Of a stretch of DNA of 64,000 nucleotides, positions 1 to 64,000 are shown in pieces; the first letter of the stretch is position 1, and every line of letters begins with the position of its first letter. The position numbers and the translations under genes are program-made. This DNA comes from Allobosea sp. (GTDB lineage: Bacteria; Pseudomonadota; Alphaproteobacteria; Rhizobiales; Beijerinckiaceae), in NCBI RefSeq assembly GCF_017308015.1, contig NZ_JAFKFW010000021.1, positions 28,460 through 92,459 of the forward strand, given 5' to 3'. Under the pieces are notes generated by a model, which saw only the letters and a list, made by a program, of their open reading frames with translations, ran no database searches and was not told the origin of the DNA.

Positions 1-440
1 AGGCGCAGCACATTGACGGGCGGCTTCAGCAATTCCGCGTCGGCGACGAGGCCGAGCAGGCGCATCACCGCGTTGTTATAGGCCAGCAGCGTCCAGTGCC
101 GGTCGACGGCGACGGCCGGGTAAGGTTCGTGCCCCTTGAGGATCAGGTCGATCGCGCTGCGGGCGGCATCGAGCGAAGGGTCTTCCAAAGAGCGCTCCGG
201 ATAAATCGGTGCATATCCCGCCGCCAGCAGCAGCGCGTTGCGCTCGCGCAGGGGCACGCCGAGATGTTCGGCCAGCAGCAGCACCATCTCGCGACTGGGC
301 CGCGAGCGGCCGCTTTCGATGAAGCTCAGATGCTTCTGCGAGATCTCGGCTTCGAGCGCGAGGTCGAGCTGGCTGAAGCGGCGGAGCTGGCGCCAGTCGC
401 GCAGGAGCGCGCCGATCGGGGGAGGCTGATGTGTGTTCAT
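1..440 (-). CDS. XRE-family (MmyB-like) transcriptional regulator, partial
   Basis: The reverse strand from an ATG at 440 reads off the left edge of the window, giving the first ~146 residues. Residues ~8-62 form an XRE helix-turn-helix (IGALLRDWRQ, SQLDLALEAEIS, SFIESGRSRPS). This is followed by LLLAAGYAP and the start of a ligand-sensing domain (AVDRHWTLLAYNNAV), the order seen in MmyB-like regulators. It is divergent from a small membrane protein gene at 566, with a 125-bp shared promoter region, so that gene is a plausible target (inference). The C-terminus lies outside the window. Confidence 0.8.
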   Translation of the reverse strand, partial: MNTHQPPPIGALLRDWRQLRRFSQLDLALEAEISQKHLSFIESGRSRPSREMVLLLAEHLGVPLRERNALLLAAGYAPIYPERSLEDPSLDAARSAIDLILKGHEPYPAVAVDRHWTLLAYNNAVMRLLGLVADAELLKPPVNVLR

Positions 441-565
441 GGCGAAGAAGCTAGCGACGCCGGTGCGTCGTTCCAATTACCTCCCGCTTAATCGACCGGC
501 CAACGCGGTTCCGTCAGCATTCCCTCATCGCAACGGGCCTGAGGCCCAGAACCCGGGAGAATAAC

Positions 566-991
566 ATGTCGCTCATCCAGTCCTCGCCCCTGCTGCGCAC
601 CGCTCTCGCCCTCGATGCCGCCGCCTGCGCCGGCATGGGCCTCATCCTCGCTGCCGCGGCCGGGCCGCTCGCCGTCTCGCTCGGCCTGCCCGCGGATTTC
701 CTGCGCGGCGCCGGGCTCGTGCTTTTGCCTTGTGCGGCTCTGCTCGGCTGGTTCGCCAGCCGCAAGGTTCTGCCGCGTCTCGCCGTCTATGCCGTGATCG
801 GCGTCAACCTGCTCTGGATCGCCGACAGCATCGCGATCCTGCTGATGGGCTGGTTCGCGCCGACCGGGCTCGGCATTGCCTTCGTCCTGGCGCAAGCGGC
901 CGCGGTCGCCATCGTCACCGAGCTCGAAGTGATCGGCTTCAGGCGCTCGGGCGCGGCCCTGCCTGCCGGCGACGCTGCGGTCCTTCGCTGA
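566..991 (+). CDS. Small four-helix integral membrane protein, unknown function
   Basis: A 141-residue, very hydrophobic protein with about four predicted transmembrane segments (roughly residues 17-38, 44-64, 72-93 and 97-120). No catalytic motif is visible. The ATG at 566 follows a GGGAGAA ribosome-binding site. It is transcribed away from the XRE regulator at 1-440, a pairing that suggests control by that regulator, though this is not demonstrated. I do not recognise a functional family. Confidence 0.65.
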   Translation: MSLIQSSPLLRTALALDAAACAGMGLILAAAAGPLAVSLGLPADFLRGAGLVLLPCAALLGWFASRKVLPRLAVYAVIGVNLLWIADSIAILLMGWFAPTGLGIAFVLAQAAAVAIVTELEVIGFRRSGAALPAGDAAVLR

Positions 992-1061
992 AAATCGTCA
1001 TCTGACTGTCGCATGGGCTGACTAGCCGACGGGTCTCTGTTTCCCTCAGCGGTGAGATCCC

Positions 1062-3263
1062 ATGCGCCAGCCCCTCGTCCTCGCGGCTCTCGCCGCTGTC
1101 CTGCTCAGCGGCACGGCCATGGCCGAGCCGCTTTTCAACCGGATCGCCACCTTCTCCGTGCCGCAGAACCTGCCGGCCGATCGCGATCCCGCCAAGAAGA
1201 CCGTCTCCGAGATCATCGCCGCCAATGGCGACGGCACGCTGCTCGCCTATACCGATGCGGAGCAGAAGGCGCTGGGCATCATCGATATCGCCGATCCCGC
1301 CAATCCCAGGCCGGCCGGCTTCGTGCCGCTCGAAGGCGAATCCACCTCGGTCACGATCCTCGGCGACAAGGCCTTCGTCGCAGTCGTCACCTCCGGCGAC
1401 AATTTCAAGGAGCCGGCCGGCCATCTCGCCACGGTCGACCTCAAGACGAAGCAGGTTGTGGCCAAGTGCGATCTCGGCGGTCAGCCCGACTCGGTGACGC
1501 TGACCAAGGACAAGGGCAAGATCGTTATCGCCATAGAGAACGAGCGTGACGAGAAGCTCAACAAGGGCGCGCTGCCGCAGCTTCCCGTCGGCAATCTCAC
1601 CCTGATCGGCATCAAGGACGGCGCCATCGACTGCGCCACCCGCCAGGTCGTCGACATGACCGGGCTCGCCACCGTCGAGCCGACCGACCCCGAGCCGGAA
1701 TTCGTCGATGCGAACCAGGACGGGCTCGTCGTGGTGACGCTGCAGGAGAACAACCACCTCGTCATCGTCGATTCGAAGACCGGCAAGGTCGTGACGCATT
1801 TCTCCGCCGGCTCGGTCGACCTGAAGAACATCGACAAGACCCGTGACGGCAGGATCAGCCCGACCGAGGAGCTGAAGGGCGTGGCGCGCGAGCCCGACGC
1901 GGTGCGCTGGCTCGACAATGACCGCTTCGTCACCGCCAACGAGGGCGACTGGAAGGGCGGCTCGCGCGGCTTCACGATCTTCCGCAAGGACGGCACGGTC
2001 GAATTCGATTCCGGCTCCGATGTCGACCATATCGCCATGCGGCTGGGCCATTATCCCGAGAAGCGCTCGGCCGCGAAGGGCAGCGAGCCCGAGGGCATCG
2101 AGGTCGCGACCTATGGCAATGACCGCCTGATCTTCGTCGGGCTGGAACGTGCCTCGCTGGTGCTGGTCTACAAGGACGAGGGTGCGGGCAAGGCGCCGCG
2201 CTTCCTCCAGGCCTTGCCGACCGGCATCGGCCCGGAAGGCCTGCTCGCGATCCCGCAGCGCGACCTCTTCGTTTCGGCCTCCGAGACCGATGTCGGCGAG
2301 AAGGGCGGCGCGCGTTCGGCAGTGATGGTCTATCGCCGCGCCGAGCAGGCGGCCGCCTATCCGACGATCCAGTCCGCCGACGAGAACGGCCTGCCGATCG
2401 GCTGGGGCGCACTGTCCGGCCTTGCCGCTGATCGGACAGTGCCCGACAAGCTTTTCTCCGTCACCGACAGCGCCTATACGCCCTCGCGCATCCTTGAGAT
2501 CGACGCGGCCCAGAAGCCCGCGAAGATCACGGGCGCCATCACCGTGACCAAGGACGGCAAGCCCGCTTCTTACGACCTCGAGGGCATCGCGACCCGCGAA
2601 GGCGGCGGCTTCTGGCTGGCCTCCGAGGGCAATCCCGAGAAGAAGGATGCGCCGCTCGCCGACAAGCTGCTGCGTGTCTCGGCCAAGGGCGAGGTCGAGG
2701 AGGAGATCGTCCTGCCGGAAGCGCTCGCCAGGCACGCGGTTCGCTTCGGCTTCGAGGGCGTGGCGGTGACCGGCACGGGTGCGGACGAGACCGTCTGGCT
2801 CGCTGTCCAGCGCGAGTGGAAGGACGATCCCAAGGGCAAGGCCAAGATCCTCTCCTACAAGCCGGCGAGCAAGGAATGGGGCGTGCTGCACTATCCGCTG
2901 TCGCAGCCGGCCGCGGGCTTCTGGATGGGCCTGTCGGAGCTGGTCTCCCTTGGCGACGACCGCTTCGCTGTCATCGAGCGCGACAACGGCTTCGGCGCCA
3001 AGGCGGTGAAGACGCTCCAGACCTTCTCGGTGAAGGGTCTGAAGCCTGCCGCGATCGGAGCGGCGGAGATCCCGACCGTGACGAAGACCCTGCTGCGCGA
3101 CCTGACGCCCGACCTGATGAAGGCCGGCGGCTACGGTCTCGACAAGGTCGAGGGCATGGCGGTCGACAAGGCCGGCAACCTCTTCGTCGTCACCGATAAT
3201 GACGGCGTCGACGATTCCTCCGGCGAGACCCAGTTCTTCGCCTTCGGCCCGCTGCCGCGCTGA
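1062..3263 (+). CDS. Secreted esterase-like/phytase-family beta-propeller protein
   Basis: A 733-residue exported protein with a clear Sec signal peptide (residues 1-21, ending GTAMA). Residues ~25-410 look like a YVTN/choice-of-anchor type beta-propeller (LVIVDSKTGKVVTHF, FVTANEGDW, RGFTIFRKDG). Residues ~430-725 resemble the 'esterase-like activity of phytase' domain (YDLEGIATREGGGFWLASEGNP, RFGFEGVAVTG, GYGLDKVEGMAVDKAGNLFVVTDNDG). Family members are periplasmic or extracellular phosphoesterase-like proteins whose substrates are mostly untested, so phytate hydrolysis should not be assumed. The gene stands alone and converges on the metNIQ operon. Confidence 0.75.
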   Translation: MRQPLVLAALAAVLLSGTAMAEPLFNRIATFSVPQNLPADRDPAKKTVSEIIAANGDGTLLAYTDAEQKALGIIDIADPANPRPAGFVPLEGESTSVTILGDKAFVAVVTSGDNFKEPAGHLATVDLKTKQVVAKCDLGGQPDSVTLTKDKGKIVIAIENERDEKLNKGALPQLPVGNLTLIGIKDGAIDCATRQVVDMTGLATVEPTDPEPEFVDANQDGLVVVTLQENNHLVIVDSKTGKVVTHFSAGSVDLKNIDKTRDGRISPTEELKGVAREPDAVRWLDNDRFVTANEGDWKGGSRGFTIFRKDGTVEFDSGSDVDHIAMRLGHYPEKRSAAKGSEPEGIEVATYGNDRLIFVGLERASLVLVYKDEGAGKAPRFLQALPTGIGPEGLLAIPQRDLFVSASETDVGEKGGARSAVMVYRRAEQAAAYPTIQSADENGLPIGWGALSGLAADRTVPDKLFSVTDSAYTPSRILEIDAAQKPAKITGAITVTKDGKPASYDLEGIATREGGGFWLASEGNPEKKDAPLADKLLRVSAKGEVEEEIVLPEALARHAVRFGFEGVAVTGTGADETVWLAVQREWKDDPKGKAKILSYKPASKEWGVLHYPLSQPAAGFWMGLSELVSLGDDRFAVIERDNGFGAKAVKTLQTFSVKGLKPAAIGAAEIPTVTKTLLRDLTPDLMKAGGYGLDKVEGMAVDKAGNLFVVTDNDGVDDSSGETQFFAFGPLPR

Positions 3264-3284
3264 GCATCGCGCAAAAGAAAAGCC

Positions 3285-3305
3285 CCGGATGCGGTCCGCA
3301 TCCGG
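3285..3305 (-). terminator. Rho-independent terminator of the metNIQ operon
   Basis: A near-perfect hairpin (CCGGATGCGG / CCGCATCCGG). Read on the minus strand it is followed by GGCTTTTCTTTT, the expected T-tract for transcripts coming from metQ. On the plus strand it lies 20 bp after the stop of the phytase-like gene and may also act in that direction, but there is no T-run on that side. Confidence 0.7.
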
Positions 3306-3314
3306 AGCAAGGCG

Positions 3315-3340
3315 CCTGGCTGTTTGACTGGAGAGCCAGG
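3315..3340. terminator. Second stem-loop between metQ and the phytase-like gene
   Basis: A 7-bp stem CCTGGCT / AGCCAGG with a 12-nt loop, lying between the metQ stop (3353) and the T-tailed hairpin at 3285-3305. It has no T-tract of its own and may form a tandem terminator or stabilise the mRNA 3' end. Confidence 0.35.
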
Positions 3341-3352
3341 TGGGAGGAGTGG

Positions 3353-4150
3353 TTACCAGCCGGCGAGCACGGCGCCCTTGAAACGCTCGGCGATGAAGCT
3401 CTTGATCTCGGGGCTCTGATAGACATCGACCAGCGTCTTGACCCAGGGCTTGTCCTTGTCGGCCGCGCGGACCGCGATCAGGTTGACATAGGGGCCCTTG
3501 GCATCTTCGCGCAGGATGGCGGAAGTCGGATCGATCTTGGCATCGACGGCATAGTTGGTGTTGATCGCGGCAGCCGCGACATCGGCCAGCGAGCGCGGGG
3601 TCTGCGCGGCTTCCAGCTCGATGAGCTTGAACTTCTTCGGGTTGGCGGTGATGTCGGCGACCGTCGGCTTGAAGCCGACGCCGTCCTTCAGCTTGATCAC
3701 GCCCTTGTCCTGCAGCAGCAGCAGGATGCGGCCGCCATTGGTCGGGTCGTTCGGGATGGCGATCGTGGCGCCGTCCGGGATCTCGGCCCAGCTCTTGTAC
3801 TTCGTCGAGTAGATGCCGATCGGGAAGTTCACGGTCAGGCCGACCTTGACGATCTTGTAGCCGCGATCCTTCACCTGGTTGTCGAGATAGGGCTCGTGCT
3901 GGAAGGCGTTGGCATCGAGCTCGCCGGCGTCCAGCGCCTGGTTCGGCACGACATAATCGGAGAACTCGGTGATCTTGAGGTCGAGGCCCTTCTGCGCCGC
4001 GAGCGGCTTCACCTTCTCGAAGATCTCGGCATGCGGGCCGGGGGTGACGCCGATGCGGAGCACCTGGGCCTGGGCGAAGGCCGGGCCGGCCGCGAGGGCA
4101 AGCGAGAAGCCGGCGCCGATGGCAGCGCGGCGAGTGAAAGAGGCGGTCAT
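3353..4150 (-). CDS. metQ: Methionine ABC transporter substrate-binding protein
   Basis: A 265-residue NlpA/MetQ-type periplasmic binding protein. The start at 4150 gives MTASFTRRAAIG and a signal peptide ending AFAQA. The RR pair makes a Tat signal possible. There is no lipobox Cys, so unlike E. coli MetQ it is probably soluble. Family signatures are visible: RIGVTPGPHAEI, YVVPNQALDAGELDANAFQHEPYL and AIPNDPTNGGRILLLLQ. It is the last gene of metN-metI-metQ, 40 bp after metI, and is followed by a T-tailed terminator. The ligand is presumably methionine, which fits the SAM-II riboswitch ahead of the operon. Confidence 0.9.
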   Translation of the reverse strand: MTASFTRRAAIGAGFSLALAAGPAFAQAQVLRIGVTPGPHAEIFEKVKPLAAQKGLDLKITEFSDYVVPNQALDAGELDANAFQHEPYLDNQVKDRGYKIVKVGLTVNFPIGIYSTKYKSWAEIPDGATIAIPNDPTNGGRILLLLQDKGVIKLKDGVGFKPTVADITANPKKFKLIELEAAQTPRSLADVAAAAINTNYAVDAKIDPTSAILREDAKGPYVNLIAVRAADKDKPWVKTLVDVYQSPEIKSFIAERFKGAVLAGW

Positions 4151-4190
4151 GATGCGGTTTCCTTTGGTCTGAAGCGAATGGGATGAAGCG

Positions 4191-4856
4191 TCAGGCGTGA
4201 CGCAGGCGCTTGTTGAGATGGCGGGCGAGCCGGTCACCGATGCTTTGGACGAGCTGGACGAGGACGATGAGCACGGCGACGACCACCGCCATCACGTCCG
4301 GCATGAAACGCTGGTAGCCGTAGCGGATGCCGAGATCGCCGAGCCCGCCGCCGCCGACCGCGCCGACCATGGCCGAGAAGCCGATCAGGCTGACGAGCGC
4401 CAGCGTCAGGCCGAGCACGATCGCCGGCAGGGCCTCGGGCACCAGCACCTTGCGCACGATCTGCACGGGTGTGGCGCCCATGGCGCGCGCGGCTTCGACC
4501 AGTCCCTGATCGACTTCGCGCACCGCGCCTTCGATCAGCCTTGCAATGAAGGGCGTGGAGGCGACGGTCAGCGGCACGATTGCAGCAGCCGTTCCGATCG
4601 AGGTCCCGGCGACCAGGCGCGTGAACGGGATGATCGCGACGACGAGGATGATGAAGGGTGTCGATCGCGTGGCATTGACCAGCGTGCCGAGCAGGAGGTT
4701 GGCGGCAGGAGCCGCGAACAATTCGCCGCGCTTGCTGGTGGCGAGGAAGACGCCGAGCGGCAGGCCGAACAGCGTCCCGAGCCCGGCCGCGACCGCGACC
4801 ATGGCCAGCGTGTCCAGCGTCGACTGGGCGATGAGGTTGATCAGTTCAGGAGACAT
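4191..4856 (-). CDS. metI: Methionine ABC transporter permease
   Basis: A 221-residue inner-membrane permease with about five transmembrane helices and the binding-protein-dependent transport EAA loop (EAARAMGATPVQIVRKVLVPEALP, residues ~120-143) that docks on MetN. The MGAVGGGGLGDLGIRYGYQRF segment is characteristic of MetI. The start overlaps the end of metN by 11 bp, indicating translational coupling. Confidence 0.92.
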   Translation of the reverse strand: MSPELINLIAQSTLDTLAMVAVAAGLGTLFGLPLGVFLATSKRGELFAAPAANLLLGTLVNATRSTPFIILVVAIIPFTRLVAGTSIGTAAAIVPLTVASTPFIARLIEGAVREVDQGLVEAARAMGATPVQIVRKVLVPEALPAIVLGLTLALVSLIGFSAMVGAVGGGGLGDLGIRYGYQRFMPDVMAVVVAVLIVLVQLVQSIGDRLARHLNKRLRHA

Positions 4857-5967
4857 GGCCGACGACCTCCGCCTTGAGTCCGAGGCTCTTCAGGGCGCCG
4901 AGCACGGCATCGCTTTCCGGTGCGCGCGAGGGCACCGAGACGAGCAGGCTGCCGAAGGGCTGGCCGGCGATGGCGTCGATCCGCCCGGCCAGGATGTTGA
5001 CGTCGACGCCGACGATGGCGCTCAGCCGGCTGATCACCGGGGCGGTGGCGTTCTCGCCGAGGAAGGTGATGCGCAGCACGATATTGTCGCCGGGACGTGC
5101 GTCCTTGCGGATGCGATGGGCGAGATGCTCGGGCACCTCGACGCCGGTCACCGTCTCGACGAAGCTTGCCGTCGTCGGATGCTGCGGGTTGGTGAAGACA
5201 TCGAAAGTCTCGCCCTGCTCGACGATGCGCCCGCCCTCGATCACGGCGACCCGGTCGCAGATCTCCTTGATGACGGGGATCTCGTGCGTGATCAGCAGGA
5301 TGGTGATGCCGAGCTCGCGGTTGACCTGCTTCAGCAGCGCGAGGATCGAGCGCGTCGTCTCGGGGTCGAGCGCTGAGGTCGCCTCGTCGCAGAGCAGTAC
5401 CTTCGGATCGGTTGCGAGCGCGCGGGCAATGCCGACGCGCTGCTTCTGTCCGCCCGACAGCTCGGCCGGATAGCGCGCGCTCTTGTCGGAAAGGCCGACC
5501 AGCGCAAGAAGGCGCTCGACCTTCGCCGCGATTTCGGCCTTGCCGGCGCCCGCGATCTCCAGCGGCAGCGCGACATTGTCGAAGACCGTGCGCGACGAGA
5601 GCAGGTTGAAATGCTGGAAGATCATGCCGATCCGCCGGCGCTGCTGGCGCCAGCCGGATTCGCTGAGGCCCGTAACATCCGTGCCTTCGATCAGGATGCG
5701 GCCCTCGGTGGCACGCTCCAGCCCGTTGACGAGGCGGATCAGCGTTGACTTGCCGGCGCCGGAGCGCCCGATCACGCCGAGGATGGTGCCGGCGGGCACG
5801 TCGAGATCGATGCTGGCGAGCGCGGCGACCGGCTGCTGGCCGCGGCGGCCCGGATAAGTCTTGCCGACCTGCTCGAAGCGGATGGCCGGTTTGGGCAAGG
5901 CAAGGGGCAAGGGAACGGATGTTATTCCGGCATCGAGCGTGCCGGGTCTGACGGGGGCGTTCATCAT
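4846..5967 (-). CDS. metN: Methionine ABC transporter ATP-binding protein
   Basis: A 373-residue ATPase that energises methionine import. Walker A is GRSGAGKST, the signature is LSGGQKQRVGIARAL, Walker B is VLLCDEATSALDPET, and the H-loop is LLITHE. The C-terminal ~75 residues (NIVLRITFLGENATAPVI...) form the NIL domain, which in characterised MetN proteins binds methionine and gives trans-inhibition. It carries a longer N-terminus (~28 residues) than E. coli MetN. Adjacent ATGs at 5967 and 5964 follow a GAGGAC site that overlaps the stop of the preceding 57-residue gene, so the two are probably coupled. Confidence 0.93.
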   Translation of the reverse strand: MMNAPVRPGTLDAGITSVPLPLALPKPAIRFEQVGKTYPGRRGQQPVAALASIDLDVPAGTILGVIGRSGAGKSTLIRLVNGLERATEGRILIEGTDVTGLSESGWRQQRRRIGMIFQHFNLLSSRTVFDNVALPLEIAGAGKAEIAAKVERLLALVGLSDKSARYPAELSGGQKQRVGIARALATDPKVLLCDEATSALDPETTRSILALLKQVNRELGITILLITHEIPVIKEICDRVAVIEGGRIVEQGETFDVFTNPQHPTTASFVETVTGVEVPEHLAHRIRKDARPGDNIVLRITFLGENATAPVISRLSAIVGVDVNILAGRIDAIAGQPFGSLLVSVPSRAPESDAVLGALKSLGLKAEVVGHVS

Positions 5968-5971
5968 GTCC

Positions 5972-6145
5972 TCAGAAATGCGTGTGGCAGGACCAGTGGG
6001 CGATGCCGAGCTGCTCGATGGTCACGTCATGGACCGAGCGGCGCTGGTCGTCCGCGGTCGCGGCGTCGAGCGGGTCGAAACTGGCGGGAACGGCCTCGGC
6101 GAACCAGTTCGCGATGCCGTTCCAGAGGGTGGAGAGGAGCCGCAT
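5972..6145 (-). CDS. Small hypothetical protein directly upstream of metN
   Basis: A 57-residue ORF (begins MRLLSTLWNGIANWF, ends AHWSCHTHF). It fills the space between the 82-residue gene (7 bp gap) and metN (4 bp gap), all on the same strand. Codon use resembles its neighbours and its stop codon lies inside the metN ribosome-binding site. An amphipathic tryptophan-rich N-terminus is followed by an acidic middle. I do not recognise the family. Position alone suggests a role linked to methionine uptake or its coupling. Confidence 0.6.
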   Translation of the reverse strand: MRLLSTLWNGIANWFAEAVPASFDPLDAATADDQRRSVHDVTIEQLGIAHWSCHTHF

Positions 6146-6152
6146 CGCCGCC

Positions 6153-6401
6153 TCACGAAGCCAGCAGCAGAGGCGAGCGCCGCAGCGTGCGGGAGAGCCG
6201 GCGTGCGGCGGTCTCGGCGGCGCCGGGCGTCGCGAAGCGCTGGCCGTCCAGCGCCCGGAAGGCGGCGGAGGCCGAGACGAAGGTGAAGTCGCGCTCGTCG
6301 GAGCGGCGGCTCACGAGCCCGATCTGGGCCTCGCCGAGCTCGATGACATAGGCTTGCTGCGCCGGGCGGGCCCGGCCGGGAAGAGACTGAATCTGGGACA
6401 T
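6153..6401 (-). CDS. Small hypothetical protein in the metNIQ operon
   Basis: An 82-residue protein starting at 6401 (MSQIQSLPGRARPAQ) after an AAAGG ribosome-binding site. It has a short beta-strand-rich centre (QAYVIELGEAQIGLVSRR, DFTFVSASAAFRALDG) and a basic C-terminus (AARRLSRTLRRSP). No known domain is recognised. The arrangement leader ORF - 82 aa - 57 aa - metN - metI - metQ on one strand suggests one transcription unit under the upstream riboswitch. Confidence 0.6.
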   Translation of the reverse strand: MSQIQSLPGRARPAQQAYVIELGEAQIGLVSRRSDERDFTFVSASAAFRALDGQRFATPGAAETAARRLSRTLRRSPLLLAS

Positions 6402-6474
6402 GAAACTGCCTTTCGCCGCTCGGGCGGCGTTCGTCGAAACGATCGTTAGAGGATGGCCTTTCGGCCTCGCGATC

Positions 6475-6543
6475 TCAGCGTCGACAGCGGCAGGACATTC
6501 GGCGGAAGCGGGTCTGGCTTCGGCTCGTTCCGGCAATGGTCAT
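6475..6543 (-). CDS. 22-residue leader ORF downstream of SAM-II riboswitch
   Basis: A 22-codon ORF starting at 6543 behind an excellent GAGGAG site (6550-6555, 6-nt spacing). It encodes MTIAGTSRSQTRF followed by a strongly basic, cysteine-containing end (RRMSCRCRR). It sits between the SAM-II element and the first structural gene and is followed by small hairpins (AGGCCGAAAGGCC; GCCGCCCGAGCGGC). It could be a regulatory leader peptide, for example a sensor of Cys or Arg charging, or simply the first translated ORF that the riboswitch gates. Evidence for translation is the ribosome-binding site only. Confidence 0.5.
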   Translation of the reverse strand: MTIAGTSRSQTRFRRMSCRCRR

Positions 6544-6580
6544 GTCAGTCTCCTCGATCTGGAGCCCACGACCCGGTCGT

Positions 6581-6632
6581 GGCGCTTTAGCGTTTGGTGA
6601 CGCGGCGCAAGCTGCTGCTCAAATCTCCGCGG
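6581..6632 (-). promoter_or_regulatory. SAM-II riboswitch upstream of metNIQ
   Basis: On the minus strand the leader shows the SAM-II (metA-motif) pattern. A short P1 helix CGCGG (6627-6631) / CCGCG (6601-6605) encloses loop elements GATTTGAGC and CTTGC. These are followed by CGTCACCAAA and the invariant 3' GCTAAA block (6585-6595 region). SAM-II aptamers are alphaproteobacterial S-adenosylmethionine sensors usually found ahead of methionine biosynthesis genes. A 7-bp hairpin (6566-6582) overlaps the aptamer's 3' edge and lies just ahead of the GAGGAG site of the leader ORF, consistent with translational control. Identification is by eye from the motif, not from a covariance model. Confidence 0.7.
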
Positions 6633-6659
6633 CTCCCCGATCGCTCCGGGAACACCTGC

Positions 6660-6688
6660 AATCTGATCAAGATCGTCCTCTTTGTCAA
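6660..6688 (-). promoter_or_regulatory. Candidate promoter for the SAM-II/metNIQ transcript
   Basis: On the minus strand a perfect -35 TTGACA (6688-6683) is separated by 17 bp from a -10-like CAGATT (6665-6660). Transcription would begin near 6653, placing the complete SAM-II element in the first ~75 nt of the transcript. Confidence 0.45.
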
Positions 6689-6813
6689 CCGGTTCGTTCT
6701 TTTGAAGAAACGGGGCGGCAGAGAAGGATTTTCTCCGCGTGCTCTTTGCGCCTCGCCAAGGATGCGGCAATGCGCGGCTTGACGAAGCCGGGGAAGCGGG
6801 GCCATCTGCGGCC

Positions 6814-7191
6814 ATGCAGGCTCGCGCCGCCCTTCTCGATCGTCTTCGCCGCTCCGGGCTGGGTGCCTGGCTGGCGATGGCCTACGCGCTTTGCGTCATG
6901 GCTCTGGCGCTCGCGCCGGCGCCGGCCTTGGCGACGCTGAGCGGCCATGACGGCGTCGTGCTCTGCTCCGGCGCGCCGGTGCCGGATGACGGCCAGCAGG
7001 TCCCGCTTGGCGATCTCGCCCATTGCAAGGGCTGCCCGCTCAATCCCGTTCTCGCCGGCCCGCCGATCGAGGCCGCGCCGGCGCCGGGGCGGCTCGCCAC
7101 GCGCCTGGCAGTGCCTGAGCTGCTGGCGGAAGGCTTGCCGCATCGTTTCGCGGCCGGGCTTGCGCAATCGCGCGCGCCGCCGCTGGGCTGA
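6814..7191 (+). CDS. DUF2946-like Cys-motif membrane/periplasmic protein
   Basis: A 125-residue protein from the ATG at 6814 with one hydrophobic segment (residues ~12-35, WLAMAYALCVMALALAPAPALA) that could be a signal peptide. It carries a CSGAP site and an HCKGCPLNP motif like the His/Cys motif of DUF2946 proteins, which often neighbour copper genes. It precedes a PCuAC copper chaperone by ~110 bp, so a role in copper handling is plausible (inference). Earlier in-frame starts (e.g. 6739) exist, but the residues they add look non-conserved. The family call is tentative. Confidence 0.55.
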   Translation: MQARAALLDRLRRSGLGAWLAMAYALCVMALALAPAPALATLSGHDGVVLCSGAPVPDDGQQVPLGDLAHCKGCPLNPVLAGPPIEAAPAPGRLATRLAVPELLAEGLPHRFAAGLAQSRAPPLG

Positions 7192-7300
7192 AACCTCAGC
7201 CTGCCCACCTGCATCCAATTCCGGCCTGTCCGCTCTGCCATGAGCGACGGCACCTCTTCACGAGGCTGCGCCAGCGGCCCGTTCGTTCAGGATATCCATC

Positions 7301-7780
7301 ATGAAGCTTTCCTATTCGCTCGCCGCCGTGGCTCTCGTGCTCTCGGCCGGCTTCGCAACGGCCCATGAGTTCAAGGCCGGCCCGCTCAAGATCGGCCATC
7401 CCTGGTCGCGTGCCACGCCGGCCGGCGCCAAGGTCGGCGGCGGCTATCTCTCGATCGAGAACACCGGCACGACCGTCGACCGTCTGGTCTCGGTTTCGGT
7501 GCCCTTCGCAGGCCGTTCCGAAATCCATGAAATGGCGGTCAAGGACGGCATCATGACGATGCGGCCCCTGGACAATGGCATCGAGCTGCCGGCCGGAACG
7601 AAGGTCGAGTTCAAGCCGGGCGGCTATCACATCATGTTCATGGAGCTGAAGCAGCAGCTCAAGCAGGGCGAGATGATGAAGGGCACGCTGACCTTCGAGA
7701 AGGCCGGGACCGTCGATGTCGAGTTCAAGGTCGACGCAATCGCGGCCAAGGGCAGCGAGGGCGAGCACAAGGGGCACTGA
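7301..7780 (+). CDS. PCuAC-type periplasmic copper chaperone
   Basis: A 159-residue exported protein with a signal peptide (residues ~1-21, ending GFATA). The PCu(A)C domain is clear: HPWSRATPAGAKVGGGYLSIENTG, then the copper-binding His/Met set EIHEMAVKDGIMTMRPL and GGYHIMFMELKQQLKQGE. Family members deliver Cu(I) to the CuA or CuB site of cytochrome oxidase. A His-containing tail (EGEHKGH) adds possible metal ligands. It stands behind the HCKGCP-motif gene on the same strand, suggesting a two-gene copper unit. Confidence 0.88.
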   Translation: MKLSYSLAAVALVLSAGFATAHEFKAGPLKIGHPWSRATPAGAKVGGGYLSIENTGTTVDRLVSVSVPFAGRSEIHEMAVKDGIMTMRPLDNGIELPAGTKVEFKPGGYHIMFMELKQQLKQGEMMKGTLTFEKAGTVDVEFKVDAIAAKGSEGEHKGH

Positions 7781-7813
7781 GTGCCGCGCTGATTGCCGAA
7801 AAATCTGCGGGTA

Positions 7814-7958
7814 ACCCCTCTCCTGTAAGGAGAGGGGCAGGGGTGAGGTGTCGGCCCCTGGACCAGTTGCGCTGGTCCTCACCGCAGCAGCGGTCAGGTC
7901 GCGCTCAAGCGTCCAACGGCCTACCCCTCACCCTGCCCTCTCCCTACGGGAGAGGGTT
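7814..7958. repeat. Inverted pair of intergenic palindromic repeats
   Basis: Two copies of a ~36-bp element in opposite orientation. The left copy (7814-7848) has the CCCTCTCC / GGAGAGGGG stem followed by CAGGGGTGAGG. The right copy (7921-7956) begins CTACCCCTCACCCTGCC and ends with the CCCTCTCC / GGGAGAGGG stem. About 70 bp lie between them. The type is a widespread intergenic repeat in Hyphomicrobiales and related bacteria. It separates the copper chaperone gene from the convergent aldolase gene and could act as a transcription boundary. Confidence 0.75.
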
Positions 7959-7987
7959 CCCCGCGCTTTTGTCGGCAGCGTTGGGCC

Positions 7988-8917
7988 TCAGATCTTCGCG
8001 CGCGGATCGCGCTTCGCGAGCCGCGACAGCAGATAATCGACCTCGGCCCTGGCAGCGGCGCTGAGGACCGAGCCCGGCTTGCGCTGGGCGTCGTGGCTGA
8101 GGATGCCGCGCTTCATCATCGTGTACTTGCGCACGGCAAGGCCGACGCCCTGCTGCTGCTCGTAGCGCATCAGCGGCAGATGCGCGTCGAAGATGTCATG
8201 GGCCTCGTCGCGCTTGCCGGCCTTCTGCAGCCGCACCACGTCGATCAGCAGTTCCGGGAAGGCATAGCCGGTATTGGCGCCGTCGGCGCCGCGCTCCATC
8301 TCGAAATCGAGGAAGAGGCCGCCATTGCCGGTCACGATCGAGATCGGACGGAGCGAGCCTTCCTTCTGGAACTTGCGCAGCGTCGAGATCTTCTCGAGAC
8401 CCGGCCAGTCCTCATGCTTCAGCATCACGCAGGACGGGTTGTCCATGACGATCTTGCGGATCACGGCGGGCGTCATAACCACCGAGAGCGTCAGCGGATA
8501 GTCCTGAATGACGAAGGGGATGTCGCTGCCGATCGCCTCGACGGCCTGGGCGTAATAGCCGGTGATCTGGTCGTCGGTGCGCAGCGAGGGGGGCGGGGCG
8601 ATCATCACGCCGCCGGCGCCGAGATCCATCGCCTGCCGGGCGAGCGAGCGCATCGCGGCGAAGCCGGGCGCCGAGACGCCGACGATGATCGGCTTGCCGC
8701 CCATCCGGGCGACGCAGCGCTTGACCAGCTCGACCGACTCATCGGGCTCCAGCTTGGGCGCCTCGCCCATGATGCCGAGCACGGTGACACCGTCCGAGCC
8801 GATATCGTGATAAAACTGGAACAGCCGGTCTGCCGAGGCCCAGTCGACGCTGCCATCCGGGTTGAACGGGGTCGGCGCGATCGGGAAGACGCCGGAGGCG
8901 TCGGGGGTGAGGTGCAT
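7988..8917 (-). CDS. DapA/DHDPS-family class I aldolase/lyase
   Basis: A 309-residue TIM-barrel protein of the dihydrodipicolinate synthase / N-acetylneuraminate lyase superfamily. The ATG at 8917 gives MHLTPDASGVFPIAPTPF. Catalytic elements are visible: the Tyr in IQDYPLT, the Schiff-base Lys in CVMLKHED, and the GIMGEAPKL segment corresponding to the GTTGE loop. The loop differs from true DapA, so the substrate is probably a 2-keto acid other than aspartate semialdehyde. It is followed upstream on the same strand by a FAH-family hydrolase, suggesting a shared catabolic route (inference). Confidence 0.82.
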   Translation of the reverse strand: MHLTPDASGVFPIAPTPFNPDGSVDWASADRLFQFYHDIGSDGVTVLGIMGEAPKLEPDESVELVKRCVARMGGKPIIVGVSAPGFAAMRSLARQAMDLGAGGVMIAPPPSLRTDDQITGYYAQAVEAIGSDIPFVIQDYPLTLSVVMTPAVIRKIVMDNPSCVMLKHEDWPGLEKISTLRKFQKEGSLRPISIVTGNGGLFLDFEMERGADGANTGYAFPELLIDVVRLQKAGKRDEAHDIFDAHLPLMRYEQQQGVGLAVRKYTMMKRGILSHDAQRKPGSVLSAAARAEVDYLLSRLAKRDPRAKI

Positions 8918-8937
8918 GATGCGGTCCTTGTCCTGGA

Positions 8938-8983
8938 GCATCGGCCCGAAAAGTGGGGTGCAATTTTCGGAAGAAGCCGATGC
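8938..8983. repeat. Dispersed inverted repeat, copy 1
   Basis: A 46-bp element bounded by GCATCGGC and GCCGATGC, with inner CCGAAAAGTGGGG and ATTTTCGGAAGAA. It shares outline and residues with the element at 57113-57156 (GCATTTTC ... CGAAGTGGGTACCGG ... GAAGAAAATGC) and resembles the hairpin at 9756-9797. It lies 21 bp upstream of the aldolase start. Confidence 0.6.
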
Positions 8984-9045
8984 AGAATCAAAAACCGGGA
9001 ACATCGGACCGAATGATATCCAGTCCCGTGTTCCCGGTTATCGGG

Positions 9046-9732
9046 TCAGGCGATGCGGGTACGGACGGTGCCGACGCCGGCGATCTCGCCCTCGAGCACG
9101 TCGCCCTTGTTCACCGAGGCGACGCCTTCCGGCGTGCCCGTGAAGATCAGGTCGCCGGGCTTCAGCTCGACGAGGCCGGAGAGATAGGCGATCGTTTCCT
9201 CGACATTCCAGATCTGCTTGGCCAGATCGGAGCTCTGGCGCACGACGCCGTTGACGGTCAGCTCGATCTTGCCTGCGCTGGGATGGCCGGCATGGCTCGC
9301 GGGCACGATCTCGCCGATCGGGCCGGAAAGGTCGAAGCCCTTGGCCATGTCCCACGGGCGGCCGGCCTTCTTGGCGACGTTCTGCAGGTCGCGGCGGGTC
9401 ATGTCGAGCCCGGCCGCATAGCCGTAGACATGGGCGAGGGCTTCGGATGCGGGGATGTCCTTGCCGCCGGTGCCGATCGCGACGACGAGTTCCATTTCGT
9501 GATGGAGGTCGCCGGTCTTGGTCGGATAGGGCATATCGGCGCCGTTGATCAGCAGCGCGTCGGCCGGCTTGGTGAAGAAGAACGGGTCTTCGCGATCGGG
9601 ATCATGGCCCATCTCGCGGGCATGCTCGGCGTAGTTGCGCCCGACGCAGAAGATGCGCCGCACCGGAAAGGAGCCGCCGCCTGCGACCGGAACGGCCGTC
9701 ACGGCCGGCGGATCGATCACATAATTGCTCAT
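9046..9732 (-). CDS. Fumarylacetoacetate hydrolase (FAH) family protein
   Basis: A 228-residue FAH-fold enzyme. The start at 9732 (MSNYVIDP) avoids the non-conserved 25-residue extension possible from 9807. Conserved motifs are CVGRNYAEHAREMG, the FFFTKPADALL loop, the metal ligands in HHEMELVVAIG and the GFDLSGP segment, and the C-terminal GDLIFTGTPEGVASVNKGD. The length and the RIFCVGRNYAEH start resemble fumarylpyruvate hydrolases of gentisate or aromatic catabolism, but the substrate cannot be fixed from sequence. It is in the same orientation as the downstream aldolase-family gene, 128 bp away. Confidence 0.85.
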   Translation of the reverse strand: MSNYVIDPPAVTAVPVAGGGSFPVRRIFCVGRNYAEHAREMGHDPDREDPFFFTKPADALLINGADMPYPTKTGDLHHEMELVVAIGTGGKDIPASEALAHVYGYAAGLDMTRRDLQNVAKKAGRPWDMAKGFDLSGPIGEIVPASHAGHPSAGKIELTVNGVVRQSSDLAKQIWNVEETIAYLSGLVELKPGDLIFTGTPEGVASVNKGDVLEGEIAGVGTVRTRIA

Positions 9733-9755
9733 CTGCTGCTCCCTCGTTCCGTTGT

Positions 9756-9797
9756 ATCGGACCGCAAAGTGGAATCCACTTTGCGGACAAATCCGAT
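9756..9797. repeat. Dispersed inverted repeat, copy 2 (perfect 11-bp hairpin)
   Basis: A perfect hairpin CCGCAAAGTGG / CCACTTTGCGG with a 3-nt loop (9762-9786), nested in outer arms ATCGGA (9756-9761) and TCCGAT (9792-9797). Its position 24 bp upstream of the FAH-family start matches that of copy 1 upstream of the aldolase gene. Confidence 0.65.
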
Positions 9798-9811
9798 GCG
9801 ACCCCAATGAG

Positions 9812-9855
9812 CTAGATCATCGTGATCGCCTCCGCTAGGACGCGCGATGATCTAG
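9812..9855. repeat. 11-bp inverted repeat with 22-bp spacer
   Basis: Arms CTAGATCATCG (9812-9822) and CGATGATCTAG (9845-9855) are perfect complements. It lies in the divergent region between the FAH gene and the cold-shock gene. Possible roles are an operator for a dimeric regulator or part of a mobile repeat. Confidence 0.5.
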
Positions 9856-9884
9856 ACTTGCGCCGTTCATGGGCGAGCGGCGGC

Positions 9885-9940
9885 CGGACCGCAAGCGGCT
9901 TGCGGCGGCGGCTGGCCTGCGCGGCAGGCATTGCGGTCCG
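9885..9940 (+). promoter_or_regulatory. Stem-loop with T-tract upstream of the cold-shock gene
   Basis: A 10-bp perfect stem CGGACCGCAA (9885-9894) / TTGCGGTCCG (9931-9940), enclosing a further GC-rich foldback and followed by CTTTTCGC. In form it is a Rho-independent terminator, yet no plus-strand gene precedes it. It could attenuate a long csp leader transcript or insulate the csp promoter. Confidence 0.4.
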
Positions 9941-9977
9941 CTTTTCGCAAGCGCGGTACGGGTTGTGCGGCGCGTCG

Positions 9978-10007
9978 TTGCAAGCGGGGCGATTTGCTCC
10001 TTACATT
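9978..10007 (+). promoter_or_regulatory. Candidate promoter of the cold-shock gene
   Basis: TTGCAA (9978-9983), an 18-bp spacer and TACATT (10002-10007), about 43 bp ahead of the GTG start at 10050. A longer leader transcript starting upstream of the 9885-9940 stem-loop is an alternative. Confidence 0.35.
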
Positions 10008-10049
10008 ATCCCGCCGGGAGAACCGGCGAGCCTATGGAAGGAACGGCAT

Positions 10050-10259
10050 GTGAGTACGGGAACCGTGAAATGGTTCAATGAGACCAAGGGTTACGGCTTC
10101 ATCACCCCGGATGGTGGCGGCAATGACGTCTTCGTCCATATCAGCGCGGTGACGCGGGCCGGCCTGCGCGGCCTGAACGAGGGGCAGAAGATCAGCTACG
10201 ATCTCGAGCCGGATCGCAAGACCGGCAAGAACTCGGCGGTGAATCTGCAGACAACCTGA
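10050..10259 (+). CDS. CspA-family cold-shock protein
   Basis: A 69-residue single cold-shock domain, the usual size. RNP1 (KGYGFI) and RNP2 (VFVHIS) RNA-binding motifs are intact, in the order [19 protein letters not shown] ... [14 protein letters not shown] ... GQKISYDLE. Translation starts at a GTG (10050) after GGAAGGAAC. These proteins bind single-stranded RNA/DNA and melt mRNA structure. A structured upstream region (9885-9940) hints at leader-level regulation, as is common for csp genes. Confidence 0.93.
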
Positions 10260-10397
10260 GCGTTTTTCTGCGTTCTACGGGAAGGCGATGGCGGCGCCTG
10301 TCCCGAGCCTAGGGCGGATCGCGTTCGGTCCAGGTCGGACCGGCGCAGGTTCAAGGCATCCCCGTCGCCGCAGGCGGCGGTGCGAGAGTGCGTGCTT

Positions 10398-11636
10398 TCA
10401 GGACCGGCCCGACGCCGGATGGAACAGCCGGCCCTTCTCCACGACCAGCACGACGATGAGCGCCGCGATGCCGCAGAGCGCGAAGCCGAGCGTCAGCGGC
10501 ACGACCGTGCCGTTGAAATGCTGGCCGATATAGAAGCCGAGCAGCGCGCCGATCACTGTGGTCACGAAGCCCTGCACCGAAGAGGCCGTGCCGGCGACAT
10601 GGCCGAGCGGCTCCATCGCCATGGCTCCGAAATTCGGGCCGATCAGCCCGAAGCAGAACATCGCCGCCCCCTGCAGGATGGCGAAGCTCCAGAGCGATTC
10701 ATGGCCGGCCAGCGCCACCAGCGCATGGAGGCTCGTCAGCGCGATATAGCCGAGCAGCGCGCCATGCGAGACGCGGCGCATGCCGAGTCGGCCGACGATG
10801 CGCGAATTCAGCAGCGAGGACGCCGCCATGAACATCGCGATCAGCGCGAAGATGGTGGTGAACAGCTCCGGCGCGTGGAAGACGTCGACGAAGACCTGCT
10901 GCGCCGAGTTGATGAAGCCGAAGAGCCCGCCGAGCACGAAGGCCATGGCCAGCATGTAGCCGACGCCGATGCGGCTGGTCAGCGTCGTCCGGAAGGAGGC
11001 GAGCACGCTTGCGGGCTCGATCGGCTTGCGATCCTCGGGATGCTGGGTTTCGGGCAGCTTGAGCAGGACCCAGATCATCACGACGGCGCCGAAGCTGGTC
11101 AGCACACCGAAGATCCAGCGCCAGGGCGCGACCCAGAGGATCGCCTGGCCGATCGAGGGCGCCAGGATCGGTGCCGCCAGGAACACGATCATCGCCAGCG
11201 ACATGACGCGCGCCATCTCCCGGCCGGAATAGCAGTCGCGCACGATCGAGATCACGAGCACGCGGGTCGCGGCAGCGCCGATGCCCTGCAGAACGCGCGC
11301 CGCCATCATCGCTTCGAAGGAGCCGACGAAGGCCGCTGCGGTACTCGCGACGACATAGACGCCGAGGCCCATGAGCAGGATCGGGCGTCGGCCATAGCGA
11401 TCCGCGATGGTGCCGTAGAAGATCTGAGAGACGCCGAAACCGAGCAGATAGGCGGTGATGATCCATTGTCGCTGGTTGGCTTCGGCGATGCCGAGCGTCT
11501 CGGCCATCTGCGGCAGCGCCGGCAACATCGAATCGATGGCGAGCGCATTCGTCGCCATCAGGGCGGCGGTCAGACCCACGAAGGGGTAGAAGCCCATGCC
11601 GTGGCGCGGCCGGGCAAGGGCGGACATGTCGTTCAT
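10398..11636 (-). CDS. Bcr/CflA-type MFS multidrug transporter
   Basis: A 412-residue twelve-helix transporter. It carries the MFS motif A (GTIADRYGRRPILLMG) after helix 2 and motif C-like glycine-rich helix 5. The ALAIDSMLPALPQMAETLG segment in helix 1 is characteristic of the Bcr/CflA drug-export subfamily (DHA1). The substrate is unknown. It is monocistronic. Confidence 0.87.
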   Translation of the reverse strand: MNDMSALARPRHGMGFYPFVGLTAALMATNALAIDSMLPALPQMAETLGIAEANQRQWIITAYLLGFGVSQIFYGTIADRYGRRPILLMGLGVYVVASTAAAFVGSFEAMMAARVLQGIGAAATRVLVISIVRDCYSGREMARVMSLAMIVFLAAPILAPSIGQAILWVAPWRWIFGVLTSFGAVVMIWVLLKLPETQHPEDRKPIEPASVLASFRTTLTSRIGVGYMLAMAFVLGGLFGFINSAQQVFVDVFHAPELFTTIFALIAMFMAASSLLNSRIVGRLGMRRVSHGALLGYIALTSLHALVALAGHESLWSFAILQGAAMFCFGLIGPNFGAMAMEPLGHVAGTASSVQGFVTTVIGALLGFYIGQHFNGTVVPLTLGFALCGIAALIVVLVVEKGRLFHPASGRS

Positions 11637-11796
11637 GGCGATCGCGAACCGGCTGGCGGAACCCGGCGGCTGCGGTCATGCGGCAGTGCGGGCAAGCTTC
11701 TACCGGCAGGATTAACCCTGCCGACCGCGCGCGGCAACCGGTCCGGTTGGCGATGTGTCATGCGCCAGGCGCGATTCCCGGCGCAGGGCGGCGAAT

Positions 11797-12432
11797 TCAC
11801 CCCTGTTTCTGCATCTCGGCCATCAGCGCATCGTCGATCTCGGCTGCGCGGCGTGCTGCCGGGCGCGCCGCGAGGCGGGAACCATAGGCCGCGAAGGCCG
11901 GCCGTTTCTCGATCGTGCCGAACTGAAGGCCCCAGAGCACCTGCGACCCGACATAGACATCGGCGGCGCTGAACCGGTTGCCGGTCAGGTACTCGCCGCG
12001 GGTCACGGCGTATTCGAGCGTGTCCATCGCATCGGCATAGGTGCCGTAGCCTATGGCGCGCGCCCGGTCGGGCGGTACTTCCATGCCGAAGGCCTTGTTA
12101 CTCACGGCGGCCTCGATCGGGCCGGCGGCGAAGAACATCCAGCGATAATACGGGCCGCGCAGCCGGCTGGCCGGCTCGGGCGCGAGCCCGGCCTGCGGAA
12201 AGGCATCGGCCATATAGGCGCAGATCGCGGCGCATTCGGTCACGACGGTATCGCCATGGACCAGTGCCGGCACCTTGCCCATCGGGTTGATCGCCTTGTA
12301 GGCGGCGCCCTTCATGGGCTCGCCGAATCCCAGGATCTCGGCGCGGTAGGGCTGACCGATCTCCTCCATCATCCAGCGCGCGATGCGCCCGCGCGACATC
12401 GGGTTCGTGTAGAGCACGAGTTCGTCTGCCAT
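11797..12432 (-). CDS. Glutathione S-transferase family protein
   Basis: A 211-residue GST. The ATG at 12432 gives MADELVLYTNPMSRGRIARW. The thioredoxin-fold N domain (residues ~1-80) ends with the glutathione-binding region NPMGKVPALVHGDTVVTECAAI. The helical C domain spans ~90-205 and contains YLTGNRFSAADVYVGS, the usual N-capping box. The catalytic Ser/Cys would lie in NPMSRGR. The substrate is unknown. It is divergent from the 249-residue hypothetical gene at 12559. Confidence 0.87.
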   Translation of the reverse strand: MADELVLYTNPMSRGRIARWMMEEIGQPYRAEILGFGEPMKGAAYKAINPMGKVPALVHGDTVVTECAAICAYMADAFPQAGLAPEPASRLRGPYYRWMFFAAGPIEAAVSNKAFGMEVPPDRARAIGYGTYADAMDTLEYAVTRGEYLTGNRFSAADVYVGSQVLWGLQFGTIEKRPAFAAYGSRLAARPAARRAAEIDDALMAEMQKQG

Positions 12433-12558
12433 CGTCTTGGCCTCCCTCACGGTTCGAGGATGTTCTTATCCTGCAGTATCGGCCTGATGCTGTCAGGAAC
12501 CCATCGCCTGACGCGACGAGTCCAAGCTGCTATCGTCGCAACGAAACAGGACGAGGAT

Positions 12559-13308
12559 ATGGACGAATCACGCGCAGCCCGCCGCGTTTCCGTCAGCGAC
12601 GGGCGGATGGCGATCGAGGGCCTGTCGACCCGTTACGTGCAGGGCGCGGCCCGGCGTTTTCGGCTATCGGCCTCCGGCTTACGTTTTGTCGGGGGCTTTG
12701 CGAGCCGTGAGGGTCAGCTGGAGGAGAGCCGGCGCTTTCTGGCCGAGGCGGTTGTGCCCGACGGCGCCCTGCGCCGGGCTGGATCAGAGGGCGAGGCCGG
12801 CACGATCGAACTCACGCTGCGCCCGCTCTCGCAGGCCGGAGAGCAGCCGCGCCTGCTACTGATGCTCGGCTATCGCGACGAGGACGGCGTCTCCTCGCCT
12901 TTCGCCGAGGCATTCCTGGCGCCCGCGGTTTTCGAGGCACTGAAGGCCGACCTGCTTTCCGGCCTGGCGCAGGAAATCTCGCTGAGCGCCACGACCAGCC
13001 TCTGGATCCGCGAAGAGGATCGCGGGTGCGTGAACGGCGAGCCGCTCGACTGGTATCTCGGCCTCGACGCCGACGGACGCTCCAGCCAGCCCGCGCGCGG
13101 CTTCATCGAGACCATCGAATGGCGGCCACGCCCGCTTCCGGCCGCCGTGGAGGCCACGCCGGCTCCCGCTCCCGCAGCGCCCCCTGTCCATGAGGTCGAG
13201 GAAGACTGGCCGGAAAGCGCGGCCGAGCAACTGGGTAGGATCAACTGGAGCTTCCGCCTGCTCCTGTTGATGCTGGCCTTCATGCTGATCATCGTCGCGA
13301 TGAAATAA
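12559..13308 (+). CDS. Hypothetical protein with C-terminal membrane anchor
   Basis: A 249-residue protein; the ATG at 12559 follows AGGACGAGG. The N-terminal ~190 residues are soluble and beta-rich (RRFRLSASGLRFVGGF, GTIELTLRPLSQAGEQPRLLLMLGYRDEDG). A proline/alanine-rich linker (AATPAPAPAAPPVHE-like) follows. A single C-terminal transmembrane helix (LLLLMLAFMLIIVAM) ends the protein, so it is a tail-anchored topology. No family is recognised. It converges on the flippase-like gene, 10 bp away. Confidence 0.65.
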   Translation: MDESRAARRVSVSDGRMAIEGLSTRYVQGAARRFRLSASGLRFVGGFASREGQLEESRRFLAEAVVPDGALRRAGSEGEAGTIELTLRPLSQAGEQPRLLLMLGYRDEDGVSSPFAEAFLAPAVFEALKADLLSGLAQEISLSATTSLWIREEDRGCVNGEPLDWYLGLDADGRSSQPARGFIETIEWRPRPLPAAVEATPAPAPAAPPVHEVEEDWPESAAEQLGRINWSFRLLLLMLAFMLIIVAMK

Positions 13309-13318
13309 CTGGCGCGTC

Positions 13319-14293
13319 CTACGGCTCGTGGCGGCGGATGCGGCGGACCATCTCGTTCAGCGCCAGCAGCACCAGCGCGAGGATGAAGGGCAGGATGTAG
13401 TAGACCACCCGGAAGATCAGCAGCGCGCCCAGCACCTGCTCGTAGGGAAAGCGGTTGAGCGCGACCAGCATCGTCGCCTCGAACACGCCCAGCCCACCCG
13501 GAGCGTGGCTGGCGATGCCGATCAGGCAGGCGAAGATATAGGCTGCGAGGAAGGTCGGGTATTCCAGGCCGTAGCCGCCGGGCAGCAGCACGAAGAGCAC
13601 GGCTGCGGCCGCGCAGACCTCGCAGGCGCCGAGCGCCATCTGGCCGAGGGTGGTGCCGAGCCCGGGCAGGTGCAGGTTCCAGCCGCGCACGCGGATCGTG
13701 CGCTCGTCCGTCGCGATCCAGGTGAGATAGCCGAGGATGCCGAGGCCCACGAGCCCGCCGACGATCTGGACGACGAGTGGCGAGGTCCGCGCCAGCATCG
13801 CGACTGCTTCCGAGGCGTAGAACAGGCTGGCGCAGAGAATGGCGCCGAGCCCGAGCCAGAAGGTGATCCCGGCGATCACGGTCAGGCTGGCGACCTCGGA
13901 CGCCCTCACCCCCTTCGGCGAATAGATCCAGTAGCGCACCGTGCCGCCGGTCACGATCGGGAAGCCGAGCGTGAACGAGACCGAATAGCTGGTGAAGGAG
14001 GCGAGCGCAGTTGTGCGATAGGGAATGGAGAGGCCGAGCCGGCGTAGCGCCAGCTTGTCGTAGCCGGTCAGCAGCAGATAGCTCAGCGCCGTGAAGGCGA
14101 TGGCGAGGCCGAGCTGGCGCAGGCTCGCATTCTCGAAGGCGCCGGCGAGCTGGCCGGGCTCCATCCCGCTGATGATGTGCCACAGGACGACCAGCGAGGC
14201 ACCGAAGATGACGAAACTCGCCAGCGGGCCGAGCCACCACCAGCGGCTGCGCTTGCGCAGGGGCATTCCGGGCTCATGCGGGCCGAACGACAT
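13319..14293 (-). CDS. Lysylphosphatidylglycerol synthase TM-domain / UPF0104 family membrane protein
   Basis: A 324-residue polytopic protein with about eight transmembrane helices. Family features include the GYDKLALRRLGLSIPYR loop after helix 2, SYSVSFTLGFPIVTGGTVRYWIY, and APGGLGVFEATMLVAL near the C-terminus, the conserved signature of the MprF/AglD flippase-like domain. It lacks the soluble lysyltransferase domain, so it is not itself an MprF enzyme and may flip lipids. The start at 14293 (MSFGPHEPG) was chosen; an upstream extension to 14395 is possible. Confidence 0.8.
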   Translation of the reverse strand: MSFGPHEPGMPLRKRSRWWWLGPLASFVIFGASLVVLWHIISGMEPGQLAGAFENASLRQLGLAIAFTALSYLLLTGYDKLALRRLGLSIPYRTTALASFTSYSVSFTLGFPIVTGGTVRYWIYSPKGVRASEVASLTVIAGITFWLGLGAILCASLFYASEAVAMLARTSPLVVQIVGGLVGLGILGYLTWIATDERTIRVRGWNLHLPGLGTTLGQMALGACEVCAAAAVLFVLLPGGYGLEYPTFLAAYIFACLIGIASHAPGGLGVFEATMLVALNRFPYEQVLGALLIFRVVYYILPFILALVLLALNEMVRRIRRHEP

Positions 14294-14454
14294 GCGCTCT
14301 CGGGGTTGCGCGGCGCCGCGGGAGTGCGGCGGCGCGGTGGCGGGCAGGGCTCGGATGAACCCCGCCCGACAGATAACGCCTCGGCGGCAATGCACAAGCC
14401 GCAGCGGCGAATAGGACGCATGAGGGAACCCGGATCCCCGTATGATGGAGCGCC

Positions 14455-15021
14455 TCAGGCCGTCTTGCGGAAGATGCGCAGTGTCTTGAAGCCCTCGACC
14501 TCCTCCACCGGCATCGCCTTCATCCAGTCCGGGATCAGGCGCTCAGCCACGTCATAGGCGTAGGAGCCCCTGTAGAACAGGATATGGCCGCCCTTGTCGG
14601 TCTGCGCGGTGAAGAGGTCCATCACCTCGCGGTCGGTCAGCGCGCCATAGGCGTCGTTGGCCTCGCCGCGGAACTCGCCGGTGTGGAACAGCGTCACGAT
14701 GTCGAAGCGCGGCAGCAGGCGGGCATTGCTGGTGTAGATGTCGCCGAAATAGGCGCTGTAGGTCTTGGTGACGTTCGGATTGTCGGTCGCCAGCCTGATG
14801 AAGGACTCGTATTCCTGCGGCGAAGCGGTGATGCCCAGCACCGTGTTGTCGAGATGCGGCTCGGCGCAGCGCAGGCCGACATAATGATGCCCGCCGGTGC
14901 CGAAATGATAGATGCGCCGGCCGCTGAGTTTCTCCTGCTCCAGCCACTCGACGAAATGCACGTCGCAGGGGCACTGCTCGATCTCGAGACCCCAGAACGC
15001 ATCCCAGATATTCATCTTCAC
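14455..15021 (-). CDS. Conserved hypothetical, methyltransferase-like fold possible
   Basis: A 188-residue soluble protein. The segment GRRIYHFGTGGHHYVGL followed by VLGITASPQEYESF resembles motif I and motif II of a class I SAM-dependent methyltransferase. FDIVTLFHTGEF would correspond to the strand-4 motif, followed by a C-terminal KTLRIFRK strand. The match is weak and no acidic residue stands clearly at the end of strand 2, so catalytic activity is uncertain. It lies 42 bp downstream of the ABC exporter gene on the same strand and may be cotranscribed. Confidence 0.55.
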   Translation of the reverse strand: MKMNIWDAFWGLEIEQCPCDVHFVEWLEQEKLSGRRIYHFGTGGHHYVGLRCAEPHLDNTVLGITASPQEYESFIRLATDNPNVTKTYSAYFGDIYTSNARLLPRFDIVTLFHTGEFRGEANDAYGALTDREVMDLFTAQTDKGGHILFYRGSYAYDVAERLIPDWMKAMPVEEVEGFKTLRIFRKTA

Positions 15022-15063
15022 GGTGTTTCTCCTCTCCGAATGGGTTTCTTGTTGTGATGGTGC

Positions 15064-16860
15064 TCAGCAGGCTTCGCTGGTCGTGGCGATGCGGGGCTCG
15101 GCGAAGCCCTCGCGCTCGACGATCTCGGCGATGCCCCTGATACGGCGCAGCACGATCCGGTGGCTGGCGCTTTCCGTCAGGCCCGGGCTCTGCCCGAAGG
15201 CGATGATGATCGCGCGAGGGAGGGCTGCGCGCAGCTCGGTCAGCAAATCCAGTGCCGCATCGGTTTCGAGCGCGCTCGTCGCCTCGTCGAGCAGCACGAT
15301 CGCGGGATCGGCCAGTTCGGTCCGGGCGAGCGCGAGCCGCTGCCGCTCGGCGCGCGTCAGGCTCCTGTTCCAGTCATCCTCGCCGTCGAGCCGTGCGGTC
15401 AGGGTCGACAGGCCGTAGCGGCGCATGGCCGCGGCGATTTCCGGTGCCGGGCGCGGCCGATCGCCCTGGAGGAGATGGCGCAGGCCGATTCCCGGCAACT
15501 GCAGATGCTGAGGCACGGTGGCGATGCGAGCGCCCCTGGGCAGCACGATCGTGCCCTCGCCCTGCTGCCAGAGCCCTGCGATGGCCTGCATCAGGGCATT
15601 CTTGGCGAAGCCGGCATCGCCGGTGACATGAAGCACGGCTCCCGCGGGCAGCACGAAATTGATGCCTGCCGCGAGCGCGTGGCCGGCACCGTCATGTAGC
15701 GTCACCGCCTCCAGCCGCAGGCTGTCATGCGGTCCGTCCTCGACGACGAGGCCTTGTGCCGGCTGCTCCTGCCCGACTTCTTCCAGCGCGTCGGCGAGCT
15801 CGTTGACGCGCCGCGCTGCGGCGAGCCATTCCGCGATGCGCATGAAATTGTCGAACAGCCAGTTGCAGGCGTTCTGCACGGCGACAAAGGCGGCTGCGAC
15901 CTGCACGACGCCACCCAGCGTCATCTCGCCTGCGAGATATTTCGGGGCGGCCAGCAGCAGCGGCACGACCGGCACCAGCGCGCTGCTGCCATTGGTGATC
16001 CAGGTCAGGCGCGCCCGCTGCGTGATCACGGAGAGCCAGCGCAGCACCAGCACGGCGTGGCTCTGCGCCACCGCCTGCCGCTCGCCCGCCTCGGTGCGGG
16101 CGAGCGCGATCGCCTCGCCATGGTCGCGGATGCGCATCAGCGCGAAGCGCAGGCCCGCCTCGCTCTCGGTACGCTTGGCGATGAGCCCGGCGAGGCGCCG
16201 CCCCACGGCCGTGACGAGCAGGGTGACGATCACGGCATAGAGGATCGCGGCGAGCACGAGATAGGCAGGGATCGTCATCTCGGTCCCGCCCCAGCTCAGG
16301 CGCAGGCTGCCGCCGATCTCCCAGAGAATCTCGATGAAGATCACGATGGTGATGACCGAGGAGAGCAGGCCCATCGCGAAATCGACGATCGGCTCCGTCG
16401 CCCAGCGGACATCGTCCGCGATCCGGTATTCCGGATTGGCGGGTTCCTTCCCCGAGAGACCGAGGCGGAAGAAGCGGCGGTCGCCGACCCAGCCATCGAC
16501 CAGCTTGGCGGTGAGCCAGCGCCGCCAGTGTACCTGGAAGGTCTCGCGCGATTTCAGGATGAGGACGCCAAGTCCGGCGACCACCAGTACGATCACCGGG
16601 AACACGGTCATGGCGACGAGGGCGCTGTGGCCGTCCTTCCGCTCGAGCGCGTCGAAGAACCAGCCGTTCCAGCGATTGACCGTGACATTGGCGAAGACGG
16701 TGAGGATGACGCCCGCTGCCAGCAGCAGCGTCCAGAGCCAGGCGCAGCGCGCGGTCTCGCCACGCCAGAAATCGCGGGTCAAGCGCACGAATCGCAGCGC
16801 GACCTGGCGATCTCCAGGCACGGCCGATCTCGCGCCTGGCGTCTCGTCGGGCGTCAGCAC
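15064..16860 (-). CDS. YddA/SbmA-BacA-type ABC transporter with degenerate ATPase motifs
   Basis: A 598-residue half-transporter. The membrane domain of the ABC_membrane_2/SbmA_BacA type spans residues ~40-330 (FANVTVNRWNGWFFDALERKD, WRRWLTAKLVDGWVGDRRFFRL, NPEYRIADDVR are family hallmarks). An ABC ATPase domain follows (~370-590). Walker B and D-loop are good (AIVLLDEATSALE). Walker A, however, reads GDAGFAKNAL rather than GxSGxGKS/T, the signature is SLTRAERQRLALAR rather than LSGGE, and the switch His region reads IAFGQSPG. It may bind nucleotide poorly. It starts at a GTG (16860). Confidence 0.8.
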   Translation of the reverse strand: MLTPDETPGARSAVPGDRQVALRFVRLTRDFWRGETARCAWLWTLLLAAGVILTVFANVTVNRWNGWFFDALERKDGHSALVAMTVFPVIVLVVAGLGVLILKSRETFQVHWRRWLTAKLVDGWVGDRRFFRLGLSGKEPANPEYRIADDVRWATEPIVDFAMGLLSSVITIVIFIEILWEIGGSLRLSWGGTEMTIPAYLVLAAILYAVIVTLLVTAVGRRLAGLIAKRTESEAGLRFALMRIRDHGEAIALARTEAGERQAVAQSHAVLVLRWLSVITQRARLTWITNGSSALVPVVPLLLAAPKYLAGEMTLGGVVQVAAAFVAVQNACNWLFDNFMRIAEWLAAARRVNELADALEEVGQEQPAQGLVVEDGPHDSLRLEAVTLHDGAGHALAAGINFVLPAGAVLHVTGDAGFAKNALMQAIAGLWQQGEGTIVLPRGARIATVPQHLQLPGIGLRHLLQGDRPRPAPEIAAAMRRYGLSTLTARLDGEDDWNRSLTRAERQRLALARTELADPAIVLLDEATSALETDAALDLLTELRAALPRAIIIAFGQSPGLTESASHRIVLRRIRGIAEIVEREGFAEPRIATTSEAC

Positions 16861-17019
16861 GGTTGAAAATTGTCCCCCAGGGCCGGTTTTCCGGTCTCCT
16901 CTGGCTCAAACCTGATTGGACGAAAATGAACTCGACATGAACGGATCGGCCGCGTGTCCGTTCGGAACAGCGATGGCGTGCCCCGCGTTCCCCGCTCAGC
17001 TCAGCGAGGGAGGTCCGCC

Positions 17020-17322
17020 ATGCCGCGTGGAGATAAATCTGCCTATACCGACAAGCAAAAGCGCAAGGCCGAGCATATCGAGGACAGCTACGAGGAGCGC
17101 GGCGTTCCGCATGAGGAGGCCGAGCGCCGGGCCTGGGCGACCGTCAATAAGGATAGCGGCGGTGGCAACAAGTCCGGCTCCGGCCGCGGCAAGCCGGACA
17201 CCAACGCGTCGGCACGCCGTGGCGGCAAGCTCGGCGGTGCGGCCTCCGCTGCGCGTCCGAAGGCCGAGCGTTCCGCTTCGGCGAAGAAGGCCGCCGCGAC
17301 GCGGAAGAAGAATGCGTCCTGA
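17020..17322 (+). CDS. Small basic 'plasmid stabilisation'-like protein
   Basis: A 100-residue highly charged protein. The N-terminal ~45 residues (MPRGDKSAYTDKQKRKAEHI, EEAERRAWATVNK) match a small family often annotated as plasmid stabilisation protein, whose function is unproven. The C-terminal half is a low-complexity Gly/Lys/Ala/Ser tail (GKLGGAASAARPKAERSASAKKAAATRKK), like histone-H1-type nucleic-acid-binding tails. The ATG at 17020 follows GAGGGAGG. DNA or RNA binding is an inference from composition. Confidence 0.7.
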   Translation: MPRGDKSAYTDKQKRKAEHIEDSYEERGVPHEEAERRAWATVNKDSGGGNKSGSGRGKPDTNASARRGGKLGGAASAARPKAERSASAKKAAATRKKNAS

Positions 17323-17328
17323 CACTCG

Positions 17329-17360
17329 TCGTCATGCGCGCCACAAGGCGAGCATGACGA
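17329..17360. terminator. Stem-loop between convergent genes
   Basis: A 9-bp perfect stem TCGTCATGC (17329-17337) / GCATGACGA (17352-17360) with a 14-nt loop. It lies in the 60-bp gap between the plasmid-stabilisation-like gene and maeB. It has no strong T-run, so termination in both directions is a likely but unproven role. Confidence 0.45.
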
Positions 17361-17382
17361 GAATGGGCAGAGGCGTTTTGAC

Positions 17383-19668
17383 CTAGCCGCCGATATTGAA
17401 GGCGGCGAGCGCGGCCATGTTGACGATATCGGAATCCTTCGCGCCGAGCGGCACGATCTGGATCGGCTTGTCGAGGCCGACGATCAGCGGGCCGATCACG
17501 GTCGCGCCGCCGAGTTCCTGCAGCAGCTTGGTGGAGATCGAGGCCGAGTGGAAAGCCGGCATCACCAGCACGTTCGCGGGCCCGGAGAGCCGGCAGAACG
17601 GGTACTGGCTCATCACCTCGCGATTGAGCGCGACATCCGCGGCCATCTCGCCGTCATACTCGAAATCGACGCGCTGGCCGTCGAGCAAGGCCACGGCCTC
17701 GCGCACCTTCTCCGAGCGCTCGCCGGCGGGATGGCCGAAGCTCGAGAAGGCGAGCATCGCGACGCGCGGCTCGTAGCCGAGCCGGCGGCCGACGCCGGCC
17801 GCCTCGATGGCGATCTCCGACAATTGCCGCGCGGTCGGCATCTCGGTGATCGCGGTGTCCGCCACCAGCACGGTGCGGTCGCGCGAGATCACGATCGAGA
17901 CGCCGATCACGCGATGGCCAGGCTTCTCGTCGATGACGCGGCGAACCTCCTCCAGCGCGATCGAGTAGTTGCGGGTGACGCCGGTCACCATCGCGTCGGC
18001 ATCGCCAAGAGCCACCATCGCCGCGGCGAAATGGTTGCGGTCCTGGTTGATCAGGCGCTGGCAGTCGCGGAACAGATAGCCCTGCCTTTGCAGCCGCTCG
18101 TAGAGATACTGCGCATAGGCGGCATTGCGATGCGAGAGCCGGGCGTTCTGGATCGAGATGCCCTTGGCTTCGAGATCGACGCCGAGGAAGGTCGCGGCCT
18201 CGGTGATCCGGTCCTCGCGGCCGACGAGGATGGCCTGGCCGAGCCCCTGCGCCACGAATGAGGCGGCGGCGCGGATGACCTGCTCCTCCTCGCCCTCGGC
18301 GAAGACGACGCGCTTGGGATAGCGGCGGACGCGCTCGAAGATGCGGTTGAGCGTGCCGGCGATCGGGTCGCGTCTCGCCGAAAGCTGTGCCTTGTAGGCG
18401 GCGGTATCGACGATCGGCTTGCCGGCGACGCCCGAATCCATCGCCGCCTTGGCGACAGCCATCGGCACGACATGGATCAGGCGCGGATCGAACGGGACGG
18501 GGATGATATAGTCCTTGCCGTAGCGCGGCCGGGAACCCTGATAGGCGGCCGCGACCTCGTCGGGCACGTCCTCGCGTGCCAGCATCGCCAGCGACTCGGC
18601 AGCGGCGATCTTCATCTCCATGTTGATCGTGGTGGCGCGCACGTCGAGCGCGCCACGGAAGATGAAGGGGAAGCCGAGGACGTTGTTGACCTGATTGGGA
18701 TAGTCCGAGCGGCCGGTCGCCATGATCGCGTCGTCGCGGATGGCATGGACCTGCTCCGGTGTGATTTCAGGATCGGGATTGGCCATGGCGAAGATGATGG
18801 GGTTCGGCGCCATCGAGGCGACCATCTCCGGCGTCACCGCGCCCTTCTGGGACAGGCCGAAGAAGGCATCCGCTCCGTCCAGCGCCTGGGCCAGCGTGCG
18901 CCGGTCGGTGACCACGGCATGGGCCGATTTCCACTGGTTCATGCCCTCGGTGCGGCCCTGGTAGATCACGCCCTTGGTATCGCAGAGGATGACGTTGTCG
19001 GGTTTGAAACCCATTGCCTTGAGCAGCTCGATGCAGGCGATGGCGGCGGCGCCGGCGCCGTTGATGACGAGCTTAGTCGTCTTGATGTCGCGCCCGGTGA
19101 TATCAAGCGCATTGATCAGGCCGGCGGCGGCGATGATTGCGGTGCCGTGCTGGTCGTCATGAAAGACGGGGATGTCCATCAGCTCGCGCAGGCGCTGCTC
19201 GATGATGAAGCATTCGGGAGCCTTGATGTCCTCGAGATTGATGCCGCCGAAGGACGGGCCGAGATAGCGCACGGCCTCGATGAACTTGTCCGGATCCTCG
19301 GTATCGACCTCGAGGTCGATCGAGTCGACGTCGGCGAAGCGCTTGAACAGGACGGACTTGCCTTCCATCACCGGCTTCGAGGCGAGCGCGCCGAGATTGC
19401 CGAGGCCGAGGATCGCGGTCCCGTTCGTGATCACGGCGACGAGGTTCGAGCGCGTCGTATAGTCATAGGCGCGCGACGGATCCTCCGCGATCGCCAGAAC
19501 CGGCACGGCGACGCCGGGCGAATAGGCGAGCGAGAGGTCCCGCTGCGTCGCCATCGGCTTGGTCGGCACCACCTCCAGCTTGCCGGGCCGTCCCTGCGAA
19601 TGGAACAGCAGGGCTTCCTGGTCCGTAAAGGTCGGGCGGGCTTTCTTGGTGGTCGGGCGGTCGTTCAT
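17383..19668 (-). CDS. maeB: NADP-dependent malic enzyme with phosphotransacetylase-like domain
   Basis: A 761-residue enzyme converting malate to pyruvate with NADPH formation. The malic enzyme catalytic and NAD(P)-binding domains occupy ~1-420 ([55 protein letters not shown]). The C-terminal ~325 residues form a phosphate acetyltransferase-like domain ([54 protein letters not shown]). In related enzymes this domain mediates acetyl-CoA regulation rather than catalysis. The ATG at 19668 yields [14 protein letters not shown]; upstream extension to 19755 is unlikely. Confidence 0.92.
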
Positions 19669-19788
19669 CGAAGTGTCTTTTCTTGTGTTTTTTCGAGGGG
19701 CGGCTGACCATACGGCGGTGCGCCCGCCGATCACAAGCGGCGAGTGATCGCGCAACTCCCGTCGGTGTGGAAGCGGGCGGGCGCGGGA

Positions 19789-21705
19789 TCAGGCGCGCGA
19801 GGTCGTGCGTACGCTGCGTACGAAATCGGTGACGTAGCGGTCGAGCGCCTCGGCCTGCTCGTCGACCTTGCGGGCGGTCTCCGCGACATGGATCGCGGCA
19901 TCACCGGTGATGCGCGCCTCGACGCCGACGGCGCCGACATTGACGGTGACGGCATCGGCGCTCAGCGCGACGGCCTGCGCATCGGCGGCGATGGTCGACG
20001 CGAGGCCGGCCTGGCGGCAGACGACGGCGGCGATCGCGCCCGAAGTCTGCTCGATCGTCGTCATCGTATCCTCGATATGGGCGACGGCCTCGAAGGCGGT
20101 CGCGGCGGCGGCGCGGATATCGGCGAGCGTCTCCGCGATGTCGCGGGTCGCCTTCTGCGTCTGCTCGGCCAGTGTCTTGACCTCGCCGGCGACCACAGCG
20201 AAACCGCGGCCGGCGGTTCCGGCGCGGGCGGCCTCGATGGTGGCATTGAGGGCGAGAAGATTGGTGCGGGACGCGATCTCCTCGATGAAATCGAGCACGG
20301 CACGAACCTTGTCGGCGGCTTCCGTCAGCCCGGCGACGTCGCTGCGGGTGCTGCGGACATAGGATGCGGCGGCGCGCACCGTGTCGTCGGCATGGCTGGT
20401 CTGGCGGGTCAGCTCGCGGATCGAGGCCTCGATTTCCTCCGCCGCGACCGCCACGCTGCCGACGCGGCGCGAGGCGCTGCCGGCCTCATGCGTCACGCTC
20501 TCGGCGCGGAGCGTCGTCTTGTTGGCGTTCTCCACCATCTGGCCGGCGGCCGTATGCATGCCGTGCAACGAGGCGCCGACATCGCCCAGAGCCTTGCCGA
20601 CGGTGCGCTCGAGATCGCTTGCAAGGGCATCCAGAGTCGTCTTGCGCAGCGCCTCGATCTCGCCGCGGCGGGTTTCCAGCGTCTTCTCGGCGGTGACGTC
20701 GAGCAGGATGCCGTCCCAGACCAGCGTTCCGTCGCGCAGGCGCCGCTTGGTCGATTCGCTGCGCAGCCAGACGATGCTGCCATCCGGCGCGGAATAGCGC
20801 CCCTCGAACCGCCAGAACGTCTCGGTGTCCTGCTGGGCGCGGCGCATCTGTTCGAACCGGGCGCGGTCTTCGGGCAGCAATTTGCCGAGCCAGATCTCGG
20901 GGTCCCGTTCGACCTCTTCCTTGGTGATGCCGAGCAGCTTGTCGATGGCGAAGGAGGCGAACTGATAGGTCATCTTGCCGTCCGGCCGAATGATCCGCTG
21001 ATAGAGCGTGCCGGGGGCGCGATCGATCAGCGTGCGCAGCCGATAGGCGGTTTCGCGCCTTTCGCTGTCGTTGATGACGATGATGCCGGTCAGGAAGATG
21101 CCGATCGTTCCGACCAGGACCATCACCGGGACGGCTTCGCGCAGGAAGCGTTCGCCGGCCGCACCGGGGATCAAGCCCACCGAGGCGACGAGGATGATCG
21201 CGTCGATGGCGCTCAGTACAGCGAGATCGCCGATGCCCAGCGAACGCCGGCGGCGCGCCAGCCACAGCGCATAGGCGATGCCGATCGCGCCGCGAGCGAT
21301 GATACCGGTCACGCCTGTGACCATGCCGACGCCGCCGCTGAGATAGCGCATGACGACAAGGGGCACGGCCGTCAGAACGGAGGCGATCGGGCCGCCGACC
21401 GGGCCGGCGAGAATCGCGAAGCTGTTGCGGGAATCGATGAACAATCCGGGCTGAAGCTGGAACGGGTTGCTCATGCTGACCAGGGCGCCGGCCCCGAACA
21501 GGACGCCGACGATCACCTGGCGCAGCCAGGGGCGATCCCCGAACCGGGGTGTGGTCACGGTCAGCAGCAATCCCGCCAGCAGCAGGAAGAACAGGCTTTC
21601 GGCGAGGTTGATCAGCAGCAATGTGGGGACCCCGGCCGGATTCGGCTGCAGGACAGTAGTTTGAATTGTTGAAAGCCATCCTAACGGATGGCCTTGGCCG
21701 GACAT
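19789..21705 (-). CDS. 5TM sensor-PAS-methyl-accepting chemotaxis protein
   Basis: A 638-residue signalling protein. Residues ~27-205 form a 5TMR-LYT-type membrane sensor ([34 protein letters not shown]). A PAS fold follows at ~235-350 ([36 protein letters not shown]). The MCP cytoplasmic domain occupies ~355-638 and includes the hairpin [21 protein letters not shown]. There is no large periplasmic ligand domain, so the signal is probably membrane- or PAS-sensed. The start is uncertain: 21705 leaves only 20 bp to mutS, and an in-frame TTG at 21621 immediately before the first helix is an alternative. Confidence 0.85.
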
Positions 21706-21725
21706 TTTGCTAGCGTGCCGGCGCG

Positions 21726-24464
21726 ATGCACCAGAGTTCCTCCCCCGAAGCCGCCCGTTCCGCTGTGTCGAATGCCGCCAGGCCGGCAGCCGCGGCCGAG
21801 CGCGTCACGCCGATGATGGCGCAGTACGTCGAGATCAAGGCTGCCAATCCGGATTGCCTGCTGTTCTACCGGATGGGGGATTTCTACGAACTCTTCTTCA
21901 CGGATGCCGAAATCGCCTCGCGCACGCTCGGCATCGTGCTGACCAAGCGCGGCAAGCATCAGGGCGACGATATCCCGATGTGCGGCGTGCCGGTGGAGCG
22001 CGCCGACGACTATCTCCAGCGGCTGATCGCCGCCGGCCATCGCGTCGCCGTCTGCGAGCAGACCGAGGATCCGGCCGAAGCCAGGAAGCGCGGCAACAAA
22101 TCGGTGGTGAAGCGCGATGTCGTGCGCCTCGTCACGCCCGGCACCATCACCGAGGAGCGCCTGCTCGAACCCGGCCGCGCGAGCCTCCTCGTCGCCGTCG
22201 CGCGCCGCAGAACCGGCGAGGTGGCCTCGCTCTACGGGCTGGCGGCAATCGACATCTCGACCGGCCGTTTCACCGTGATGGAGACGCCGCAGGAGCGCCT
22301 CGCCATCGAGTTCTCGCGGCTGGAGCCGCGCGAGATCGTCTGCCCCGACGCCATTCATGACGATCCCGAGCTCAGGGAGTTCTGGCGCGAGATCACGGTA
22401 CCGGTGACGCCGCTCGCTCGCGATGGGCTCGACGCGGCCTCGGCCGAGCGCCGCCTCAAGGAATTTTTCGGTGTCGCCACGCTCGATGCCTTCGGCGCCT
22501 TCACGCGGGCCGAGATTGCGGCGGCGGGTGCGGCGCTGGCCTATGTCGAGCGCACCCAGCTCGGCGCCCGCCCGCCGCTCTCGGCGCCGGTGCGAGATGC
22601 CGGTTCGGCGACGATGCTGATCGACGCGGCGACCCGCGCCAATCTCGAACTGACGCGCACTCTGGGCGGCGAGCGCCAGGGCAGCCTGCTCGCCACGATC
22701 GACCGCACGGTGACTCCGGGCGGTGCGCGCCTGCTGGCCGAGCGCCTCGCCGGTCCGCTGACCGATCCCACCGCCATCGCCGCGCGTCATGATGCGGTCG
22801 AGTTGCTCGTCACCGATGCCGGCCTGCGCGAGGATCTGCGTTCGGCGCTGGAGAAGGTGCCGGACGTGGCCCGAGCGCTGGCGCGACTCTCGCTCGACCG
22901 CGGCGGCCCGCGTGATCTGGCGGCGCTCGGTGCCGGGCTCGATGCGGCACGCTCGATCGCTGCGCTGCTCGTCCGGCGCGGTGATCTTCCCGTCGAACTG
23001 ACGCGCGCCATGCGGGCGCTCGGCGAAAGCGACCCCGACCTGCCTCTTCGTCTCAATGCGACATTGGCGGATGAGTTGCCGCTCAACCGCCGCGACGGTC
23101 GTTTCGTGCGTGAGGGGTTCGATCCGGCGCTCGACGAGCTGCGCCTGCTTCAGATCGACTCGCGCAAGGTCATCGCCCAGTTGCAGGCGCGCTATGCCGC
23201 CGAAACCAACTGCCGGACGCTGCGCATCAAGCACAACGCCATGCTGGGCTATTTCGTCGAGGTGCCGCAGGCGACCGGCGAGGAGTTCCTGCGCGATCCC
23301 TGGCGCGCGACCTTCGTCCACCGCCAGACCATGTCGGATGCGATGCGCTTCTCCTCGGTCGAGCTCGGTGAACTCGAAGCCAAGATCGCCTCCGCCGCCG
23401 ACCGGGCGCTGAAGCTCGAACTCGCGATCTTCGCCGCGCTCGGCGAGGCCGTCCTGACCCAGGCCGAGCCGATCAAGGCGGCGGCATTGGCGCTGGCCGA
23501 GCTCGACGTCGCCACGGCTTTGGCCGATCTCGCGGCCCGCGAGGGCTGGAGCCGTCCGCAGGTCGATGACGGCGTCGCCTTCACCATCGAGCGCGGCCGC
23601 CACCCTGTGGTCGAGGCCGCGTTGAAGCGCGACGGCAAGCCCTTCGTCGCCAACGACACCGAATTGTCGCCGCCGGGTGGCGATGCAAAGGGCGGACGCA
23701 TCTGCCTGATCACCGGCCCGAACATGGCCGGTAAATCGACCTTCCTGCGCCAGAACGCGCTGATCGCGGTGCTCGCCCAGATGGGCTCCTTCGTGCCGGC
23801 GACCTCCGCGCATATCGGCATCGTCGACCGGCTGTTCTCGCGTGTCGGCGCCGCCGACGACCTTGCGCGCGGCCGTTCGACCTTCATGGTCGAGATGGTC
23901 GAGACCGCCGCGATCCTGAACCAGGCCGGCCCGCGCGCGCTGGTCATCCTGGACGAGATCGGCCGCGGCACGGCGACCTTCGACGGGCTCTCGATCGCCT
24001 GGGCCGCGATCGAGCATCTCCACGAGATCAACCGCTGCCGCAGCCTGTTCGCGACGCATTATCACGAGCTGACGGCGCTGGGAGACCGGCTCGACCGCGT
24101 CGCCAATGCGACCGTCCGCGTCACTGAATGGAAGGGCGAGGTCGTCTTCCTGCACGAGGTCGTGCCGGGCGCGGCCGACCGTTCCTACGGCATTCAGGTC
24201 GCCAAGCTCGCCGGCCTGCCGCCGGCCGTGGTCGAGCGGGCCCGCGCCATCCTCGGCGAATTGGAGAAGACAGAGCGCGAGAAGCCGGTCGCTTCGCTGG
24301 TCGACGATCTCCCGCTCTTTGCCGTGCCCCAGCGCCGGCCGGCGCCGGTCGTTGCCGAAGGCGAGCCGGACGGATTGCGCGAGGCCCTCGCCGGGATCGA
24401 CCCGGACGAAATGACCCCGCGCGAGGCGCTGGAAGCGCTCTATCGCCTGAAGGGGTTGGGCTGA
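21726..24464 (+). CDS. mutS: DNA mismatch repair protein MutS
   Basis: A 912-residue MutS, slightly longer than E. coli MutS (853). The mismatch-recognition motif is [14 protein letters not shown] (residues ~50-62). The core and clamp domains fill ~130-640. The ATPase has Walker [14 protein letters not shown], Walker [17 protein letters not shown] and the ATHYHEL switch. A short C-terminal tail ([20 protein letters not shown]) matches the tetramerisation helix-loop-helix. The protein recognises base mismatches and recruits MutL. It is divergent from the chemoreceptor-like gene. Confidence 0.97.
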
Positions 24465-24465
24465 G

Positions 24466-25323
24466 TTAGCCCAGCCGCTTGATCGCAGTGATCTCGCCGA
24501 AGCTCCTGGCGCGGATGCGGTCACGCGCCTCGCGCAGCGGCTCGCGATAGACGCGCATCACATGCCCGCTGGCATGGAGCAGCGTGTCGGGGGCGGTCAG
24601 GATGCCGACATGGCCTTTCCAGAACACGAGATCGCCGCGCTGGAGCCCCGACAGGTCCTCGCGCAGTTCGACCGGTCGGCCGAGCGTCGCTTCCATCATG
24701 TCGGAATCGCGGGGCGCAGTGATGCCGGCCGCCGCGAGGCTGAGCTGCGTCAGCCCGGAGCAGTCGAGCCCGAGGCTGGTCTTGCCGCCCCAGAGATAGG
24801 GCACGCCGAGGAAGCGCTCGGCGACGGCGACGAAGTCCGTTTCATGCTGGTCGATCGGCGCGAGATGGGCGGCGAAGACATGGCCGCCATCGGCAATCAC
24901 CGCGAAATCGCCCCTGCTCTCGACGACGGCGACGCCGGCGCCGAGCGAGAGCGCGGTCAGCGGCGGCAGTTTGATCGAGGCGCCAGGGTAGACGAAGGTC
25001 CGCAGGGACGCGACGCGATGCGTCGGCGCGGGCCGGTCCGGGCGCAGGGCGTCGTCGGGGATGTAGCCGACATAGCCGTCACCGGCGAGTTGGGCCCAGG
25101 CCCAGCCCTCCTCGCGCTCGTAGACCTGTACCAGTTCGCCGGCCAGCGCCTCGGTGTCGAGTGCAGCGTCCGGGCGCGGCTCGCGCCGCACCGGCGCGGA
25201 GGCCGCGACGATGCGCATCGTTTGCGGATCGGCGAAGCGGGTGGCTTCAACCTGCCCGGTCAGCGCGCGTGCTGCGAGGTCGGGGCGGAAGGCATGGATG
25301 CGGCGGTCGAGAATCGCGTTCAT
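24466..25323 (-). CDS. NlpC/P60 (C40) cell-wall hydrolase with SH3 domain
   Basis: A 285-residue putative peptidoglycan endopeptidase. Bacterial SH3-like segments lie at ~55-160 (LVQVYEREEGWAWAQLAGDGYVGYIP). The NlpC/P60 catalytic domain covers ~165-285, with nucleophile Cys in GLDCSGLTQL and catalytic His in KGHVGIL. The preceding FLGVPYLWGGKTS is a family hallmark. No signal peptide is visible, as is common for this alphaproteobacterial subgroup, so cellular location is unclear. It converges on mutS with a 1-bp gap. Confidence 0.88.
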   Translation of the reverse strand: MNAILDRRIHAFRPDLAARALTGQVEATRFADPQTMRIVAASAPVRREPRPDAALDTEALAGELVQVYEREEGWAWAQLAGDGYVGYIPDDALRPDRPAPTHRVASLRTFVYPGASIKLPPLTALSLGAGVAVVESRGDFAVIADGGHVFAAHLAPIDQHETDFVAVAERFLGVPYLWGGKTSLGLDCSGLTQLSLAAAGITAPRDSDMMEATLGRPVELREDLSGLQRGDLVFWKGHVGILTAPDTLLHASGHVMRVYREPLREARDRIRARSFGEITAIKRLG

Positions 25324-25364
25324 GGTGGCAATCTAGCGTGGCGGGAGACCGTGGGGGAGGGGCG

Positions 25365-25718
25365 TCAGCTTCCGCCGATCTCCCTGGCATGCTCGGTGAC
25401 CAGATCGGCCAGCCGCTCGACGGCGAGTGCTCCCGCGACGGTGCGCTGGATCACGACATTGCGGCGGTCTGCCTCGTCACGCTTGCGCGTCAGCAGGCCG
25501 AGCTTGCCGAGTGTGTCGAGCGCGCGCGTGATCACCGGCTTGGTCACGCCGAGCTGCTTCGCCAGTCCGCGCACCGTATGCGGCGGCAATTCGAGATAGA
25601 CCGTCAGCAGGATCGCGGTCTGGCGCGCCGAGAGATCGGCGTCATGATCCCGCACCAGATCGAGATGGACCTGCCGCCACAGCTTGAGCGCCTGCGAAGG
25701 CTTGATCTCCAGGGGCAT
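25365..25718 (-). CDS. MarR-family transcriptional regulator
   Basis: A 117-residue winged helix-turn-helix protein, short for MarR (~140). It retains the recognition region (VRGLAKQLGVTKPVITRALDTLGKLGLLTRKRDEADRRNVVI) with the wing DEADRR. The dimerisation helices are abbreviated at both ends. A palindromic site (25740-25751) lies 22 bp ahead of its start, compatible with autoregulation. Confidence 0.82.
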   Translation of the reverse strand: MPLEIKPSQALKLWRQVHLDLVRDHDADLSARQTAILLTVYLELPPHTVRGLAKQLGVTKPVITRALDTLGKLGLLTRKRDEADRRNVVIQRTVAGALAVERLADLVTEHAREIGGS

Positions 25719-25739
25719 AAAGGCACGGGTCCAGATCGT

Positions 25740-25751
25740 TACGGACCCGTA
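25740..25751. promoter_or_regulatory. Candidate MarR operator
   Basis: An inverted repeat TACGG-N2-CCGTA set in a wider, partly symmetric AT-rich context (ATCGT..., ...ATCAT), 22 bp upstream of the MarR-family start. Dimeric MarR proteins typically bind such short palindromes near their own promoter. The assignment is by position only. Confidence 0.3.
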
Positions 25752-25798
25752 TCATTATCCCCGTCACGGCAGCACGCAATCGGCTTTGCGGAACAGCC

Positions 25799-27181
25799 TT
25801 AACCGCGCGGGTAACGCTGCTTGACCAGTGCGTGGATCATTCGCGCGCCCTGGCATTCGCCGCCTTCCGGTCGCCCTGGCTTGTTGGCGGGGTTCCAGGC
25901 GTAGATGTCGAAATGCGCGTAGGATGGCGTCTTCTCGACGAAACGGTTGAGGAACAGGGCTGCGGTGACCGATCCGGCCATGCCCCCACCGGAGACATGG
26001 TTGACGTCGGCGATCTTGGAATCGAGCAGGCCGTCATAGGGCGGCCAAAGCGGCATCCGCCAGACCGGGTCGTTCACCGCCATGCCGAGCCGCGCGATCT
26101 CGGCGGCGAGGATTTCGTCATGGGTGTAGAATGGCGGCAATTCCGGCCCGAGCGCGGTGCGTGCAGCGCCGGTCAACGTCGCAAAATCGACGAGCAGATC
26201 CGGCGCCTCCTCGTCGGCGAGCGCCAGCGCATCGGCCAGGATCAGCCGGCCCTCGGCATCGGTGTTGCCGATCTCGACGGAGATGCCCTTGCGGCTCGAC
26301 AGGACGTCGCCGGGTCGGAAGGAGTTGCCCGAGACCGCGTTCTCGACGGCTGGCACGAGAAGCCGCAGCCTGACCGGCAGCCCCGCCAGCATGATCATCC
26401 GCGCCGCCGCGATCGCCGCTGCCGCGCCGCCCATATCCTTCTTCATCAGCAGCATCGAGGCGTCGGGCTTGAGATTGAGCCCGCCCGTATCGAACGCGAC
26501 GCCCTTGCCGACCAGCGTCACTTTGGGATGGGCGGGGTCGCCCCAGACGAGGTCGACGAGCCGTGGTGCCCGCGTCGAGGCGCGGCCGACGGCGTGGATC
26601 ATCGGGAAATTGCGGGCGATGAGGTCGTCGCCGATGATGCTGGTGACCGTCGCGCCGCATTCGGTGGCGAGCCCGCGGATCGCCGCCTCGATCTCGCCAG
26701 GTCCGAGTTCGTTCGCCGGCGTGTTGACGAGGTCCCGCGCCAGCATGGCGGAGTCGGCGATCCGGCTGATCTCTTCGCCGTCGACGCCTTCAGGCAGGAC
26801 GAGCCGCGCACGAGCAGGATTCGGCTTGCGATAACGGTCGAAGCGATAGCCTTGCAGCAGCCAGCTCAGCGCAGCCAATGTCGGATCGCCGATCTCGCCC
26901 GATAACGCATAGTCGCCCGCCGGCAGCAGCGCGGCGAGGCGCCCGGCCGCGAACGGATCGGGCCGGCGCCCCGCGGCGTCGATGCCGAGCAGGACGGCTG
27001 CCAACTCCCCTTGCGGGTCTGGCAGCAGGCAGTGTTGCCCGGTGCGGGCCGCAAAACCCTGCGCAAGGGCGAAGCCGCGACTGGCTGGAGAGAGCTGCTC
27101 CTGAAGCATCGGCCAGTTGGCAGCCGAGACGACGTGAACGGGAGTGGCGGCGGTGGGCGGAGAGATCAGGAGGCTGTGCAC
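25799..27181 (-). CDS. M17 leucyl aminopeptidase family protein
   Basis: A 460-residue cytosolic metallo-aminopeptidase. The M17 signature NTDAEGRLILADAL supplies two-metal ligands. The lysine/aspartate metal-binding segment is LVGKGVAFDTGGLNLKP, and MLLMKKDMGGAAAAI follows. The N-terminal regulatory domain (~1-150) is divergent, as in the second M17 paralogue often present in Hyphomicrobiales. Its role is peptide turnover, removing N-terminal hydrophobic residues. It is divergent from tadD. Confidence 0.9.
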   Translation of the reverse strand: MHSLLISPPTAATPVHVVSAANWPMLQEQLSPASRGFALAQGFAARTGQHCLLPDPQGELAAVLLGIDAAGRRPDPFAAGRLAALLPAGDYALSGEIGDPTLAALSWLLQGYRFDRYRKPNPARARLVLPEGVDGEEISRIADSAMLARDLVNTPANELGPGEIEAAIRGLATECGATVTSIIGDDLIARNFPMIHAVGRASTRAPRLVDLVWGDPAHPKVTLVGKGVAFDTGGLNLKPDASMLLMKKDMGGAAAAIAAARMIMLAGLPVRLRLLVPAVENAVSGNSFRPGDVLSSRKGISVEIGNTDAEGRLILADALALADEEAPDLLVDFATLTGAARTALGPELPPFYTHDEILAAEIARLGMAVNDPVWRMPLWPPYDGLLDSKIADVNHVSGGGMAGSVTAALFLNRFVEKTPSYAHFDIYAWNPANKPGRPEGGECQGARMIHALVKQRYPRG

Positions 27182-27311
27182 GGAGCGCTGTTTCGGTTTC
27201 GGGCAAGGGTGCCGGGGAGGCGATTAAGAATGCATTAGGGTTAACGCTTTATCACCGGATCGACCAGACGAACCCATCCAGAGGCCCCGATTTCGGGAGG
27301 CGATCCGGCCC

Positions 27312-28205
27312 ATGTCTTCAGCCCGGCCCCATTCTTCAATCCACGAGCCGGTGCGGGGCTCTCGTGCCGGTTTCGGCCTTGCCGTCTGCCTTGCCGCGCT
27401 CGTCCTGGCCGGCTGCCAGGGCCGTGGCGGCCTCGGCGACATCACCGGCTCGATCGGCCGCAGTCAGGCGACCCAACCGCGAACGGAGTCGGACTGGCAG
27501 GCCGAACGCGAGACCTGGGCCAAGCGTTACGACGCCAATCCCAAGGATCGCGACGCCGCCTTCCATTATGCGCGGGCGCTGCGGAGCCTCGACCAGAACG
27601 CGCAGGCGCTGGCCGTGCTGCAGAGTGCGGTCCTCGCCCATCAGGACGATCGTGAGCTTCTCGGCGCCTATGGCCGCACGCTCGCCGATAATGGCCGGCT
27701 GAAGGAGGCTGACGACGTGCTCAGCCGCGCCCACACGCCGGAGAACCCGGACTGGCGGATTCTCTCGGCACAGGGCACCGTCGCAGATCAACTCGGCGAT
27801 CACAGCCGCGCGCAGCAGCTCTACCAGTCCGCCCTGAAGCTCGCTCCCAACGAGCCGACGATCATGTCGAATTACGGGCTGTCGCTCGCCCTTTCGCGCA
27901 AACTGCCGGAGGCCGAACGCATTCTGTCCGAGGCCGCGGCCTCCGAGCGGGCGGACGCCCGCGTCCGTCAGAATCTCGTGCTGGTACTCGGCCTGCAGGG
28001 TCGTTTCGGAGAGGCCGAGACCCTGGCCCGCCGCGACCAGAGCCCGGCCGAGGCCGCCGCAACCATCGCCTATCTCAAGCGCAGCGTCAGCCAGCAGAAC
28101 AGCTGGGAGCTGCTGAAGGGGGGCAAGGGACGGACCCAGGCGCCCACCCGGCAGCCGGCGCTCCAGGGCGCGGGCGTCCGGCCCGCTGCCGTGCCGCCAG
28201 CCTGA
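27312..28205 (+). CDS. tadD: Flp pilus assembly lipoprotein TadD (TPR)
   Basis: A 297-residue lipoprotein with lipobox LAGC (Cys at ~36 in ALVLAGCQGRG). Several TPR-like helical repeats cover ~60-250 (AFHYARALRSLDQNAQALAVLQ, QLYQSALKLAPNEPTIMSNYGLSL). TadD is the outer-membrane TPR pilotin-like factor that helps the CpaC/RcpA secretin assemble. It converges on tadC with a large inverted-repeat terminator between them, so unlike many loci it is not cotranscribed with tadABC. Confidence 0.88.
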   Translation: MSSARPHSSIHEPVRGSRAGFGLAVCLAALVLAGCQGRGGLGDITGSIGRSQATQPRTESDWQAERETWAKRYDANPKDRDAAFHYARALRSLDQNAQALAVLQSAVLAHQDDRELLGAYGRTLADNGRLKEADDVLSRAHTPENPDWRILSAQGTVADQLGDHSRAQQLYQSALKLAPNEPTIMSNYGLSLALSRKLPEAERILSEAAASERADARVRQNLVLVLGLQGRFGEAETLARRDQSPAEAAATIAYLKRSVSQQNSWELLKGGKGRTQAPTRQPALQGAGVRPAAVPPA

Positions 28206-28246
28206 GACGGCATTTATCCGGCGAAGCCGAAACGTCGAAGGATCGC

Positions 28247-28299
28247 ACCGAATCGAAGAAGGCCGGAGCCCGAGGGGCTCCGGCCTTCTTCGATTCGGT
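28247..28299. terminator. 25-bp perfect inverted repeat, bidirectional terminator
   Basis: Arms ACCGAATCGAAGAAGG... (28247-28271) and their exact complement (28275-28299) around a 3-nt loop. The core GGCCGGAGCCC/GGGCTCCGGCC is flanked by TTCTTCGATT on the outgoing side in each direction. It is placed between the 3' ends of tadD (+) and tadC (-), as expected for a shared terminator. Confidence 0.8.
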
Positions 28300-28378
28300 G
28301 GGGCCTTTTGTCCGCCACGTGGAGCCGTGTTGGCGGTCTTTGCGCGGAAGCGAAACCCGACGGTCGGTCGAGCGATCC

Positions 28379-29356
28379 TCACTTCCAGTTGAAGACCTGG
28401 ATCATTGCGGGGGTCATGATGATGACGAACAACACCGGCAGGAAGAACACGATCATCGGGACGGTGAGTTTCGGCGGCAGCGCAGCCGCCTTCTTCTCGG
28501 CCGCCGACATGCGCTGGTCGCGGCTTTCCTGGGCCAGCACGCGCAAGGCGGTGCCGAGCGGCGTGCCGTAACGTTCGGCCTGGATCAGAGCCGTCGAGAC
28601 CGATTTCACGCTTTCGAGGCCCGTCCGCAGCGCGAGATTTTCGTAGGCGATGCGCCGGTCGGTCAGATAGGAGAGCTCGGCCGTACACAGCGCGAACTCC
28701 TCCGCCAGCGGAACCGACTGGTTGCCGACCTCGCCGGCCACCTTCCGGAAGGCGTGCTCGATCGACATGCCGGATTCCACGCAGATCAGCAGCAGATCGA
28801 GCGCGTCCGGAAAGGCCTGGCGCATCGAGGCCTGTCGTTTGCTGGCCTGGTTCGACAGGAAAATCTCCGGAGCCTTGATGCCGAGATAGGCGGCGCCGAT
28901 GCCGATGGCGATCTTAATCGTGAAGCTCTGGCCGAAATCGTTGATGGCGAAGACGTAGAACAAGGTGAACAGGAACAGCCCGACAGGTGCGGCGAGACGG
29001 AAGAACAGGAAGGCGATTTCGGCCTGGGGGCCGCGATAGCCGGCCATTGCAAGCTGCTTCTTGGCGTTCTCCGTGCCGAGCCAGTCCCCGAGCTTGAAGC
29101 GCTCCACGATGCGCCGCATATAGGCTTTAGGCTCCTGCCGCAGCGAAACCTTCTCGTTCTGCCGGTTCAATCTCTCACGTTCGCGGGCGCGGATTTTTTC
29201 GCGCTCCGTGGCGACGTTCTTCATGCGCTTCTGGAGGTTGTTGCCCTCGGTCAGCGGGATCGCGATCGTCAGGACGGTCGCCGCCGCCGCAATGGCGGCC
29301 AGCAGCGCCAGCAGGAACTGCGGATTGGTGACACTGGTGGCGATCTGGGCAATCAT
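28379..29356 (-). CDS. tadC: Type II secretion F-family platform protein TadC
   Basis: A 325-residue inner-membrane protein. It has an N-terminal helix (~12-34), a charged cytoplasmic stretch rich in ERERLNRQNEK, two central helices, a GspF/T2SF domain (FPDALDLLLICVESGMSIEHAFRKVA) and a terminal membrane pair (VPMIVFFLPVLFVIIMTPAMI). TadB and TadC form the membrane platform on which the TadA/CpaF ATPase drives Flp pilus polymerisation. It lies 8 bp after tadB. Confidence 0.9.
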   Translation of the reverse strand: MIAQIATSVTNPQFLLALLAAIAAAATVLTIAIPLTEGNNLQKRMKNVATEREKIRARERERLNRQNEKVSLRQEPKAYMRRIVERFKLGDWLGTENAKKQLAMAGYRGPQAEIAFLFFRLAAPVGLFLFTLFYVFAINDFGQSFTIKIAIGIGAAYLGIKAPEIFLSNQASKRQASMRQAFPDALDLLLICVESGMSIEHAFRKVAGEVGNQSVPLAEEFALCTAELSYLTDRRIAYENLALRTGLESVKSVSTALIQAERYGTPLGTALRVLAQESRDQRMSAAEKKAAALPPKLTVPMIVFFLPVLFVIIMTPAMIQVFNWK

Positions 29357-29364
29357 GTTCGGTC

Positions 29365-30342
29365 TCAGATCTCGAAATTGATCATCTTGCGCATGATCAG
29401 AACGCCGATCAGCATCCACAGGCCGCTCGCGACCAGCGCGACCTTGCCGACCTGAGTGATCCAGAGCAGCTCGATATATTTCGGTGTGGTCAGCCAGACG
29501 AGGATCGCCACAACCGGGGGCAGCGACCCGATGATCGCCGCAGAGGCCTTGGCCTCCATCGATACGGCCGCGATCTTGTCGCGCATTTTGCGGCGCTCGC
29601 GCAACACGCGCGACAGATTCCCGAGCGTCTCGGAGAGGTTGCCGCCGGTCTTCTGCTGGATGGCGATGACGATCCCGAAGAAGTTGGCCTCGGCGCAGGG
29701 CATGCGCTCGTGGAGCTTCACCGCCGCCTCCGCCAGCGGCAGGCCCAGCGCCTGCGACTCGATGATCATCCTGAATTCGCTCTTCACCGGCTCCACGGCT
29801 TCGTTGGCGATGATGCGCAGACAGTCGTTCACGGGCAGGCCCGCCTTGATGCCGCGCACGATGACGTCGAGCGCGTTGGGGAACTCGACCCCGAACTTCT
29901 TCAGGCGGTTGTTCTTGCAGCGTTTCAGGAACCAGGCAGGCATGCCGAAGCCGCCGATGAAGAGGCCGGCCAAGCCGAGGATCCAGTTCCCGCTCGCGAG
30001 CCAGAGCAGGAGCCCGACCGCAATCGCGACCCCCGCGCTGATCCCGTAATATTTCTTGGGGGTCCAGGCCAAACCGGCCTGGGCGATGCGCTGCTCGAGC
30101 GAGATCTTGTCGCGCGCATTCTCGCGATTCTCGATCTCCTTCAGGCTCTGCGCGATCTGGCCGCGCTTGTTGCGGGCCTGCGCCTCCCGGTCGATGCCGC
30201 GCACCGTGCTCGGCCCGGCGAACTCCTTGCGCCGCTTCTCCGCGCGCTTTTCGCCGCTGAGCGTCGGATAGAGCAGCGCATAGACCACGCCGCCGACGGC
30301 GAACATGGCCAGCAGGGCGACGGCGAGCGTGCTCATGTTCAT
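29365..30342 (-). CDS. tadB: Type II secretion F-family platform protein TadB
   Basis: A 325-residue paralogue of TadC. It has an N-terminal transmembrane helix (MSTLAVALLAMFAVGGVVYALLYP), a long charged segment (ENRENARDKISLEQRIAQAGL), two helices at ~110-150, a T2SF domain (FPNALDVIVRGIKAGLPVNDCLRIIA) and a final helix. It partners TadC in the pilus platform. It sits 27 bp downstream of cpaF in the same operon. Confidence 0.92.
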   Translation of the reverse strand: MNMSTLAVALLAMFAVGGVVYALLYPTLSGEKRAEKRRKEFAGPSTVRGIDREAQARNKRGQIAQSLKEIENRENARDKISLEQRIAQAGLAWTPKKYYGISAGVAIAVGLLLWLASGNWILGLAGLFIGGFGMPAWFLKRCKNNRLKKFGVEFPNALDVIVRGIKAGLPVNDCLRIIANEAVEPVKSEFRMIIESQALGLPLAEAAVKLHERMPCAEANFFGIVIAIQQKTGGNLSETLGNLSRVLRERRKMRDKIAAVSMEAKASAAIIGSLPPVVAILVWLTTPKYIELLWITQVGKVALVASGLWMLIGVLIMRKMINFEI

Positions 30343-30369
30343 GCCCGGGATCCCCGCGAGAGCGTCCGG

Positions 30370-31818
30370 TCAGATGGCATTGCTGGTGCCTGCGTCTTCG
30401 AGCTGATCGAGGGCGGCGGCGAGGCGCTGGTCCTCGTTGAAATAGCGCGCGCGCTCCCAGAAGCGCGGGCGCCCGACGCCGGTGGAACGGTGTCGGCCGA
30501 TGAGCTTGCCGGCGGCGTCCTCGCCGACGATATCGTAGAGCATCAGATCCTGGGTCGTGATCACCTCGCCCTCCATGCCCATCACTTCGGTGATGTGAGT
30601 GATCCGGCGCGATCCGTCGCGCAGGCGCTGGGCCTGGATGATGACGTCGACCGAGGAGCAGATCATCTCGCGCAGCGTCTTGGAGGGCAGCGAGAAGCCG
30701 CCCATGGTGATCATCGATTCGATGCGGCTCAGGCACTCGCGGGGCGAGTTGGCGTGTAGCGTGCCCATCGAGCCGTCGTGACCGGTGTTCATCGCCTGGA
30801 GCAGGTCGAACGCCTCCGGTCCGCGCACCTCGCCGACGATGATGCGCTCCGGGCGCATGCGCAGGCAGTTCTTGACGAGGTCGCGCATCGTCACCGCGCC
30901 CGTGCCTTCGAGGTTGGGGGGGCGGGTTTCGAGGCGCACCACATGCGGCTGCTGGAGCTGGAGCTCGGCGGCGTCCTCGCAGGTGATGACGCGCTCGTCG
31001 TCGTCGATATAGTTGGTCAGGCAGTTGAGCAGCGTCGTCTTGCCGGAACCCGTTCCGCCCGAGATGACGATGTTGCAGCGGACGCGTCCGATGATCTTCA
31101 GGATCTCGGCGCCCGGGGGCGATATGGCGCCGAACTTGACGAGCTGGTCGAGCGTCAGCTTGTCCTTCTTGAACTTGCGGATGGTCAGCGCCGGGCCGTC
31201 GATGGCCAGCGGCGGCGCGATCACGTTGACGCGCGAGCCGTCGGCGAGGCGGGCGTCGCAGATCGGCGAGCTTTCGTCGACGCGCCGGCCGACCTGGCTG
31301 ACGATGCGCTGGCAGATGTTCATCAGCTGCGCGTTGTCGCGGAAACGGATATTGGTGAGCTGGATCTTGCCTGCGGTTTCGATGAAGGTCCGCCCGGCGC
31401 CGTTGACCATGATATCGGCGATGTCGTCGCGGGCCAGCAGCGGTTCGAGCGGTCCGTAGCCCAGTACGTCGTTGCAGATGTCGTCGAGCAGCTCTTCCTG
31501 CTCGGCGATCGAGAGCACGACGTTCTTCAGCGAGATGATCTCGTTGATGATGTCGCGGATTTCCTCGCGTGCGGATTCGGCGTCGAGCTTCGCGAGCTGC
31601 GACAGATCGATGGCCTCGATCAGCGCCCCGAAGATCATGCTCTTCATCTGGTAATAGTCTTCGGAGCGCGGGGTCGTCTCGACCACCGGCGCGATCCTGC
31701 GTTCCTCGACGGGGGCCGCAGCGAGCTCGGGCTTGCGCGGCGCGGCCTGCACGGCCGCGGGGGCTCTCGCGTTCAGATTGGGCGCGTGACCTGCGCCTGC
31801 GGATCGCTTGCCGAACAT
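30370..31818 (-). CDS. cpaF: Flp pilus assembly ATPase CpaF/TadA
   Basis: A 482-residue secretion ATPase of the PilT/VirB11 superfamily. It carries Walker A ([16 protein letters not shown]), an Asp box/Walker B region ([29 protein letters not shown]) and the His box ([19 protein letters not shown]). A flexible ~60-residue N-terminal tail precedes the N domain. It hexamerises at the TadB/TadC platform and powers pilus extension. Confidence 0.95.
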
Positions 31819-31898
31819 CTCAACACTCTCCCGCCCGGCCCGGGCCGGTCTCTTGCCTGGCGTGCGGGCGTCTCCCCGTCATCGTCGGTCCCTGTTCA

Positions 31899-33164
31899 TC
31901 AAGAGGCCTTGCGGCGCTTCAGTTTCGCGACGAAAGGTTCAAGCAGGCTGCGCCGGCCGCGCTTGGCCTCGCCGCGCCCGGTCAGTGCGCTTGCGATCTG
32001 GGTGAAGGCCTCGGTCGCCTTGCTGCCGGCCTGCACCTCGGCGATCATCTGGCCGTTATTGGCGGCCGTGCCGAACAACTGGGCGTCGAACGGGATCGTG
32101 CTGAGCACGTCGATGCCGAGCGCCTTGGAGAACTCGGCCGCATTGATCTCCGGCCGCTTGGGAACGCCGACGCGGTTGAGGACGAGCCGGGCGACGGCGT
32201 CGTTCGGCCGCGTGGCCCGCGACAGATCGACCAGGTTCTTGGCATTGCGCAGGGAGGCGAGCTCAGGTTCGGCGACGATGAGGATTTCGTCGGCGCCGAG
32301 CACCGTCCGTTTCACCCAGGCGCTCCACTGATGCGGCACGTCGAGGATGATGCAGGGCACGCTGGCGCGCAGCAATTCGAGAAGCTGCTCGAGCGCGTCC
32401 TCGTCGAGATCGACTGTCCGGTCCAGGATCGCAGGAGCGGCGAGCAGCGCAAGATTGTCGCTGCAGCGCGACAAAAGCCGGTCCAGCAGGTTGGAATCGA
32501 GGCGCTCCGGTGCGAACACCGCTTCCGCGATGCCTTGCGGCGGGTCCTGGTTGAAGTTGAGGCCGGCCGTGCCGAAAGCGATGTCGAGATCGACGATGAC
32601 GGTGGAAGCGTCGAGATTGCGTGCGATCGCCCAGGAGACGTTGTGCGCGACGGTCGAGGCGCCGACGCCGCCCTTGGCGCCCATCACCGCGATGACGCGG
32701 CCGAGATTGCGGGCCTCCGGCGCGATGTAGAGCTCCGACAGCGTACGCAGCACGTCGAGCGGCTCGAGCGGCGCGATCAGGTATTCGCTGACGCCGCGGC
32801 GTATCAGGTCGCGATAGAGCTGGACGTCGTTGACATGCCCGATCACGACGACCTTGGTGCCGGCATCGCAGCTTTCGGACAGGGATTCCAGGTGCGAGAC
32901 CAGCGTCGCCGCATCGGCCACGGCTTCGAGCACGATGACGTTGGGCGTCGGGGCCGTGCGGAATGCCTCTACGGCTGCGGCCGGCCCGCCCATCTGGACG
33001 CGGGCATGAGCCTTGTCCATGCGCCGGTCGGCGACTGCGGCCTGCATGGTCGCGGCGACGGCCGGCGTTTCGCAGAAAGCCTGCAGCGTGATGCGCGGCA
33101 GCGGCGCGATGATCTCGTCGCCGGGCAGGTCGATCGCCGGATTCTCGTGGGGCTCGGAGTGCAT
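31899..33164 (-). CDS. cpaE: Pilus assembly ParA/MinD-like protein CpaE (TadZ)
   Basis: A 421-residue localisation protein. The N-terminal receiver-like domain (~50-145, KVVVIGHVNDVQLYRDLIRRGVSEYLIAPLEP) precedes a MinD/ParA-type ATPase domain. The deviant Walker A reads MGAKGGVGASTVAHN: the second lysine of KGGxGK is replaced by Ala, a substitution seen in CpaE homologues. TadZ/CpaE proteins mark the cell pole for Tad machinery. The start is coupled to cpaD through a TGATG overlap at 33164. Confidence 0.9.
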   Translation of the reverse strand: MHSEPHENPAIDLPGDEIIAPLPRITLQAFCETPAVAATMQAAVADRRMDKAHARVQMGGPAAAVEAFRTAPTPNVIVLEAVADAATLVSHLESLSESCDAGTKVVVIGHVNDVQLYRDLIRRGVSEYLIAPLEPLDVLRTLSELYIAPEARNLGRVIAVMGAKGGVGASTVAHNVSWAIARNLDASTVIVDLDIAFGTAGLNFNQDPPQGIAEAVFAPERLDSNLLDRLLSRCSDNLALLAAPAILDRTVDLDEDALEQLLELLRASVPCIILDVPHQWSAWVKRTVLGADEILIVAEPELASLRNAKNLVDLSRATRPNDAVARLVLNRVGVPKRPEINAAEFSKALGIDVLSTIPFDAQLFGTAANNGQMIAEVQAGSKATEAFTQIASALTGRGEAKRGRRSLLEPFVAKLKRRKAS

Positions 33165-33925
33165 CAGTTGCCTCCGACGGTCGAGTTGATCTGCGGTGTC
33201 TGCTGCCGGTACTGCGTCGAGGGGTCGCGACCCTCGCGGATCTTGGTGATGGCGCCCATGCGCTTGACGATGTCGGGGCGGCCTTCGTCGCGCGAACGGA
33301 CGAGGTCGAGCGGATCGGCGACCTGCGCGGCCAGCGTCGCCTGGGAGGAGCAGCCGAGATTCCAGTAGGGCGCGTTCGAGGAGGAGAACTTGAAATCGGA
33401 AGCGCCGATGTCGGACGGCCATTGCCCGCAGCGATGCGCCACGCTCGCCTGGAGCGAGGCGAAGGTCAGGCGGATCGGCGAGGCCAGGCCCGGGTCCTGG
33501 ACCGGGTAGCTGCGGACGCTGAGAACGCCGGGTGAGACGCCGCCGTGCGACAGTGCCGCGCGGATGCCGTTGAGCGTGTCGTGGGCGGCGCGGTCGCGGC
33601 GGTCGCCGGTCGGGACCTCGGCCACAAGGCCGCCCCGGCCCGAACGGCGGAATTCGCGGGCGAAGCTGGCGACATCCTCGGCCTGCCGGGCGTCGAGCCT
33701 GCCGCCGGAACGTCCGACGAAGACGTCGAGCGAGCGCGGTGCGTCGCGAAGCACGATCGGATGGCGTTCCCGCACGTCGTCCGGTCCGTAGGCGAGCGTT
33801 TCGCCCCCGGCCGTACGGTTGGCGCAGCCGCCGAGCAGGGCGCCGAGCGCCAGCAGGGCGGCGATCAGGCGCGGTCCTGTCGAGTCGATCCGGGAGGAAA
33901 CCGTCATGGTCGGGCCATCCATCAT
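33164..33925 (-). CDS. cpaD: Pilus assembly lipoprotein CpaD
   Basis: A 253-residue lipoprotein with lipobox LLGGC (Cys ~35, ALLALGALLGGCANRT). The CpaD family region covers ~55-240 (RHPIVLRDAPRSLDVFVGRSGG, PSDIGASDFKFSSSNAPYWNLGCSSQATLAAQVADPLDLVRSR). CpaD/TadY-type proteins act at the outer membrane with the secretin. Three ATGs (33925, 33922, 33907) are possible; the third gives a conventional signal length. It lies 17 bp after cpaC. Confidence 0.9.
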   Translation of the reverse strand: MMDGPTMTVSSRIDSTGPRLIAALLALGALLGGCANRTAGGETLAYGPDDVRERHPIVLRDAPRSLDVFVGRSGGRLDARQAEDVASFAREFRRSGRGGLVAEVPTGDRRDRAAHDTLNGIRAALSHGGVSPGVLSVRSYPVQDPGLASPIRLTFASLQASVAHRCGQWPSDIGASDFKFSSSNAPYWNLGCSSQATLAAQVADPLDLVRSRDEGRPDIVKRMGAITKIREGRDPSTQYRQQTPQINSTVGGN

Positions 33926-33942
33926 CGTTGTCGCTGGGGCGC

Positions 33943-35391
33943 TCAGTCGGCGATGAAGCCGACGCGGCCCTTGTAGGCCTGGGGAACCGGGCCGCCGCCG
34001 CTGCCGTAGATCTTGTTCAGGCGGCCGAGCAGGATCGCCTGCGAGTCATGGGTCTCGACGAAGCCGTCATCGGGCCGCTGGACCTCTGTCGGTTGCATCG
34101 GCTTGGCGATATAAGGGGTCACCGTGATCATCAGCTCGGTCTCCTCGCGCTGATAGTCGCGCGAGCGGAACAGCACGCCGATGATCGGCAGGTTCATCAG
34201 CCCGGGCAGGCCGTTGATCGAGGTCTTCGAGACACGCTGGATCAGGCCGGCGGTTGCCAGCGTTCCGCCCGACGGCAACTCGACCGTCGTATCGGATTTG
34301 CGCACGCGGAAGGCGGGCACCGTGACGGTGGGCTGATTCCGATCGCCCTGGAGCACGATCTGGTTTTCGAAGTCGAGCTCGGTGACCTCGGTCGCGATGC
34401 GCATGCTGATCTTGTTGGCCGAGAGCACGATCGGTGTGAAGTTCAGCGCGACGCCGATCGGCTTGTACTGGACGCCGAGCGAGCAGACGGCCTTGGCCGG
34501 GTCGCAGGTATAGCCGCTGGGAACCGGGATTTCACCGCCGGCCGTGAATTTCGCGCTTTCGCCGGATATTGCGGTCACCGTCGGCTCGGCCAGGACACGC
34601 GCCATACCGGCCCGTTCCAGGGCCCGAATGGTAATGTTCTTCTTCAACGGATCGCCGGATACGGAGGCTGCGATGGCGGTTGCCGAAAGGGCCTGCGGCG
34701 ACAGCGAGAACGGGTTGTCGATCGTCGGGAAGACCGAGAATTTGCCCAGATTCCATTCGCCGGTCGTGTTGATGCCGAGCTGCTTGATCGCCTTGCGCGA
34801 CACCTCCGACACCATGACCTTTACCATCACCTGGTCGCGGTCCCGGATGGTCAGCGAGTTGATCACCGTCCCGGTTCGCCAGGAGGAGGCGCCGCCGACG
34901 AAGGCCTTGGCGATATCGACGGCCTGGGTCGCGTCAGAGGCGTTCGGCACCGTCCCGACGAGCAGGATCGAATCCCCCGCGGGCTTGATCTCGATCTGGG
35001 AGTTGGGCAGGGCCGTGCGCAAGGTCTGCCTGAGCACGTTGAGGTCACGCCCGACATTGATGTCGAGCGCGGTGATCTGCTGGCCGTCGCCATCCATCAC
35101 GAACATCGAGGTGGAGCCGTCGGCGATGCCGATCACGAAGAGCTTGCGCGCCGTCCGGACCACCGCGTTGGCGACTTTCGGATTGGCGACGAAGACTTCC
35201 TTGGCGTCGCGCGGCAATTCGACGATCAGCGAACGGCCGATCGAGAGGTCGAGCTTGCGGGAGATCGCGTTCTCGCTCGAGCCGACATTCAGGACCGGGG
35301 CCGGCCCGCTCCCGGTGGGCTGCGCGGCGGCGGTGCCGGCGGTCAGGGCGAGCGCGAGGGCCGTGGCCAGGCGGAGAGAGGATCTGATCAT
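33943..35391 (-). CDS. cpaC: Flp pilus secretin CpaC (RcpA)
   Basis: A 482-residue outer-membrane secretin with a signal peptide (~1-23, ending GTAAA). The pilus-specific N domain (LDLSIGRSLIVELPRDAKEVFVANPKVANAV, GIADGSTSMFVMDGDGQQITALD) comes first, then BON/N1-like modules. The T2SS/T3SS secretin domain covers ~215-440 (RVLAEPTVTAISGESAKFTAGGEIPVP, VPAFRVRKSDTTVELPSGGTLATAGLI). It forms the pilus exit channel. Its ATG overlaps the cpaB stop by 4 bp. Confidence 0.94.
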   Translation of the reverse strand: MIRSSLRLATALALALTAGTAAAQPTGSGPAPVLNVGSSENAISRKLDLSIGRSLIVELPRDAKEVFVANPKVANAVVRTARKLFVIGIADGSTSMFVMDGDGQQITALDINVGRDLNVLRQTLRTALPNSQIEIKPAGDSILLVGTVPNASDATQAVDIAKAFVGGASSWRTGTVINSLTIRDRDQVMVKVMVSEVSRKAIKQLGINTTGEWNLGKFSVFPTIDNPFSLSPQALSATAIAASVSGDPLKKNITIRALERAGMARVLAEPTVTAISGESAKFTAGGEIPVPSGYTCDPAKAVCSLGVQYKPIGVALNFTPIVLSANKISMRIATEVTELDFENQIVLQGDRNQPTVTVPAFRVRKSDTTVELPSGGTLATAGLIQRVSKTSINGLPGLMNLPIIGVLFRSRDYQREETELMITVTPYIAKPMQPTEVQRPDDGFVETHDSQAILLGRLNKIYGSGGGPVPQAYKGRVGFIAD

Positions 35392-36146
35392 GGCTTCACG
35401 CTCTTGGAAGTGACACCGTAGCGCACGAGCGTCAGGGAGTTGTCGGCTTGAGTCGGCGTCGTCTCGCCGGCATCCTTCAGGCTGCGCAGGGCCAGCGAGA
35501 GCGTGCCCTTTTTCTGGGCCTGGACGAGCCCCTCGACCTGCCCGGGCTCGATTTCGAGCGTCGCGGTCTCGCCGACCACGACCTTCTCGCCGTTGCGCTC
35601 CTGCACGTTCTGGCCGATGGCCAGGACGCGGATGTTCCGCAGGATGACTTCGCTGACAGGGCCCTCCGCCTCGCCGCGCGGGGTGGAGATGACGTCGACG
35701 CGGTCATTTGGAAGGATGAAGCCGCCGGCGGTGTTCGCGCCGCGGCTGTCGGTCGAGATCGCGACGGCGCGCATGCCCGCGGGCAGGACGGCCGAGAGGA
35801 AGCCGGTTCCGTCGGTCCTGATCAGCTTCTCGCGGCGGATCGGCTCGGCGCCCAAAGTGGCGTAGCGCGCCACCTGCCCGATGATTTCCGTCTCGGCTTC
35901 GGGCGCCTCGTCCTTGCGGATGATGCCGGCCGGCACGCTGGCTAGCGGCCAGTCGAGCCAGCGCAGGTCGCTCGCCGCCACCGTGTTGCCGACGGGGATG
36001 TCGGTCGCCGCGACAAGGACCGGAACGGTCGGGGCCTGTTGGATCTTGGCGACGGGGGCGGGGGTGTCGGGGCTCTGGACGAGCAGTGCGGCGCCCAGCC
36101 CTGCGACCAGCGCGACCGCGAGAATGATGATGCGTGCGGGACTCAT
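35388..36146 (-). CDS. cpaB: Pilus assembly protein CpaB (RcpC)
   Basis: A 252-residue protein with an N-terminal membrane anchor or signal (RIIILAVALVAGLGAALLV). An SAF domain follows (~45-110, VPVLVAATDIPVGNTVAASDLRWLDWP), then a RcpC/CpaB domain (GMRAVAISTDSRGANTAGGFILPNDRVDVI, TLEIEPGQVEGLVQAQKKGTLSLALR). CpaB works with the secretin in the periplasm. A TTAACCAT half-site (36214-36221, minus-strand reading) lies ~68 bp upstream and may be a CtrA site. It is the first gene of the cpaB-to-tadC operon. Confidence 0.92.
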   Translation of the reverse strand: MSPARIIILAVALVAGLGAALLVQSPDTPAPVAKIQQAPTVPVLVAATDIPVGNTVAASDLRWLDWPLASVPAGIIRKDEAPEAETEIIGQVARYATLGAEPIRREKLIRTDGTGFLSAVLPAGMRAVAISTDSRGANTAGGFILPNDRVDVISTPRGEAEGPVSEVILRNIRVLAIGQNVQERNGEKVVVGETATLEIEPGQVEGLVQAQKKGTLSLALRSLKDAGETTPTQADNSLTLVRYGVTSKSVKP

Positions 36147-36213
36147 GGACGAACGACCCTCAGCCAAGCGTGATTGGCTCTCGTCCCGGATCGTCGTTCG
36201 GAAACGTCAACTT

Positions 36214-36221
36214 ATGGTTAA
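36214..36221 (-). promoter_or_regulatory. CtrA-like half-site upstream of cpaB
   Basis: Reads TTAACCAT on the minus strand, the extended half-site preferred by the cell-cycle regulator CtrA. It lies 68 bp ahead of the cpaB start in a locally AT-rich patch. A second correctly spaced TTAA was not seen, so this is a half-site only. Confidence 0.35.
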
Positions 36222-36269
36222 TCGGTCGTATATTTTTTGAACGCCGCTGACGTTACGGCCGCAAGAGGG

Positions 36270-36782
36270 TCAGACGCCGATCGCGGCGTGCCAGATCGCA
36301 GTTTCCGGCAGGATGAGGAGCGCGGCGAAGGCGAGAGCGATGCCATAGGGCACGCCTTCATTGGCGGCATGGAGCCTGCGCAACCACGGCCAGGTCTCCA
36401 TGGGGGCCGGCAGCGGGCGGGCGCGCAGCATGATGATGGCGAAGGTCAGGAGGCCGCCGAGCAAGCCCGCGATCGACAGGTAGGGCATGAGCTGATCGAA
36501 GCCGAACCACAGGGCGGTCGCGGCGGCGAGCTTGGCGTCGCCCCCGCCGATCCAGCCGGCGGCGAACAATCCGAAGGAAACGGTGAGCACGAGCGCCCCG
36601 GCCGCCAGATGCGTCCCGAGCTTGGCGAGATCAAAGCCCAGCACGACCGCGCAGATCGCGAAACCTGCGATCAGGATCATGCAGAGCCGATTCGAGATCG
36701 TCATCGAAACGAGGTCGCTCGCGGCCGCATAGGCCATGGCGAGCGGAAAAAGACCGAGGACGAGGACAAGGGACAGCGACAT
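36270..36782 (-). CDS. cpaA: Prepilin peptidase CpaA (A24 family)
   Basis: A 170-residue integral-membrane aspartic protease. The catalytic aspartates lie in AASDLVSMTISNR and in the GxGD-type motif WIGGGDAKLAAA. There are about five transmembrane helices. It cleaves the Flp prepilin after Gly and also matures TadE-type pseudopilins. It is a short, non-methylating form, as usual for tad loci. The start at 36782 lies downstream of the pilin terminator, and the gene precedes cpaB by ~120 bp on the same strand. Confidence 0.92.
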   Translation of the reverse strand: MSLSLVLVLGLFPLAMAYAAASDLVSMTISNRLCMILIAGFAICAVVLGFDLAKLGTHLAAGALVLTVSFGLFAAGWIGGGDAKLAAATALWFGFDQLMPYLSIAGLLGGLLTFAIIMLRARPLPAPMETWPWLRRLHAANEGVPYGIALAFAALLILPETAIWHAAIGV

Positions 36783-36870
36783 GGAACCAGGCTCCGGATG
36801 CGTGTCATCCTGACGGTGGTTTATCACCGAAAGCTTTACGCGGTCGCGGAAAGCTCGCTTCAAGAAAGAA

Positions 36871-36897
36871 AGGCGCTCCGGTCGCCCCGGAGCGCCT
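36871..36897 (-). terminator. Terminator after the Flp pilin gene
   Basis: An 11-bp stem AGGCGCTCCGG / CCGGAGCGCCT with a 5-nt loop, followed on the minus strand by TTTCTTTCTTG. It lies 29 bp after the pilin stop codon and would separate abundant pilin mRNA from cpaA. Confidence 0.8.
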
Positions 36898-36925
36898 CGC
36901 GTTACCCTTGCGGGACGCTTTTGGC

Positions 36926-37099
36926 TTAGTTCACGGAGTTCAGGGCGCTGGAGACGCGGGTGAACTTGGTGATCAGCGAGGAGCCGACGGTGGTCATGGC
37001 AGTGATGGCGGCGACGGCGATCAGGGCGGCGATCAGGCCGTACTCGATGGCGGTGGCGCCGGACTCGTCCTTGACGAAGCGAGCGAAAAGATTGGTCAT
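36926..37099 (-). CDS. pilA: Flp/Fap-type major pilin
   Basis: A 57-residue prepilin. A short basic leader MTNLFARFVKDESG ends in the CpaA cleavage site G^ATAIEYGLIAAL, with the conserved Glu+5 and Tyr+6 of Flp pilins. A hydrophobic helix follows (GLIAALIAVAAITAM), then a short polar tail ending NSVN. After cleavage the mature pilin would be ~43 residues. It is the only Flp pilin gene in the locus. Its own terminator and a long AT-rich promoter region suggest strong independent expression. Confidence 0.93.
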   Translation of the reverse strand: MTNLFARFVKDESGATAIEYGLIAALIAVAAITAMTTVGSSLITKFTRVSSALNSVN

Positions 37100-37514
37100 G
37101 CTGAAACTCCTTTACACCACGGTTTGACGGCTGCCTGTGCTCTGAGGTGGCTTCGGTCAGCGACAGGAACGACACTAGCCCGCTCGCCTTGCTGATCGGT
37201 TAAAGGGATCGAAGAATTGGCTTGTTTTCGTCCCTGTTTTTTCCGTGGTTAATGCTCAATTTAACCGGAATAAATGGACGATTATCTTGAATACAAAGCC
37301 ATTCCGATGAGTTTTTTTCGGTAAACAAGGTGTTTAGCTGGTTATATAGTGTGGGTTTGTTTCCAGATCGCTCGAGGCTGATCGCTCAGTCCTGTAAATC
37401 TTCCGCTGCGGCATGGCGGTTCAGTTCGTGTGAGATCGCTGCCGCTGGCATGCTTAGGATTTGATTCATCATTTTGGGCTTCATTGAGCGGGTCGCAAAG
37501 CTTGAGGCGCCGCC
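37100..37514. promoter_or_regulatory. AT-rich divergent promoter region of pilA with CtrA-like sites
   Basis: 415 bp without a gene. The part from ~37190 to ~37380 is markedly AT-rich against the GC-rich surroundings. It contains GGTTAA at 37198-37203 and the inverted pair GGTTAA/TTAACC at 37247-37266 (TTAA-N8-TTAAC, one base off the canonical CtrA N7 spacing), plus T-runs near 37310. In Caulobacter pilA transcription is activated by CtrA (established), so CtrA control here is plausible. The region must also drive the plus-strand gene at 37515. Confidence 0.5.
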
Positions 37515-38015
37515 ATGTTGATCGTTCGAGCTCCAGAAGGGCGTCGCCGGCTTCCTCGCTGGGTGGCCGTGGCAGCTCTTGCTGTGACCCTGTCCGGCGC
37601 CGCTGCCGCAGCACCGCCGCGCGGAAAATCCGAAAGCGTGATCGTCCTCGTCGACCACGCCAAGGTCGTGCGCTTGCCCGAGAAGGCCCAGACGGTCGTC
37701 GTCGGCAATCCGGCCATCGCCGATGTGTCCGTACAGCGCAACGGCGTCATGATCGTCACCGGCAAGAGCTTCGGCATCACCAATCTGATCGCGCTCGATG
37801 CCAATGGAACGCTTCTGGCTGAATCGATGGTGCGGGTCGGCGCGGCGTCGGATGAGGTGCTGACGGTTCAGCGGGGCATGGATCGTGAAAGCTATGCCTG
37901 CAATCCGAATTGCCAGCCTTCGATCCAGATGGGCGATGCCCAGCCCTTCTTCGGGAGCACCGCGGGGCAGGTGGCCGCACGCAACGCGCTCGCGACAGGC
38001 GGCGCCCAGAACTAG
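37515..38015 (+). CDS. Pilus-formation N-terminal-domain protein (secretin N-domain-like)
   Basis: A 166-residue exported protein (signal to ~33, GAAAAA). It is composed essentially of the T2SS/T3SS pilus N-terminal domain also present at the start of CpaC: SVIVLVDHAKVVRLPEKAQTVVVGNPAIADVSVQRNGVMIVTGKSFGITNLIALDANG. It has no secretin barrel. A Cys pair (YACNPNCQPS) near residue 125 could form a disulfide. It is divergent from the Flp pilin and may be a periplasmic accessory to the CpaC channel. Confidence 0.85.
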   Translation: MLIVRAPEGRRRLPRWVAVAALAVTLSGAAAAAPPRGKSESVIVLVDHAKVVRLPEKAQTVVVGNPAIADVSVQRNGVMIVTGKSFGITNLIALDANGTLLAESMVRVGAASDEVLTVQRGMDRESYACNPNCQPSIQMGDAQPFFGSTAGQVAARNALATGGAQN

Positions 38016-38198
38016 GGCGGACCCGGGTGACCGGAGCCTCATGTCAGGTACGTGCACCTGCACGTCCTCGCGCGCGAGACGACATGGTTAGCGAAAGCTT
38101 CACGTCGTTTCCGGCTGGCCGGAGACGGCCCTAACCGATCGGAAATTCTTTTGCGGTAGAGCTTTCTGGCCTGGGCTGAAGCTCGACGAGGCAAACGG

Positions 38199-38840
38199 AT
38201 GTTCGACCGAACGAAAAATAAGTCCTTGCCGAATGCTGGGTCGCAGCGCTGCAGCGGCCGCTTCCTGCTGCTCCGGCGCTTCCGCCGATCCCAGGACGGC
38301 GTGGCTGCCGTGGAGTTCGGGTTCGCCGCGGTGCCGTTCTTCGCGCTTCTCTTCGCGATCTTCGAGACGGCGCTGATGTTCTGGTCCAATCAGATTCTGG
38401 AAGAGTCGCTGTCGCAGGTCTCGCGCTCGTTGGTGACGGGGCAGTCCCGGACGCTCTACAATGCGCCCACCGGCGCGGCGAACGCGGCAAAGTTCCGCGA
38501 CGCGATCTGCGCCCGTGCGCCGATAGGGCTCATCGATTGCTCGAAACTGTATGTCGACGTGCGCGTCTACAACAGTTTCTCCGCCGCGACATCCGGGACG
38601 GCGGGCAGCGATCCTCTTGCGGGCGGGGGGCTCAACACGTCCAGCTTCGGCTACACCCAGCCGCAGGGCAACGACATCGTCGTCGTGCGCGCCGTGCTCG
38701 ATTACAAACTCTTCCTCACGGGCTGGGCTTCGGCGGGCCTGGCCAATATCGGGTCGGGCCGGCGCGGCATCGTCGTGAGCATGGCGTTCCGGGCCGAGCC
38801 CTTCGTCGCGTCGGGGCCGACGCCTCCTGCGGGGTCTTGA
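38199..38840 (+). CDS. TadE/TadG-family minor pilin
   Basis: A 213-residue protein. The TadE-like N-terminus has a basic head and then SQDGVAAVEFGFAAVPFFALLFAIFETALMF, including the Glu at the pilin-like cleavage region. A periplasmic domain of ~160 residues follows with two Cys (ICARAPIGLIDCSKL). TadE-type pseudopilins are processed by the CpaA peptidase and are needed for Flp pilus assembly. It lies 6 bp ahead of the next minor pilin gene. Confidence 0.85.
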   Translation: MFDRTKNKSLPNAGSQRCSGRFLLLRRFRRSQDGVAAVEFGFAAVPFFALLFAIFETALMFWSNQILEESLSQVSRSLVTGQSRTLYNAPTGAANAAKFRDAICARAPIGLIDCSKLYVDVRVYNSFSAATSGTAGSDPLAGGGLNTSSFGYTQPQGNDIVVVRAVLDYKLFLTGWASAGLANIGSGRRGIVVSMAFRAEPFVASGPTPPAGS

Positions 38841-38846
38841 TCGGGA

Positions 38847-39452
38847 ATGACGGGCATGCGGAAAAAGACGGATCTGCGTATCTGGCGCCGATTCTGCCGC
38901 GATCGGGAAGGGGTAGCGCTGGTCGAATTCGCCATGCTGCTGCCGGTGATGCTCGTCGCCTATGTCGGGATGGTGGAGGTGGTGCAGTTGGTGATGATCA
39001 ACCGCAAGGTGACGCAGCTGACTTCGGCTCTCAGCGATCTCACGGCACGAGTCCAGTCGGTTGCGCCCGCGGATGTGGAGAATATCTTCAACGCGGCGCA
39101 GACGATCCTGATGCCTTATGACAACAGCAAGGCCTCGATGGCGATTGCCAGTGTCGTCATCGATTCGGCGGGCGTCGCGCGGGTTTGCTGGAGCAACCAG
39201 CGCAACGGCACGGTACCGGCACGCGGCTCAGCGGTGGTCATTCCCGACAGCGTCCGGATCCCGAGCACCTCCGTCATCATGGCGCGCGCGAGCTACAGAT
39301 ATACGCCGGCCTTCGGCTATGTCCTCACCGGGACGTTCACGCTCGGCGACAGTCCGATCTATGCGCGCCCGCGCAACGGTGTGGCTGGCGGCACCGGGAA
39401 CATCGAACAGGTGGTGCGGACCGGCACCAATCCCTGCCAGCCCTTCAACTGA
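38847..39452 (+). CDS. TadE/TadG-family minor pilin
   Basis: A 201-residue protein with the same architecture as its neighbour: basic head (RIWRRFCRDRE), then GVALVEFAMLLPVMLVAYVGMVEVVQLVMINRKV and a periplasmic domain ending CQPFN. The EF after GVALV marks the pseudopilin class. It is too short to contain the VWA-type domain of full TadG. It is probably cotranscribed with the preceding TadE gene, forming a heteromeric minor pilin pair. Confidence 0.85.
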   Translation: MTGMRKKTDLRIWRRFCRDREGVALVEFAMLLPVMLVAYVGMVEVVQLVMINRKVTQLTSALSDLTARVQSVAPADVENIFNAAQTILMPYDNSKASMAIASVVIDSAGVARVCWSNQRNGTVPARGSAVVIPDSVRIPSTSVIMARASYRYTPAFGYVLTGTFTLGDSPIYARPRNGVAGGTGNIEQVVRTGTNPCQPFN

Positions 39453-39583
39453 CCGTTCGGCGGCGCGTGGTCCAGCCGGCGACGCCCGGCCGGAGGGTGC
39501 GGCTTTGCTTGGGGCGCCTCCCGATTTCGCATTCTGCGCCGTTGCGAGCGTAGAAGCCGCCAGGCGTTCGATGCTGGAACGCT

Positions 39584-40111
39584 CTAGCTGCGCAGCACCA
39601 TGCGTCCCGTCTGGACTTCGTAGCCTCGCAGCTTCCCGAGGAAGGAATTGCCCAGCAGGCTCATCGAGAGCGCTCCTTCCGGCAGGACGACGGCCTCGAC
39701 ATTGCGCACGACGATCTCGCCGAGCCGGACCTCCCGCAGCATTGCCCGAAAGCCCACGACCGTGCCGTTGGCCGTGCCGAGCGTCATGCTGCGCGTGGAG
39801 GCGTCTCTCTTGATCCCGAGCGCGCGGGCATCGGCGGCGGTCAGCGCCACGATGCTGGCCCCGGTATCGACCATCATCGTGATGCGGTAGTTCTCGATCG
39901 AGGGATGCACGATATAATGCCCGCGATAATCCGCCGCGACGGCGAGCGTCGCGGGCACGCGCGGCCCGGGCGTCGTCGGCGCCGCCGTGGCGACGGCGAG
40001 GGAAGGCGCATCGTCCGCCAGGCGCGGGGCGAGCCATTGCGTATAGGACAGCGCCCCGACGGCCATGGCACCGGCTACGCTCAACGCCCAGGTCAACGGT
40101 GATGTCGTCAC
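39584..40111 (-). CDS. Membrane-anchored retropepsin-like aspartic protease (TIGR02281-like)
   Basis: A 175-residue clan AA protein. The N-terminal anchor (ALSVAGAMAVGALSYTQWL) is followed by a retropepsin fold with active-site MMVDTGASIVALT and the flap/second-lobe motif LSMSLLGNSFLGKLRGYEV. A single DTGA site implies a homodimer. Proteins of this bacterial family face the periplasm and their substrates are unknown. A GTG start at 40111 follows GGAGGG and is preferred to the ATG at 40198. It is convergent with the tad minor pilin genes. Confidence 0.8.
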   Translation of the reverse strand: MTTSPLTWALSVAGAMAVGALSYTQWLAPRLADDAPSLAVATAAPTTPGPRVPATLAVAADYRGHYIVHPSIENYRITMMVDTGASIVALTAADARALGIKRDASTRSMTLGTANGTVVGFRAMLREVRLGEIVVRNVEAVVLPEGALSMSLLGNSFLGKLRGYEVQTGRMVLRS

Positions 40112-40243
40112 GGTCCCTCCGGTTCTTCCGTCGGTGCTCGCACGATGCGGATACGAGCCCTGACGAAGCGTGAACGGGATGCATGGATTTGCGTGCAAGC
40201 CGAGGGAGGACAGCCGGGGACTGCGGTCAGTCTTAATCCAGGC

Positions 40244-41164
40244 TTACCGGCCGGGTTCGTCGGCGAGCCGGGCAGCGAGTGCAGCGACTTCGGTTGCATA
40301 GGGGATGCTGGGCTGAGCTCCCCGCCGCGTGCAGGCGAGCGAACCGGCGGCGAGACCCTCGCGCAGGGCCGCGGGCATGTCGCGGCCGGCCGCGAGCGCG
40401 GCGGCGAAGGCGCCGGCGAAGCTGTCCCCTGCCGCCACGGTATCGACGACCGCGACCTGCGGTGCTGCGAGCCGATGGCGGGTGCGGTCGATCCAGGCGA
40501 CGGCGCCGGCGGCGCCCAATGTCGCGATCGTGGCGATGCCCCGCTCCTCATCGAGTCGGCAGGCGATCGCATCCGGGTCCTGTTCCGGCCAGCCGAGCGC
40601 CTGCGCAAGCACCATCGCCTCATGCTCGTTGACGATCAGCATGTCGAGTTCGTCCAGCAGGGCCGCCGATGGCGCCTCGGCGGGGGCGAGGTTGAGGATC
40701 ACACGCCCCCCGGCCCGCTTCATCGCGCGGGCTGCCTCGAGGCACGCCTGCTCGGGAACCTCGCGTTGCAGCAGGAGGATATCGCCAGCGGCGAGTTCGA
40801 TCTGCCGCAACGCATCCGGCTGAGCAGCGGCATTCGCGCCGGCTGCGACGATGATCTGGTTGGCGCCCTCCCGGTCCGTCGCGATGAAGGCGGCTCCCGT
40901 AGGCTGCTCGACCCGTGCGACATGACCGAGATCGACGCCTTCGGCGGCGAGCAGGGCGAGTGCCGCATCGCCGAAGCTGTCCCGGCCTGCCGCACCGACC
41001 AGCATGACTTCGGCGCCGGCGCGGCGGGCAGCGAGCGCCTGGTTCGCTCCCTTGCCGCCGGGATGCAGGGCATAGCCGGGGCCGAGTACGGTCTCGCCCG
41101 GCCCCGGCAGACGTTCGACCGGCGTCACGAGATCGATATTGATCGAGCCGAAGACGATGATCAT
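40244..41164 (-). CDS. PfkB/ribokinase-family sugar kinase
   Basis: A 306-residue carbohydrate kinase. The start MIIVFGSINIDLVTPVERLPGPGET and the GGKGANQALAARRAG signature are ribokinase-like. The C-terminal PfkB signature VDTVAAGDSFAGAFAAAL contains the catalytic Asp. It is the closest family match to ribokinase (RbsK), but the sugar is not proved. It shares a 4-bp overlap with the dgoK-like gene upstream (41161-41164), so the two kinases are translationally coupled. Confidence 0.87.
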   Translation of the reverse strand: MIIVFGSINIDLVTPVERLPGPGETVLGPGYALHPGGKGANQALAARRAGAEVMLVGAAGRDSFGDAALALLAAEGVDLGHVARVEQPTGAAFIATDREGANQIIVAAGANAAAQPDALRQIELAAGDILLLQREVPEQACLEAARAMKRAGGRVILNLAPAEAPSAALLDELDMLIVNEHEAMVLAQALGWPEQDPDAIACRLDEERGIATIATLGAAGAVAWIDRTRHRLAAPQVAVVDTVAAGDSFAGAFAAALAAGRDMPAALREGLAAGSLACTRRGAQPSIPYATEVAALAARLADEPGR

Positions 41165-42057
41165 ACGGCGAGATCGGCCGCAAGCCGCCTCACGCCGGCG
41201 ACGAAGGCCGCCTCGGGCGAGATGAGCTGGATGGCGTGCCCTCTCGCCTGCAGACCGGCGCCATAGCTTTCGGCCAGGGCTCCGTCCGCGACGAGATGGA
41301 TGGGCTGGCCCTTGCCGAAAAGGGCTTCGGCCCCGGCGATCTCCTGCCCGACCAGCAGCGCCGAGAGATAGGGGCCGACCGCGCCGCCGGCCATCCGGCC
41401 GGCCAGGACCTCGGTGCGCGCCGCGAACGCGGTGTTGAGCAGCCCGCCCGGCCGTCCCGCCGCGGCACGGCCGCGCGCGAGGCCATCGGCGGCATCAGCC
41501 TCCGAGGGGGCTTCGGCCAGCCGGGCGAGGATCGAATCGTTGCGCAGCAGCCCGTAGAGCTCGCCGGTCATGAAACTGGCGAAACGCGTGATACGGCCCT
41601 GCCTGATCTCCGCCCATTTCGAATGGGTGCCGGGCAGGCAGGCGATGCCGTCGGTCAGGCCGAGGCCGACGATCAGCGTCTCCTCGCCGCGCATCACGTC
41701 GAAGGCGCCGTCGTCGCAGCTCAGGCCGGGGAGGATCGTCGCCGTCGTTGCGGAATCGAGCGCGACCTGGATCGCGGCCGATGCGATCTCGGCGGATGAA
41801 GCCGGGCAGGGGACATAGCGCGCCTCGATCCAGCCGTTGCGGCTGCCGACCATCCCGGCGAGCACGATCGCGGCATCTGGCGCGTCCTTCAGAAAATCGC
41901 CGGCAAGCTCCGCGAAAGCGTCCGGGTAGCCACCCGCCGGAACCGACTGGATGCCGCGGTCGGCGATGCGCCGCTCGATCACCTCTCCCATCTCGGAGAT
42001 CAGGAAGGCACGCGCGCGGGTCGTGCCCCAGTCGAGTGCGATCAGAGGTTTGGACAT
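41161..42057 (-). CDS. dgoK: 2-dehydro-3-deoxygalactonokinase
   Basis: A 298-residue DgoK-family kinase that would phosphorylate 2-keto-3-deoxygalactonate in galactonate (De Ley-Doudoroff type) catabolism. Motifs: LIALDWGTTRARAFLI (phosphate-binding), IVLAGMVGSRNGWIEA, LPGTHSKWAEI and FMTGELYGLLR. The start at 42057 (MSKPLIALD) is well placed; the upstream extension is non-conserved. No DgoA aldolase or DgoD dehydratase gene is adjacent, although an aldose epimerase gene is divergent. Confidence 0.88.
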   Translation of the reverse strand: MSKPLIALDWGTTRARAFLISEMGEVIERRIADRGIQSVPAGGYPDAFAELAGDFLKDAPDAAIVLAGMVGSRNGWIEARYVPCPASSAEIASAAIQVALDSATTATILPGLSCDDGAFDVMRGEETLIVGLGLTDGIACLPGTHSKWAEIRQGRITRFASFMTGELYGLLRNDSILARLAEAPSEADAADGLARGRAAAGRPGGLLNTAFAARTEVLAGRMAGGAVGPYLSALLVGQEIAGAEALFGKGQPIHLVADGALAESYGAGLQARGHAIQLISPEAAFVAGVRRLAADLAV

Positions 42058-42192
42058 GGCAGGCTCCGGCAATGGAGCGCGACTGTCTCCATCGCGCTGT
42101 GCCGGGTCAATAGTTTGCTGCGGGAGGCTTGTGCGGCGCATGCCTTCCCGGCAACCGTATGGGGAACTGGTCGAACGAATCGGACAAGCCGG

Positions 42193-43077
42193 ATGCTCGA
42201 ACTGCAGGCAGGCGGCCTCGACGCCGTCATTCATCCCGGGATGGGCGGCATCGTCTCCTCGTTGAGCTGGCGCAGGTCGGACGGGCGCTGCCAGGACGTG
42301 CTCTCTCCGCCCGCCGGGCGGGAGCCGGGCACGGCGTCGCCGAATTTCTTCGGGACCTGGGCGCTGCTGCCGTTCGCCAACCGTGCCTTCGGCTGCGTCG
42401 TCGACGATGGCGAGCAGCACTTTCTCGTTCCACAGAACGATCCCGGCGGCGCGATCCACGGTTTCGGCTGGCAGGCTGCCTGGGACGTTCTGGAGTATGA
42501 CCGCGGTCATACCGTTCTCGAACACCGCCGGACCGAGGGCTCCGACCCGTATCGCTACCGGGCGCGGCAGGAAGTCATCCTCGACGAAGCCGGTATGACC
42601 ATTCATCTGGCGATTACCAACGAGGCGCAGACGGCACTACCGTTCGGCATCGGCCACCACCCGTGGTTTCCCTGTGCGGCCGATACGCGCCTCGTCATGC
42701 GCAGCGAGGGCGCGCTGGTCTTCGGCGAGGCCTTCCGCGCCACAGGCCGGCAAGCCTTTGCTGATGGTGGCCCTTATGCCGAAGCGCATCCCTTCCGCGG
42801 GGAGACGGTGACTGCCTGGAGCTTCCTCGGCTGGGACGGCAAGGCCCGGATCGAGACGCCTTCGACCGGCCTCGCCATCACCCTCACTGCGAGCGACACT
42901 CTCGACTGCCCGGTGGTCTGGGCGCCGGCAGGGGCGGATTTCCTCTGCGTCGAGCCGCAGAGCCACGCGATCGGCGCTCCCAGCGAGCCGCCGGCGCGGG
43001 CCGCCGCACCGCTCAAGCGCCTGGTGCCCGGCGAGACGTTGGAAGGCTGGCTCAGGATCGCGCCGGAAGCTCTCTGA
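42193..43077 (+). CDS. Aldose 1-epimerase family protein
   Basis: A 294-residue galactose-mutarotase-like protein. Features: LQAGGLDAVIHPGMGGIVSSL, WALLPFANRAFG (the NR motif), HGFGWQAAWDV with a catalytic His, the GIGHHPWFP segment with the second His, and FLCVEPQSHA with the catalytic Glu. It interconverts sugar anomers. It is divergent from the dgoK/ribokinase pair, suggesting a shared sugar-use module. The ATG at 42193 was chosen over the upstream in-frame extension. Confidence 0.87.
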   Translation: MLELQAGGLDAVIHPGMGGIVSSLSWRRSDGRCQDVLSPPAGREPGTASPNFFGTWALLPFANRAFGCVVDDGEQHFLVPQNDPGGAIHGFGWQAAWDVLEYDRGHTVLEHRRTEGSDPYRYRARQEVILDEAGMTIHLAITNEAQTALPFGIGHHPWFPCAADTRLVMRSEGALVFGEAFRATGRQAFADGGPYAEAHPFRGETVTAWSFLGWDGKARIETPSTGLAITLTASDTLDCPVVWAPAGADFLCVEPQSHAIGAPSEPPARAAAPLKRLVPGETLEGWLRIAPEAL

Positions 43078-43080
43078 AAC

Positions 43081-43743
43081 TCAGCGCCAGCCGTAGCCGC
43101 TCGGGTAATACGGCTGATAGCCGTAGGCCCCGGCGGGAAGGGCCGGGCGCAGCAGGATCTGGCCGCGCGCTGCTTCCCAGTTGCCGCCGCGACGCTGGGC
43201 GACGCTGATGGCGTGGCTGCGCTGCTTCGCCTTGGCGATCTTGTGCTTGGACGGACTGGCCTTCGCGAGCTTGGCTTTCGTCGGCGAGGAAGCCTTGGCG
43301 AAGCGCGAGAGATTGTCCGGCGCGGCGCCATTGAGCGCAATCCGCGTCTGGCTGGAGCCGTATTTCTTCACCAGCGCGAAGAGCTTGGCGGCATTGGCCG
43401 GGTGCAGGCGGATGCAGCCGTGCGAGGCCGGGCGGCCGAGCGCGCCGACGGCCGTGGTGCCGTGGATCGCGTAGCCGCCGCGGAAGAACACGGAATGGGG
43501 CATCGCGCCGCCATACTTGCGGGAATACCAGTTCTTCTCAAGCCGGGTCGGGCGATAGACGCCGTTGGGCGAGCGGAAGCCCTTGCGGCCCGACGAGATC
43601 TTCCAGTCGTAGACTTCGCCGTCTGTGGTGGTCACCGTCATGCGCTGGGCGACGATATCGACCCGGACATCGACGCCGGCATGGGCGGTGCCGGCGAAGG
43701 CCGACAGGAAGAGAACGGCCAGGATGCCGAGAACGCGACGCAT
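43081..43743 (-). CDS. L,D-transpeptidase (YkuD domain)
   Basis: A 220-residue exported protein with a signal peptide (MRRVLGILAVLFLSAFAGTAHA). The YkuD catalytic domain covers ~25-145 with the motif HGTTAVGALGRPASHGCIRL containing the catalytic His and Cys. It forms 3-3 peptidoglycan crosslinks or attaches proteins to the wall. The C-terminal ~75 residues are a basic, Lys/Ala/Ser-rich tail (SSPTKAKLAKASPSKHKIAKAK) ending in a Tyr/Gly/Pro-rich stretch, which may bind the wall. Confidence 0.9.
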   Translation of the reverse strand: MRRVLGILAVLFLSAFAGTAHAGVDVRVDIVAQRMTVTTTDGEVYDWKISSGRKGFRSPNGVYRPTRLEKNWYSRKYGGAMPHSVFFRGGYAIHGTTAVGALGRPASHGCIRLHPANAAKLFALVKKYGSSQTRIALNGAAPDNLSRFAKASSPTKAKLAKASPSKHKIAKAKQRSHAISVAQRRGGNWEAARGQILLRPALPAGAYGYQPYYPSGYGWR

Positions 43744-43875
43744 CACACTCACTCCGAAAGACGCGACTGCTGGATGAGGCGTTGTCGAGCTCTGACGGCT
43801 GCCGCCCTTGACTCTAGGAAAGCGCCGAGGGCGGTGCCTTGTAAAGCTGGAAGCTGGAACGTGGTTTCCGGCCGC

Positions 43876-44721
43876 TCAGATCATCGGCAGCGAAGCGGGC
43901 TTGCGCCCACGTGGGAAAGCCGCGTCGATCCGGGCGATCTCGGCCTCGGAGAGCACGAGATTCAACGCGCCTGCATTGTCCTCGACATGCGCGACGCGCC
44001 CGGCCTTTGGGATCGCGAAGACGCTTTCGCGCCGGGTCAGGAAGGCGAGCGCGATCTGCCGCGGCGTCGCGCCATGGCTGGCGGCGATCTCGGCCAGAAC
44101 CTTGCCCTGCACGCTGCCGGGAGCCGGGAAATCGTCATGGCCGAAGGGGCTGTAGGCGACGACGGCGACGCCGTGCTCCTCGCACCACGGCATCACCGCA
44201 TGCTCGATGGCGCGCTCGCGCAGATGGTAGAGCACCTGATTGCAGGCGATCTTGCCCTTGCCGGCCGCGGCGAGCGCCTCGTCGAGATCGTCCTCGTCGA
44301 AATTGCTGACGCCCCAGGACAGGATCTTGCCCTCCTGCTTCAGCGCCTCGAACGCGGCGAAGGTTTCCGCGAGAGGATGGGGGCCACGCCAATGCAGCAG
44401 ATAGCAGTCGAGCCGGTTGGTTCTAAGATGCCGCAGAGAGCGCTCGCAGGCAGCCCGAACGCCTTGCCGCGAGGCATTGTGCGGCAGCACTTTCGAGACC
44501 AGGAAGACCTCGTCGCGCCGGCTAGCAATGGCCTCGCCGATCAGTGCCTCGGCGCGGCCATCGCCATACATCTCGGCGGTGTCGATATGCCTCAGCCCGA
44601 GATCGAGCCCGCGGCGGAAGGCGGCGATCGCCTCGCGCCGGTCGCCTTGCTCGCTATACCAGCTCCCCTGGCCGATCGAGGGAACGAGCGGGCCCGAGGC
44701 TCCGAAGCTGCGCTGCATCAC
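43876..44721 (-). CDS. Aldo/keto reductase family protein
   Basis: A 281-residue TIM-barrel NADP(H) oxidoreductase. The AKR active-site Asp and Tyr lie in HIDTAEMYGDGRAEALIGEAI, the catalytic Lys in LVSKVLP, and the catalytic His region in DCYLLHWRGPHP. SWGVSNFDEDDL is the usual strand 6 motif. The substrate is unknown. The gene is 11 bp downstream of the small lipoprotein gene. Confidence 0.9.
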   Translation of the reverse strand: MMQRSFGASGPLVPSIGQGSWYSEQGDRREAIAAFRRGLDLGLRHIDTAEMYGDGRAEALIGEAIASRRDEVFLVSKVLPHNASRQGVRAACERSLRHLRTNRLDCYLLHWRGPHPLAETFAAFEALKQEGKILSWGVSNFDEDDLDEALAAAGKGKIACNQVLYHLRERAIEHAVMPWCEEHGVAVVAYSPFGHDDFPAPGSVQGKVLAEIAASHGATPRQIALAFLTRRESVFAIPKAGRVAHVEDNAGALNLVLSEAEIARIDAAFPRGRKPASLPMI

Positions 44722-44732
44722 GCTTTCTCCAG

Positions 44733-45155
44733 CTAATCGACGGTGATCCCGAACCGCTCGTAGCGGATTTCGCCATCATTGTAGCGGATGCGCACGAGGA
44801 AGCTGTCCGCCCCGCGATAGCCGGGCTTCGACGTGTATTCGAAGGCGAGCGAAGGCCCGACCTTGCCGTTGCAATGCCGGAACGGGCCGGGCCCGTACTC
44901 GGCCGCAGCCTTGCGCGTCGCCAGCCGGACCTTGCCGTGCCGGGGCGGCTCGGTCAGCACGCCCTTGGGGCGGGAGATCGGCCGGCAGCGCGCGTCCATC
45001 GTCATGAAGGTCTTCTGCAGGAAGGTGCGCTTCCCCGATGCGACCCGTTCCGTGCTGTCGGCCTGCCCGGGTGCGGCGCCCTCGGTCGTGACGCAGCCGC
45101 CGAGCAGGCCGCAGAGCAGCGTGGCAGCGAGGAGGGTCAGTCCGGGAATGGGCAT
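44733..45155 (-). CDS. Small putative lipoprotein, unknown function
   Basis: A 140-residue protein with a lipoprotein signal (MPIPGLTLLAATLLCGLLGGC, Cys ~21). The mature part contains MDARCRPISRPKGVLTEPPRHGKVRL and a later YTSKPGYRGADSFLVRIRYNDGE, reminiscent of the cadherin-like/Ig-like 'P.YGT(F)xxtP..G..G.D.F' repeat. Two Cys in the mature domain may pair. No functional family is recognised. Confidence 0.65.
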   Translation of the reverse strand: MPIPGLTLLAATLLCGLLGGCVTTEGAAPGQADSTERVASGKRTFLQKTFMTMDARCRPISRPKGVLTEPPRHGKVRLATRKAAAEYGPGPFRHCNGKVGPSLAFEYTSKPGYRGADSFLVRIRYNDGEIRYERFGITVD

Positions 45156-45196
45156 GGCTTTCCCCGTTGGCTAGGCAGATCGAAGCGGGACAGGCT

Positions 45197-46519
45197 CTAG
45201 GTTGGTGGCGTGCCGTTATCCGACAGCACTTCGCCCGCGAGATAGAGCGAGCCGCAGATCAGGATGCGCGGAGGAGCCGGCCAGTCGCGCGCGGCGATCG
45301 CCCGCAGCGCCTGCTCGACCGAGCTCGAGACTTCTGCGACGAGCCCGGCGTTGCGGGCTGCCTCCGCGACCTCCTCGGCCGGGCGCGCGGCCAGCGAATT
45401 ATGGATCGGCACGGCGTAGAGCATCTGCGCCAGCCCTTTGAAATGGCGCAGCGTCGCGGTCGCGTCCTTGGTCGAGAGCAGCCCGGTGATCATCACCAGT
45501 GGCGCCGGATTGCGGTCGGCAAGATCGGCCATCGCCTGGGCGAGCACGCGCCCGCCATCGGGATTATGCCCGCCGTCGAGCCAGAGTTCGGCACGATCAG
45601 GCACGATCTCGGCCAGCGCGCCTCGGGACAGGCGCTGCAACCGTGCCGGCCAGTCGGCATTGCGCATGCCATCCTCGAAGGCGCTGGCAGGCAGGGCGCC
45701 ATAGCCGGCGGCCCGCAGCGCGGCAATCGCGGTGCCGGCATTGATATGCTGGTGCCTGCCGGAGAGGCGCGGCAAGGGCAGATCGAGCAGCCCGTCCTGA
45801 TCCTCGTAGACCAGCCGTCCGCCGGCCTCATGGACATTGAAATCCTGCGCGCCGATCAGGATTTTCGAGGCACCCGCGCGCTCGGCCGCTGCTTCCAGAA
45901 CGGCGGTCGGCTCCGGCTCCTGCGGGGCGATCACGGCCGGCGCGCCGCGCTTGAAGATACCGGCCTTCTCGCCGGCGATCTTGGTGACGGTGTCGCCGAG
46001 GTACTCGGAATGGTCGAGCGAGACCGGCGTCACCACCGTGCAGGCCGGATGAGCGATGACATTGGTCGCATCGAAGCGCCCGCCGAGCCCCACTTCCAGC
46101 AGCAGCACATCGGCAGGATGCTCGGCGAAGAGCAGCAGGCCGGCCGCCGTCGTCATCTCGAAGAAAGTGATGGGATCGCCGGCATTGGCGGCCTCGCAGC
46201 GCTCCAGCGTCTCGACCAGTTTGTCCTCGTCGACGAAGCGCCCGCCGCCGGGCGCACCGAGCCGGATGCGCTCGTGGAAGCGCACCAGATGCGGCGAAAT
46301 ATAGACATGGACCGAGAGGCCGGCCGCCTCGAGGATCGCCCGCATGAAGGCGATGGTCGATCCCTTGCCGTTGGTGCCGGCGACATGGATCACCGGCGGC
46401 AGCTTCTTCTGGGGATCGCCGAGCCGCTCGAGCAAGGTCAGGATGCGGCCGAGCGAGAGATCGATAAGCTTTGGATGCAGCGCCATGAAGCGCGCGAGCA
46501 AGGCGTCGGAAGACCCCAT
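45197..46519 (-). CDS. folC: Bifunctional folylpolyglutamate/dihydrofolate synthase
   Basis: A 440-residue Mur-ligase-like enzyme of folate metabolism. The P-loop is HVAGTNGKGSTIAFM, the Omega-loop/DHF region is YISPHLVRFHERIRLG, the FEMTTAAGLLLFA segment follows, and a second domain carries LDGGHNPDGGRVLAQAM. It adds glutamate to dihydropteroate and folates. It is the last gene of the trpA-accD-folC run, an order conserved in many alphaproteobacteria. Confidence 0.94.
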   Translation of the reverse strand: MGSSDALLARFMALHPKLIDLSLGRILTLLERLGDPQKKLPPVIHVAGTNGKGSTIAFMRAILEAAGLSVHVYISPHLVRFHERIRLGAPGGGRFVDEDKLVETLERCEAANAGDPITFFEMTTAAGLLLFAEHPADVLLLEVGLGGRFDATNVIAHPACTVVTPVSLDHSEYLGDTVTKIAGEKAGIFKRGAPAVIAPQEPEPTAVLEAAAERAGASKILIGAQDFNVHEAGGRLVYEDQDGLLDLPLPRLSGRHQHINAGTAIAALRAAGYGALPASAFEDGMRNADWPARLQRLSRGALAEIVPDRAELWLDGGHNPDGGRVLAQAMADLADRNPAPLVMITGLLSTKDATATLRHFKGLAQMLYAVPIHNSLAARPAEEVAEAARNAGLVAEVSSSVEQALRAIAARDWPAPPRILICGSLYLAGEVLSDNGTPPT

Positions 46520-46545
46520 GACGTGACGGCCCCCCGCCGCAGAAT

Positions 46546-47445
46546 TCAGACCGCCTCGGCCACCGGGCGCGCGGGCGCAGCCGGCTCTTCCTTCACGACC
46601 GGCTGCTTCGTCAGCAGGCGGCCGAGCCGGGCGAGCGTCTCCGGCAGGTCGCGGCGATGCACGACCATGTCGACCATGCCGTGATCCTTGAGATATTCGG
46701 AGCGCTGGAAGCCGTCGGGCAGCTTCTCGCGGATCGTCTGCTCGATCACGCGCGGGCCGGCAAAGCCGATCAGTGCACCGGGCTCGGCGATATGGACGTC
46801 GCCCAGCATCGCATAGGAGGCGGTGACGCCACCCGTGGTCGGGTTGGTCAGGACGACGAAATAGGGCAGGCCCGCTGCCCGCAGGCGCCGCACCGCGACG
46901 GTCGTGCGCGGCAATTGCATCAGGGAGAGGATGCCTTCCTGCATGCGCGCGCCGCCCGACGCCGCGAAGACGACATACGGTGTCTTCTTGTCGAGCGCGG
47001 TCTCGGCGCCCTTCACGAAGGCCTCGCCTGCGGCCATGCCCAGCGAGCCGCCCATGAAGTGGAAATCCTGCACGGCCAGCGTCATCGGCAGGCCCTTGAC
47101 CCGGCCATAGCCGATCTTGAAGGCGTCCTGCATGCCGGTCTTGGCGCGGGCGTCCTTCAGCCGGTCGACATAGCGCTTCTCGTCACGGAATTTCAGGGGA
47201 TCGATCGCAACTTCCGGCAGGGCGACGTCGAGCCACTTGCCGTCGTCGAAGGTCAGGCGCAGGCGCTCCGGCGCGGTGACGCGCATATGATGCTCGGAGC
47301 CGGGGATGACATAGCCATTGGCCTCGACATCCTTGTGGAACACCATCTGCCCGGAATCGGGGCACTTGATCCAGAGGTTTTCCGGGCTCTCGCGCTTGAA
47401 CAGTGTCTTGATGCGCGGCCGGACGACTTCGGAAATCCAGTTCAT
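46546..47445 (-). CDS. accD: Acetyl-CoA carboxylase carboxyltransferase subunit beta
   Basis: A 299-residue subunit that with AccA transfers CO2 from carboxybiotin to acetyl-CoA, the first step of fatty acid synthesis. The crotonase-like core is intact ([72 protein letters not shown]). The N-terminal zinc ribbon is degenerate: CPDSG...[10 protein letters not shown] keeps only one of the four E. coli cysteines, a state typical of Hyphomicrobiales. It sits between trpA and folC. Confidence 0.95.
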
Positions 47446-47550
47446 CGGATGAATCCCTGATGGGCTTGCGGCGCTTGCGCGCCGTCACGCCGAAAATGGG
47501 GTCGGGCCTGCCGGCGGGCAAGCGGCGCGACCATGGAACGAAACCTGGGC

Positions 47551-48396
47551 TCAGGCCGCCTTGGCGACGGAGCGGATGCCCCGGGCGAGCTCGCTGACCA
47601 GCGAGGTGACAGCCGAAACCGTCTTTTCCGTGGCCTTGCCCTGGTCATCGAGCGAGAGGCGGACGCGCTCGACCAGCGCCGAGCCGACGACGACGCCGTC
47701 CGCCCGCTTGGCGATGGTGGCGGCATCCTCGGCGGTCTTGACGCCGAAGCCGACCGCGACGGGCAGGTCGGTATGGCGCTTGATCCGCGCAACGGCATCG
47801 CCGACCGCGCCGTAATCGGCGATGGCGCCGCCGGTCACGCCGGTGACCGAGACGTAATAGACGAAGCCGGAGGTGTTCTGCAGCACCTTGGGCAGGCGCT
47901 TGTCGTCGGTCGTCGGCGTCGCCAGGCGGATGAAGGAGACACCGGCCTTCAGCGCCGGCAGGCAGAGCTCCTCATCCTCTTCCGGTGGCAGGTCGACGAC
48001 GATCAGGCCGTCGATGCCGACGCGGCGGGCATCCGTCAGGAAGGCTTCCACGCCATAGGCCCAGATCGGGTTGTAATAGCCCATCAGCACGATCGGCGTG
48101 TCATGGCCGGCCTTGCGGAAGCTCTCGACCATGGCGAGCGTCTTTCGGAGGGTCTGGCCGGCCTTGAGCGCGCGCTGGCCGGCGAGCTGGACCGGCACGC
48201 CGTCCGCCATCGGGTCGGTGAAGGGCACGCCGAGTTCGATCACGTCGGCGCCTGCTCCGGGCAGGGCCGCGAGGATCGCGCTGGAGGTCTCGAAATCCGG
48301 ATCTCCGGCGGTGACGAAGGTCACCAGCGCCGCCCGGCCCTCGCGGGCGCAGGTCTGGAAACGGTTCTGGATGCGGGTCTGGCCGGTCTCTGTCAT
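47551..48396 (-). CDS. trpA: Tryptophan synthase alpha chain
   Basis: A 281-residue TIM barrel that cleaves indole-3-glycerol phosphate and channels indole to TrpB. Catalytic Glu ([17 protein letters not shown]) and Asp ([13 protein letters not shown]) are present, and the phosphate-binding region is [15 protein letters not shown] with VVVGSALV. The start at 48396 (MTETGQTR) lies 78 bp from divergent hrpB. trpF/trpB, usually upstream, are not adjacent here because hrpB intervenes. Confidence 0.95.
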
Positions 48397-48474
48397 GCCG
48401 CAGCGGTTAGCATGACGAAGGCTGGCTGGCGAGTGGCTTGCGTGCGCGACGCGCCTGCGCCACATCGGCCGGGC

Positions 48475-50979
48475 ATGCGCGCCTTCGACACGCCCCTTCC
48501 GATCGACGCCGTTCTCGGCGATCTCGCCGCCGCCTTGCGGGCGCGGCCGAATGCCGTGCTGGTCGCGCCGCCCGGCGCCGGCAAGACGACGCGCGTGCCG
48601 CTCGCCCTGCTCGACGAGCCCTGGACGAGGGGCGGCAAGCTGATCGTGCTCGAACCGCGCCGTCTGGCGGCGCGCGGAGCGGCAAACCGGATGGCGCAGA
48701 CGCTGGGCGAGCGCGTCGGCGAGACCGTGGGCCTGCGTGTCCGCCTCGGCTCGAAGATCGGCCCTAGGACGCGCATCGAGGTCGTAACGGAGGGCGTCTT
48801 CGCCCGCATGATCCTCGACGATCCCGCACTCGACGGTGTTGCCGCCGTACTCTTCGACGAGTTTCACGAGCGCTCGCTGGATGCCGATTTCGGCCTGGCG
48901 CTGGCGCTCGATGCGCAGGGCGGGCTGCGCGAGGACCTGCGCATCCTCGTGATGTCCGCGACGCTTGATGGCGCCCGCGTCGCAAGACTGCTCGGCGATG
49001 CGCCGGTGATCGAGAGCGAGGGCCGCGCTTATCCGATCGAGACGCGCTATCGCGGCCGCGACCCGCTGAAGCGCATCGAGGATCAGGTCACCGAGACGGT
49101 GCTGCTGGCGCTCAACGAGCAGCCGGGCTCGCAGCTCGTCTTCCTGCCCGGCCAGGGCGAGATCCGCCGCGTCGAGGAGCGCTTGCGCGAAAGACTGCGC
49201 GACACGAGCGTCGAGATCGCCCCGCTCTATGGCGCGCTCGACCAGCGCGAGCAGGATCGCGCCGTGCTCCCCGCACCAATGGGTAGGCGCAAGATCGTGC
49301 TCGCGACGGCCATCGCCGAGACCTCGCTGACCATCGAGGGCGTGCGTGTCGTCATCGATTCCGGCCTCGCCCGCGTTCCGGTCTACGAGCCCGATATCGG
49401 CGTGACGCGGCTGGAGACCCGCCGCGTCAGCCGCGCGGCTGCCGACCAGCGCTGCGGTCGTGCCGGCCGTACCGAGCCGGGAATCTGCTACCGGCTCTGG
49501 GAGGAGGCTGCGACCGGCGCGCTCGAAGCCTTTGCCCGTCCCGAAATCCTCTCGGCCGACCTCAGCCCGCTCCTGCTCGACTGCGCCGCCTGGGGCGTGG
49601 GCGACCCGACGACGCTGGCTTTCCTCGACCAGCCGCCCGCGCCGGCCCTCAAGGAGGCGCGTGCCCTGCTCGCCAACATCGGTGCGCTCGACGCCGATGG
49701 CCGCATCACACCGGACGGACGCGCCTTGCAGGCACTGCCCTTGCCGCCGCGCCTCGCGCGCATGGTCGTGGCTGCGGCCCGTTTCGGGCAGGCCGATGTC
49801 GCGGCCGATCTGGCGGCCGTGCTGGTCGAGCGCGGCCTCGGCGGCGATGTGATCGATCTGGCCGAACGGCTGGAACGCTACGGCCGCGAGCGCGGCGGGC
49901 GGGCCGGCGACATGCGCCGCCTCGCCGAAGGCTGGGCGCGTACCGCCGAGCGCAGCATCGGCAAGGATCGGCTTGAGGCCGGCGAAGCCCTGTTGCCAGG
50001 CCTCCTTCTCGCCTTCGCCTACCCGGACCGTGTCGCCAAGGCGCGCGCGCTGGGCTCGGGCCAATATCTCCTCGCCAATGGTCGCGGCGGGGCGCTGGAA
50101 CCGCCGCAGCGTCTGGCACGCGAGCCCTATGTCGTCGTTGCCGAGATGACAGGTTCGGCCCAGCAGGCCCGCATCATGGCCGCCGCCGCGATCAGCGAAG
50201 CCGAGATCGCGACGCTGGTTTCCCATGGCCTGGCCCCTTTCGCCATCGCGGAGCGCGAAGAAGCAAGCTTCGATCGTACGGCACGCGCCCTTCGCGTCCG
50301 GGCTGTGCGCCGTTACGGGGCGCTCTCGCTGTCGGAACGGCCCCTTTCCGTCGCCGACACCCCGGAGAATGCCGAAGCGCTGGCCAAGGGCATCGCGGCG
50401 CTCGGCATCAATCTTCTGCCCTGGACCAAGGGGCAGAACCAGTTGCGCGAACGCACCGCCTTCCTGCGCAAGGCCGAGCCGGACGCCGGCTGGCCCGACC
50501 TTTCCGACGAAGGTCTGGCGCTAGAGCCGGAACTCTGGCTGGCGCCGCATCTCGTCGGCCGCGCCTCGCTGGCTTCAATCCAGCCCTCCGATCTTGATTC
50601 TGCGTTGGCAGGGCTGCTCCCGTGGGAACTGAAGCGCCGGCTCGATCAGGAGGCGCCGACCCATTTCACCGCGCCGACCGGCTCTTCGCTTGCGGTCGAC
50701 TATGCCGCCGAGGCTGGCCCGACCATTTCGGTCAGGGTGCAGGAGCTTTACGGGCTGGCGATCCATCCGGCTCTGGCGGGTGGGCGCGTGCCGCTCGTCC
50801 TGGAGCTGCTCTCTCCTGCCCATCGGCCGATCCAGGTCACGCGCGATTTGCCCGGCTTCTGGCGCGGCTCATGGGCAGCGGTGAAAGCGGACATGAAGGG
50901 GCGCTATCCCCGCCATCTCTGGCCGGACGACCCCGCCGCTGCCCTGCCGACGACGCGGGCCAAGCCGCGCGGAACGTAG
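48475..50979 (+). CDS. hrpB: ATP-dependent helicase HrpB
   Basis: An 834-residue DEAH-box helicase, the usual HrpB size. Motif I is [12 protein letters not shown], motif II is [17 protein letters not shown], motif III is VMSATLDG, and motif VI is [12 protein letters not shown]. The HA2 region and the HrpB C-terminal domain ([49 protein letters not shown]) are complete. Its substrate in bacteria is not settled. The start at 48475 ([11 protein letters not shown]) was chosen over 48412. Confidence 0.95.
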
Positions 50980-50981
50980 AT

Positions 50982-51788
50982 CTAGTTCCCCATCCGGTCG
51001 CGCCATTGCCGCTCGCCGGCGAGACAGGTCGCGATATTGCCGGACTGTGCCTTGTGGACGGTCGCGTCGGCCGGCGCTTCGGCGATCTCGCGCAGCAGCT
51101 TCGTCTTCGTCGCCTCGACGAACTGGCTCTTCTCGCGGATCGGGATCACGAAGGCGCCGATGCCGGTGATGACGCAGTCGGTGTAATAGGTGTCGAGGTT
51201 GTCGATGTCGAAATAGCCGGCCTGCTTCAGCATCACCGGCAGGCCATTGATGGCGATGCCCTTGGCGCCGGCCTCGTCGCGCGCGGCGGTGACCGGCCGC
51301 CCGTCGTTGTTCGCGCCGTCGCCGGAGATGTCGATCACGCGACGCATCGCCGTGACGTTGGATTGTTCGAGCAATTGCACGCCGAGATCGATCGCGCCCG
51401 AGATCGAGGTGCGCCGGCCGCGCCGCGTCGGCGCCTCGCCCAGTTCCTCGGCGAAGGCGATCGCCGCCGCCGGCCCGTCGATCACCTTCCAGGGCCGCAC
51501 GACGTGCTGGAAGCTGCCGCCGGCCCATTCGAAATAGGTCACCGCGATCTTGCCGACCGCGCCCTTGTCGATGGCGTCGTGAAGCTGCTTCGAGCGGAAG
51601 GCCTCGATATAGCCGTTGCGCTGCAGGGCGAGCTCGTCGAGATCCATCGAATAGGAGACATCGACTGCCAGTACGAGCGCGACATCGACCTCCTCGGGCG
51701 GTGCCGTCGCCGTCTGGGCTCGTGGCGGGGCGGGTTGCCAAAGCGCCGCCGCTGCCAGACATGAGAGACCGTACAGCCAGCGCCGCAT
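50982..51788 (-). CDS. DUF1194 family secreted VWA-domain protein
   Basis: A 268-residue exported protein with a signal peptide (MRRWLYGLSCLAAAALWQP). Almost the whole mature part is a von Willebrand A-type fold. The MIDAS motif is LAVDVSYSMD, with further metal-site residues in SGDGANNDGR and around TSISGAIDLG. The family is common in alphaproteobacteria and is of unknown function; metal-dependent ligand binding is likely. It converges on hrpB, 2 bp apart. Confidence 0.85.
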   Translation of the reverse strand: MRRWLYGLSCLAAAALWQPAPPRAQTATAPPEEVDVALVLAVDVSYSMDLDELALQRNGYIEAFRSKQLHDAIDKGAVGKIAVTYFEWAGGSFQHVVRPWKVIDGPAAAIAFAEELGEAPTRRGRRTSISGAIDLGVQLLEQSNVTAMRRVIDISGDGANNDGRPVTAARDEAGAKGIAINGLPVMLKQAGYFDIDNLDTYYTDCVITGIGAFVIPIREKSQFVEATKTKLLREIAEAPADATVHKAQSGNIATCLAGERQWRDRMGN

Positions 51789-51901
51789 CGCCACCTCCGT
51801 CGCCATTCGCGAAAGGAAGTGTGCGCCCGGTCGGGATGCGCGCCAAGCCGGAAATCCGGCTGATGACACCTGTTTCGATAGCAAATTCGCGAGCGGCGCT
51901 C

Positions 51902-54027
<2,126 letters not shown>

Positions 54028-54106
54028 TCAACATTTGACAGCGCCGCTTACCCCGACTAACGGACGCGCCTGCTTTTAAAAACTCGATGATTGAAGGTCC
54101 GACGCA

Positions 54107-54502
54107 GTGGCGAAACCGGAACTCGGAACGAAGCGCGTTTGCCCGGTCACGGGCCGCAAATTTTATGACCTGGACAAGGACCCGATTGTCTCGCCCTATA
54201 CGGGGCAGGCTTATCCGCGGGCGATGTTCGAGCCGCAGGCGAAGGCCGTCGCGCCGAAGCCCGATGCCGACGAGGAAGACGAGGCCGAGGCCGCCGACAG
54301 CGCCGTCGAGCTCGTTTCGCTCGACGAGGCGGATGCCGAGGCTTCCGAGAAGGAGCCCGTCGTCACCAGCGAGGACGATATCGAGGTCGAGGACGTCGGC
54401 GACGACGACGAGGACGACACCTTCCTGGAGGAGGATGAGGAAGGCGACGACGACGTCTCCGACCTGATCGATGGCGATATCGAAGGCGACGAGGACAACT
54501 GA
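54107..54502 (+). CDS. TIGR02300-type acidic protein with FYDL motif
   Basis: A 131-residue protein with a GTG start. The N-terminal ~45 residues are conserved (MAKPELGTKRVCPVTGRKFYDLDKDPIVSPYTG), with a Cys in a CPVTG knuckle-like motif. The rest is extremely acidic (about 40% Asp/Glu). Family members in alphaproteobacteria lie beside aroA-cmk as here; their function is unknown. The low pI and disordered tail suggest a nucleic-acid mimic or protein-binding role, but this is speculation. Confidence 0.85.
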   Translation: MAKPELGTKRVCPVTGRKFYDLDKDPIVSPYTGQAYPRAMFEPQAKAVAPKPDADEEDEAEAADSAVELVSLDEADAEASEKEPVVTSEDDIEVEDVGDDDEDDTFLEEDEEGDDDVSDLIDGDIEGDEDN

Positions 54503-54668
54503 TCCTCAGCCCTGAAAAAAGATGACGACAAAGCGACATTAGGCGCTTGTGTCTTCCGCCCGGGCCGCCTATAGAGCGCTTCGTCGCCGACAGGGCGGCC
54601 CGGACGGAACCGCCGAGGCGGTATCAGAATCCGGTTGGTGATCGGTCCCCAAGCCGATCATCGCGAGT

Positions 54669-54744
<76 letters not shown>

Positions 54745-55069
54745 AATTTCCCCCGCAGGCACTTATCCGGCCGAGCCTCAGGGTCGACATTGCGACGCAG
54801 CCCGACATGGCGCGCGGCTCCGGGACGAGCCGGGATGTGTTTGCACGATCGTTCGCCGCGCCTCACGTGATTTGCACAAGCCCGGCAGGTATCGCGAATG
54901 ATTTCGGCCGCGGGCCGGAGCCAGGCGAGCGGCCCTCATGATCGCATCGTGCGCGCCGGCCCCTCCCTTTGCTCTGCCAGCCGGCGCGAATCATTCGGCA
55001 ACTTGCCTTGAGGCAAGAGAAGCGCATCAGCGTGGTGACAAGTCGCACGCCCCGTGGAAGGAAGCAGGA
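54745..55069. other. Intergenic region after tRNA-Ala, nothing recognised
   Basis: About 325 bp between the tRNA and the next gene. I see no convincing ORF, strong hairpin or repeat. Part of it presumably holds the promoter of the 93-residue gene at 55070, whose GGAAGGAAGCAGGA ribosome-binding site lies at the right edge. Confidence 0.4.
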
Positions 55070-55351
55070 ATGGCCAAGCGCACGAAATCCAAAGCTCTCG
55101 ATACCGAGTTCACCATGTTCGACGTCGTCTACGAAGACGGATCGAGAACCTCCAACCGGCGCGTTCTGACGGCTTTACTCGGCGGGCTGGACGGCGATGA
55201 GCCAGCTCGGACAGCTATCATGGAGCAGGACCAGGTCATCTCGGAGAAGTCGGGCAAACCGCCCTTGGCGATTGCGACGATCGCCCGTTCGTCCAAGGCG
55301 GTGGCCGAACCGGATCAGCGCAAGGATGCCCGGAAGAAGCGACCGGGGTAG
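55070..55351 (+). CDS. Small conserved hypothetical protein
   Basis: A 93-residue soluble protein from the ATG at 55070 after AGCAGGA. It starts with a basic patch (MAKRTKSKALDTEFTMFDVVYEDGS), followed by a strand-turn (DGSRTSNRRVLTALLGGLDGDEPARTAIMEQD) and a basic C-terminus (DQRKDARKKRPG). Similar short proteins occur as hypothetical genes in Hyphomicrobiales. No function can be assigned. Confidence 0.6.
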   Translation: MAKRTKSKALDTEFTMFDVVYEDGSRTSNRRVLTALLGGLDGDEPARTAIMEQDQVISEKSGKPPLAIATIARSSKAVAEPDQRKDARKKRPG

Positions 55352-55402
55352 AAGGCCGCCCGGTTTCGGACGCGATCGAGGGGTGCTGAGCCGATATCTG
55401 CT

Positions 55403-55888
55403 TTGCAGGGCATCCTGCGCGAGCCGCGCTATGACCTGGTCAAGGCGCCGACGCCGCCGCAGCGCCTCCCCGGCTTCGAGCGCCCGCTCGGCGGCAACAA
55501 GCTGCGCAGCCTCGAATTCTGGCTCGGCGCCGCACTGCGCGAGCATGCCGACATCATTCTTGTCGCGGGCGGGTTGACGTCTGATCTTCTGCCGTCTCGC
55601 CGCCGCCGCCTCGATGGCGGGGCTCGACTGCGTGATCATCTGCAATGCGAGGATAACCCTGCGAATCGCGAGCGCTCCTGCCTGAGCCGGCTGTTCGGCG
55701 CGGAAACGCGTTTTGTCGGCCCTGTCGCCGAGGAAGACCGCGACGTAGCGATGGGGGCGTTGCCCGCGGAGCTGAAGCGGCAGGGGCGGTCGTCCCATAT
55801 CGTCGGCGACGCCGTGCTCGGCGCCCACGGTTACGCGTTGGCCGCTTTCGAACTGCACGAGCAGTCGCAGCGCCGGTCAGAAGCTTGA
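55403..55888 (+). pseudogene. Decayed D-cysteine desulfhydrase / ACC deaminase-like gene
   Basis: An open 161-codon frame that looks like pieces of a PLP-dependent D-cysteine desulfhydrase (~330 residues normally). The lysine motif GGNKLRSLEFWLGAAL is followed by VAGGLTSD. The frame then reads nonsense (SRRRRLDGGARLRDHLQ) to ~55649, while the adjacent frame reads the expected CRLAAAASMAGLDCVIICNA. Afterwards SRLFGAETRFVGPVAEEDR and VVGDAVLGA-like sequence resume. The KRDDxTG segment before GGNK is missing and the C-terminal half is absent. A compensated frameshift pair plus two deletions indicate a pseudogene. Its end overlaps the convergent Gfo/Idh gene. Confidence 0.75.
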
Positions 55889-57022
55889 GCGCGGTCGGTA
55901 AGGCTGGGCGAGGTCGCGAGCATTGTTGAGGGCAAGCGCGAGCTCGGTGATGTGCAGCGCGAGCGTGCCCGAGAAGCGTGGTGCTTCGCCGCGTTCGATC
56001 GCCTCCGCCTGGTCCGCCACGCCGCGCATGAAATCGATCTGCGAGGGATAGCTGGGCAAGGCTTTGCTCATGGGCTGGGCGGGATAGGGCAGCTTGCGCC
56101 CCGGAGCGGGCTTCCAGGGCAATGCGCGCCCGAATTTCGCTTCCGCCCGTGTCAGGATGCGTCCGAGCAGCGGCCGTGGCGCGCCGCTAGCCTCGATATG
56201 AACAACGGATCGGTTATCCCAGAGATCGCGCACCGTCAGCGAACCCCTATCGGCGAATATCTGTAGCGAACGGTCGCGCGGCGCGGCGAGCCCGTTGGTC
56301 AGCCGTGCGACGACGCCGGAGCGGAAATGCAGGCAGCCGACCGAGAAATCCGGCGCCATGACGATCTGCCCGGTGCCCGGCCCCTTGTCGGGGAAGGTCA
56401 CGGCCGAGAAGGCGGTCAAGCTCTCGACCGGTCCGAACAGCGTCACGAGCCAGGACAGAGCGTAGCCGGCATGCTCCAGCGTGCAGCCGATCTCGAACTC
56501 GTGCAGCCCCGGCCAGGGCGCGCCCGAGCGCGAGCGCCAACGAGACCATGTGTCGCGGAAGACCGGGCCGTCCTCCATCGCCGCATAGACCAGTCGCGGC
56601 GCGCCGATCCGGCCCGAGCGCAAGGCATCCTCGACGAGGCGATGCGCGTCGCTGAGGCCGTTGGCGGGGGCGGTCGCGAGCGTCAGGCCGGCGGCTTCTG
56701 CCTGCGCGACCAGCGCCTCGGCCTGCGCCAGCTCCATCGCCAGCGGTTTCTCGCAATAGACATGCTTGCCGGCGGCGAGGGCGCGGCTGGTGATCTCGTA
56801 ATGGCTTTCCGGGGTCGTCAGGTTGACGACGATCTGCACCGCCGGATCGGCGAGCAAAGTATCGAGATTGGGATAGGCCGGGACATCGTGGAAGGTGCGG
56901 AAGGCTTCAAGCCGCGCGGTATCACGATCCCAGGCGCCCGCGAGAGCGAGCGCCGGATGGTTCGCCAGCGTCGTCATGTAGTAGTCGGCGACGAACCCCG
57001 TGCCGACGATAGCGATCTTCAT
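55877..57022 (-). CDS. Gfo/Idh/MocA family oxidoreductase
   Basis: A 381-residue NAD(P)-dependent dehydrogenase. The N-terminal Rossmann fold is KIAIVGTGFVADYYM, and the cofactor/substrate motif is GKHVYCEKPLAMELAQAEALV (EKP motif, ~residues 93-97). A C-terminal beta-sheet dimerisation domain contains LHEFEIGCTLEHAGYALSWLVTLFG. Substrates in this family are sugars, inositols or related polyols; this member's substrate is unknown. The start at 57022 follows the Rossmann strand pattern. Confidence 0.88.
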   Translation of the reverse strand: MKIAIVGTGFVADYYMTTLANHPALALAGAWDRDTARLEAFRTFHDVPAYPNLDTLLADPAVQIVVNLTTPESHYEITSRALAAGKHVYCEKPLAMELAQAEALVAQAEAAGLTLATAPANGLSDAHRLVEDALRSGRIGAPRLVYAAMEDGPVFRDTWSRWRSRSGAPWPGLHEFEIGCTLEHAGYALSWLVTLFGPVESLTAFSAVTFPDKGPGTGQIVMAPDFSVGCLHFRSGVVARLTNGLAAPRDRSLQIFADRGSLTVRDLWDNRSVVHIEASGAPRPLLGRILTRAEAKFGRALPWKPAPGRKLPYPAQPMSKALPSYPSQIDFMRGVADQAEAIERGEAPRFSGTLALHITELALALNNARDLAQPYRPRSSF

Positions 57023-57112
57023 GCCTGAACCCGTTCCATCGACCGACAAGCCGATGGAACGGCCTCTATCAGGCAAGAATGAAGATCGGCTTTCGCGAAG
57101 GCGCGACCAGAA

Positions 57113-57156
57113 GCATTTTCGGGCGAAGTGGGTACCGGTTCGCTTGAAGAAAATGC
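57113..57156. repeat. Dispersed inverted repeat, copy 3
   Basis: A 44-bp element GCATTTTC ... GAAAATGC with inner GGGCGAAGTGGGTACCGGTTCGC. It is the best match to a repeat widely seen between genes in Hyphomicrobiales genomes, and is related to the copy at 8938-8983. It lies 17 bp beyond the arginase stop and 91 bp upstream of the Gfo/Idh start. Confidence 0.7.
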
Positions 57157-57172
57157 GGAAAATCTGGATACT

Positions 57173-58153
57173 TTACGCCGCCCCGATCGCGTTCGACGGG
57201 GTCTGCCGGTCGGTGATCTGCTGGCCGAACAGGCTGCCCGCGAGTTCCACCGCGAGACGGGCGGTCTGGCCGCGATCGTCGAGGAACGGGTTGAGCTCGA
57301 CGATATCCATCGAGCGCACCAGCCCGGAATCGTGCAGCAGTTCCATCACCAGATGCGCTTCGCGATAGGTCGCGCCGCCTGGAACGGTGGTGCCGACACC
57401 CGGCGCCAGCGGGGGGTCGAGGAAATCGACGTCGAAGGAGACATGCAGCACGCCGTTGGCGGCGCGCACCTTCTCGATCACCTGGCGGATCAGAATGCCG
57501 ACGCCGTGCTCGTCGATGGCGCGCATGTCGGCTATGTCGACGCCGCGCGCCTTCACGGCCGCCTTCTCCAGCGGGTCGATCGAACGGATGCCGAACAGGC
57601 TGAGCTGCTCATGCGAGATCGAGGCGCGGGGCTCCGTGCCGAGCAGGTCGTCGAGCCCGGTCTCGCCGCAGAGAAAGGCCGAGGACATGCCGTGCATGTT
57701 TCCGGAGGGCGAGATCGCCGGCATGTTGAAATCGGCATGGGCGTCGAGCCAGAGCACGAAGAGCTTTCGGCCCTGCTCCTGCCAGTGGCGGGCGACGCCG
57801 TTGACCGAGCCCATCGACAGGCTGTGGTCGCCGCCGAGGAAGATCGGCGTGTCGCCGGAGCGGGCGAGCTCGTAGGCGCGGGCACTGAGCGCGCGCATCC
57901 AGGCCGCGATCTCGTTGTAGAAGCGGGCATTGGCCGGGGCGGGGCCATCGACTGGCTTGAGATCCCGCGGCAGGATGTCGCCATGGTCGCTGACGGTATA
58001 GCCGAGGCTTTCCAGAACGCCGACGAGGCCCGCGGTGCGCAGGCCGGCCGGGCCCATCAGCGCGCCGCGGCGCGAGGCACCGACCTCGATCGGGCAACCG
58101 AGCAGGGCGATGCGACCGTGGGCGGCGGGAGCGTTCGTGCTGGAGGCGGTCAT
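57173..58153 (-). CDS. rocF: Arginase
   Basis: A 326-residue ureohydrolase hydrolysing arginine to ornithine and urea. The dinuclear Mn ligands are in FLGGDHSLSMGSVNG, LFVLWLDAHADFNMP and LHVSFDVDFLDPPLAPGVGT, and the late YREAHLVMELLHDSGLV segment is typical of arginase rather than agmatinase. RRGALMGPAGLRTAGL is the N-terminal arginase signature. It is monocistronic, preceded by a GC-rich stem-loop (58194-58219). Confidence 0.92.
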   Translation of the reverse strand: MTASSTNAPAAHGRIALLGCPIEVGASRRGALMGPAGLRTAGLVGVLESLGYTVSDHGDILPRDLKPVDGPAPANARFYNEIAAWMRALSARAYELARSGDTPIFLGGDHSLSMGSVNGVARHWQEQGRKLFVLWLDAHADFNMPAISPSGNMHGMSSAFLCGETGLDDLLGTEPRASISHEQLSLFGIRSIDPLEKAAVKARGVDIADMRAIDEHGVGILIRQVIEKVRAANGVLHVSFDVDFLDPPLAPGVGTTVPGGATYREAHLVMELLHDSGLVRSMDIVELNPFLDDRGQTARLAVELAGSLFGQQITDRQTPSNAIGAA

Positions 58154-58193
58154 GCTGGCGATCCGTTGGCAGGATTTCGATGGGCGTCACGCG

Positions 58194-58219
58194 CCGATGC
58201 GCCGTCCATGGCGCATCGG
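58194..58219. terminator. Stem-loop between efeO and the arginase gene
   Basis: A 10-bp perfect stem CCGATGCGCC / GGCGCATCGG with a 6-nt loop, lying after the efeUBO operon and before the arginase start on the same strand. No T-tract follows on the minus strand. It may be an intrinsic terminator aid or an arginase leader structure. Confidence 0.4.
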
Positions 58220-58260
58220 CTCCCCCCTGTCGAGTGGCGCGCTTACGTAACCGGTTGATG

Positions 58261-59085
58261 TCAGCCGAGGCCGAGAACGCCGCGTAGCTTGGAGAGGTCT
58301 TCCGCCAGCGTCGTGATCATTGCCGCCAGCGCCTTGCGGTCGGGCTCGCTCAGCTTGTCATAGGTCTCGAAGCCGCCGTCCTTGAGTCTGTACTTGGCCA
58401 GCGTCTTGTCGACGGTCTCGAAATTGGCGTCGATCTTGCCGGCCAGCGCCTGGTCCTCCTTGACGACGAGCGGGCGCAGCAGGTCGACGATTGTCTTGGC
58501 GCCGTCGACATTGGCCTGGAAGTCCCAGAGGTCGGTATGACTGTAGCGGTCCTCCTCGCCGGAGATCTTGGTCGCGGCGACTTCCTCGATCAGAACCGCA
58601 GCGCCGCCGATCATCTTGTCCGGCGGAATCGTCAGGCCCTTGATACGGCCCTGCAATTCGGTGACGTCGGCGAGCAGGCCGTCGGCGAAGGAGGCGAGCC
58701 CCTCCGTGCTGTTCTTGGCGAAGAGTCCGTATTCGATGCGATGGAAGCCGGTGAATTCCGGGTCCTCCTCCTTCTTCTCGTGATCGTCGGCGCGCGAGTC
58801 GATCTTGCCGTCGAGATCGCTGAAGAGCTCCGCGACCGGCTCGATCTTCTCGTAGGAGACGCGGGTTGGCGCGTAGAGCGCCTTGGCCTTGGCGAGGTCG
58901 CCGGCCTTGACCGCATCGGTGAAGGTCTTGGTGTCCTTCACCAGTTGCTCGACGCCCTTGGAGACATAGAGCTTGTACTCGGCGACCGGCGCCACGAGGT
59001 CGAGCGGCGAGGCGGCCTGTGCCGGTCCGGCGGCCACGGCGGCGATCAGGCTGGCACCGGCCAGCCCTGCGAAACGCAAGCGCAT
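58261..59085 (-). CDS. efeO: EfeO/imelysin-type iron uptake protein (M75)
   Basis: A 274-residue periplasmic protein with signal peptide (ending GPAQA). It consists of the imelysin/M75 domain only, with the metal-binding HxxE motif in [12 protein letters not shown] and the conserved [18 protein letters not shown]. It lacks the N-terminal cupredoxin found in E. coli EfeO; that module is instead fused to EfeU in this operon. It likely binds iron for delivery to EfeU. It is the last gene, 1 bp after efeB. Confidence 0.9.
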
Positions 59086-59086
59086 A

Positions 59087-60406
59087 TCAGTCTCCTGTCT
59101 TGCGGGGGAAAGATTTGGTCGAGGCGGGCGCGATCCCGCGCGCGGCGCGGATCAGGCCAGCGCCGAGATAGCTTCCGGCGTCCGGCACACCGGGCAGGGC
59201 GAAGAAATAGCCGCCGCCGACGGGCTTGATGTATTCCTCCAGCGGCTCGCCATCGAGCCGCCTCTGCACGGCGATGAAGCTGCGCTCGAGATCCTGCTGG
59301 AAGCAGATGAAGAGCAGCCCCATGTCGAGCTGCCCGGCGCGGGTGACACCGTTGGAATAATTGAACGGCCGGCGCAGCATGCGGCTGGCTTCCGTCTCCG
59401 GCCGGCGCGGATTGGCGAGCCGGATATGGGCGTCGAGCTTCGTAAGCTTGCCTTCGGGGTCGTCGGTATAAATGGGCTCGTCATACTCGCGCTTGCCGCC
59501 GAAGGGGGCACCGCTCGCCTTCTCCCGGCCCATGATCGCTTCCTGCTCGCCGAGCGGCGTGCGGTCCCAGCGCTCGACGAAATTCCGGATGATCCGGACC
59601 ACCTGATAGCTGCCATTCGCGGCCCAATCCGGTTCGCCCGAGCTGGACTGTACCCAGACGAGATGGTCCATCAGCGCGGTGTCGGCGGCATCGGGATTTG
59701 CGGTGCCGTCGCGGAAGCCGAGCAGGTTGCGGGCGCTCTCCGCCGGCTCGCTCTGTTTCGGCTTGAGCACCGGTACCGTGCCCTCCTGCTTCCAGCGCAG
59801 CAGCAGGAGGTCGGGCGCGTTCTTCAGGATGTCGCGCAGCGCATGGATGCTGGTATCGGCGGTATTGGCGCAGAATTGCAGCAGCAGGTCGCCATGGCAG
59901 AGCGTGCCGTCGAGCGCGTCGTTGCGGAAGCGCTTCATGCGCTGGAGATGCCTGGGCTTGAGCGGCCCGAGCCCAAAGCGCTCGTCGAAGAGCGAGGCGC
60001 CAAGCGCGACGGTGACGGTGAGGTTGTCGGGCGCGATGACGGGGCCGAGGATGCCGCTGTCCGGCGGCGGGAAGCCTGGATCGGCAGTCGGCGCCGGCCC
60101 GCCCTGCATCAGGAAGGCGATGCGCTCGCTGAGCAGGCGGAAGAGCCGTTCAAGTTCGTCGAGCGAGGTCGCGGTGACGTCGAAGGCCGCGACGAGGCCC
60201 GTGGCCGGGCGCGGCGTGACGATGCCGGATTGATGGGTGCCGTGGAAGGGCTGGCGCTGGGCGGTGGTGTCGCTCTCCGGCGCCGCCGCCGGGTTCTGGA
60301 CCGGCTCGCCTGCGGCCTGGGCCAGCGAGGCTCCGCCGAGAGCCGCCGCACCACCGGTCAGAAGCAAGCGCCGTGAGGGTGTGAAGGGATTGGACGGCTT
60401 GGTCAT
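59087..60406 (-). CDS. efeB: EfeB Dyp-type heme peroxidase, Tat-exported
   Basis: A 439-residue deferrochelatase/peroxidase. A twin-arginine signal ([17 protein letters not shown]) directs folded heme protein to the periplasm. The Dyp hallmark GFRDGT (in [14 protein letters not shown]) supplies the distal Asp. The late [36 protein letters not shown] is EfeB-typical. It is thought to oxidise Fe(II) or assist iron transfer in EfeUOB. Its ATG overlaps efeU by 4 bp. Confidence 0.93.
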
Positions 60407-62238
60407 GACTTGCGCTCCGCTTCGGGCAAAGCGAGCGCCTTGCGCATGGTTGCGAGGTCCTCGGCCAGCGCCCGTAGCGAGCCGCCCGGCTTGGCCTCAT
60501 CCGGCAAAGCCACCAGATCCGCCCGGACACGTCCCGCCAGTTCGGGATCGATGCGCGTGGCCAATGGCAGCAGCAGCTTTGCGATATCGCGCGCCGCAGC
60601 GACCTCCTCGGGCGAGGCGGTTTCGTTGTCGGGAGACGACAGGATGTCGATCGCGCCGGCCAGCATCGTGTCCGGCAGGACGGTGCGCTGGGCGAGCGCA
60701 GCGCGGAAGGCCTCGGCGGCCGGCTTGATCCCGGATGCTGCGTTGGTCGCATCGTCAGCGAGGGCCGCCTGGAGCTTGCCGAAAAGGGCGCCGAGCTCGG
60801 TGTCTCCTGCCGTCGCTGGGTGCAGGCCGGACAGCAGCGTCGTGGCCTCACGACGGGCCTTGTCAGCAGCCTGTGAGGCGCCCGTGCTCTGGGCCTGTTC
60901 GAGCGCGTCGAGCGCTGCGCCCAGCGCGGCCGAGCGCTCGCTGAGGACGGCGCGGTATTCGGCGGCGGGGCCGATCATATCCATCAGGGTCAGGGTCGGG
61001 CGGGGTTGCGTCGTCGAGGCCTGGACGATCAGGCGGCCGCGCGGGGCGCTGAGCAGGCCGCAGGTGATGGCGTACTCGCCGGGATGGAGCTGCGTCGTCA
61101 GCCGCCGCGACTGGCCGGGCGCGATGTTCTCGCGCTCCTCCAGCACCATCACCCCGTCGAGGATCTCCCATTCCAGCACGCGTTCGCCGCGATTGGTCAC
61201 CACGAAGCTGGCCTTGCCGGCGGGGATCGTCAGCACGGCCGGCTGGCAGGTGCGGTCGGTGATCGCGATGGCGATGTCGGTCGTGCCGGTGTCGGCACCA
61301 CGCCGCACGCCTGTGCCCGCCGCATAGACGAACGCGCCGATGCCGATGAAGACCAGCAGAGCCGTACCGATACCGGCAAGTTTCAGGCGCGGCGAACGAC
61401 GGGGTTCGGAGCGCGGTGTGGCTGCTGCTGCCTGCCCCTCGCGGCCGCCAAGGAGAAACAGGGCGAGCATCGGGACGAGGAAGGCGAGATAGGCGATGAC
61501 CTCACCCAGCACCGCCCGCTCCTGATAACCGAAGAAGCCGGCGAGGATTGCGCCGAGCGCGCTGTCGGCCGGCAGTATCGTGCCGAGATCGTAGACGCTC
61601 TGCTGGAGCTGGTTCCAGACACCTGCCTCATGCAGGGAGCGCACGGCATTTGCGACGAGCCCGGCCGCGACGAACAGGATCAGGATGCCGGTCCAGCGGA
61701 AGAAGCTGCGTAGGTTCAGCTTCACGCCGAGCGCGTAGATGGCGTAGCCGATGACGGCCGCCAGTCCGATGCCGAGCCCGGCTCCGATCGCGGGTGCCCA
61801 GCCGCTGTTCTGCTGGAAGATCGCGAGCAGGAAGAAGACCGATTCAAGTCCCTCGCGCACCACGGCGAGAAAGGCGAGCCCGACCAGCGCCAGCCCCTGA
61901 TGGGCGCCGGACAGCGCGGCGTCGACACCGGCCTGCAACTCGCCCTTGATCGAGCGGGCGGCCTTGCGCATCCAGAACACCATCGAGGTCAGCATCGCCG
62001 CCGCGATCAGGCCGATCACGGCCTCGAACAGTTCCTGCCCGCGCTGGGGCAATTCTCCGATGAGGATGTCGAGCGCTGCGCCCGCAGCGAGGCTGGACGC
62101 ACAGGCGAGTGCGACGCCGATCCAGAGCGCCGGCAGCCACTCGCGCCGCTCGCTACGGACCAGATAGCTCGCGACGATGCCGACGATCAGCGCGGCTTCG
62201 ATGCCTTCGCGGAGCATGATGAGAAACGGTACGATCAC
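60403..62238 (-). CDS. efeU: EfeU/FTR1 iron permease fused to cupredoxin and imelysin-like tail
   Basis: A 611-residue protein, more than twice the usual EfeU (~275). Residues 1-270 are an FTR1-type permease with two iron-coordinating REGxE motifs (REGIE at 10-14, REGLE at 128-132) and ~7 helices. An extra helix (~289-306) precedes a cupredoxin-like domain at ~320-408 with C331, Glu residues near 358-369 and C393. The C-terminal ~190 residues are helical. They begin LMDMIGPAAEYRAVLSE, like the mature start of EfeO in this operon ([17 protein letters not shown]), and end LRALAEDLATMRKAL, like EfeO's end, but lack HxxE. Confidence 0.88.
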   Translation of the reverse strand: MIVPFLIMLREGIEAALIVGIVASYLVRSERREWLPALWIGVALACASSLAAGAALDILIGELPQRGQELFEAVIGLIAAAMLTSMVFWMRKAARSIKGELQAGVDAALSGAHQGLALVGLAFLAVVREGLESVFFLLAIFQQNSGWAPAIGAGLGIGLAAVIGYAIYALGVKLNLRSFFRWTGILILFVAAGLVANAVRSLHEAGVWNQLQQSVYDLGTILPADSALGAILAGFFGYQERAVLGEVIAYLAFLVPMLALFLLGGREGQAAAATPRSEPRRSPRLKLAGIGTALLVFIGIGAFVYAAGTGVRRGADTGTTDIAIAITDRTCQPAVLTIPAGKASFVVTNRGERVLEWEILDGVMVLEERENIAPGQSRRLTTQLHPGEYAITCGLLSAPRGRLIVQASTTQPRPTLTLMDMIGPAAEYRAVLSERSAALGAALDALEQAQSTGASQAADKARREATTLLSGLHPATAGDTELGALFGKLQAALADDATNAASGIKPAAEAFRAALAQRTVLPDTMLAGAIDILSSPDNETASPEEVAAARDIAKLLLPLATRIDPELAGRVRADLVALPDEAKPGGSLRALAEDLATMRKALALPEAERKS

Positions 62239-62335
62239 AGCGAACCCGGCCCGGTTGCGCGTCGCGGTCAGCTATTCGCGGCGCAGACAGCCAGTGACTA
62301 GGCAAGAGCGCTTCGCGGGTCAATCAAATCCGGAT

Positions 62336-62364
62336 AGTTTAGAATGATCGTAAACTATTGAGAA
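62336..62364 (-). promoter_or_regulatory. Candidate efeU promoter overlapping the iron box
   Basis: On the minus strand TTCTCA (62364-62359), a 17-bp spacer and TAAACT (62341-62336) form a plausible sigma-70-type promoter ~100 bp ahead of efeU. The Irr-like box lies across the spacer and -10, a position suited to control of transcription initiation. Confidence 0.4.
62338..62354. promoter_or_regulatory. Irr-type iron control element (ICE-like box)
   Basis: Reads TTTAGAA-TGA-TCGTAAA, within a wider symmetric ATAGTTTA ... TAAACTAT. It fits the Hyphomicrobiales Irr box pattern TTTAGAA-N3-TTCTAAA with two mismatches. Irr is a heme-responsive Fur-family regulator acting under iron limitation. The assignment is by eye; RirA or another Fur-like regulator is an alternative. 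Confidence 0.5.
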
Positions 62365-62538
62365 TGCGGCGGATACTTGATCGAATACGAAACAGTCCGT
62401 GCATCTTTTGCCGTTGTCGTCTTGCAGTTGCGGTCATGTCGCGCTTGTGGCGAGCATCCACGTCCTGAGCGTCGCGTCTCACAACGGAAACGTGAATGGT
62501 CGAGACAGGCCCGACCGTGACGGAGATGCCTTGCGTCT

Positions 62539-63921
62539 TCAGCGACGCTTCAGCAGGATCATCTTCTCCTGCGTCATGTCGCGCATGGTGTAGGGGATGC
62601 CGCCGGTGCCGTAGCCCGAGACGCGCCGGCCGGCGAAGGGCATCCAGTCGGTGCGGAAGGTCGTGGGGTCGTTGACCATCACGGCTGAAGCGTCGAGCCG
62701 GTTCGCGGCGCGCATCGCGACATCGATGTCCTGCGCGAAGATGCTGGCCTGGAAGGCGACGGGGAGCGAATTCGCCCGCGCGATCGCGTCGTCGAGCTTG
62801 CTGTAGCGGTAGATCGCGACGACTGGGCCGAAGACCTCCTCGCTGGAGATGCGGGCTTCCGGATCGGGATCGATCAGAACGGTCGGCTCCAGCGTCGTCT
62901 CCGACAGGCGCTTGCCGCCGGTGGCGAGCTTCGCGCCGCCCTTCACGGCCTCGTCGATCCAGGAGGCGACGCGGTCGGCCTCCTTCGGGATGATCAACGG
63001 GCCGACCTCGGTGTCCTTCAGCGTCGGATCGCCGGTGCGCAGCTTCCTGACCCGGGCCACGAGCCGCTCGGTGAAGTTGTTGATGATCGCGTCATGGACG
63101 AAGATGCGCTGCGTCGACACGCAGACCTGTCCGGCATGGTAGTAACCGCCCTTCACGATCGGCTCGATGATCCCCTCGAGATCGGCGCTCCTGTCGACGA
63201 TCGCCGGTGCGACGCCGCCATGCTCCAGCGCCGAGCGGGCGCCATGGGCGAGCTTGGAATGCAGGTACCAGCCGACCTTGGCCGAACCGATGAAGCTCAG
63301 GAAAGCGATGCGCGGATCGGTCGCGAATTTCTCCGCCAGCGCGGTCTCTGCGGGCACGAATGTCTGGCACCAGGCTTCCGGCAGCCCGGCCTCATGCACC
63401 AGCTTGACGAAATCGATGCAGGAGAGCGGCGTCGTGCCGGCTGGCTTGACGATGACCGGACAGCCGACCGCGATCGCCGGCGCGACCTGATGCACGATCA
63501 GGTTGAGCGGGTGGTTGAAGGCCGAGATCGCCGCGACGATGCCGATCGGCTCCTTGGTGGTGAAGGCCCATCGATCGGCCGCCGCTGCCGAGAGCCCCAT
63601 CGGGATCTCGCGCCCGGCGAAGTTCCTGAGTTCCTCGGCGGCATTGTAGACGCCGTCGACCGCCCGGTTCGCCTCGACGATCGCGTCCGGCAGCGGCTTG
63701 CCGCCCTCGTGCGCGATCTGCATGGCGAAATGGTCGCGCCTGGCTTCGAGGAGGCCCGCGAGCTTGCGCAGGATCGCGATGCGCTGATGCGGCTTCAGCC
63801 AGTTGTCGCGGTCCTTGAAGACGGCTTGCGCCGCCTGCAGCTTGCGTTCGAGCGCAGCCTCGTCATCGGTCCCGATCTCGGTGATCGGGGCGCGGTCATA
63901 GGCCTGAACAACCTGGAGCAT
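62539..63921 (-). CDS. NAD(P)-dependent aldehyde dehydrogenase family protein
   Basis: A 460-residue ALDH. Catalytic Cys in HAGQVCVSTQRIFV and general-base Glu in ALEHGGVAPAIV, where the usual ELGG reads EHGG. The cofactor region is FLSFIGSAKVGWYLHS and the C-terminal motif is EEVFGPVVAIYRYSKLDDAI. The EHGGVAP form and the MVNDPTTFRTDWMPFAGRRVSGYGTGGI ending resemble the phosphonoacetaldehyde/sulfoacetaldehyde/lactaldehyde group, but the substrate is not resolvable here. It starts at the ATG 63921. Confidence 0.88.
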   Translation of the reverse strand: MLQVVQAYDRAPITEIGTDDEAALERKLQAAQAVFKDRDNWLKPHQRIAILRKLAGLLEARRDHFAMQIAHEGGKPLPDAIVEANRAVDGVYNAAEELRNFAGREIPMGLSAAAADRWAFTTKEPIGIVAAISAFNHPLNLIVHQVAPAIAVGCPVIVKPAGTTPLSCIDFVKLVHEAGLPEAWCQTFVPAETALAEKFATDPRIAFLSFIGSAKVGWYLHSKLAHGARSALEHGGVAPAIVDRSADLEGIIEPIVKGGYYHAGQVCVSTQRIFVHDAIINNFTERLVARVRKLRTGDPTLKDTEVGPLIIPKEADRVASWIDEAVKGGAKLATGGKRLSETTLEPTVLIDPDPEARISSEEVFGPVVAIYRYSKLDDAIARANSLPVAFQASIFAQDIDVAMRAANRLDASAVMVNDPTTFRTDWMPFAGRRVSGYGTGGIPYTMRDMTQEKMILLKRR

Positions 63922-63950
63922 GGGTCTTTCTCCTCGGAATGGCGCGGGTC

Positions 63951-64000
63951 ATCCCGGACGTAGCGAAGCGAAGATCCGGGATCCATGCCGGAGCGCTGCC
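63951..64000. repeat. Intergenic palindromic repeat at the right edge (partial)
   Basis: ATCCCGGA (63951-63958) and TCCGGGAT (63975-63982) flank CGTAGCGAAGCGAAGA, followed by CCATGCCGGAGC. This is a well-known intergenic repeat type of Hyphomicrobiales (the 'GGATCCCGG...CTTCGCTTCGC' element). It runs into the window edge, so its full extent is not seen. Confidence 0.65.

Follow-up and report, generated by a model that had tools for sequence, protein, structure and literature searches.

The metNIQ operon of Allobosea sp. raises the question of what a riboswitch-like element in its leader senses, and which reading frame that element gates. The operon lies on the minus strand of the 64,000-nt stretch of DNA analyzed here (the window; contig NZ_JAFKFW010000021.1). 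SAM-II riboswitches (Rfam RF00521) were first reported in PMC1273637 and are exemplified by metA/metZ of S. meliloti (PMC9373788). A reading of this DNA from the sequence alone had described a SAM-II signature in the metNIQ leader, and every element that it named was found at its claimed position on the minus strand. The proposed arrangement, in which a SAM-II-type aptamer immediately precedes a 22-codon leader open reading frame (ORF) upstream of metNIQ, was likewise borne out (Table 1). That reading overlooked the Cys codons of the leader ORF, the presence of two further ORFs (ORF2 and ORF3) before metN, and the potential pairing of the 3' arm of the leader hairpin with the Shine-Dalgarno sequence (SD) and AUG; as an overall interpretation it is supported in part.

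A SAM-II-type aptamer in the metNIQ leader

All Rfam families were scanned over window positions 6300-6800 with a limiting E-value of 10. The best match was RF00521 (SAM_alpha, SAM-II), with 23.0 bits and an E-value of 0.005 (4227 families, 501 nt), which is more than chance would provide. The anticipated match to this family is thus present but sub-threshold (gathering score 36), as the element belongs to a subtype that Rfam fails to capture. The SAM-II long loop family (RF01726) scored 17.6 bits (E = 0.99) versus a gathering score of 44 bits, the SAM-V family model yielded no match at E ≤ 10 in 6300-6800, and a scan of the window at Rfam gathering thresholds left this region without a match, returning only a tRNA elsewhere. 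When RF00521 was searched across the whole genome, the window copy ranked second (E = 0.0117), behind a match of 33.3 bits and ahead of one with an E-value of 8.9. By score, the window element is not a member of RF00521; judged by its sequence, it is a subtype that shares the SAM-II core. The top-ranking match (G000:C33:3631-3722; L001, L221) is a second, metX-like SAM-II element of the same genome, and precedes what looks like an ORF for a sulfonate-type binding protein and a permease.

Table 1. Features of the metNIQ leader and operon, in window coordinates.
Feature	Position	Strand	Basis or remark
Leader promoter, -35-like TTGACA	6683..6688	-	read in sequence
P1 stem-loop of SAM-II-type aptamer	6601..6631	-	RF00521, 23.0 bits; two-sided changes
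P1 arms, CGCGG and CCGCG	6631-6627 and 6605-6601	-	
GATTT	6625-6621	-	L1 UUU at 6623-6621
CTTGC (CUUGC)	6611-6607	-	
L3, UCACCAAAC	6600-6592	-	9 nt
Pseudoknot P2, 3' strand, GCUAAAGCGC	6591-6582	-	pocket residues; covariation
GCTAAA	6591-6586	-	
Hairpin 1, CCACGACCGGGTCGTGG (CCACGA/TCGTGG)	6582-6566	-	two-sided changes
Predicted alternative start-site fold	6536..6573	-	energies, bistability, complementarity
SD of leader ORF, AGGAG	6554-6550	-	
AUG of leader ORF	6543-6541	-	
Leader ORF, MTIAGTSRSQTRFRRMSCRCRR	6475-6543	-	22 codons and stop; Cys at codons 18 and 20
ORF2	6153-6401	-	82 aa; conserved small protein
ORF3	5972-6145	-	57 aa
metN	4846..5967	-	ABC_tran and NIL domains; best NCBIfam model ABC_MetN, score under its cut-off
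metI	4191..4856	-	BPD_transp_1; NCBIfam MetI above cut-off
metQ	3353..4150	-	NlpA lipoprotein family; MetQ/NlpA subfamily above cut-off

The TTGACA hexamer is kept across a 19-sequence alignment of the Bosea group, and among the matches listed, 71 of 91 dereplicated non-sphingomonad elements have a TTGAC at a distance of 69-90 nt upstream from the core. The candidate -10 element, CAGATT, located 17 nt downstream of TTGACA, is not convincing, and a consensus promoter scan of the window leader gave no match. Just upstream of the -35 element, at about 6713-6695 on the minus strand, lies a palindrome-like sequence, CGTTTCTTCAAAAGAACG, that is conserved in the Bosea group and is possibly a transcription-factor site; several Microvirga copies carry GTTCT..AGAAC at a similar place. 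A divergent ORF of 159 aa lies at 7301-7780 on the plus strand and resembles a periplasmic copper chaperone of the PCuAC type.

Spread and conservation of the subtype

The reach of the element beyond this genome was assessed with sequence, pattern and covariance models. A blastn search of plasmids with the 341-nt leader returned 23 records, 14 of them from Azospirillum, and the 20 that were listed aligned over 16-22% of the query at 83-93% identity. A pattern scan of genome contigs identified at least 119 stretches; adding the window and seven plasmid loci to the listed pattern matches gave 128 elements that were read, or 111 after dereplication. Hosts among the matches listed include Bosea, Microvirga, Chelatococcus, Kaistia, Azospirillum, Niveispirillum, Rhodopseudomonas and Novosphingobium. 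A covariance model of the subtype, built from 56 seed sequences that include the window, scored 86.2 bits at the window, the top of its genome, where the next match reached 28.4 bits. At E ≤ 0.001 the model matched 63 genomes out of 297 in the order and 91 out of 385 in the class (Alphaproteobacteria), own genome included, with a metX-like SAM-II element ("type A") among the weakest matches; tightening the limit to E ≤ 1e-7 left 51 of 297 and 67 of 385, respectively. Rfam at its own threshold recovered none of the subtype elements in 17 loci, its sole SAM_alpha match there being a classic copy elsewhere in L122. Used independently of the subtype model, RF00521 itself gave sub-threshold scores of 24.7-29.0 bits at seven copies of the subtype ("type B") from related genomes (L027-L033). 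On this sequence evidence, the element belongs to a large SAM-II subtype missed by Rfam and is not a stray match.

Structural conservation was evaluated on an alignment of 95 model-found matches, comprising 93 type B and 2 type A rows. Two-sided changes were observed at three of the five P1 pairs and at all six pairs of hairpin 1 (two of five and five of six, respectively, for the type B rows alone), and the covariation values of both helices were reached by none of 500 shuffles. The window and 91 of the 93 type B rows carry all 13 SAM-II pocket residues listed in the available part of PMC3764141, although most of these residues belong to the seed pattern, so that within the seeds only U10-12 provides an unforced test. 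P2 is extended around a bulged A17 by C16-G50 and G15-C51, which are paired in 89 and 86 of 92 elements and covary above 1000 shuffles; the inner P2 pairs hardly vary and carry little information. One further P2 pair, 14-52, was rejected (paired in 35 of 92, versus 36.8 in shuffles). Comparison among relatives thereby demonstrates an aptamer core with its pocket residues, and the hairpin adjoining it. Hairpin 1 follows P2 without a spacer in the alignments, and in the window C6582 is both the last base of P2 and the first base of hairpin 1. L3 is mostly 9 nt long in the subtype versus 11 nt in most classic copies.

The subtype shares with SAM-II its P1 stem and pseudoknot P2, pocket residues, alphaproteobacterial hosts and the sulfur or methionine genes found downstream. 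It differs from RF00521 in scoring below the cut-off, in its mostly 9-nt L3, in the extension of P2 around a bulged A, in the hairpin intervening between aptamer and SD, and in its first target, which is mostly a Cys-codon leader ORF. Seven loci (L223-L229) have tandem leaders, with a metX-like type A SAM-II first, then an apparent intrinsic terminator, then the subtype; the ORFs downstream appear by eye to be metY-like, OsmC-like, CysG-like and sulfite-reductase-like.

Calling of downstream genes relied on ORF length and GC3, and cluster names derive from a single representative each; counts are therefore approximate. The sequence-only reading had considered a transporter target atypical for SAM-II, but for the subtype it is usual: among the matches listed, the first sizeable gene downstream of the 111 dereplicated elements belongs to a MetN-type cluster in 20 cases and to a MetQ cluster in 15. 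Smaller clusters comprise NMT1-type and SBP_bac_11 binding proteins, TctC, TauD, serine acetyltransferase (CysE), CysG and a Cys/Met PLP enzyme, and some copies of the subtype lie directly ahead of a structural gene. In sphingomonads, the downstream genes include TonB receptors (7) and glutamine amidotransferase (5), while EAL/GGDEF (4), Na/H exchanger and release factor genes are either unrelated or located beyond the true target. No call was obtained for 15 of the 111 first genes. A sulfur-related gene context is hence frequent by comparison, encompassing about half of the first genes (54 of 111) when binding proteins for likely sulfur compounds are counted.

ORF2 accompanies 72 of 108 non-sphingomonad pattern elements among the matches listed, and is present in 52 of 104 model-found loci. 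A match to its family is present in 53 of 199 genomes of the order, and 17 of 30 ORF2 loci that were fetched also contain a match to the subtype model. The window protein has no Pfam or NCBIfam match, and DUF6894 is touched by 3 of 69 ORF2 relatives. Its predicted fold, a confident model (pLDDT 87) of three strands and a long helix, found no solved structure at E ≤ 0.001, the best being YkuJ (E = 0.85). ORF3, which ends in EQLGIAHWSCHTHF, is kept between ORF2 and metN in the Bosea group; tblastn at E ≤ 1e-3 located it in ten other loci, all from that group.

The leader start site and its cysteine codons

A link between the hairpin and ribosome access had been suggested from the sequence, and it is supported here by the capacity of the 3' arm of hairpin 1 to pair with the start site of the leader ORF. 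In the alternative fold this arm, together with CUCC, pairs with the SD and the AUG. Predicted energies for the window are -15.9 kcal/mol for the fold with a hidden start site and -15.2 kcal/mol when hairpin 1 is enforced. The predicted gap between both folds has a median of 0.3 kcal/mol across 71 elements, versus 4.4 kcal/mol after shuffling of the downstream part (p = 4e-17), and the SD-AUG region is predicted to be paired at 47% with hairpin 1 and 63% without it. The duplex between the 3' arm and the SD-AUG region averages -13.6 kcal/mol, versus -10.3 kcal/mol in shuffles (68 elements, p = 7e-10). Swapping partners between elements gives a mean of -12.6 kcal/mol, and the own partner is stronger in 41 of 68, which represents a slight gain (p = 0.01). 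According to these folding models, the start-site fold competes with hairpin 1 on near-isoenergetic terms, a bistability that comparison across elements corroborates. By eye, several copies located directly before structural genes show similar start-site complementarity. One Bosea metagenome-assembled genome (L111) carries a copy without hairpin 1, in which the SD lies inside the P2 strand.

The leader ORF of the window carries CRC close to its end. Leaders were defined by the first SD-preceded ATG, using a permissive SD list, with a length of up to 60 aa, and were identified in 76 of 91 dereplicated non-sphingomonad elements among the matches listed; the remaining 15 lack one. Among these same matches, 73 of the 76 leaders encode Cys and 48 a CC or CxC, with Cys most frequently at the third- or fourth-last position. 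The leaders total 178 Cys, versus 58 ± 7 in composition shuffles, and Cys makes up 9.9% of the leader frame, compared with 5.1% and 1.9% of the two alternative frames of the same DNA. For control small ORFs from the same loci (n = 375), 51% contain Cys and 10% CC or CxC. In model-found loci, ATG leaders of 5-60 aa occur in 69 of 104; after deduplication 58 are left, with Cys in 52 and CC or CxC in 25 (p = 1e-8 versus controls). Base composition as the origin of the Cys codons is ruled out by the shuffles and the control ORFs, and the enrichment is established by this comparison. Cys runs are shared by otherwise unlike contexts (CCCP, LCCRCRRA, CCGCCCC). At 21 classic or metX-like SAM-II loci, no CC or CxC leader was found, although a similar rule yielded an ORF of any kind at just 5 of them. 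Sphingomonad copies mostly lack Cys (present in 4 of 16, among the matches listed). In four of them (L067, L086, L134, L147) the subtype is followed, in place of a Cys leader, by an ORF of 53-61 aa with PLPHPSWR or PLPHSSWR and DFW.RLG motifs, ahead of a glutamine amidotransferase-cluster gene.

The 15 Bosea-group leaders measured share a length of 69 nt. Variability does not differ among their codon positions, giving no signal of selection on the peptide outside its Cys end, and their 3' end is conserved at all three positions. Nothing terminator-like was detected in 5900-6800, and structure around the leader stop is weak (mean z -0.72, 73 leaders). A clear attenuator structure downstream of the leader was looked for in relatives and was not found. 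The locus presents the clustered Cys codons of a ribosome-mediated cysteine attenuator, while no terminator or antiterminator was found after them. Two loci carry a Cys leader ahead of ORF2 outside the usual arrangement: a CRC leader, MRRTRCRCRASR, with no match to the aptamer model (L273), and MTICSMRLFTSRCCCSCCR, with a degenerate aptamer (L290). The occurrence of Cys leaders in such settings supports two separable modules.

A two-stage model and its rivals

The reading that we favor, and consider an evenly balanced proposition, is that the metNIQ leader is a two-stage regulator in which SAM decides whether ribosomes can reach a leader ORF that senses cysteine. In the first stage, the SAM-II-type aptamer leads straight into hairpin 1. 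We infer that SAM binds, and that it most likely stabilizes or extends P2, which would weaken hairpin 1 and hide the leader start site; since P2 and hairpin 1 share C6582, SAM most likely tips a near-balanced RNA toward the hidden start site. When SAM is low, a ribosome would load on the leader ORF. In the second stage, scarcity of charged tRNA-Cys would stall this ribosome at the Cys codons just before the stop, and ORF2, ORF3 and metNIQ would be expressed only if SAM and cysteine are both low. The leader would otherwise default to OFF, perhaps through Rho-dependent termination or loss of coupled translation. The broader proposal, that this is a widespread alphaproteobacterial gate which sets sulfur uptake and assimilation by computing "low SAM and low cysteine" (or NAND, should the sign be reversed), has in our view equal chances of being right or wrong. 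Several observations count against the two-stage model: the sub-cut-off Rfam score, the leaderless elements, the sphingomonad copies mostly devoid of Cys, the copies before structural genes, the missing codon-position signal and terminator, the weak structure at the stop, the slight gain from own-partner complementarity, and the roughly half of first genes that are not clearly related to sulfur.

The main rival reverses the sign of the switch. SAM-bound P2 would stack on hairpin 1 and stabilize it, opening the leader start site, and the translated leader would repress the operon unless stalled at Cys, with OFF reached only when SAM and cysteine are both high (NAND-like). The spacer-free junction and the single base that P2 and hairpin 1 have in common suit such stacking, and we regard this sign as unlikely, though still a serious contender: position 51 varies with both of its partners (15-51; 69-115), which suits competition, and copies ahead of structural genes such as cysG and metY would become SAM-induced. 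The hairpin-less L111 copy, with its SD in the P2 strand, has the canonical OFF layout, but it comes from a metagenome-assembled genome.

Other rivals question one module or the element itself. The leader ORF might be no cysteine sensor but only a site for translation coupling or loading, leaving regulation to the aptamer and the Cys codons to a constraint at the nucleotide level; the conservation of the Bosea-group 3' end at all three codon positions would fit, yet the recurrence of Cys runs in unrelated contexts and the in-frame excess of Cys make this improbable. A ligand shifted to, for instance, another sulfur metabolite, with the SAM-II fold kept, would accommodate the shorter L3 and would have the seven tandem leaders read two ligands. 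It is quite improbable given the complete set of pocket residues in nearly all type B rows, the 8-nt L3 of two classic members above the RF00521 cut-off (L019, L020), and the tandem SAM-II leaders with mixed platforms already known from the available text of PMC9481103. The window copy might also be a look-alike without function, left by decay or arisen by chance, as its sub-threshold Rfam score could suggest; this is barely credible: its score against its own subtype (of which it is one seed) is the top of the genome, and aptamer, hairpin, start-site fold and leader are all intact and conserved in the Bosea group.

The components of the two-stage model have known counterparts. Tandem and bi-mechanism leaders (SAM-II/SAM-II and SAM-II/SAM-V) are described in the available portions of PMC9481103 and PMC11508383, and the seven loci with a metX-like SAM-II and terminator upstream of the subtype resemble them; unlike the subtype, the tandem leaders are presented in those portions without a leader peptide. 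The available text of the tandem-riboswitch review (PMC9481103) treats aptamer-aptamer and T-box combinations, and contains no instance of the terms uORF, leader peptide or attenuat. As far as the accessible part of PMC8632094 details, uORFC-8-2, the cysS attenuator of Rhodobacterales, is also a short Cys-codon ORF ahead of a Cys-related gene in Alphaproteobacteria, but has an intrinsic terminator and no described SAM aptamer, whereas no terminator was found in the window leader. Mycobacterial polycysteine short ORFs, cysteine-responsive operon attenuators (Canestrari et al. 2020, cited in PMC9094748), are similar in their Cys codons, but in the part of PMC9094748 available they are leaderless, mycobacterial and mentioned with no riboswitch. 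The accessible, mainly open-licence literature yielded no description of a SAM-II element coupled to a Cys leader, nor of one preceding metNIQ. Cysteine attenuators and SAM-II switches are each known; what appears new is their combination.

The subtype adds many SAM-II-like elements under the Rfam threshold, and gives a regulatory context to ORF2, an unannotated small-protein family. SAM and cysteine are readouts of different points in sulfur metabolism. If the two-stage model is true, the leader would be a two-input device joining a small-molecule aptamer to a codon-based sensor, with a riboswitch feeding a ribosome-mediated attenuator, and many Alphaproteobacteria could set sulfur uptake by RNA alone.
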